The notes beneath the pieces are model-generated. The model was not told the DNA's origin, did no database searches, and saw only the letters and a list, made by a program, of their open reading frames with translations. The translations under genes were made by a program, and so were the position numbers. Of a DNA stretch of 32,964 nucleotides, positions 1-32,964 are shown piece by piece. This stretch comes from Planctomycetota bacterium (lineage in GTDB: Bacteria > Planctomycetota > J058). The stretch covers positions 1-32,964 of the forward strand of contig JAESQQ010000152.1 in assembly GCA_016765095.1 (NCBI GenBank). Reading direction: 5' to 3'. Position 1 is the stretch's first letter; each line of letters opens with the position of its first letter.

Positions 1-2
1 AG

Positions 3-740
3 CGGCGCTCGCCCGCGCGCTCCGAACGGCCCGCCGCCGCGGCGTCCTGGCGCCCCATCCTCGGGACGCACTACTTCACCTTCGATCGCATTCACCGCGA
101 GGGCGGCAAGGAGGTCGCGACCCACGAAATGCTCATGACCTACACGCTCTCGATCGGCAAGGGGCCCCGCAACCAGGAGACGTTCCGGGTCGCGGTCGAC
201 GTCAGCCCGCGCGGGACCCCGCACGGGATCGAGTTCGAATACGCGGTCGGGCTCGACGACGGTCAGTTCCGCTGGCTGACCAACTCGGACGGGCGCTTCG
301 CTCCCGAGGGGAGTCGACTCAAGACCGCGAACGGACCGAGGACGATTAACCCCAAGCTCCTCCTCCCCAAGGTCGTGGGTGTGTTCCTTGCGCCCCAGCT
401 CGGCCTCGCCGTGCCCGGTGAGTTGCCCCACGCGCTGCGGCTCGTCGACCTGACGCCCTTCGCGACCCTCAGCCGCCCGCTCCTCCTCCGGCCCGCCCGC
501 GCCGGCGAGCCCGACTTCGCCAAGGAGTTCGAAACCTGGGTCACCGAAGAGGGCCAAGCCCGCCCGACGACCCGCGTTCGGGCGGCCCGCGCGGGCCCCT
601 TCAAGGGGAAGCTGATCCAGATCCGAACTCGCTCCTACTTCCCCGGCCGAGGCGACGTGAGGCAGATCAAGGACTGCAATCGCCTCACCCAAGAGGCCTA
701 TCGAGCTCGCTGGATCGCCTGGTTTGGAGACCGAAAGTGA
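3..740 (+). CDS. Hypothetical protein, 5'-truncated by window edge
   Basis: Frame is open from base 3 (…WRPILGTHYFTFDRIHREGGKEVATHEMLMTYTLSIG…) through the listed ORF to TGA at 738-740. It overlaps the next gene by 4 nt (GTGA). No family recognised. Confidence 0.7.
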   Translation, partial: RRSPARSERPAAAASWRPILGTHYFTFDRIHREGGKEVATHEMLMTYTLSIGKGPRNQETFRVAVDVSPRGTPHGIEFEYAVGLDDGQFRWLTNSDGRFAPEGSRLKTANGPRTINPKLLLPKVVGVFLAPQLGLAVPGELPHALRLVDLTPFATLSRPLLLRPARAGEPDFAKEFETWVTEEGQARPTTRVRAARAGPFKGKLIQIRTRSYFPGRGDVRQIKDCNRLTQEAYRARWIAWFGDRK

Positions 741-1306
741 TCGCGTTCTGCCCCACCTGCGGGGCCAAATGCGAGCAGCGAGTCCCAGATCGCGACGATC
801 ACATGCGCGCGGTCTGCACCGCCTGCGAGCGAGTTCACTACGAGAACCCCAAGATCGTGGTCGGCTCCGTCGCGACTTACGAGGGGCGAGTCCTGCTCTG
901 CAAGCGAGCGATCGAGCCCCGACTGGGGTTTTGGACCATGCCGGCGGGGTTCATGGAGAACGGCGAGACCACCGCAGAAGGGGCCCGGCGGGAGGCCCGC
1001 GAGGAGGCTGGCGTCGAGATCGAAGTCGGCACGCTCCTAGGCGTCTACGAGCTAACGCACGTCCGCCAAGTGATGCTCGTCTATCGAGCCACGCTCCCTG
1101 GGCCCGAGTTGAACCCAGGCGTGGAGAGCCTTGAGGCCCGACTCTTCGAGCCAAGCGAGATCCCTTGGGACGAGCTAGCGTTCCCGACGGTCAAGTGGTC
1201 ACTGCAGTACCACGCCCAGGTCGGGTCAGCCGAGACTTATCCTGTGCACAGCAACCCCGGCGACGAGCGGCTCCCCTCGAGCGCTCCCGAAGGCAGCTCC
1301 TCATGA
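737..1306 (+). CDS. NUDIX hydrolase with N-terminal zinc ribbon
   Basis: Nudix box GFMENGETTAEGARREAREEAGVEIEV (GX5EX7REXXEEXG). N-terminal CPTC…CTAC zinc-ribbon pattern. Confidence 0.92.
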   Translation: MIAFCPTCGAKCEQRVPDRDDHMRAVCTACERVHYENPKIVVGSVATYEGRVLLCKRAIEPRLGFWTMPAGFMENGETTAEGARREAREEAGVEIEVGTLLGVYELTHVRQVMLVYRATLPGPELNPGVESLEARLFEPSEIPWDELAFPTVKWSLQYHAQVGSAETYPVHSNPGDERLPSSAPEGSSS

Positions 1307-2271
1307 TTCGCGACTCCGCGTTCACGCTCTGCGTGGCCCTCGCCCTCGTGGCTCCGGCCTGCGCCTCCCCCCGACCCGAGGATCCGGCCGCGACGCACCC
1401 GATCCCGAGATTCGAAATCCCGCCCGCGAAGAAGGACGTGACCTACGTGCGAACGCTGGTCTTTGGAGACTGGGGATCTGGAACCAAGAGCCAAAAGCAA
1501 ACCGCCGCCGCAATGGTGCTCCGAATCAAACGCTCCGACGGCCCCCCCAACTTCGTATTGACCACTGGCGACAACTTCTACCCGAGCGGCGCCAAGAGCG
1601 CCGACGATCCGATCTGGAAGGCCTACTACGAGAAGATCTACGCGGCGAAGGAGTTCGACGTCCCCTGGCGGCCGACGCTCGGCAACCACGACTACAAAGG
1701 CTCGATCCAAGGCCAGATCGACTACAGCAAGAAGAACAAGCGCTGGGATCTGCCGGCCCGCTACTACTCGTTTAGCGAGAAGCTCGACGGAGGACACACG
1801 GTCGAGTTCTTCGCGATCGACACGACGCCCCTGGGCTGGCGCAAGGAAGACACCAAGCAGCTGGCCTGGCTCGTGAGCGCGCTGGCGAAGAGCAAGGCGC
1901 GCTGGAAAGTCGTGTTCGGACACAACCCCATGTATAGCCACAGCAAGCGGCCTTACAACAGGACCCTGATCCGTCGCCTCGGACCGATCTTCAAGAGGCA
2001 CAAGGTGGACCTCTACCTCGCTGGTCACGACCATGTCCTCGAGCTGACCAAGCCAATCGAGGGCGTTCACTACGTCGTGAGCGGCGCAGGGGGGGGGCCC
2101 ATGAAGGCCTACCCTGCCTACTGGACGGACAAGAGTTACTACGCCGCGACGCGGGGTGGATTCGCCTGGCTGCGAATCAGCAAGGACGAGCTCGTGATCG
2201 AGTTTTGCCGCATGAAAGGTGAAACCCAGTTCGCGCACGTGCTGATCAAAGGGCGCTCGGGAGCCTTCTAG
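1303..2271 (+). CDS. Secreted/lipoprotein metallophosphoesterase, purple (tartrate-resistant) acid phosphatase-like
   Basis: MIRDSAFTLCVALALVAPAC lipobox-like signal. Motifs FGDWG, TTGDNFYPSG, GNHDY, FGHNPMYSHS and AGHDHVLE. ATGA overlap with NUDIX favours the start at 1303 over 1165. Confidence 0.88.
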   Translation: MIRDSAFTLCVALALVAPACASPRPEDPAATHPIPRFEIPPAKKDVTYVRTLVFGDWGSGTKSQKQTAAAMVLRIKRSDGPPNFVLTTGDNFYPSGAKSADDPIWKAYYEKIYAAKEFDVPWRPTLGNHDYKGSIQGQIDYSKKNKRWDLPARYYSFSEKLDGGHTVEFFAIDTTPLGWRKEDTKQLAWLVSALAKSKARWKVVFGHNPMYSHSKRPYNRTLIRRLGPIFKRHKVDLYLAGHDHVLELTKPIEGVHYVVSGAGGGPMKAYPAYWTDKSYYAATRGGFAWLRISKDELVIEFCRMKGETQFAHVLIKGRSGAF

Positions 2272-2278
2272 GGAGATC

Positions 2279-3586
2279 GTGTCGAACAGGTCGGGTCCGC
2301 TCTCAGTCCTTCTCCTCGCCTCGCTCTGCGGCTGCGCGTCCGAGCCAGGTTCGGCGCCCCTGCCCAGCCAGCCAGTCAGCCGGACCCCGCGGACCGAGCC
2401 TTGGGTCCTCTCAAACGAGAGCCGGCGCGCGTTCCTGCGCCACTACGCACCGGTGATCTTCAAGCAAGCAGACGAGCGCGCCCCAAAGCACGCGGGGCAC
2501 GACTGGATCACGAACTTCTTCTTCGACGGCGATCGGAATCTCGCCAACAACAAGAAGAGCTGGAGCCGTGACCTCGTTCGCTGGATCGCGGGAGACCCAA
2601 AGACTGCGAGCTGGAGCCTGCGACCGACGCTCTACACCGCCCTGATCGAGTTCGGGAGCCCCGACGAGAAGAGCCTCGTGCTCCTCTATCACGTCTATCA
2701 CACCAAACAGCGCGGCTCGATCCACGACTGGGAGCGAGTCGAGCTTCGCCTCGACGGCGTCCAACCCACCCCCGGCCACGGGGAGCGCGTCGCCTACGCC
2801 GTCGTGACGGAGCACTCCACACACCACCCCGCAGCCACAGAGACCTTGGCTGTGCCCGGGCCCCTTTGGCTCTGGCAGGCCCCGTGGTCTGGCAAGACCG
2901 GGCCGCGCAAGGCCGAGCTGCGCTACGTGCGGCGCACCCGGGGGCCAGCGAAAGCCAGAGAGCACACGCCTCGGAGGGATTTCTTCAGCCCCGGCGCCAA
3001 GCAAGAGGCCCGAGTCGAGGTCGAGGAGCTCGGCCCGAGGCCCGTCCACTACGTGTTCAGCCTCGGCGGAAGGCGCGGATTCCCCTCGCTCGCGGCCCTC
3101 ACGAACCGAACCGGGGAGAGCCTCACGGCGGGCACCGACCAACCGGTGCCGCTCCGGGCGGTCAAGTTCATCGAATACGAACTCCAGGACCTCGCCGACG
3201 TCCTCCCAACCCACCTCGATCCTGTCTCCTGGAAGGGCGAGCTCCAGATCTCACTCAGCTCAGCCGTCTTGAACGAGGACGGCAGCCAAGCGATCCCCCC
3301 CGGCCCGACGCGCTTCCTGTTTCGCGCGCGAGACGAGCAAGACGAGGACGAGAAGCGCAAGGGCTACCCTCGCAAGCACTGGTTCTGGGGGACCTACGAC
3401 CTGGGCGGTGCTGGGTGGACGAGCGAGTGGATCAAGTCTGTGGGCGAGCCCCTCCCCCAGCACGACTACTTCGCCCACACCGGCCTGCCAGGCAGAGCTG
3501 GTGTGTGGCTCCGAGACCGGGAAGGCTGGTGGCGTGCGGAGCGCGGTGGGTTCGACGGGCGCTGGGTCGCGCTCTTCGCCGACTGA
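2279..3586 (+). CDS. Predicted lipoprotein of unknown function (contains an HDWE motif)
   Basis: GTG start, signal with LLASLCGC lipobox, 435 aa. Contains YAPVIFKQADE and SIHDWERVELRLDGV…VAYAVVTEHSTHH. Starts 7 nt after the upstream gene. Confidence 0.75.
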   Translation: MSNRSGPLSVLLLASLCGCASEPGSAPLPSQPVSRTPRTEPWVLSNESRRAFLRHYAPVIFKQADERAPKHAGHDWITNFFFDGDRNLANNKKSWSRDLVRWIAGDPKTASWSLRPTLYTALIEFGSPDEKSLVLLYHVYHTKQRGSIHDWERVELRLDGVQPTPGHGERVAYAVVTEHSTHHPAATETLAVPGPLWLWQAPWSGKTGPRKAELRYVRRTRGPAKAREHTPRRDFFSPGAKQEARVEVEELGPRPVHYVFSLGGRRGFPSLAALTNRTGESLTAGTDQPVPLRAVKFIEYELQDLADVLPTHLDPVSWKGELQISLSSAVLNEDGSQAIPPGPTRFLFRARDEQDEDEKRKGYPRKHWFWGTYDLGGAGWTSEWIKSVGEPLPQHDYFAHTGLPGRAGVWLRDREGWWRAERGGFDGRWVALFAD

Positions 3587-3587
3587 C

Positions 3588-4856
3588 CTACATCAAGTCT
3601 TCGCTGGCTATGTCTTCGCTCACCGCCTCGGGGTTGACCCGAGCCAACCCGGCGGAGATCTCCTCCGACGAGGTGTAGCGCCGCGCGAGGTCGAAGGTCA
3701 CGTAGTGCGCCTGGTTGTGCTGGCTGTCGAGGATCAAGTGGCGCCGGTTGGGGATCCGCCAGCCCTTGTTGGTCGGCGTGTGCCCGCAGACGAACACGTC
3801 GCACTCCATTTGGTCGGCGAAAGCGTCTGCGGTCTCAGGAGCGTAGTCACGGCCGTTGACGAGGGCGTTGATCGCGCGCTGCTTCCTGAGCGGCTTCTCA
3901 GCCGCCTCCTCGGCGAGGAAGGTCTGACTGAGCGAGGGGACGTAGGCCCGTTTGGGGGTGCTGTGGGCCATGAACACCCCCGCTGCGGGAGCGATCAACG
4001 CAGCAGGCATCGCCTCAATGAACTTGCGGTATTCGAGGAGCACGGCCTCGTAGCGATCGCGATACATGTAGGCCATGCCGCGGAACAGGTAGCGGTTGAG
4101 GTATTTGCCGCCCTTGACCAGTTCGCGGTCTATGTGCACAGCGAGGTCGTGGTTCCCAAGCAGATAGTAGACCCGACCTGGATAGCGAGCCTGGAGCCGA
4201 ACCGCCTCCATGATCGCGACGAAGCTCAGGTCGCGGTTGTCAGCGGTGATCAGGCGCGAGTGCACGATCTCCTGGATCACCAAGATCCGATCCGGATTGT
4301 TGTCTAGGTCCGCAAGGGACACAAACCGATTCAGGTTGTCGAGGTTCCCGTGCAGATCCCCCGTCAACCAGAGATCGCCGGTCTCGGGGAGCAGGACCGA
4401 GCGCCCGCGAATCTTGTCGTCGGTAGCCCGAGCCTTGCCCGCGCTCCGAATCAACTCGATCGCCTCGTCGGCCTCGCTGGCCTCGAGGCGGGCGCTGCTC
4501 GCCTTGCGGGCCAGGCGACGGATCTGTTCGAGGGGCTCGCCCCCGTCGTAGTCGACATTGCTGGCTGCGCTGAGCGCAGCAGACGCCTGATCGCCGCCGT
4601 GAGCGAGGTTGTAGCTGCGAGCGATCTCGAGGGCCTTGTCGAACCGCGCGCGTCGGATCAACTCGAGGAACAACCCCGTCGCCGCCTCGGTCACGTTGTC
4701 GTCGCTGAGCTTGAAATCCTTGGCGCACTTGAGCGCGAGGTCGGGCCGGCCGCCCTCCATTTCAGCGCGAAAAGCGCGCGAACCCACCTCGCGGGCCTGG
4801 GCCTTGCCCATCCGCATTTGCTTGACGATTCGCTTGGCCTTTTGGTACTCGCTCAC
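3588..4856 (-). CDS. PPP-like metallophosphoesterase with N-terminal helical region
   Basis: GDLWLTGDLHGNLDNLNRF, YYLLGNHDLAVH, GVFMAHSTP and VFVCGHTPTNKG motifs, preceded by about 140 aa of predicted helices. Confidence 0.85.
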   Translation of the reverse strand: MSEYQKAKRIVKQMRMGKAQAREVGSRAFRAEMEGGRPDLALKCAKDFKLSDDNVTEAATGLFLELIRRARFDKALEIARSYNLAHGGDQASAALSAASNVDYDGGEPLEQIRRLARKASSARLEASEADEAIELIRSAGKARATDDKIRGRSVLLPETGDLWLTGDLHGNLDNLNRFVSLADLDNNPDRILVIQEIVHSRLITADNRDLSFVAIMEAVRLQARYPGRVYYLLGNHDLAVHIDRELVKGGKYLNRYLFRGMAYMYRDRYEAVLLEYRKFIEAMPAALIAPAAGVFMAHSTPKRAYVPSLSQTFLAEEAAEKPLRKQRAINALVNGRDYAPETADAFADQMECDVFVCGHTPTNKGWRIPNRRHLILDSQHNQAHYVTFDLARRYTSSEEISAGLARVNPEAVSEDIASEDLM

Positions 4857-4906
4857 CGGTGTTCACTCTACACCGACGGGGGGGGAGCGCCCGCCGTGGT
4901 GCGTTC

Positions 4907-7900
4907 TCAGCGGAAGTCAGCCAAGCCGGCTTTGGTCCCATAGGCCTTCGCGTAAGCCTCCAGGTAGCTCTCAGGGATCGGAAGCGCGGGGTCAAGGGTT
5001 CTGGCCGTCTTCCAATGCCGGAGGCACTCCTCGCGGCCTTCGCCCCGCCGAACCAATGAGTATCCGCGCAGCTGGCTGAGCTCGGCCGAGTCAGCCGACT
5101 GGATCGCCGCCAGGCGCTCGACGAAAAAGGCCCGCTGGTGGTCCTGTTCGCTCTCCGCCAGGACCGCGAGGGCGAGGAGATCCGCTGGGCGTCCGACCAA
5201 CTCCAGCTGAGTCTTGGCCGCGCTCCCGGCCGAGAACATGGAGCCCTCCTGCTCCCGCCCAGCGCTGAGCGCGCCGCGCAGCGCCAAGACCCGATAGTCG
5301 CTCGCGCCGAGGAGAGCGTAGGCCAAGCGCTGGCTCTTGGCGGCGCCCTCGAACTTGGCGAGGGCTATCTCGGCCAAGCCCGCCAGGGCGAACCCCCGTC
5401 CGTCCGTGTGCACCGCGGCGACGTCTGCGGCCTTCGTCCGAGCGGTCTCGAAGTCTCGCTCCAAGAAGGCGACGGTCGCGTCCGCCAAGGCCCCCTCGAG
5501 CGTCTCCGGCTCCGCCTTCGCCAAGGCCTGGAAGGCGACCAGCGCCTCGCCCGAGCGCCCTCGCAGCCAAATCACCTCGGCCTGAGCGAACCGGGCGCGG
5601 CGCCCCTTAAGGCCATAGGCAGCGGGGTTCTTCTCGAGGCGATCCTCGACTGCCTCCAAGGCCTGACCGCGACCGATCGCGATCCGGATCCACGTTGCTC
5701 TGGCGAGGTCCTTCGAAGCGGCGCTGTCGAGCGCCCGCCTGAGATAGAACAAGACGTCGCGCCAGGACTTTCCTTCTGCCGCAAGTCGCCGCGCAGCAGC
5801 AACGTCGCTCACGCCCTGTGAGGCGTCTGGCGGAGCCTGGTAGAGCTTGGCGGCCTCTTTCGGGAGCGGCCCCAAAGGCCTGACGTCATTCCACGGGCCC
5901 TGCGCCTGCGCCTCGGAGAGTTCTCGAAGCATCTCGAGGGCCTCGCGCATCTCCTCAGGCCCGGGCGCTTCGCTAGGGATGATCACCATTGCTGGCGCTA
6001 CGTCCCCGACCGCAGTCCGGTAGGCCGCGCGAACGCTGTCTGCAGCTTCGGCTGGGAGGGCCGCCTCGGCGCGGCTCTGGGAAGCCCGGTGCGCTCGGCG
6101 CCAATCTTGGCCGGCCCCGGCAGCCTTGTTCAGGTTGTGACGAGCGACACCTCGCAGCACGAGCGCGTCGACCTGGGCCGCGGGTAGCTCTTCGTCGGAC
6201 CGTGCGGGAGGGATCAATTCGTCTAGAAAGGCCTCGGCCTCCTCCGAGCGATCCGCCCGGAGGAGGGTCTCCGCTCGGCGCTTGTCCAAGGCCGCGTCGA
6301 GGTCGAGTTCGAGGAGCTTGGCGGCCCCCTCGTAGGCCGCGAGCGCCAGCTTGAGTTCGCCGCGCTTGAGGTGGAGGTCCCCTTGGAGTCGGAGCGCTGG
6401 GGGGGTCGGCCCCCAAGCCTCGAGGAACCCACTCAGGGCTGCCTTGGCTCGAGTCGAGTCCCCCGCTTCGTGGAGCGTCTGGGCCAGCTCGAGCCGGGCA
6501 CCGGGTATGTGCCCCTGCGCCTCCTCGATCAGCGCCAGGGCCGCCTCCACGTTCCCCTCCTCCCGCGCCGCGCTCGCCTTCGCGAGGGAAGCCTCGGGGC
6601 CTTGCTGGGTGGCCAGCGAGGCAATCAGGAGCGCTGCTTTCTCCGCCTCGCCACGTTGGCGATGCGCGAGGGTGCGAAGCCAGAGCGCGCGTCGACTCCG
6701 CTTCTTGTCGAGCAAGGAGAGCGCAGCCCGGCTCAACCCGCGGGCCAAGCGAAGGCGAGCCTCGGTCAAGTCGAGTCGCGATTGATAGGCGATCCAACCC
6801 TTCGGCCTCCGGGCGCGTTTGAGGATCACGTTCAAGTCCCGCCAGGGGGCCCCGCGGTTGGCTGCTTTTCCGAGCTCTACCAGAGCGACGAGGGCGTCCA
6901 CCCGATCCGCCTCAGCAGCTGAAGCTCGGGCGCGAACGGCCGCTAGGTCCCGAGTTCCAGCCCAGGTCGCGGGGTCGGCCAAGACTTGGGTCCAGTCCAC
7001 GGCGCCCGCCCCGGGCGTCGGCGCCACCGCGAGGGAGGAAGCGGGGCTTAGACCCACTTGGGCAGTCGAAGGCCCAGCCCCCTCCATTGAGCGAGCTTGG
7101 CGAAACACGAGCGCCGCCGCGAGAAACACAACAGCGCCAATCAAGACTGCCCCGGCCAGGAGCCGATTGCGCTGAGGCGCGAGCCGACTCCCGGCGAGGA
7201 GGGCCTCGAGATCGCTCGCCATGGCGCGCGCGTCGGAGTAGCGGTCGTCCGCGTTGGTCGCCATCGCCTTTTGAGCGACGTGGTCGAGGCCGGCAGGGAG
7301 GTCCGAGACGATCGCACGAGGCGCCGGAGGCGATCCGTCCAACACGACCTCCATCAGCTCCCGAGCCGACTTCGCGACGAAGGGTCGCTCTCCGGTCGAG
7401 GTCTCATAGAGAATCACGCCGAGCGCATAGATATCGGCCCGGTGATCCAAGTCAGACTCGCCCAGGAACTGCTCTGGAGACATGTAGTAGGGGGTCCCCA
7501 GCCAATCTCCAGTCTCTGTCATTCGCTGCGCCAAGGTCCGATCACGGGCCAATCCGAAATCCGTCACACGCGGACGATTCAGCTCTGAGTCGAGGATCAC
7601 GTTGCCGGGCTTGAGGTCACGGTGAATGACCGAGCGTTCATGGCAGTGCGCCAGCGTCAGCGCTAGCTGGCGGCAGATCTCGACGGCCTCGCGCCAGGGA
7701 AGGCGCCCGCGCTCATGAATGACTTCTTTGAGGGTCGGTCCAGGGGCGTACTCCATAGCGTAGAAGAGCCAGTCTTGGACTCGGCCCACGTCGAAGACCG
7801 GGATCACGCCCGGGTCGCGGAGTTTGCTCCCGATCGCCGCCTCGAGCTCGAAGCGCGCGACCGTCTCGGCGTCGGGGATCGTGTCCTCGAGCAGGACCTT

Positions 7901-8425
7901 GAGCGCGTAGTCGCGCTCCAACCCGGGACGACGAGCGAGGAACACGACGCCGTTCGCGCCACGCCCCAGCTCGCGTTCGAGTCGGTACTGGCCGAGGGTC
8001 TGACCCGCCTGGAGCTCCCCGCGAAACCGAGTCGACCCGAAGGCGGTCTGGAGAAAGTCACCGTCTGGGGGCCGGTAGGTTGCGGAGCCCGGAGGAGCCG
8101 GAAAGGAACCCGAGCCTCCGCTCTCCGTGGGGGCGACAGCCGAGGGCACCAACGCGCCTCCACAACTGCAGGCGAAGCTCGCCAGTCGCGCTAAGCCCTC
8201 GAAGCTGGTCCGCCACCCGCAGCCCTGGCACTGAAACGACATCGGCACCAGCTCCCGAAGAAGGCCGGTCGCTTCGAGAGGCTTGAGGTAACCCCCATCG
8301 ACGAGGCGCTGAACCCCGCTCGTCTGCGACACCGGCGCGTCTCGCAAGTGGAGAAGGACGTCTGGAGCGATCGCCCCGCGATCGATCGCCAACCTCAGGA
8401 ATGCCTCGTCTTGAGCGCTCAGCAC
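4907..8425 (-). CDS. Ser/Thr protein kinase with N-terminal helical/Cys-rich region, TM helix and long TPR-like C-terminus
   Basis: LGRGANGVVFLARR, YALKVL, HRDLKPGNVILD, DFGLA, GTPYYMSPEQF, RADIYALGVILYE. TM helix LLAGAVLIGAVVFLAAALVF. Repeated helical pairs follow. CQGC…CSC near the N-terminus. Confidence 0.93.
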   Translation of the reverse strand: MLSAQDEAFLRLAIDRGAIAPDVLLHLRDAPVSQTSGVQRLVDGGYLKPLEATGLLRELVPMSFQCQGCGWRTSFEGLARLASFACSCGGALVPSAVAPTESGGSGSFPAPPGSATYRPPDGDFLQTAFGSTRFRGELQAGQTLGQYRLERELGRGANGVVFLARRPGLERDYALKVLLEDTIPDAETVARFELEAAIGSKLRDPGVIPVFDVGRVQDWLFYAMEYAPGPTLKEVIHERGRLPWREAVEICRQLALTLAHCHERSVIHRDLKPGNVILDSELNRPRVTDFGLARDRTLAQRMTETGDWLGTPYYMSPEQFLGESDLDHRADIYALGVILYETSTGERPFVAKSARELMEVVLDGSPPAPRAIVSDLPAGLDHVAQKAMATNADDRYSDARAMASDLEALLAGSRLAPQRNRLLAGAVLIGAVVFLAAALVFRQARSMEGAGPSTAQVGLSPASSLAVAPTPGAGAVDWTQVLADPATWAGTRDLAAVRARASAAEADRVDALVALVELGKAANRGAPWRDLNVILKRARRPKGWIAYQSRLDLTEARLRLARGLSRAALSLLDKKRSRRALWLRTLAHRQRGEAEKAALLIASLATQQGPEASLAKASAAREEGNVEAALALIEEAQGHIPGARLELAQTLHEAGDSTRAKAALSGFLEAWGPTPPALRLQGDLHLKRGELKLALAAYEGAAKLLELDLDAALDKRRAETLLRADRSEEAEAFLDELIPPARSDEELPAAQVDALVLRGVARHNLNKAAGAGQDWRRAHRASQSRAEAALPAEAADSVRAAYRTAVGDVAPAMVIIPSEAPGPEEMREALEMLRELSEAQAQGPWNDVRPLGPLPKEAAKLYQAPPDASQGVSDVAAARRLAAEGKSWRDVLFYLRRALDSAASKDLARATWIRIAIGRGQALEAVEDRLEKNPAAYGLKGRRARFAQAEVIWLRGRSGEALVAFQALAKAEPETLEGALADATVAFLERDFETARTKAADVAAVHTDGRGFALAGLAEIALAKFEGAAKSQRLAYALLGASDYRVLALRGALSAGREQEGSMFSAGSAAKTQLELVGRPADLLALAVLAESEQDHQRAFFVERLAAIQSADSAELSQLRGYSLVRRGEGREECLRHWKTARTLDPALPIPESYLEAYAKAYGTKAGLADFR

Positions 8426-8494
8426 GGTGTCAATCTACCGCCCGGAGGGCTCGGGTCGGCACGCGATCCAGTCTGCTTGAGACCCGTCTCGTGC

Positions 8495-10426
8495 CTAACG
8501 CTTGAAGCGCTTGGAGCGTTGCTTCTTCGCCATCTCCTGGAGCTTGCTCGTATCGACTTTTTTCTTGGTCGATTTCTTCCCAGAAGCCTTGCCTCCAAGG
8601 CCCTTGCTCTTCTTGGTGACCTTGGTCTTTCCGCTCTCGCCAGCCTTCTTGGTCGTCTTCTTCTTGCCTGCGACAGGACGCTTACGGGGACGAGCCGGCT
8701 CCTTCTTGCGACCTCCGAAGAGCCGTCCGAAGAAGCCCTTCTTTCCATCGGCGCCTTCGGCCTCGTTGCGACCACTCCCGCCCCGATCGTCGCCTTCGTC
8801 GTCGTCGCCGTCGTCGTCGTCGCCGTCGTCGTCGTCCCTCGCCTTTCGCTTCCCGCTCTTGCTCTTGCCTCGCTTGCTGACGGGAGCTTCTTCGCTCTCG
8901 TCGTCGAGATCGTCCTCATCGTCGTCGAGGTCCTCGTCGCTGTCCTCGAGATCCTCGTCGTCGTCGAGGTCCTCATCGTCCTCGTCGCTGTCCTCGAGAT
9001 CCTCGTCGTCGTCGAGGTCCTCGTCGCTGTCCTCGAGATCCTCGTCGTCGAGATCCTCGTCGTCGAGATCCTCGTCGCTGTCGACCTTGTCCTTGTCCTT
9101 GCTCCTGCTCTTGCTCTTGCCCCGCCTGCTGACAGGGGCTTCTTCGCTCTCGTCGTCGAGATCGTCCTCGTCGAGATCCTCGTCGTCGTCGTCGTCGTCC
9201 TGTTCGGCGGGCGCACTACGGCCGCGTTTGTTCTTGCCCCGCTTGCTGACAGGAGCTTCTTCGCTCTCGTCGGCGTCCTCGAACTCCTCAAGGTCGTCGT
9301 CGTCGTCGTCGTCGTCTGTGTCTAGTTCGAAGCTCTCGTCGTCCTCGGGAGGCGCCGAGGTCTTCGACTTTCGACCGCGACGCGAGTTCTTTTTCGGCTC
9401 CTCGTCTAGGTCGAGGTCCTCGTCTAAGTCGAAATCCCCGTCCAGGTCGAGATCCCCAAGGCCGCTCCCATTGGCGAGATCGGCGAGGTCGTCTTCTTCG
9501 TCTGGGGGCGTGCGGCGCCGACGGCGACTGCTCCGCTTGGAAGCTTCTTCCTCCTCCTCTTGGTCGTCGTCGAGGCCAAGGTCATCGTCGAGGTCGAGGT
9601 CACCGTCGAGGTCGAGGTCACCGTCGAGGTCGAGGTCACCGTCGAGGTCGAGGTCACCATCGAGGCCTTCCCCGTCCTCAAGGGCTAGTTCCTCGTCGCT
9701 CGGCTCGGCCTCCCCACCCTCGGGAGCGGGTCGCGCGTCGAGTTCCTCGCCCTCGTCGAGTTCGCCCAGATCGTCAATGTCGCCGAGCTCGTCGAGGTCA
9801 GCTATGTCAGCGATCCCTGAGAGCTCTTCGAGCTCCTCAAGCGACTGCGGATCGTCGGGGTCGAATCCGTCCTCGACTTCGTTGTGCGAGAGCTCGTCAA
9901 GGCTCCCGAGGTCCTCAAGGTCCTCCGACATTTCCTTGGCGGCCTCGGTTGTCCCCTCGCCCGAGTCACTCTTGGGGCGCTTCTTGCGGCGCCGGGCTCG
10001 GATCCCCTCGATCGCGCGCAGGATCGCGCGGTCCTCCCGCGAGTTTATGTAGCCCTTCTCAAGCAGGATCTTGTTGACCCGCACCAGCGTGCGTTTCTTG
10101 ATGTGGATCCGCTTCTGCTCTCGCAGAGCCTCCTCGACCCACTTCGGTTCGCAGATGTCGCTTTGAGTCGCGATCTTCCCGTAGAACCGATCCGCCTTGC
10201 GGACTAGGTAGTAGATGATCGCGTAGCGAAGCCCTTTGAGCTGCTTGCCCCGCAGGATCCCCATATCGAGGAGTACACGCTCAAGCGACTCCTTCTTTCC
10301 GTCGGTGTCGAGGATCTCTTGCTGTAACGCAAGCGCATCATCGAGCTTGTCCTCCCCCACCATGTTGTGTTTGAGGACGATCCGCGAAACGATGTCATTG
10401 AGCGACTCGACCTGCGGCTGGGCCAC
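8495..10426 (-). CDS. N-terminal helical (MshEN-like) protein with hyperacidic low-complexity middle and Lys/Arg-rich tail
   Basis: 643-aa continuous ORF. Folded-looking first ~165 aa, then D/E-rich blocks with three SEEAPVS(K/R)RGK repeats and a KKTTKKAGESGKTKVTKKSKG-type tail. It starts with an ordered N-terminus and is antisense to only serine/arginine-biased ORFs. Confidence 0.8.
   Translation of the reverse strand: MAQPQVESLNDIVSRIVLKHNMVGEDKLDDALALQQEILDTDGKKESLERVLLDMGILRGKQLKGLRYAIIYYLVRKADRFYGKIATQSDICEPKWVEEALREQKRIHIKKRTLVRVNKILLEKGYINSREDRAILRAIEGIRARRRKKRPKSDSGEGTTEAAKEMSEDLEDLGSLDELSHNEVEDGFDPDDPQSLEELEELSGIADIADLDELGDIDDLGELDEGEELDARPAPEGGEAEPSDEELALEDGEGLDGDLDLDGDLDLDGDLDLDGDLDLDDDLGLDDDQEEEEEASKRSSRRRRRTPPDEEDDLADLANGSGLGDLDLDGDFDLDEDLDLDEEPKKNSRRGRKSKTSAPPEDDESFELDTDDDDDDDDLEEFEDADESEEAPVSKRGKNKRGRSAPAEQDDDDDDEDLDEDDLDDESEEAPVSRRGKSKSRSKDKDKVDSDEDLDDEDLDDEDLEDSDEDLDDDEDLEDSDEDDEDLDDDEDLEDSDEDLDDDEDDLDDESEEAPVSKRGKSKSGKRKARDDDDGDDDDGDDDEGDDRGGSGRNEAEGADGKKGFFGRLFGGRKKEPARPRKRPVAGKKKTTKKAGESGKTKVTKKSKGLGGKASGKKSTKKKVDTSKLQEMAKKQRSKRFKR
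8785..9325 (-). repeat. Low-complexity GAC/GAG (Asp/Glu) coding tract with three interspersed basic-motif repeats
   Basis: Dense cgtcgtcgtcgag runs. A near-identical segment tgctgac(g/a)gg(a/g)gcttcttcgctctcgtc recurs near 8876, 9127 and 9244. Confidence 0.85.
9586..9657 (-). repeat. 18-bp in-frame tandem repeat, 4 copies (encodes LDLDGD)
   Basis: Four consecutive copies of cgtcgaggtcgaggtcac on the + strand, giving GDLDLDGDLDLDGDLDLDGDLDL in the protein. Confidence 0.9.
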
Positions 10427-10532
10427 ACACGCCTCCTTGTTCCTCTAAGCGGACTCTATCGACCCATACCCTGTCAAGCGCCCTGGGGGGCTCGCCGGGC
10501 GTTGGGATGAGGCCCTTGTTCGTGGTAGGGCG

Positions 10533-12077
10533 CTAGAACCGAACCGTAAGCCCGAAGTGATAGAACCACTGGGTAGCTGAATAGAACGTGTTCTTGCCGG
10601 TCAGAGATTGCGGTCGGTCGTTCGATCTCGCGCTCCCGTAAAAACCGTGCTCCACCATGGAGTGGATCGTGAACATTCCCATTTGAAGGCTGGCGCCTAC
10701 GTTCAAGTTGGTGGTGACGAAGGCAGCGTTAGGGGAGTTGTTCGACACGTCCTCGTTGACGGCGATGTCGGAGTAATTGATTCCGAACCTCAACGTGAGG
10801 TTGTCCACCACGACGCCGGTTGGAATCTCCTCGAGGTCACGCTGGTAGACGGCGATCGCCGTGTAGAGCGAAAAGGCCCAACGGTTCCGCCAGCGCTGAT
10901 CCAAGGTCGTGTCGATTCGATTGGACCCGACCACGAAGTTGACGTCTTCGTTGTTTCCGCTCTTGAGGCTCAAGTTGAACCGCCGAAACGCCCGGTGCCA
11001 TTCGATCCAAGCGATCTCAGCGCCGATCACGACACGATCGACGGGCCACACCACGACGCTCATGCGTATCTGGCGCGGCACGTAGATGCTCCGCATTTCA
11101 ATGTCGTAGTCGGCGGCGAATCCGTTCGCCCCCCCGTTGGGGAGCGTGCTCAGGAAAATGCTCTGAAGCCCTGGAGCCAAACCGCCGAGGGCCTGCTGGA
11201 AGGTCCGGCCGCTGTCGACCAAGCCGTCGCCTGAGAGATTCTCCGGCGCCCAAGATCGAGGGCGATACGAGAGCCCGATCCCGACCCGATTGCCAATCCG
11301 AAACGAAGCCGAGAGCGTCGCCGAGAACTGAATGGCCGTCAGGTCGGCCTTGAAGTAAGTCGTCGGGTCAGACGCGTTGTCGTTGCTGAACAGGCTGAGG
11401 AAGTCGGCGTAGCTCGGACTGCCTGGGAAGTCAGTCCCGTTGAGTTGAGGCGAACCGTTAAGCGGAGTGCTCCCGCCACCGACGACCGAACGGATCTCCA
11501 CTTTCCCGTAGATCGCGTGCAGACCGACGCCGAGCGAGAGCCACTCGGTCGGAGTAAAGGCCACCACGAGGGTCGGAGCCACGAACTGAATGCCCGCCCG
11601 CTGGGGGATCGTCTCGGGGTAGGTCGTGTAGCGAACCTTGGTCGAGCCGCCGGTCCCCCCGGCCATGTCCACGAAGATCCCAAACCCGAACGTGATCTTC
11701 CCCGCGTCGCTGTAGGTATCCCACTCCTCGTCCGAGGAGTCCTCGTTCAAGCGACCCAGCGGGACGACCACGCCGCCATTGGCGCCGAAGGTCGCCCCCT
11801 CCTTGCTGAGGTTGTTTCCCGTATCGGTACCCGGCACCGCGTTGCGGAGCTGGGTCTTCGAGGTGAACAGGAACATGTCCAGGTCGATCTCGGTGTCGAC
11901 GTTCCAGCCGATCGAGCTCGGCATCCGAAACATGCTCCAACCGTCACCGTCGACGGGCAAGTCGACTGGCCCCTTCGACCCGATCGTGCTGAGGAGCGGA
12001 CCGTTCGCAGCCAGGGCGACACCAGCCAGGGCGAGGAACGCCACGACGAAACACGCAAGGAAAGAACGCTGGGGCAT
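10533..12077 (-). CDS. OmpP1/FadL-like outer-membrane beta-barrel protein
   Basis: Signal peptide MPQRSFLACFVVAFLALAGVALA, alternating amphipathic strands (e.g. GIGLSYRPRSW) and a C-terminal aromatic porin-type end FYHFGLTVRF. Confidence 0.75.
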   Translation of the reverse strand: MPQRSFLACFVVAFLALAGVALAANGPLLSTIGSKGPVDLPVDGDGWSMFRMPSSIGWNVDTEIDLDMFLFTSKTQLRNAVPGTDTGNNLSKEGATFGANGGVVVPLGRLNEDSSDEEWDTYSDAGKITFGFGIFVDMAGGTGGSTKVRYTTYPETIPQRAGIQFVAPTLVVAFTPTEWLSLGVGLHAIYGKVEIRSVVGGGSTPLNGSPQLNGTDFPGSPSYADFLSLFSNDNASDPTTYFKADLTAIQFSATLSASFRIGNRVGIGLSYRPRSWAPENLSGDGLVDSGRTFQQALGGLAPGLQSIFLSTLPNGGANGFAADYDIEMRSIYVPRQIRMSVVVWPVDRVVIGAEIAWIEWHRAFRRFNLSLKSGNNEDVNFVVGSNRIDTTLDQRWRNRWAFSLYTAIAVYQRDLEEIPTGVVVDNLTLRFGINYSDIAVNEDVSNNSPNAAFVTTNLNVGASLQMGMFTIHSMVEHGFYGSARSNDRPQSLTGKNTFYSATQWFYHFGLTVRF

Positions 12078-12167
12078 TGAGGAGGCTCCGGGGAAGCCGC
12101 CAGGTTCACATCCGCTGCGAGGTCAGGTCAAGGGCCCCCGTCTCGATTGGTTTCTGGGCTGACCCGC

Positions 12168-12189
12168 GGGAGGGCTTGCGGGCCCTCCC
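12168..12189. promoter_or_regulatory. 8-bp perfect hairpin in the divergent intergenic region
   Basis: GGGAGGGC-ttgcgg-GCCCTCCC between the porin and the XRE-cupin gene. No T-tract follows. Confidence 0.4.
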
Positions 12190-12230
12190 CTCCGCGCTAA
12201 TCTATGGACTTTCAGCGACCATTCATTGAC

Positions 12231-12253
12231 ACAAGGGCGACGTGCCCTTCTGT
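12231..12253. promoter_or_regulatory. Inverted repeat just upstream of the XRE-cupin start codon, possible operator or 5'UTR hairpin
   Basis: AAGGGC-gacgt-GCCCTT at 12233-12249, with outer ACA/TGT complementarity beyond a small bulge. Confidence 0.4.
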
Positions 12254-12261
12254 GAGGCCTC

Positions 12262-12849
12262 ATGGACGACCCGGAACTCAAGCGATTGAGCGAGCACCTG
12301 GGAGATAACCTCCGATTCATCCGCCAACGACGGGCGATCACCCAAGGCCAGCTCGCCAAGCTCTGCGACGTCCCGCGCAGCACGATCGCCAATCTGGAAG
12401 CGGGCGGGAGCAATCCGACCCTCTCGGTCCTTTCGCGACTCAGCAGCGCGCTCCAGCTCTCGCTCGAGGAGCTCCTCTCGCCGCCTAAGGTCCGCTGCCA
12501 GCTCTTCCCGAAAGGCTCGCTCCCGGTCAAGCAGAAGGCGCGAGGCCGAGCGCGTGTGCACAAGCTGCTCCCGCATGCGATTCCGGGCATGGAGATCGAT
12601 CGATTCGAGCTTGACCCGAGCGCTCGGATCACCGGGGTTCCGCACCGTCCGGGGACCCACGAATACCTCTGCTGCGAGCGAGGTGAGATCAGGATCACCG
12701 TCGAGGGAGAGCGCTTTGACCTCCGGCCTGGGGACGTCGCCGCCTTCCCAGGGGACCAAGCCCACGGGTATCACAACCCCGGCCGAGAGGTGGCCGTGGC
12801 CTTCAGTGTCGTGACCCTGGCCCCATTGCCCGGCGCGACCCAGGTCTAG
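12262..12849 (+). CDS. XRE-family transcriptional regulator with C-terminal cupin sensor domain
   Basis: HTH: LGDNLRFIRQRRAITQGQLAKLCDVPRSTIANLEAGGSNPTLSVLSRLSSALQLSLEELL. Cupin: GTHEYLCCERGEIRITVEGERFDLRPGDVAAFPGDQAHGYHNPG. Confidence 0.93.
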   Translation: MDDPELKRLSEHLGDNLRFIRQRRAITQGQLAKLCDVPRSTIANLEAGGSNPTLSVLSRLSSALQLSLEELLSPPKVRCQLFPKGSLPVKQKARGRARVHKLLPHAIPGMEIDRFELDPSARITGVPHRPGTHEYLCCERGEIRITVEGERFDLRPGDVAAFPGDQAHGYHNPGREVAVAFSVVTLAPLPGATQV

Positions 12850-12897
12850 GTCTAGGCGTCGGAGCGGCTGCTGTCTGTGTTGTCGCTGGAATCGCCG

Positions 12898-13959
12898 TCA
12901 GCCTGCGCGAGCTAGGCGCTGTGAAGCTCCCAACCCGCGCAGCACCGCTCTAATCTCCTTCGCCATCTTGCCGGCCGACTGGAATCGTCGGTCCGCGTCG
13001 TAGCGCATCGCTTTGTGGCAGAGGCTGATCACGTCTTCTGGGATCAGCATCCGGTTCATGGCCGAGCGGTACTCGCGGTCGAAGCGACCTCGCAAGTCCT
13101 GCATGCTCTCGGGGCACTTTGGAAAGCGCCGGGTCAAGGCCGTGGCCAAGATCAGCCCCAGCGCGTAGATATCCGCTCGCCCGTCGACCTTGTGGCTGTC
13201 GCCCGCGCACTGCTCGGGCGAGCAGTAGCGGAGCGTCCCGACGGCGGTCCCCGAAGCGGTCAACTGCATGTCGACTTCGCCCTTGTCGTGGGCGAGTCCG
13301 AAGTCAGCGAGGCGCGGGTTGAGTTTCTTGTCGAGCAAAATGTTGCTCGGTTTCACGTCGCGGTGCACGATCCCGTGCTGGTGAATGTAGTCGAGCGCGC
13401 TCCCGAGTCGCTCGGCGACCTTGAGTCCTGTCTGCAGCTCGAGGGGCTTCTTGGCGAGGACCTGGTTCAGGGTCTGGCCGTCGATGTACTCCATTGCGAA
13501 GTAGGGTCGGCCTTTGGCCCGGCCGCAGTGCACGACCCGGACCAAATTGGGGTGTTCGAGTCGCTGCAGGATCCGAACTTCGCGCATGAAGCGGGCGACA
13601 GCGTTGCGGTGCCGCTCGACGGCCACTCGGCTGAGGTGCTTGACAGCGACCAACTCGTCCCGCTCGACGTCGAGCGCGAGGTGAATGACGCCTGCCGCTC
13701 CGCGGCCGAGTTCCTGGAGCAGCTTGAAATGGCGGACGCTGTCGTCGTCGCTCAAGATCGCCTCGTTACCCGTCTCTTCTACCACGGAGACCTTGACGCC
13801 GGGAAGCGCGAGCAGAGGAGGAGAGCCCTCTGGAGCACTCGCCCGGGGGTCTTGGTAGCGAGCGGAGAGGGTAGAGTCTCGCGACACTGCCCCCCAGACT
13901 GCGGGTCGTTGGGGGTTGACCGGAGGGACCACGGTGGTGGACGCCAACCTGCATACCAA
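12898..13959 (-). CDS. Ser/Thr protein kinase (start codon uncertain; longest ORF overlaps tyrS start)
   Basis: LGRGAAGVIHLAL, VAVKHL, HRDVKPSNILLD, DFGLA, GTLRYCSPEQCAG, RADIYALGLILA. The true start may lie downstream of 13959. Confidence 0.92.
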   Translation of the reverse strand: MVCRLASTTVVPPVNPQRPAVWGAVSRDSTLSARYQDPRASAPEGSPPLLALPGVKVSVVEETGNEAILSDDDSVRHFKLLQELGRGAAGVIHLALDVERDELVAVKHLSRVAVERHRNAVARFMREVRILQRLEHPNLVRVVHCGRAKGRPYFAMEYIDGQTLNQVLAKKPLELQTGLKVAERLGSALDYIHQHGIVHRDVKPSNILLDKKLNPRLADFGLAHDKGEVDMQLTASGTAVGTLRYCSPEQCAGDSHKVDGRADIYALGLILATALTRRFPKCPESMQDLRGRFDREYRSAMNRMLIPEDVISLCHKAMRYDADRRFQSAGKMAKEIRAVLRGLGASQRLARAG

Positions 13960-15235
13960 CCTGCTCGCGCGCGGCCTGATTCACCAGGTCACTAAGCGCG
14001 AGGACCCCTCCTTCGAAGAACTCCTCCAAGGCGGTCCCACCGTCGTCTACGCCGGATTCGACCCCACCGGTGACAGCCTCCACATTGGCCACCTGGTCCC
14101 ACTCCTCGGCCTGCGCCGCTTTCAGCTCGCCGGGCACAAAGTGATCGCCCTGGCCGGAGGAGCGACCGGGATGGTCGGCGATCCCTCGGGACGGAGCAGT
14201 GAGCGCAACCTCCTGACCGCAGAGGTCCTGGAGCACAACAAGGCCGCGATCAAGACCCAGCTCTCGGCCTTCCTCGACTTCGAAGGCGACAACCCTGCGG
14301 TGTTGGTCGACAATTTGGATTGGACCGCGGAAGTCAGCCTCCTCGACTTCCTGCGCGACGTCGGCAAGCACGCCCGGGTAAACGTCATGATCAAGCGCGA
14401 CTCTGTTCGCGACCGCCTGGAGCGTGACGGCGACGGGCTCAGCTTCACCGAGTTCAGCTACAGCCTGCTCCAGGCCAACGACTTCCTCGCCCTGCACCGG
14501 AGCCACGCCTGCCAGATTCAAATCGGCGGCAGCGATCAGTGGGGCAACATTACCGCCGGTGTGGATCTCGCTCGCAGGAGCGACGACGCAGTCCTGTTCG
14601 GAATGACCGTCCCGCTTTTGACACGGAGCGACGGGAGCAAGTTCGGCAAGACCGCCGGCGGCGAGACCCTCTGGCTCGACCCAGCCCAAACTTCACCCTT
14701 CGAGTTCCGTCAATTCTGGGTCAACCAGGCCGACGCCGACATGGGGCGCCTGCTGCGCTTCTTCAGCTTCCAGTCGATGGCTGAGATCGAGGCCCTCGAG
14801 GCCCAGGCCGCCGAGGCCCCCCACCTCCGCCTGGCGCAGAAGTCTCTTGCCCGCGAAATGACGACCTTGGTCCATGGCGAGGCGACGGCGGACGAAGTCG
14901 AGCGCGCGGCCGCAGTCCTCTTCGATCCCAAGGGAGACCTCCGCGAGGTCCCCGTCGAGATCTTGGCGAATTTCCCCGGCGCCAAGCAAGTGACCCTGAA
15001 ACGAGCTCGCCTCGAGGCCGGCGTCCCCTGGCTCGACCTGGTGGTCGAAGTGGTCTGGGCAGGCGCAAACAAGCGTGGCCAGGCTCGAAAGGACATTCAG
15101 AACAACGCCATGGCCCTCAATGGCACCAAGTGGGCCGACCCCGAGGCGAGCGTCACGGCGAGCGAGCTCCTCCACGATCGGTTCCTCGTCATCCGCAAGG
15201 GCAAGAAGAACCAGTTCCTGGTCGAGGTCGCCTAG
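13916..15235 (+). CDS. tyrS: Tyrosyl-tRNA synthetase
   Basis: YAGFDPTGDSLHIGHL (HIGH), GGATGMVGDPSGRSSER, QIGGSDQWGNITAG, SDGSKFGKT (KMSKS equivalent), C-terminal S4-like region. Start may be TTG 13916 or GTG 13934. Confidence 0.96.
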   Translation: MTGGTTVVDANLHTNLLARGLIHQVTKREDPSFEELLQGGPTVVYAGFDPTGDSLHIGHLVPLLGLRRFQLAGHKVIALAGGATGMVGDPSGRSSERNLLTAEVLEHNKAAIKTQLSAFLDFEGDNPAVLVDNLDWTAEVSLLDFLRDVGKHARVNVMIKRDSVRDRLERDGDGLSFTEFSYSLLQANDFLALHRSHACQIQIGGSDQWGNITAGVDLARRSDDAVLFGMTVPLLTRSDGSKFGKTAGGETLWLDPAQTSPFEFRQFWVNQADADMGRLLRFFSFQSMAEIEALEAQAAEAPHLRLAQKSLAREMTTLVHGEATADEVERAAAVLFDPKGDLREVPVEILANFPGAKQVTLKRARLEAGVPWLDLVVEVVWAGANKRGQARKDIQNNAMALNGTKWADPEASVTASELLHDRFLVIRKGKKNQFLVEVA

Positions 15236-15237
15236 CC

Positions 15238-15729
15238 ATGGCCAAGAAGGGCAAGAGCAAGAAGGAACTCGACGACCCGACGTTCAAGTCCATAGCCAAG
15301 AACCGGCGCGCGTACCACGACTACGAAGTCCTCGACACCTTCGAGGCTGGGCTGGTCCTCCTCGGAACCGAGGTCAAGTCGCTCCGCAACGGAAACGTGT
15401 CTTTCAACGACGCTCATGCCCGGATCAAGAACAACGAAGTCTGGCTTCACCAGCTCCACATAGCTCCCTACGCCCAAGGCGGCTACTTCAACCACGCCCC
15501 AACTCGGCCCAGAAAGCTCCTCCTGCACCGCAAGGAGATCACGTCCATTGACGGCCGCATGGGCCGCATGAACCTGACCCTGGTCCCGATCGAGCTCTAC
15601 TTTCGCGGCGGCCGCGCCAAGCTGAAGTTCGGCGTGTGCCGCGGCAAGAAGAAGGCCGACAAGCGCCAAGCGCTGCGCAAGAGGCAGGACGACCGCACGA
15701 TGCAGCGCGCGCTCCGCAGCCGCGACTAA
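15238..15729 (+). CDS. smpB: SsrA-binding protein SmpB
   Basis: NRRAYHDYEVLDTFEAGLVLLGTEVKSLRNGNVSFNDAHARI, APYAQGGYFNHAPTRPRKLLLHRKEI, Lys/Arg-rich C-terminal tail. Confidence 0.97.
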   Translation: MAKKGKSKKELDDPTFKSIAKNRRAYHDYEVLDTFEAGLVLLGTEVKSLRNGNVSFNDAHARIKNNEVWLHQLHIAPYAQGGYFNHAPTRPRKLLLHRKEITSIDGRMGRMNLTLVPIELYFRGGRAKLKFGVCRGKKKADKRQALRKRQDDRTMQRALRSRD

Positions 15730-15761
15730 AACCCAGGACTACGAGTTTCGGCTCGAGCGCC

Positions 15762-15767
15762 TATACT
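15762..15767 (+). promoter_or_regulatory. Possible -10 element (TATACT) for the tmRNA precursor
   Basis: TATACT lies 39 bp upstream of the mature tmRNA 5' end. No convincing -35. Confidence 0.3.
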
Positions 15768-15805
15768 CAACGCGTCGCCAACTGGGCGGCGGTCTTTCAA
15801 AATTT

Positions 15806-16154
15806 GGGGGCGACAGGCTTCGACCAGGTTGTCGAAGGTCAAGTTGCGTGTCGAGGTGCCGGGTGGCCTCGTTAAACCCCCGGAAAAAACGCAATTGCCA
15901 AACCGCAACTTGCACTCGCAGCTTAATTAAGCTGCCCTCCGCTGAGTCCCCGCCCACGGGACGAGGGTCGGAGGCAACAAGGTGGGCTGGCTCGGATCCC
16001 GCGTCTCGGGGGAAAAGAGCGAGAAAATTCTGAGGCTGTGCCACCAAGGACTGTGTTCTGCAGGGTTCGGGGGCGAGATAAGTTCGCAGAACTACACACG
16101 TAGACGCTTGGTTGGAGAGGCCTTGGGACCCGGGTTCGATTCCCGGCGCTTCCA
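15806..16154 (+). ncRNA. ssrA: Transfer-messenger RNA (tmRNA), one-piece; CCA not encoded
   Basis: 5' GGGGGCG (15806-15812) pairs with 3' CGCTTCC (16147-16153), with G3-U70. T arm GGGTTCGATTCCC. Pseudoknot CGAGG-tg-CCGGG-tgg-CCTCG-ttaaac-CCCGG at 15852-15883. Tag frame GCC AAA CCG CAA CTT GCA CTC GCA GCT TAA. Located directly downstream of smpB. Confidence 0.95.
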
Positions 16155-16161
16155 TTTCCTT

Positions 16162-16204
16162 AACGCCGGAGAGCACTGCACTGCATTGTTCTCCGGCGTT
16201 TTGC
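16162..16204 (+). terminator. Hairpin terminator downstream of ssrA
   Basis: AACGCCGGAGAGCA-ctgcactgcat-TGTTCTCCGGCGTT (14-bp stem, one G-U) followed by a short TT. Lies between convergent genes, so it may act in both directions. Confidence 0.8.
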
Positions 16205-16217
16205 GTTCCGGAGGGCT

Positions 16218-16856
16218 TCAACGTTTCGCGAGCCATATGACGATCGCGACAGAGGCCGGGATCGAGAACAGTAAAGCGGATGGCGCAAGGAACGCGGACA
16301 CCACCACCCCCCCGAGGAGGCACAAACCTGCTCCCACCACGAGATCGACAGTTTGCTGAGAGCGGCGAGCTCCCTCGGTCAATGCGTCCCTGATCTGGCA
16401 ACGAGAGTCCACGCAACCTTCCTCGCGAAGACAGTCGGGGTGGAGGTGCTTCCCGCACCCCTCGCAGCACTGGAGGCTGGTCGCCAGCTCTTCCTCCCCA
16501 CACACGGTGCACTTCGAGCGGGTCCGTTGGAGGAGGGCGATCAGCCCATCGAGTCTCTGGACCTCTCGCTCTTCTCGGCTCGGCGGAAGAGGAGCTGGCT
16601 GCGCTTCTTCCCGGACGACCCGCAACTCTCGGATCGGCGCCACGCCGTAGGCCGGGCACCCCAGCGTGGGGCAGCCGCTGAACTCGATGAAGCACGCATG
16701 GTGGAAGGTGGTCCCGCACGAATCACAACCGCAGCGCTCCCCTTCGAGGCTGTCCCGGCAGAGGGGGCAGATCAGGTCTCCACAGGTCATCTCCCGCCGG
16801 CTCCGGAGGTGAAGGCGCGGCGTTGGCGGGCTTGGTGTGATCGAGGATAGGGCCAA
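16218..16856 (-). CDS. Membrane-anchored tandem zinc-finger (prokaryotic RING-like) protein
   Basis: CPLCRDSLEGERCGCDSCGTTFHHACFIEFSGCPTLGC and CTVCGEEELATSLQCCEGCGKHLHPDCLREEGCVDSRC, followed by a hydrophobic segment VVGAGLCLLGGVVVSAFLAPSALLFSIPASVAIVIWL. Confidence 0.75.
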   Translation of the reverse strand: MALSSITPSPPTPRLHLRSRREMTCGDLICPLCRDSLEGERCGCDSCGTTFHHACFIEFSGCPTLGCPAYGVAPIRELRVVREEAQPAPLPPSREEREVQRLDGLIALLQRTRSKCTVCGEEELATSLQCCEGCGKHLHPDCLREEGCVDSRCQIRDALTEGARRSQQTVDLVVGAGLCLLGGVVVSAFLAPSALLFSIPASVAIVIWLAKR

Positions 16857-17098
16857 GGTCGTTCTCCTTCGTCCAGCCTCTTTGCAAAGGCTGTACCAGT
16901 GAGAAGACCCGAAGTGCCCTAGTTACATGGGCGATCTGTTCATCTGCGTTTCGATTCTGACGATTCGCCGTTGAGGGCCCCCCGGACTCGCTTCTTCTTC
17001 GGCGCCGGGGGCTCGTTCTCTCAACACGACCAACGCACTTCCCGCGTCTTCGCCTTGCTCCTTGACGCGCCTCGTCCAATCCAAGGAGGGATAACGAA

Positions 17099-17112
17099 TG
17101 AACGATCGTTCA
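17099..17112. promoter_or_regulatory. Perfect 14-bp palindrome TGAACGATCGTTCA, TetR-operator-like
   Basis: Self-complementary, in the intergenic region 64 bp upstream of the SDR start codon (17177). Confidence 0.6.
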
Positions 17113-17176
17113 ATGCAGCACGCCAACTGAGGCCCGCCCGAACGATCCCGGCGCCCAGAGAGGCAGGAGACACGCC

Positions 17177-17862
17177 ATGCGCGGACTCAAGGACAAGGTT
17201 GTGATCGTGACCGGCGCCGGCCGGGGGATTGGCCGCGCAACGGCCCAACGCTTCTGCGAGGAGGGCTCGCGGGTCGTGATCGCCGAGCTGAGCGAAGAGC
17301 TCGGGCAAGGAGCGGCTGAGGAGCTGCGCGCCGAGGGGTTCGAGGCGAGCTTCGTCCAAGTCAACGTCAGCGATCGCGCCAGCGTTCAGGCCATGGTCGG
17401 CGCGGTCAAGGAGCGCTACGGCCAGATCGACGCCCTGATCAACAACGCGGGGATCCTCGCCGACAAAACGTTGCGCAAGCTGACCGACGAGGACTTCGAC
17501 TGCGAGAGCAGGGCTGGGGTGGTGCGATCGTCAATGCGTCTTCGGTCGTCGCCCTCTACGGGAACTTCGGTCAGACCAACTACGTGGCCAGCAAGGCCGG
17601 CGTGATCGGCATGACCCGGGTTTGGGCCCGCGAGCTCGGCCGCAGCAACATTCGCGTCAACGCCGTCGCTCCCGGGTTCATTGAGACCGAGATGACCAAG
17701 CAAATGCCAGCCAAGGTCACCGATATGCTCGTCGCTAAGGTCCCACTCGGGCGCATGGGCAGCGTGGCCGAGGTCGCCGCGCTCTACGCCTTCCTGGTCA
17801 GCGACGACGGGGCCTACGTCTCAGGCGCTACGCTGAGCGTCGACGGCGGCGTCGTCGTCTAG
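17177..17862 (+). pseudogene. SDR/3-oxoacyl-ACP reductase (FabG)-like gene with internal frame-disrupting deletion
   Basis: N-part VVIVTGAGRGIGRATAQRF…INNAGILADKTLRKLTDEDFD and C-part GWGGAIVNASSVVALYGNFGQTNYVASKAGVIGMTRVWARELGRSNIRVNAVAPGFIETEM…SGATLSVDGGVVV lie in different frames joined near 17500-17508. The NLKG region is absent. Confidence 0.85.
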
Positions 17863-17877
17863 GGCTCCCGCGTCGCG

Positions 17878-20199
17878 CTACGCGGATCGCGACAAAAGAG
17901 ACGCCGACCACCCAGACGGTTGGGTGGCGATCTCGTGCCTCCCTTCAAGCGTGAGGCGGCGCCCGCGGGCGGTCAGCCTCACCATCCCGCGCCGAAGCAA
18001 GAAGGGCTCGAACACGCGCTGCACGTTGCGCCGCGACGTGCCCAGCCTGGCCGCCAGGGTCGCGAGGCCCACGGGGCCGGGGCAGTCAATCAGGACCCGC
18101 AGGTAGTCAGCCTCTGACGCGGTGACTCCGCTCGTCGCCATGCGAGTTCGCTTGAAGGCGGCGCTGACGACGTCCGCGTCCACCCGCGAGCTGTCCGCAG
18201 CCCTCGCTTCGTCACAGACCGCCTGCAAGAGCGCGAGCCCCTCCCGCGGCGTATCTCGGGCTGCGGCGGCCACCCCGTCCCGCGCGTCGGAGGTCAGCGT
18301 CAGCCCCTTGGCGATCGCGGCTCGCTCTAGGATCTCCCCCAACACCTGCTGATCGTAGAACTCGAGTCGCTCCTCATAGACGAACCGACTCCTGAGCGGC
18401 TCGGGGAACAGTCCCTCCTCTGTGGTGGCGGCGATCAGGGTGAAGGGAGCGAGGCGAATTCGCAGTGAGCGCTGCTCCATTCCCAACCTCACCGGCAAGT
18501 CGACGTGCCCGCCCTCGAGGGCTTCGTAGAGCACCTCGGAGACCCGTGCCGAGAGCCTGTGGACTTCGTCAAGAAAGAGCACATTGCCTGGGCGGAGCGA
18601 AGTGAGCTGGCGCACGAGCACCGCCGGGTCACGGACCACCGGCGCCATCACCGTCTGAAGGCTTCCCCCGAGCTCGCTCGCGACCGCCCGCGCAATGCTC
18701 GTTTTCCCCAGTCCGGCTGCCCCAAGGAGTAGGAGGTGCCCCAACGGCTCGCCAGCCTTGGTCGCCGATCGGATCGCGACCCGCAGGCTGTTCCGCACCC
18801 GCTCTTGGCCCACTAAGCCGTCAAGACCCTCGCCCAGCCCGAGGGGGGGTCCCGAGGAGGGGCTTGCGTCTGTCGCTAGCGGGCACGGGTCCGCCGTGGG
18901 CGCGATGCCGGGTTCGAAGTTCAGGCTTCCGCTGCGCCTCTCGAAGCTGAACAGGTGGCGGTGCCGACGCCACCAACTCGCGTCCACCACGCGGGGGACG
19001 TCATTGAAACTCACCCGTGTAGCCTCCGGTGAGGCTCCACGTGTAGCCTCCGGAAAGGCTCCAGGTGTAGCCTCCGGAGAGGCTCCAGGTGTAGCCTCCG
19101 GAGCGTCGATCCTCTTCAGGACGTGTTTCTTGGGCTGCTTTCGCTCGCCCAGGTTCTCCCCCTCCGAGTCGAGGAAGACCAGGCTTCCGGCGTCGCCTTG
19201 GAGGATCAGGTATTGGTCGTGCACGAGCGAATGACAGTCCTCGCAAAGCGTGACCAGATTCGCGCGGGTCGTTCGCCCTCCATAGCGCCGCCAGTGAATG
19301 TGGTGGGCGCTTAGATTCCGCGTTGAAGCGCAGCAGACACACTTCCAACCGTCACGGTCGTGGATCTCCAGCCGGAGCGCTTTGCCCGCGGGCGTGTCGC
19401 GATCTTCCTGAGGCACGTACCCCTGGTTGAGGGGATCGAGGTCTGGGTTGGCGGGCTTGAGGGTCAGCGGCTCGCCTGTCAGTTCCCTCACCCCCTTGTG
19501 CGCCATCCACATCAGGAGGTCCTTGTCCGAGACGGGCCCGTCGAATACCCGCTCCTCCATGGCCGTCCGCCAGAGCGACCAGACGGATTCCTCAACGGGG
19601 TTCAGGCGCGCCTGTACCAGTAGCTTGGTGGTGTGTATTCGTCGGCGCTCGGAGTCGGTCGGGAGCTCGCCCTTTTGGTGACGAGCCACCTTCTGTGCGA
19701 CTTCCTTCGCAGTCCGCGTGATCGCCCATTCGCCCCAAACCCGCTCGGTGTTGGGAGTCACGACTCTCGTCAGGGCGCGGACCTGCGAGTAACGAAGCTC
19801 GTCCTCTTCGAACAGGCTGTGGAGCTCTGGAAGATCCTGAAGCGCTCGGCCGACGCGCACGTATTCCTTCAGCGTGGAGGGAGGCATGCGAAGACGCTGG
19901 TTGGCGTACTGAGCGAGCGAAGCGTAGCCCCGCTTCTGGTGGAGGCTCCGGTCTGCTATGTCGGCCAAGTAGAAGGCGGCAACCCGGGCGCCGAGATCGC
20001 CCGCTCGGTGACCTGCCAGGGCACGCCGCTCAGCCTCCTCGGCTGCCAACCCGCCGCAGAGGTCTAGCGAGAGGGTCAGGACCTCCGGTCGGGCCGGCTC
20101 TTGGGGGCGACTCGGGGTTTCGGCTCGCGGCTTCGATTTGAGTGGCGTCATGGTTTCGCTCCTCGGCATGGACCCTGGAGAGGCTACCACCGATCCCAT
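17878..20199 (-). CDS. HNH endonuclease - RuvB-like AAA+ ATPase fusion protein
   Basis: Single 773-aa ORF. HNH: HDRDGWKCVCCASTRNLSAHHIHWRRYGGRTTRANLVTLCEDCHSLVHD. RuvB-like: GLVGQERVRNSLRVAI, GAAGLGKTSIARAVASELGG (Walker A), VLFLDEVHRLSARVSEVLYEALE (Walker B), RIRLAPFTLIAATTEEGLFPEPLRSRF (sensor 1/Arg finger), GPVGLATLAARLGTSRRNVQRVFEPFLLRRGMV (winged helix). The likely start is internal, e.g. MTPLKSKPR. Confidence 0.93.
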   Translation of the reverse strand: MGSVVASPGSMPRSETMTPLKSKPRAETPSRPQEPARPEVLTLSLDLCGGLAAEEAERRALAGHRAGDLGARVAAFYLADIADRSLHQKRGYASLAQYANQRLRMPPSTLKEYVRVGRALQDLPELHSLFEEDELRYSQVRALTRVVTPNTERVWGEWAITRTAKEVAQKVARHQKGELPTDSERRRIHTTKLLVQARLNPVEESVWSLWRTAMEERVFDGPVSDKDLLMWMAHKGVRELTGEPLTLKPANPDLDPLNQGYVPQEDRDTPAGKALRLEIHDRDGWKCVCCASTRNLSAHHIHWRRYGGRTTRANLVTLCEDCHSLVHDQYLILQGDAGSLVFLDSEGENLGERKQPKKHVLKRIDAPEATPGASPEATPGAFPEATRGASPEATRVSFNDVPRVVDASWWRRHRHLFSFERRSGSLNFEPGIAPTADPCPLATDASPSSGPPLGLGEGLDGLVGQERVRNSLRVAIRSATKAGEPLGHLLLLGAAGLGKTSIARAVASELGGSLQTVMAPVVRDPAVLVRQLTSLRPGNVLFLDEVHRLSARVSEVLYEALEGGHVDLPVRLGMEQRSLRIRLAPFTLIAATTEEGLFPEPLRSRFVYEERLEFYDQQVLGEILERAAIAKGLTLTSDARDGVAAAARDTPREGLALLQAVCDEARAADSSRVDADVVSAAFKRTRMATSGVTASEADYLRVLIDCPGPVGLATLAARLGTSRRNVQRVFEPFLLRRGMVRLTARGRRLTLEGRHEIATQPSGWSASLLSRSA
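19017..19103 (-). repeat. 24-bp in-frame tandem repeat, about 3.6 copies, in the HNH-RuvB linker
   Basis: gtgtagcctccggtgaggctccac / gtgtagcctccggaaaggctccag / gtgtagcctccggagaggctccag / gtgtagcctccggag. Encodes PEATPGAS-PEATPGAF-PEATRGAS-PEATR. Confidence 0.95.
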
Positions 20200-20470
20200 A
20201 CAAAACCCGAATCCTGGGTCCGATAAGCCGTCCTCTCAGCGGCTGGGTCGGGGCTCCCCCAGGGTGACCCCAGCTGGGACCAAGAACGCGTGGCGAGGCT
20301 ACAGGACGCCGCGAATCAGGAGCAGGGGTGTCTCCGCCCGCGGCTTGATCCCGTTCAGCACCCGCCCGAGCTCTCCGGGCCCGCCTCGAGAGATCCGGCC
20401 GCGCGACGACGAGCGCTCGTGGAGGTCCTCCCCCCAACCAACTCGTTGGCGAGTTCCCGATCGGACCGGC

Positions 20471-21595
20471 TCAATCGGCGCACAGACCCTCATAGAGCCT
20501 GGCCAAGCCCTCGCTGGCCGCAGCCGTGCTGAACCGCGCACCCCGGGCGAGCCCGGCAGCCCCCCAGCTCGCGCGGAGATCAGGAGCCTTCGCCAGCCGC
20601 TCCCAGGCAGACGCCCAGGCCTCGGGCTCGGGCGGAAGGAGCAGGCCTGTTTCCTCGGGGATCACGAGTTCACCTAGCCCACCCTCGGCCGAGGCCAAGA
20701 CAGGGCGCCCCGAGAGCATGGCCTCGAGCGCCACGAGCCCGAAGGACTCGGGCTCAACGCTTGGGACGAGGACGAGGTCGCTCGCCGCCAACAGGCTCCA
20801 GGGGTCGTGACTGCCGCGTGGAAGGAGGTGAACGCGCCGCCAGCATGGGCTGCGCGCGATCTGAGCCCTCAGCTCTCGAGCGTAGCCAGGGTGACCGGGG
20901 GCCTCCCCGCCGGCGATCACGAGGTGCAAGTCGCCCCGGGTCCGCTTCAGCGCGGCAAGCGCCAGGCGGTGCCCCTTGCGAGGTGTCAGGCGCCCGAGGA
21001 GGAGCGCCAAGGAGGCCCCCTTGGGCACGTCGAGGGCGCCCCAACTCACCTCGGAGACCGAGCTCGGCCGCTCTCGCCCCGGGTAGACGATTCGAGTCCG
21101 CGCGGCGACTCGAGCCCCGCAGTTGCCGACCCAGTCTGCGACGGCGGCGCTGTTGCACACCAAGGGCCCCGAGCTGGCCGCCAGGAGGGGAGCCAGGAGG
21201 CGCTGGCCCCAGCGTGTCGGGATTTCTTGCAGGTGCCAGAGGTGAGGGAGCCCGGCCAGCCGACTCCAGAGCGGGCCTCCCAGGCAAGCCGAGGTGCTCG
21301 TGTGCACAAACTCGACTCCAGCCTTTGCACCGAGACGATCCAGACGACGCAGCGCCCTGAGCGAACGCATTGCGAGCAGACCCGGCCGGGCCCGCTCAGC
21401 ACGAGTCACCGACACGACGTCCGCGATTTGCCAGGGGACCTCGTGGCGGGTCAAAGCCACGCTCAGCGGACCTCGGCGCGGCAGCACGACCAGCGGCTCG
21501 TATCGGCCGCGATCGAGGTGCTTGACATGATCGAGGAGAACGCGATCGCTCCCGTAGAGCTCGGCGCTCGGGTGAAGAATGGCGAAGCGCTTCAC
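20471..21595 (-). CDS. GT4-type (GT-B fold) glycosyltransferase
   Basis: VKRFAILHPSAELYGSDRVLLDHVKHL…LALLLGRLTPRKGHRLALAAL…SDLVLVPSVEPESFGLVALEAMLSGRPVLASAEGGLGELV. GTG start at 21595 overlaps the upstream stop (GTGA), so the longer listed ORF is over-extended. Confidence 0.9.
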   Translation of the reverse strand: MKRFAILHPSAELYGSDRVLLDHVKHLDRGRYEPLVVLPRRGPLSVALTRHEVPWQIADVVSVTRAERARPGLLAMRSLRALRRLDRLGAKAGVEFVHTSTSACLGGPLWSRLAGLPHLWHLQEIPTRWGQRLLAPLLAASSGPLVCNSAAVADWVGNCGARVAARTRIVYPGRERPSSVSEVSWGALDVPKGASLALLLGRLTPRKGHRLALAALKRTRGDLHLVIAGGEAPGHPGYARELRAQIARSPCWRRVHLLPRGSHDPWSLLAASDLVLVPSVEPESFGLVALEAMLSGRPVLASAEGGLGELVIPEETGLLLPPEPEAWASAWERLAKAPDLRASWGAAGLARGARFSTAAASEGLARLYEGLCAD

Positions 21596-22515
21596 GCGAG
21601 TTCGCTCAAGGCTGCGCGGAGGCTGACCGCGAGGAGGCGCCGCCGCTGAACGAGACTCGGCGCCGAGCGTGGCGGACGGAGCCGCTGGAGGTGAGCCAGC
21701 GCAAGCCGCGCGCCGAGACCGGTCGCGAAGCAGAGCGCGAGGGCACGTCGCTCGCGAGGGGGGCTCAGGCTGAGCGTCCCTCTGACCCAACGCCCGTCCA
21801 GCGCTGGCTGACTGCCTTGCCCCACGTGCACGACACGCGCCTGCGGGCAGTAGAGGACCCGATAGCCAGCCCGCCTCAGCGCTCGGCTCAGGAGGAGGTC
21901 CTCGCCGTAGAGGAAAGGACCCGGAGGGACCCCCCCCGCACGCTCGAGAGCCTCGCGTCGAATCAAGGGAGCCGTCCCCGCGATCCAGTCGACGGCCAGG
22001 GGCCGGCGTCGAGCGGCGTATGCGCGCTGCGGCAGGTAGAGCGCGCCCCGGCGCCAGGTCTCGCTGAGCTGACTCAGCCCGCTGAAGTGAAGTGCCGCGC
22101 TGCCCAAGCTCAAATCGGCGCCACCCGCCCCCCCAGAGAGGCGCCCGTCGACGTCCAGCAGCGCGGGTCCGACCGCACCCGCGAGAGGATCGCGCTCGAG
22201 TTCGCCTTCGAGTCGTAACAGGACGTCGGGGCGGGGGAGCCGAACGTCCGCGTTGAGGAGCCAGAGCCGCTCCCCCCCGAGCTTTGGGAGCGCAGCCCGG
22301 AGCGCGCCTGCGTAGCCAAGGTTCTCCTCGCTCTGGAGCACCCGAACCCATGGATAAGCCCGGCCGACCGCCGCGACCGTCCCGTCGCGCGAAGCGTTGT
22401 CGAACAGAGTGACCTGCAGGCGAGCGCGGAGCGGTGCGAGGTCACGGAGCAATCGGAGCGCGTGGAGCTTGCTCTCGTAGCTGACGATCAAGGCTTCGCT
22501 GGTCGGAGCGCGCAC
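21592..22515 (-). CDS. GT2-family glycosyltransferase
   Basis: ALIVSYESKLHALRLLRDL…VTLFDNASRDGTVAAVG…ENLGYAGALRAAL…LWLLNADVRLP…FLYGEDLLLSRALRRAGYRVLYCP. Confidence 0.9.
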   Translation of the reverse strand: MRAPTSEALIVSYESKLHALRLLRDLAPLRARLQVTLFDNASRDGTVAAVGRAYPWVRVLQSEENLGYAGALRAALPKLGGERLWLLNADVRLPRPDVLLRLEGELERDPLAGAVGPALLDVDGRLSGGAGGADLSLGSAALHFSGLSQLSETWRRGALYLPQRAYAARRRPLAVDWIAGTAPLIRREALERAGGVPPGPFLYGEDLLLSRALRRAGYRVLYCPQARVVHVGQGSQPALDGRWVRGTLSLSPPRERRALALCFATGLGARLALAHLQRLRPPRSAPSLVQRRRLLAVSLRAALSELA

Positions 22516-22531
22516 GAGCGAGCGGAGGTCC

Positions 22532-24697
22532 CTAACCCTCAGTGTCCGCAGACGACTCGGTCATTCGGTTGACGAGCTCCGCGTAGCGCCCACCGGCGGC
22601 GAGCAGGTCCTCGTGACGCCCACGCTCCACGATCCGCCCCTGATCGAGGACCAGGATCTGGTCGGCGTGGCGCACCGTCGAGAGTCGGTGCGCGATCACG
22701 AGCGTGGTGCAGTCCTGACTCACCGTTTCGACAGCCTCTTGGACGAGGCGCTCGGTGGTGGCGTCCAGGGCGCTCATGGCTTCGTCGAGCAAGAGCACCT
22801 CAGGGCGTCGCACGAAGGCGCGCGCGAGGGTCAAGCGCTGGATCTGCCCGCCTGAGAGCTGGGATCCGCGCTCACCCGCGACGTAGCCATAGCCGCCGGG
22901 GAGCGCCGCGACCTCGTCATGGAGGCAAGCCGCGCGCGCGGCCTCTTCGACCTCGGCGTCAGTCGCCTCGAGCCGACCGTAGCGAACGTTCTCCCGGAGC
23001 GTGTCGTTGAACACGAACGGCTGCTGAGAGACGACGGCGACCCGAGACAGCCAGCTCGCGCGCTGGAGCGAAGTGATCGACTGACCGTCGATCAAGACCT
23101 CGCCGGAGTCGGCGTCCATGTGTCGCGCCAAAATGTCCATCAGCGTCGACTTGCCAGAGCCAGTGTGTCCGACGAGCGCGGTCGTGCTCCCGCGAGCAGC
23201 CTCGAAGCTGATCCCCTGCAGGACCGGCGTCTCCCCGTCGTAGCTGAAGTGAACGTCACGAAGCTCGATCCCCTCGCGGAGGCTCTCGAGAGCGGTCGCC
23301 CCCGGAGGATCGATCGTGAGCGACTCCAAGTCGAACAGATCCCGTAGCCGACGATACGAGGGGAGCGCGTCCTGAACGTTGTTGTAGGCCATGGCCATGC
23401 TCTTGGTCGGGCGATACATGAGCATGACCAGACCCGCGAAGGCCGCGAACCGGCCCGCGTCCAGCCCTCCCGCATGATTCACGATCATCCACCCACCGAC
23501 GAGGATCAGGACCGGGACGGTGCTGTCGTTCATCAGTCGGAGCCAACTCCGCGAAGCCGTCCGAGCTCGAATCACGCCGAGCTCTGCGTGATAGGCGCGC
23601 TCGGTCCCGAGGTGGAACTTCTCCGCCTCGTGTGCCTCGCGACGGAAGGCCTTCACGAGCCGGATCCCGGCGAACATTTGGTGCATCGACTCGATCACGT
23701 CAGCCAACGCGCTCTGACGATCTCGCGCGCTGCGTCGGATCGTGCGCCCGCTGATCCGGATCGGAATCAGAACCGTGACGGCCATCACGAGGAGTGCGAG
23801 CGCGAGCGGCCAGGAAATGTAGAGCGCACCCAGGTAGAGCACGACGAGCCGGGCGGGCTGAAGCACATAGATCGTCGCGAGCGGAAGAATGATCCCGTTG
23901 ACGCACTTGGCGACGTCGCTGTTGAGGCGAGCCAGAAGGTCGCCTCGCCGCATGTTCGCGAGCTGCGGCGCGCTGAGTTCGAGGCTCTTGCTGACGGCGG
24001 CGCACTGCATCTCGAAGAACACACGGGCCACGATCACGCGCGACGTGGCGTTGAGCGCATAGCGCAGAAAGGCCAGGATCCCGGCCAACGCAAAGGCATA
24101 GACCACGATTCGCTTCAGGACCCGCAGGGCAGAGGCAAAGCTCGCCTCCCGAACGAGAGTCCGAGCCTGGAGACTCAAGGCCGCCGCTGCAGCGCGCGCG
24201 TCGGGCGTCGCGACTCGCGGGTCAGGGAGGACGAGCTGGCCTGCAGCCGCCTGGACTCGAATCGCCTTCGCGAGGGTCTTGCGGGGCTCGACGTCGTCTT
24301 CGCGGAGGTCGGCGGCGTCCGCGACCAGGACTCGGCGCGAGCGCTCGAGGAGCCGGCAGAGGGCGTCTTTGGTCCAGGCTGGATCTTCCGCCGCCCGCCC
24401 CGAATACACCCGCAACCCGAGGAGACCGGCTGAGGACTCGGTCGCGGCGACCGAGGCCAATCGCTGCTCGGCCAAGACCGCCCCGGCCGGGGTCGAGTTG
24501 GCCTCGAACCACTCCGCGTCGAGGTCTTCCCCTTCGCTGTCGCCTCCACGCAGAAGGACCCGGTTGAGGAGGTCCTGGAGCAGGTACGCCTGCCCCACGT
24601 CACAGCCTGCTGCCGCGAACGTAAACGCAACCACCATCAGAGCCGCGGCCAACTGGACCTTGAAGTAAGGCCAGAGGAAGCCCACCGCCGCCGACAC
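22532..24697 (-). CDS. ABC exporter, fused TM and ATP-binding domains (MsbA-like), with a large insertion after TM1
   Basis: Walker A GHTGSGKSTLM, signature LSGGQIQRLTLARAF, Walker B VLLLDEAMSALD, H-loop VIAHRLSTV. About 140 aa of soluble sequence lies between the first and second TM segments. Confidence 0.93.
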   Translation of the reverse strand: MSAAVGFLWPYFKVQLAAALMVVAFTFAAAGCDVGQAYLLQDLLNRVLLRGGDSEGEDLDAEWFEANSTPAGAVLAEQRLASVAATESSAGLLGLRVYSGRAAEDPAWTKDALCRLLERSRRVLVADAADLREDDVEPRKTLAKAIRVQAAAGQLVLPDPRVATPDARAAAAALSLQARTLVREASFASALRVLKRIVVYAFALAGILAFLRYALNATSRVIVARVFFEMQCAAVSKSLELSAPQLANMRRGDLLARLNSDVAKCVNGIILPLATIYVLQPARLVVLYLGALYISWPLALALLVMAVTVLIPIRISGRTIRRSARDRQSALADVIESMHQMFAGIRLVKAFRREAHEAEKFHLGTERAYHAELGVIRARTASRSWLRLMNDSTVPVLILVGGWMIVNHAGGLDAGRFAAFAGLVMLMYRPTKSMAMAYNNVQDALPSYRRLRDLFDLESLTIDPPGATALESLREGIELRDVHFSYDGETPVLQGISFEAARGSTTALVGHTGSGKSTLMDILARHMDADSGEVLIDGQSITSLQRASWLSRVAVVSQQPFVFNDTLRENVRYGRLEATDAEVEEAARAACLHDEVAALPGGYGYVAGERGSQLSGGQIQRLTLARAFVRRPEVLLLDEAMSALDATTERLVQEAVETVSQDCTTLVIAHRLSTVRHADQILVLDQGRIVERGRHEDLLAAGGRYAELVNRMTESSADTEG

Positions 24698-24929
24698 CTC
24701 CCCCGGTTCGGTGCTCGGGGGAGGGGCGGCTTCGTCACCGGGTGCTGGAGTCGTGGATTCCCCTCCGGACAGATCGGGCTCCTTCTCCCCTGGCTCCGAG
24801 AGCGATTCGCAGGGCGTGGGCGCGCCAGTCTCGTCCCCGGGTGCAAGAAGGGCAAGCTTGGGCTGAATCCGGCTTGGTCGCCAGGGCCGGAAAAACCGCT
24901 AGACTCCTGTCTAGCCCCCTGTGAGATCC

Positions 24930-25295
24930 ATGCCCTACCGAGTCTTGGCCGTCGACGACTCTCTCCTCATGCGCCGTAAGGTCGAGAAGAGCTTGAAGGA
25001 CACCGAGTTCGAGGTCGTGGCCACGGCGAGCGACGGCGCCGAAGCCGTCGAGCGGTTCAAAGAGTTGACGCCCGATTTGGTCCTGCTCGACATCGTGATG
25101 CCCAACAAGGACGGACCCACGGCGCTGCGAGAGATCATCGCGCTCGACGAGTCGGCTCGCGTCATCATGGTCAGCTCTCTTGGAACCGACGAAGCGGTCA
25201 CTGACTGCCTCGAGGCTGGCGCGCTCCGCTTCATTCAAAAGCCGTTTACGACCGAGCTCCTCCTCAAGACCCTCCGCGCCGTGTGCGCCGAATGA
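24930..25295 (+). CDS. CheY-like single-domain response regulator
   Basis: VLAVDDSLLMRRKVEKSL (acidic DD), LVLLDIVMPNKDG (phospho-Asp), VIMVSSLG, FIQKPF (Lys). Confidence 0.94.
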   Translation: MPYRVLAVDDSLLMRRKVEKSLKDTEFEVVATASDGAEAVERFKELTPDLVLLDIVMPNKDGPTALREIIALDESARVIMVSSLGTDEAVTDCLEAGALRFIQKPFTTELLLKTLRAVCAE

Positions 25296-26239
25296 GCGGC
25301 ACCGAGACGGTCCCTGAGCCGAAGAACGAGCCACACCTCGCCGTTCAATTCCTCGGGCAATTCCTTGTCAGCCAAGGACTCGTGAGCCATGACGCGCTCG
25401 ACGCGGCCCTCGATTTCCAAGAGGAGAACAACCTCCCGCTCGGGGCGCTCGCGCTCAGCAAGGGGCTCCTGAGCGAACGCCAACTGCTCATCGTCCACGC
25501 CCACCAACTCAACAGCGAAGATCGGTTCGGTGAAGTCGCAGTCCGGCGGGGGTTCCTGACCCGCCACCAGCTCGACGAGCTCCTCCGCGAGCAAAAGGAG
25601 GCCCGGATCTTGATCGGGGACGCCTTGGTCCGAGCCGGCGCGACGGACGCGGACACGCTTGAGGTCGCCCTCCAGCAGTATCAAATCGTGCAGGCTCGGG
25701 CCGAAGAGCAGGTCCAAAACGAACTCGCTGCGCTGCCAGACGCCCACCTGGTCAGCCCCGCGATTCAGCTCACGACCCGACTCCTGCTTCGAATGTGCGG
25801 CCTGGTGGCCAAGGTCGCCGCAGTCAGCCAAGACACACGCCTCGCGCACCTCGAATACGCGCTCTGGCAGGAGGTCGAGGGGACACGCCCCTTCACCTAC
25901 GCGCTCCACATAGACGGAATCGACCTCCTCGATCTCAGCGAGGCGGTCCTCTACGCCCTCGACGACGAGACGACCTTGCCCGACGAAGTCGACCCCCTCG
26001 TGCTCGACGTCGGCAAGGAGTTCGTCAATATCCTCGTCGGACACCTCTGCACCTGGCTGGACCGCGAGGGGCACCGCTGCACGCCCCTCCCCCCCGGCAC
26101 CGGCGACGGCGACCTCGAGCCGCCCGTCTGCTGGGAGGGTCCGGTCCGCCGGATTAACGTGCGCCTCGAGATGCCGCGGACAGCAATGGCCGTCAGCATC
26201 CTCGTCAAGCCCGGCGACGAAGGACCTCCGAGGTCCTAA
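25292..26239 (+). CDS. Fusion of MshEN-like helical repeats with a CheX-like chemotaxis phosphatase domain
   Basis: LGQFLVSQGLVSHDALDAALDFQEENNLPLGALALSKGLLSERQLL…FGEVAVRRGFLTRHQLDELLREQKEARILIGDALVRAGATDADTLEVALQQYQ. C-terminus has DVGKEFVNILVGHLCTWLDREGHRCTPLPP (DxxxExxN…P). ATGA overlap with the CheY gene. Confidence 0.75.
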   Translation: MSGTETVPEPKNEPHLAVQFLGQFLVSQGLVSHDALDAALDFQEENNLPLGALALSKGLLSERQLLIVHAHQLNSEDRFGEVAVRRGFLTRHQLDELLREQKEARILIGDALVRAGATDADTLEVALQQYQIVQARAEEQVQNELAALPDAHLVSPAIQLTTRLLLRMCGLVAKVAAVSQDTRLAHLEYALWQEVEGTRPFTYALHIDGIDLLDLSEAVLYALDDETTLPDEVDPLVLDVGKEFVNILVGHLCTWLDREGHRCTPLPPGTGDGDLEPPVCWEGPVRRINVRLEMPRTAMAVSILVKPGDEGPPRS

Positions 26240-26263
26240 CGGCGCCCAGCTCCTAACGGCGCC
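26221..26263. repeat. Palindrome and 13-bp direct repeat across convergent gene ends
   Basis: AGGACCTC-c-GAGGTCCT at 26221-26237. TCCTAACGGCGCC at 26234-26246 and again at 26251-26263. Confidence 0.85.
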
Positions 26264-28366
26264 GCTTGGCCCGAGCGGCCAGGCGCCGGAGAGCGGCTCG
26301 GATCGAGGGGGACGCGGTCTTTAGCGAGCCGAGCTCCTTGAACATGTGAATCTCGCTCGCCACGTCTGCGACGCGGAGGGCGGTCGCCGAGTCACCCCCC
26401 TCCGAGGAGACTCGAGCCAGATAGGCCAAGACGGTGATCTTGACCTGGCCCAGATCGCCCTGGGCGGCCAGGTATCGCTTGGCGTAGGGAGCCGCCCGCC
26501 GGCGAGCCGCTCGACGAAGGCCCAAATCACCGCCGGCGCGGACGCGCGCCTCCCCCCAGCCACGAAGGCCGCTCGTCATTTCGTAGGCGAAGCGGGCCCG
26601 CTCTGCTTTGCTAAGCCCGCCCGCAGTCGCGAAGCGCCGCTCGGCCTCGTCCGCGCCGCTGCGGGCCCCGCGAGCCAGGAACACCTTCGCCTGAAGACGA
26701 CGGGCTCGCCCGACGCCCCCCACGTCAGCCAGCCGCTCGTCGAAGACCGCCAGCAGCTCGAGCGCCGCCAGCCCATTGCCCAACTCGTGTTCGATCGAGC
26801 GAGCGTCTGCCGCGCTGCGGCCTCCTCATTCGTCCACCCTTGACTATTAGCCAAGGTGATCGACTCCCGAAGCCGAGCCCGGGCGCTCGTTAGGGGCGGT
26901 ACCCGGCGGGTCGCGAGGTGGTCACGCCAATGGCAACGCCCGGCCCGCGTCAGGACCTTGGCGCGAAGTGCTGCCTTCGTCTCCGCCGAGATCTCGACGT
27001 AGCCCGCGGCGGCCTTCGCCCAGCGCTTGGCCCCCTCGTCCTGGGCGAGATCGGCCAACCGACCCCGCAGGCGGACCTCGGCGGAGAGGTGAGCCTCTGC
27101 CCCCTTGAGGAGGAGCAGCTTGAAGTCCTCCAGCGCACCGCCAGGCGGGCTCCCGAGCTGCTTTACGGCCCGGCGGAGGGCAGCGATCGCAAACAGAGCG
27201 GCCTGAGGAGCGAAGGCGTCCTTGGGGAACTCGCTGAACACGATCTGGTAAGCCAAGGCGGCCTCCAGGTAGCGCTCCTGGCGGAACAGGACGGCGCCCA
27301 CCTCGCGCACGGCGCGGGGGACCCAACGCGCTCGATCGTTGGGCGTCCGAGCGGTGTGCAAGACACGCTTGTAGCTTTGGAGCGAGCGCCCGCTCTCTCC
27401 CCGCCTGCTGTGCCCGAAGGCCGCATAGAAGCAACCGGCGGGCGAGCGAATCGCTGCCTCCCCGAGCTTCGAGAGCTCCGCGAGAGCGAGACAACCGACC
27501 CGAAAGTCGCGAACTGCAGCACCCGCAGAAGACGCGCGAGCCCTCGCTTCGAGGGGCTGGAGCAGGGCGAGAAGATCCCGCACAGCGCCCTCGACGTCTC
27601 CCAGAGCTGCGGCGGCCTGGGCGCGAACGGAGATCAAGTCGATCGCCCCGGCCCCGCGCCGCCAGTGGGCCCCGTGGGGGGCCCGCTCGATCTCCGCGCA
27701 GACCTTGATCGCTCTCGCACACTCTCCGTCCTCGAGCAGAAGCCGCGCCAGGAGGACGTGAGCCTCCAGGCACACGCGCTCGAGGTGCCTGCGGTCGAGC
27801 GGGACCTGCTTCCGATAGCTCGCGGGCACCTTGTCGGGCTGATACCACCAGTCGATCGCGGTCAGATCCTGAGCGAGTTCGCGCGCCTCGCCTCGCGAGT
27901 CACCGGCTGCGAGGGACTCGGCCAGGCCCAGGTAGGCGTAGTGACGAAGCCAGTCGCTCGCAGTGCCCGTCAAGTCGTCCCGCCCCTCCACGAGCGTCCG
28001 AAACGCCTCCTCGGCCTGGGCCAACCGACGCGCGGCGTCCTCCGAGCCGCTCCGAGAGAGGGCCAGGGCAGCCCGCCCAACGAGGTAGCGAGCCTGATCG
28101 CGCACGGACTCGGCCGCTCGATCGTCTGTGGGAACTGCCTGATCCACCAAGGCCTTCCCCTTGGTGAGGGTCGTCACCAGCTGACGTCGCCCCTCAGCGA
28201 GCAGCCGGCCCCGCTCGATCGGATCGCTCGAGGCGCGGCCACGAGCCAGGAGCGAGCTCCCCCGGGAGTGGGCCGCAGCGAGGGTCTCTAGTGGTGTCAG
28301 TGCCTCCTCCGCCGCGGCCAAGGGTGAGAGGAGAACAGCCAGGGCGAAGAGGAGAGAGCGGGTCAT
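26253..28366 (-). pseudogene. Exported helical-repeat (TPR-like) protein gene interrupted by a frameshift
   Basis: Signal peptide MTRSLLFALAVLLSPLAAAEE then helical repeats to about 26800. The coherent sequence SIEHELGNGLAALELLAVFDERLADVGG… continues in another frame to 26253, while the first frame turns into low-quality sequence (SNTSWAMGWRRSSCWRSSTSGW). Confidence 0.75.
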
Positions 28367-28400
28367 GGGAGACTCCACCCGCGAATCGCACCAAGAGTTC

Positions 28401-28443
28401 CCAAAACAAGAGCCGGGCTGCGCTGACGCGCGACCCGGCTCTT
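28401..28443 (-). terminator. Intrinsic terminator downstream of fusA
   Basis: AAGAGCCGGG (28408-28417) pairs perfectly with CCCGGCTCTT (28434-28443). On the - strand it is followed by TTGTTTTGG. Confidence 0.8.
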
Positions 28444-28487
28444 CTGGTTATTGGTCCCCGTGAGGAGAAGTCAGGAAGGAGCGAAGG

Positions 28488-30611
28488 CTACTTCTTCTCC
28501 TTCTTCTTCTCCTCGGCCTCCTTGATCAGCTCGGCCTGAACCGACGCGGGAACTGGGGCGTACTTCGCGAACTCCATCGTGAAGCTCGCCTTGCCCTGGG
28601 TCGAACTGCGGAGGTCGTTGCTGTAGCCAAACATCTCCTTGAGCGGAACCTCAGCCTCAACCTTGACGTCGCTGCCTTGACTCTCGTTGCCCGAGATCAT
28701 GCCGCGACGCTTGTTGATGCTTCCCAGGATCGCGCCCGAGAACTGCTCCGGGCCCTCGACCTCGACCTTCATGATCGGCTCCATCACGACCGGCTCAGCC
28801 CGCATGTAGACGTCGCGGAAGGCAAACCGGCCTGCCGACTGGAACGCGCGATCCGACGAGTCGACTGCGTGGGACTTACCGTCGTTGAGGACGACCTTGA
28901 CACCCACGACCGGGAACCCAATCAGGAGGCCCTCAGGCGTCGCGAGCTCGAAGCCCTTCCCGACGGAGTTGATGTACTCCTTGGGAACGGAGCCACCCAC
29001 GATCTTGGGCTCGAACAGGAAGGTCGCGTCGCCGTCCAGCTCCTCGTCCGTCATGGGCTCGATCCAGCCGCCGATCTTGGCGTATTGACCCGAGCCACCC
29101 GTCTGCTTCTTGTGGGTGTAGTTGTACTCAGCCCTGACCGTGATCGCTTCGCGATACGCCACCTGCGGCGCGCCGGGAATGACCTCGACTTGATACTCGC
29201 GCTTCATGCGCTCGACGTAGACCTCGAGGTGAAGCTCACCCATTCCGCCAATAATGGTCTCCCCCGACTCCTCGTCGAAGTGGACCTTGAAGGTCGGATC
29301 CTCCTTCGTGAAGCGGTTGAGCGCCTTGGAGAAGTTCGCCTGGTTGGTGTTCTTCTTCGGCGTAATCGCCAAGGTCACGACGGCCTCAGGGACGTGCATC
29401 GAGGTCATCGTCACCGGCTGCCGCCCGTCGGTGAAGGTGTCACCGGACGAGCAGTCGACGCCGAACAGCGCCACGATATCGCCCGCGTAAGCCACGTCGA
29501 TATCGCTCATTTCGTCCGAGTGCATCTGGACAATACGTCCAGCCTTGACCTTCTTCCTGTTCACGGTGTTGTGAATGAAGTCACCCTTATTGAGGGTCCC
29601 GCGATAGACGCGGCAGTAGGTCAGCTGTCCGTATTGGCCGTCTTCGAGCTTGAACGCCAGCATCACGAGGGGCTCCTCGATGTCGCAAACGAGGTTGATC
29701 TCGATGCTCTCGTCGTCGGGGTCGAGGGCGATGTAGTCGCGATCGAGCGGGCTCGGCAGGTAGGCCAGGACCGCGTTCAGCAGGAGCTGGACGCCCTTGT
29801 TTTTGTAGGCCGAGCCGAGGCAGACCGGAGTGATCTTGCGCGCGATCGTGGCCGCTCGCAGGACGGGACCGATCTCCTCCGCGGTGATCTCCTTGCCGTC
29901 CAAGAAGCGCTCGGCGATCGCGTCGTCGATATCGGCGAGGGCTTCGACGAGCTTGGTCCGCTGCTCCTCGACGATGTCCTTCAGGTCTGCGGGGATCTCG
30001 ATCTCTTCGATCGTCTCGCCGTTGTCACCGGAGAAGCTGTAGCACGTTCGCGTCACGAGGTCGATCGAACCCCGGTGGTCGGCCTCGAGGCCGAGCGGGT
30101 GCTGGATCATGACGGAGTTGTGGCCGAGCGCCTCGCGCAGCTGCTCGCAGACGTCGAGCGGGTTCGCGCCCGCGCGGTCGCACTTGTTGACAAACGCCAC
30201 GCAGGGAACGGAGTAGCGACGCATTTGGCGGTCGACGGTGATCGACTGCGACTGAACGCCGCCCACCGCGCACAGGACCAGGACCGCGCCGTCGAGCGAA
30301 CGCAGCGCGCGCTCGACCTCGATCGTGAAGTCGACGTGGCCTGGGGTGTCGATAATGTTGATCGCGTGGCCTTCCCACTCGCAGGAAGTCGCGGCCGACT
30401 GGATCGTGATTCCGCGCTCGCGCTCGAGCTCCATCGAGTCCATCTTCGCGCCCACGCCGTCCTTGCCGCGGACGTCGTGAATGCGGTTGATCATGCCCGT
30501 GTAGAACAGGATCCGCTCGGTGAGCGTCGTCTTGCCCGAGTCAATGTGGGCAGAGATCCCGATGTTGCGGACCTTGGCGCGATCCGGGGCGTTCACAGTT
30601 GTTGCAGTCAT
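28488..30611 (-). CDS. fusA: Translation elongation factor G (DSGKTT subtype)
   Basis: [102 protein letters not shown], full-length 707 aa. Confidence 0.97.
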
Positions 30612-30968
30612 GGGCTTTGGCTCCTCTGGGGGGGCCCGAGTGGCCAGGGGATCTGGCTACAAGGAGTTGGGTCGTAGTTGTGTTGGCGTCGCGCGAAAGC
30701 CGCTGGCCCGAGGGCGAAGCGAGGGGCGACAGGTTAAGTCGGAAGGTCTGGGCGACTAGCGCTGGGGACGGAGGCAAGTCAACGACGGCCACCGCCCTGC
30801 CCTCAACGTGTGTCGACGGGGCGGCAACAAGCAATCGAGGGTTTGGTGGAGGAGGGTCATAACGCTCAGATTCGGTCTGGGACCAAAGTGCTGGGGCTCC
30901 GAGAACCCCATGCCACGTGCCGGTTTACCTAAGTCCAGCGCGCTTGTATAGCCTCAATGTGAGCGCCT

Positions 30969-32964
30969 TTAGCGGTCCTTGGGACCCCTAAACGGCCGAC
31001 TCCATGGCTCGTCCTCAAAGGGGAGCAACTCGGGGTAGGACTGGATCGACCAGTTGGGGGCCTTCCACACCGGGAACTTAGCCGTCACAAGGGCTTTGAC
31101 GCGAGCGGCCAGCGCGCTGCCCCCCTCCCCCCGCCTCGCTGCACAGAGGAGCCGATAGAACTCGACCACCGTGCAGCCAGGATCCGCCTCCGCGAGCAGG
31201 CTCAGCTCCCGCTCGGCGTCGTCGAGGCGACCCAATCGGAGGAGCAGGAAGGCGCGGGCCCGCAACGCAGAGAACTCAGCCGGCTCGTCAGCCAACCAAG
31301 CCTCAAGCTCGACGAGGAGCTTGGGGATCGCCTCGAGATCTCGCCCGAACTCGACGCTCGCGACCCCGATCAGCGCACCCAGCAGGCGATCCTCACGACG
31401 CTTTCGCTGATATTTTTGGGAGAGCTTGATGAGGAAGCCGCTGTAAGTCAGCCCCGCGTTGAGGTGGAGGAGGTCCCGCCAAACGTCTCCGAAGATCGCG
31501 GAGTCTCGGGTGCCCGCCCAGAGGAACTCCCTCAAGTCCTCGTTGGACGCAGACTCGACGAAGTTGAACCGATAGAGGTGGACTCGCGTGAGGAGATTGC
31601 GCGGATCGAGAGCGAGGGCCCGCTCGAAGAGCGCCACGACTTCCACGCGACCACTGAGCTTCTCGCGCCGCGCCGCCAAAGCGGCGCTCAAGACCTCGCC
31701 GGCCTCGGCCCCCGCAGGCTGACTCAGGAGCGCGGCCCGTCGGCGAAGCCGCTCAGCCTCGACCGGATCGACCTCGCTCAGCGCCTCCCCCAAGAGCGCA
31801 CAAAGCCGCGGCCGGAGCTCCCGCAGACCGAGCGCCGCCCGGAGAACCGGAATCGACTCTGCCCGGGCATTCGTCCGCAGCAGCGCCTCCCCTCGCAGCG
31901 CCAAGTCAGGCGGAAGCTCCTGACGCACCCCGGCCGGCCCGAGGGCAACGAGAACTTCAGCCCAGCGCTTGTTGGCGTGAGCCACGCGAGCGAGCGTGCG
32001 TCGCACGAGGGGATCTGCGGGCGCGAGCTGGCGAGCCCGCTTTAACGCTCGCGGATCGCCTCCCCACTCGGCCCCGAGCGCGGCGGCGCGGGCCACGGTC
32101 GCAGGAGCTTGGGCCAAGGCCTCAGCGAACTGAACCAGGCGCTGCGCGCGCTCGCGATAGACCTTCGGCTGGGGGGCCTCGGGTCGCGCTGCCAGGAGCG
32201 GATCGACTCCCCGCTCCGCGAACCCCAAAGCGCGGCGGCCCTCCCCGAGAGACCAGCGAGCGAGCGGCTCCCGCCACTCCTCTCCGACGTCCTCGGCTGC
32301 AGGCAAGATCGCGGGGTAAGCCGCGAGTCCGCTCAAGACTCGCTCCGCGTCGGCAGCCGTCCACGACAAAGTCGGGAGCGTCGACTCGAGGCCCGAGCTC
32401 GAGCCAGGCGAACGCACAACGAGAGCCCGGGCACCCCCGACCCACCCTCGCGCGACCCAGGCCCGCGCCAGGCGGCTTCGCAGCCCCCAGTGGCCGGGAG
32501 CTCGCTCCAACGCCGACTCCAGCCCCGACGTCGGGTCGCGACCCTCCGCCTGTGCGATCTCGGAGCGCAGCGCGGCTCCGTCTGCGAGTCCACCCCGCTG
32601 CTCGAGCCGGATCACGCTCTCGAGCGCGTGGGTCGGGTCTAGGCGAATCTCCAACCGAGCGCGCAGGGACCACAGCCGCCGCTCTCGGCCCGCGTCTAAG
32701 ACCTCACTCTCGAGCCGCTCACGGACGCGCAGGAGGGACTCCTCCTCCTCCCCGCTGGCGTCAAGAGCCTCAGCCTCCTCGAGAGCGACGCCCCGAAGGA
32801 GCTCGCTGCTCGCCCCGGCCACCCGCGCCCGCGCGAAGGCCCTCGTGATCCCTCGCGCCCCGTCTGGCTCGGGGGAGCCCACCAGCGCGAGCGCCAGGCC
32901 CAGCTGACCACGGGCGGGATCGGCCCCCAAGGCCAAGGCCTCGCGCGCATGCTGCGCCCGCCCC
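30969..32964 (-). CDS. TPR-like protein, 5' end beyond window
   Basis: Continuous frame to the window edge (…RAQHAREALALGADPARGQLGLALALVGSP…) with repeated helix-pair spacing (e.g. LRARAFLLLRLGRLDDAERELSLLAEADPG). Confidence 0.8.
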   Translation of the reverse strand, partial: GRAQHAREALALGADPARGQLGLALALVGSPEPDGARGITRAFARARVAGASSELLRGVALEEAEALDASGEEEESLLRVRERLESEVLDAGRERRLWSLRARLEIRLDPTHALESVIRLEQRGGLADGAALRSEIAQAEGRDPTSGLESALERAPGHWGLRSRLARAWVARGWVGGARALVVRSPGSSSGLESTLPTLSWTAADAERVLSGLAAYPAILPAAEDVGEEWREPLARWSLGEGRRALGFAERGVDPLLAARPEAPQPKVYRERAQRLVQFAEALAQAPATVARAAALGAEWGGDPRALKRARQLAPADPLVRRTLARVAHANKRWAEVLVALGPAGVRQELPPDLALRGEALLRTNARAESIPVLRAALGLRELRPRLCALLGEALSEVDPVEAERLRRRAALLSQPAGAEAGEVLSAALAARREKLSGRVEVVALFERALALDPRNLLTRVHLYRFNFVESASNEDLREFLWAGTRDSAIFGDVWRDLLHLNAGLTYSGFLIKLSQKYQRKRREDRLLGALIGVASVEFGRDLEAIPKLLVELEAWLADEPAEFSALRARAFLLLRLGRLDDAERELSLLAEADPGCTVVEFYRLLCAARRGEGGSALAARVKALVTAKFPVWKAPNWSIQSYPELLPFEDEPWSRPFRGPKDR

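What the first reader, a model, noticed from the sequence alone, without database searches (positions are those of the whole stretch)
17878..20199. HNH endonuclease fused in one ORF to a near-complete RuvB-like AAA+ branch-migration motor
The N-terminal half reads like a DUF222/13E12-type HNH protein, with a helical region containing RYSQVRALTRV and then a canonical HNH at about 19215-19375. The C-terminal ~320 aa (about 17885-18850) keep RuvB landmarks in order: Walker A GLGKTS, Walker B FLDEVHRLS, PFTLIAATT sensor 1, PLRSRF arginine finger and the winged helix GPVGLATLA…VFEPFLLRRG. RuvB normally works as a separate hexamer with RuvA and the unrelated nuclease RuvC. A RuvB-type motor carrying its own HNH nuclease suggests a self-contained junction-processing or DNA-targeting machine, for example recombination, restriction/defence or an element-borne resolvase. 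I do not know whether this architecture has been described.
Basis: partly seen in the sequence, partly recalled or inferred. Interest (0 to 1): 0.82.

Follow-up and report, generated by a model that had tools for sequence, protein, structure and literature searches.

The report
DNA-cutting enzyme fused to RuvB motor
A planctomycete gene joins, in one protein, a DNA-binding domain, a DNA-cutting HNH enzyme and the ring motor that bacteria normally use to slide DNA crossovers; the same fusion recurs in relatives from at least six families, so it is a real and apparently undescribed machine whose job is still unknown.

Summary
In detail: window 17878-20199 (-) is one 773-aa ORF with an HNH nuclease (res. 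287-329) followed by a complete RuvB-family AAA+ motor (459-757). It is not an assembly join. The same fusion is visible in 11 of 392 sampled Planctomycetota genomes from six families. Both halves are under purifying selection, and the fused motors form one clade apart from canonical RuvB. The same genome also has ordinary ruvA, ruvB and ruvC. The ATPase core is intact, but canonical interface and DNA contacts are rewired: Ec R163 is Glu/Asp/His in 13/13. One paralogue lacks the RuvA-docking hairpin, so dependence on RuvA looks unlikely. Copies disperse without conserved neighbours; in one relative an HNH-only ORF has spread to about 20 loci. Best reading: an ATP-driven, RuvA-independent HNH endonuclease of a mobile DUF222-like family, acting on duplex or branched DNA; the biological role is open. 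Holliday-junction resolution is possible but unproven. No description was found in the searched papers.

The parts
17878..20199 (-). 773-aa ORF: ParB-like HTH - HNH - small module - RuvB-family AAA+ motor
19675..20052 (-). helical N-terminal domain, residues 50-175, ParB/Noc-type HTH DNA-binding fold (inferred)
   Evidence: AF2; Foldseek to ParB/Noc/Spo0J DNA-binding domains, prob up to 0.99 but E 0.17 or worse; hhalign 76% / E 2e-5 against ParB with negative controls
19165..19392 (-). HNH nuclease domain, residues 270-345; HH299-300, N314, H323, H327, zinc-type Cys 287/290/319/322
   Evidence: PF01844; conserved columns
19017..19102 (-). 24-nt tandem repeat coding for the disordered linker (PEATPGAS-like)
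18901..19020 (-). small folded module with SWWRRHRHL motif, residues 394-433; conserved in most fused proteins, absent in L192
17929..18825 (-). RuvB-family AAA+ motor, residues 459-757
   Evidence: TM up to 0.91 to solved RuvB
18697..18723 (-). Walker A GAAGLGKTS (K499 = Ec K68)
18559..18585 (-). Walker B VLFLDEVH (D544/E545)
18454..18507 (-). presensor-1 beta-hairpin (RuvA-docking site in canonical RuvB), residues 565-582; sequence diverged
   Evidence: PMC9477746
18418..18420 (-). Glu594 in place of the invariant canonical Arg (Ec R163)
18385..18387 (-). arginine finger R605 (Ec R174)
17938..18129 (-). winged-helix domain with LTARGR loop (Ec R316 and R318 kept)

Best explanation
A motorised HNH endonuclease. 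Shown by sequence: one polypeptide with an HNH nuclease with complete catalytic residues, a small W-W-R-R-H module, and a RuvB-family AAA+ ATPase with an intact catalytic core; predicted from structure and profiles: an N-terminal ParB/Noc-like HTH DNA-binding domain. Inferred: it assembles into its own hexameric ring, separate from the cell's canonical RuvB; the HTH places it on duplex or branched DNA; ATP hydrolysis by the ring moves or strains the DNA; and the tethered HNH cuts it, without RuvA or RuvC. Its genomic behaviour (patchy, duplicated, dispersed without neighbours, leaving decayed scraps, with HNH-only relatives multiplying as bare ORFs) fits a free-standing, REP13E12/DUF222-type semi-mobile nuclease gene that acquired a recombination motor. 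The most likely outcome is cleavage at a target site or recombination intermediate that promotes recombination, possibly including its own spread.
For: Domain order and active-site residues. Full-length AF2 model, mean pLDDT 85.5 with the motor at 94 or more per ten-residue block. RuvB fold, TM up to 0.91 to solved RuvB. ParB/Noc HTH: Foldseek prob 0.96-0.99 to several ParB/Noc DNA-binding domains; hhalign 76%, E 2e-5, while reversed and 12 shuffled controls and canonical RuvB give no more than 0.5%. Same fusion in 11 of 392 Planctomycetota genomes. Single clade of fused motors, 93/94. dN/dS about 0.2-0.4 in both functional halves. Canonical RuvA/B/C elsewhere in the genome. One paralogue lacks the RuvA-docking hairpin. 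Canonical inter-subunit and DNA-contact residues replaced (contacts from PMC10272136). Dispersal: two copies each in G096, G233, G128 and G116, similarity confined to or just around the gene; about 20 HNH-only loci in G058, two of which match only over the ORF; scraps in the own genome; no conserved neighbours.
Against: No biochemistry. Two positions linked to a second RuvB DNA-contact site are changed in the family (Ec R117 often Ala, though kept here; R163 acidic or His), so processive dsDNA threading is not assured. The HTH assignment rests on a predicted model with Foldseek E-values of 0.17-0.6. Mobility is inferred from distribution, not seen as an insertion event: no homing site or target duplication was found. 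Fusions outside Planctomycetota could not be properly sampled.
Confidence: 0.5

Rival explanations
1. Self-contained Holliday-junction resolvase: the RuvB ring drives branch migration and the HNH domain replaces RuvC, cutting the crossover.
For: RuvB fold and intact ATPase core; winged-helix arginines largely kept; HNH/His-Me nucleases can act on junctions (T4 endonuclease VII, own knowledge); in M. tuberculosis, putative HNH endonucleases and ruvABC are both in the RecA-dependent damage response (PMC8151990).
Against: No RuvA-like junction binder in the protein; the RuvA-docking hairpin is diverged and deleted in one paralogue; putative second-site DNA contact changed; canonical RuvABC already present; patchy distribution in about 3% of genomes.
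Confidence: 0.2
2. The AAA+ ring is a switch or assembly clamp, not a translocase: ATP state gates the HNH domain, as in other AAA+-nuclease pairs.
For: Charge change at Ec R163 in 13/13, loss of R117 in 10/13 and of the first CTD arginine (Ec R313) in 11 of 12 aligned; acidic trans-sensor residues eroded. A switch needs only the retained ATPase core.
Against: Winged helix with R316/R318 mostly retained argues for continued DNA contact.
Confidence: 0.17
3. An anti-phage or restriction effector in which the motor scans foreign DNA and the HNH destroys it.
For: Motor-plus-nuclease design; patchy distribution; weak McrA-type HNH similarity.
Against: No PADLOC family matched beyond generic AAA or HNH stretches; neighbours in the window are housekeeping-type genes and no partner gene is conserved; no modification gene seen.
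Confidence: 0.1
4. Assembly chimera or pseudogene.
For: Contig of a 987-contig, 84%-complete assembly; degraded copies elsewhere in the genome.
Against: Independent genomes carry the same fusion; purifying selection; open frame and intact catalytic residues.
Confidence: 0.01

Closest known systems
RuvB, Holliday junction branch migration ATPase (PF05496/PF17864/PF05491; TIGR00635)
   Same: Three-domain fold (TM up to 0.91), Walker A/B, sensor 1 Thr-Thr, arginine finger R174, sensor 2 R221, winged helix with R318
   Different: Below both NCBI RuvB equivalog cut-offs; carries HTH and HNH; Ec R163 acidic or His, E123, R215, N224 and mostly E292 replaced; RuvA hairpin diverged; not linked to ruvA/ruvC; separate clade
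DUF222/REP13E12-type HNH endonucleases (PF02720 + PF01844)
   Same: Helical domain with SQVRALTRV-type motif then HNH; multicopy, scrap-leaving behaviour; relatives in the phylum with the same N half and no RuvB
   Different: P0001 itself does not reach PF02720; RuvB motor and W-W-R-R-H module appended
ParB/Noc/Spo0J DNA-binding domain
   Same: N-terminal domain aligns colinearly over 83 columns by profile comparison and structurally to DNA-bound ParB/Noc
   Different: No match to the ParB N-terminal CTPase part; similarity 17% identity
IscB / HNH-Cascade / McrA HNH domains
   Same: HNH module only
   Different: IscB model score 41 bits against a cut-off of 175; no RuvC domain detected
T4 endonuclease VII (own knowledge)
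   Same: Zinc-bearing His-Me nuclease that cuts junctions: precedent for an HNH-like junction nuclease
   Different: No motor; no detected homology here

Membership tests
Canonical RuvB (TIGR00635 / PRK00080 equivalog) | score above the curated equivalog cut-off | tested here: not met
   247.4 vs 299.05 bits and 274.7 vs 282 bits
Canonical RuvB (TIGR00635 / PRK00080 equivalog) | RuvB_N, lid and RuvB_C domains in order with Walker A/B, sensor 1, arginine finger, sensor 2 | tested here: met
   (lid at 26.6 bits against a cut-off of 27)
Canonical RuvB (TIGR00635 / PRK00080 equivalog) | RuvA-binding presensor-1 hairpin conserved | tested here: inconclusive
   hairpin present and hydrophobic but diverged here; deleted in paralogue L192
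Canonical RuvB (TIGR00635 / PRK00080 equivalog) | invariant R163 of the 34 canonical sequences compared | tested here: not met
   E/D/H in 13 of 13 fused proteins, R in 34/34 canonical
Canonical RuvB (TIGR00635 / PRK00080 equivalog) | ATP-driven branch migration with RuvA | not testable with these tools
   needs biochemistry
DUF222 (PF02720) | Pfam DUF222 match above cut-off | tested here: not met
   no hit in P0001; one N-half alignment member 7.6e-5; HNH protein L006 of the same genome 1.8e-18
HNH endonuclease (PF01844) | HNH profile above cut-off with catalytic His/Asn and metal ligands | tested here: met
   29.4 vs 21.4 bits; conserved HH, N, H-x3-H and four Cys
ParB/Noc-type HTH domain | structural and profile similarity over the HTH domain | tested here: met
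   Foldseek prob up to 0.99 but E 0.17; hhalign 76.3%, E 2.2e-5, controls at or below 0.5%; remote, so still a prediction
IscB RNA-guided nuclease | IscB model above cut-off, split RuvC plus HNH | tested here: not met
   41.2 vs 175 bits; no RuvC domain in the Pfam scan
Known anti-phage defence system | match to a PADLOC system protein over its length, with partner genes | tested here: not met
   only partial AAA or HNH stretches; no conserved neighbours

The most novel reading that the evidence does not exclude
A single-protein, RuvA- and RuvC-independent DNA-processing machine in which a site-specific ParB-like HTH loads a dedicated RuvB hexamer and a tethered HNH nuclease cuts the DNA it drives, with the small W-W-R-R-H module docking on the presensor-1 hairpin in place of RuvA domain III (module and hairpin are both missing in paralogue L192); it spreads as a bare gene.
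Probability: 0.25. Interest if true: 0.85.

Novelty: new variant of a known kind. Interest (0 to 1): 0.62.

Why it matters
RuvB is usually treated as a motor that works only through RuvA. A natural family in which the RuvB fold has been coupled covalently to a nuclease and a DNA-binding domain, with the RuvA interface apparently relaxed and interface charges rewired, would be a natural experiment on which parts of the motor are needed for translocation, RuvA control and assembly. It may also help explain what DUF222/REP13E12-type HNH proteins do, a common but largely uncharacterised family.

Tried and rejected
Genome-contig scan with a family alignment: the first alignment was too diverse; the second gave only four Planctomycetota loci, matching genomes already found. 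An integration site at the neighbouring tmRNA was considered and dropped: the last 12-14 nt of the tmRNA are not repeated in the window. Operon context: no conserved neighbour apart from generic kinases. Insertion-boundary mapping against close relatives failed because the neighbouring fabG is intact without the gene next to it and the other neighbour shows no counterpart. Searching other phyla was impossible because no handle for another phylum was available. Promoter scan uninformative. A tree of the HNH halves did not resolve whether HNH-only relatives are ancestral or derived by loss of RuvB. Paper searches for RuvB+HNH, RuvB+Planctomycetes+HNH and RuvB domain fusions gave no description of the architecture; only open-licence papers are held, so absence is weak evidence. 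Whether G096, G233 and G128 keep a canonical RuvB was not resolved, because only the top two candidates per genome were scored in the phylum scans.

Full report
Observation. The ORF at 17878-20199 (-) encodes 773 aa without internal stops. Pfam finds HNH (PF01844, 29.4 bits against a cut-off of 21.4) at residues 287-329, RuvB_N (E 1.4e-43) at 459-612, a lid match just under its cut-off, and RuvB_C at 691-754. NCBIfam RuvB equivalog models score 247 and 275 bits, just under their cut-offs of 299 and 282. PDB sequence search gives RuvB structures at E about 1e-59, and the predicted structure overlays solved RuvB with TM up to 0.91.

Not an artefact. In 392 sampled Planctomycetota genomes a profile of the family separates fused proteins (more than 500 bits when near full length) from canonical RuvB (367 bits or less). 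Fusions with visible RuvB sequence occur in 11 genomes: G000, G118, G164, G116, G200, G233, G222 (RuvB part truncated by a repeat-like join), G096, G128, G305 and G078; a twelfth, G176, is cut by a contig end inside the HNH part. They span six families. In those phylum scans only the top two candidates per genome were scored, so the count is a lower bound. G305 has its N-terminal part in another frame. Between the window protein and its closest homologue dN/dS is about 0.2-0.4 in the folded parts (HNH 0.27/1.17; RuvB_N 0.27/1.05) and higher in the linker; dS is near saturation, so these are rough. The ten fused motor domains tested form one side of a branch with support 93/94, apart from the canonical RuvB of the same genome.

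Host context. The genome is an 8.57 Mb, 987-contig, 84%-complete assembly. It has canonical RuvB (C296, 39% identical to the fused motor), RuvC (C734) and RuvA (C121). The window is ordinary chromosome: tmRNA at 15806-16157, a tyrosyl-tRNA synthetase-like ORF at 13916-15235 and an EF-G-like ORF at 28488-30611 (named by eye from the translations), an ABC transporter, kinase and glycosyltransferase. Closely related public contigs are labelled Planctomycetota.

Anatomy. AF2 on a 42-sequence alignment gives mean pLDDT 85.5: helical domain 50-245, HNH 270-345, disordered linker 354-389, a small folded module 394-433 built around SWWRRHRHL, and the motor 459-757 at 94 or more per ten-residue block. 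A separate model of the N half searched against the PDB puts several ParB, Noc and Spo0J DNA-binding domains among its best matches (prob 0.96-0.99, TM normalised by target up to 0.70, E-values only 0.17-0.6). An independent profile-profile test of the N half against ParB proteins from relatives gives 83 colinear columns, probability 76%, E 2.2e-5; reversed, twelve column-shuffled and canonical-RuvB controls give 0.5% or less. I therefore read the DUF222-like helical domain as a ParB/KorB-type HTH. This is a prediction, not a demonstration.

Motor. Thirteen fused motors were compared with 34 canonical sequences. Kept in all or nearly all: K68, D113, E114, T161, T162, R174 (arginine finger), R221 (sensor 2), Y184, G317, R318 (E. 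coli numbering). Replaced: R163 (E/D/H in 13/13), E123, R215 and N224 (0/13), E292 (1/13), R117 (3/13 keep it, including this protein), R313 (11 of 12 aligned), and the acidic pair E131/D132 is eroded. In the T. thermophilus RuvB-DNA structure the residues equivalent to E131 and D132 and to R163 make inter-protomer salt bridges; R101 (E. coli R117) and a second arginine, given as R104 in the text and Arg147 in the legend (R147 would be E. coli R163), contact DNA; and R297/R300/R302 (R313/R316/R318) form the C-terminal DNA contact (PMC10272136). The residue mapping between species is by constant offset and is mine. In canonical RuvB, RuvA domain III docks on the presensor-1 hairpin (PMC9477746). 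Here the hairpin is present but diverged; in one paralogue (L192) it is deleted together with the W-W-R-R-H module. Inference: the fused motors assemble with themselves and not with canonical RuvB, and do not depend on RuvA.

Behaviour of the gene. No neighbour is conserved. G096, G233, G128 and G116 carry two copies each, similar only over or just around the gene. The window's own genome holds short, decayed pieces of it (116 bp at 100%, 139 bp at 92%, three pieces at 93-97%) at other loci, several near contig ends. In G058, about 20 loci encode the HNH half without RuvB; compared copies are mostly 89-95% identical in DNA over their shared parts, and in the two copies aligned in full the identity covers the ORF and stops close to its ends. 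DUF222/REP13E12 genes are also reported as repetitive in mycobacteria (PMC10589994). In M. tuberculosis five putative HNH endonucleases, not named as DUF222 there, are RecA-dependently induced by mitomycin C, and RuvABC are also induced (PMC8151990). A mycobacterial HNH protein, MSMEG_1275, cleaves chromosomal DNA and needs H258 and N272 (PMC9416677); the H-N spacing of 14 equals H300-N314 here, but its family was not tested.

Mechanism. Shown: domain content, order, conservation and intact catalytic residues. Inferred: the HTH binds duplex DNA, a homohexameric RuvB ring works on it with ATP, and the HNH cuts. Whether the ring translocates, and whether the substrate is a junction, a target site or foreign DNA, is not decided. 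I put most weight on a RuvA-independent, ATP-driven HNH endonuclease belonging to a semi-mobile gene family, with junction resolution and ATP-switch models as the main rivals.

Novelty. No paper found describes HNH joined to RuvB, and plasmid, phage and viral collections showed no fusion. Each part is known; the combination is a new variant, and the RuvA-free motor would be the surprising element if confirmed.

Noticed in passing
window 17177-17862 (+): The fabG-like short-chain dehydrogenase gene next door lacks about 61 bp around 17500 compared with five relatives (intact 274-298 codon frames there), shifting its frame: pseudogene or assembly error.
   Followed up: partly
window 15806-16157 (+): tmRNA gene (tag AKPQLALAA); the long ORF 15739-16719 (-) on the other strand overlaps it, has no Pfam match and is probably not a gene.
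   Followed up: yes
own genome C298:19544-19659, C490:14654-14792, C573:9949-10262 (L045-L047): Short, nearly identical scraps of the fused gene at other loci, several close to contig ends; decayed copies or assembly ends of further copies.
   Followed up: partly
L199, L205, L209, L212, L215, L217, L219, L221, L223, L224 (genome G058): About 20 loci of an HNH gene without RuvB; in L209 versus L219 the 94% identity stops at the ORF ends. Looks like dispersal of a bare ORF; no terminal repeats were searched for.
   Followed up: partly
L192:2304-4589 (-) (genome G116): Fused paralogue that has lost both the RuvA-docking hairpin and the W-W-R-R-H module.
   Followed up: partly
L171:2-3184 (-) (genome G222): The fused gene runs, right after sensor 1, into repeats of an adhesin-like sequence (IDEDAGQQTVSLSGITAG...): gene fusion or assembly join.
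   Followed up: no
window 8495-10426 (-): 643-aa protein with long Asp/Glu-rich repeats (LDGDLDLDGD...).
   Followed up: no
L014 (genome G305): N-terminal and HNH-RuvB parts are in different frames that overlap: sequencing error, decay or frameshift.
   Followed up: no
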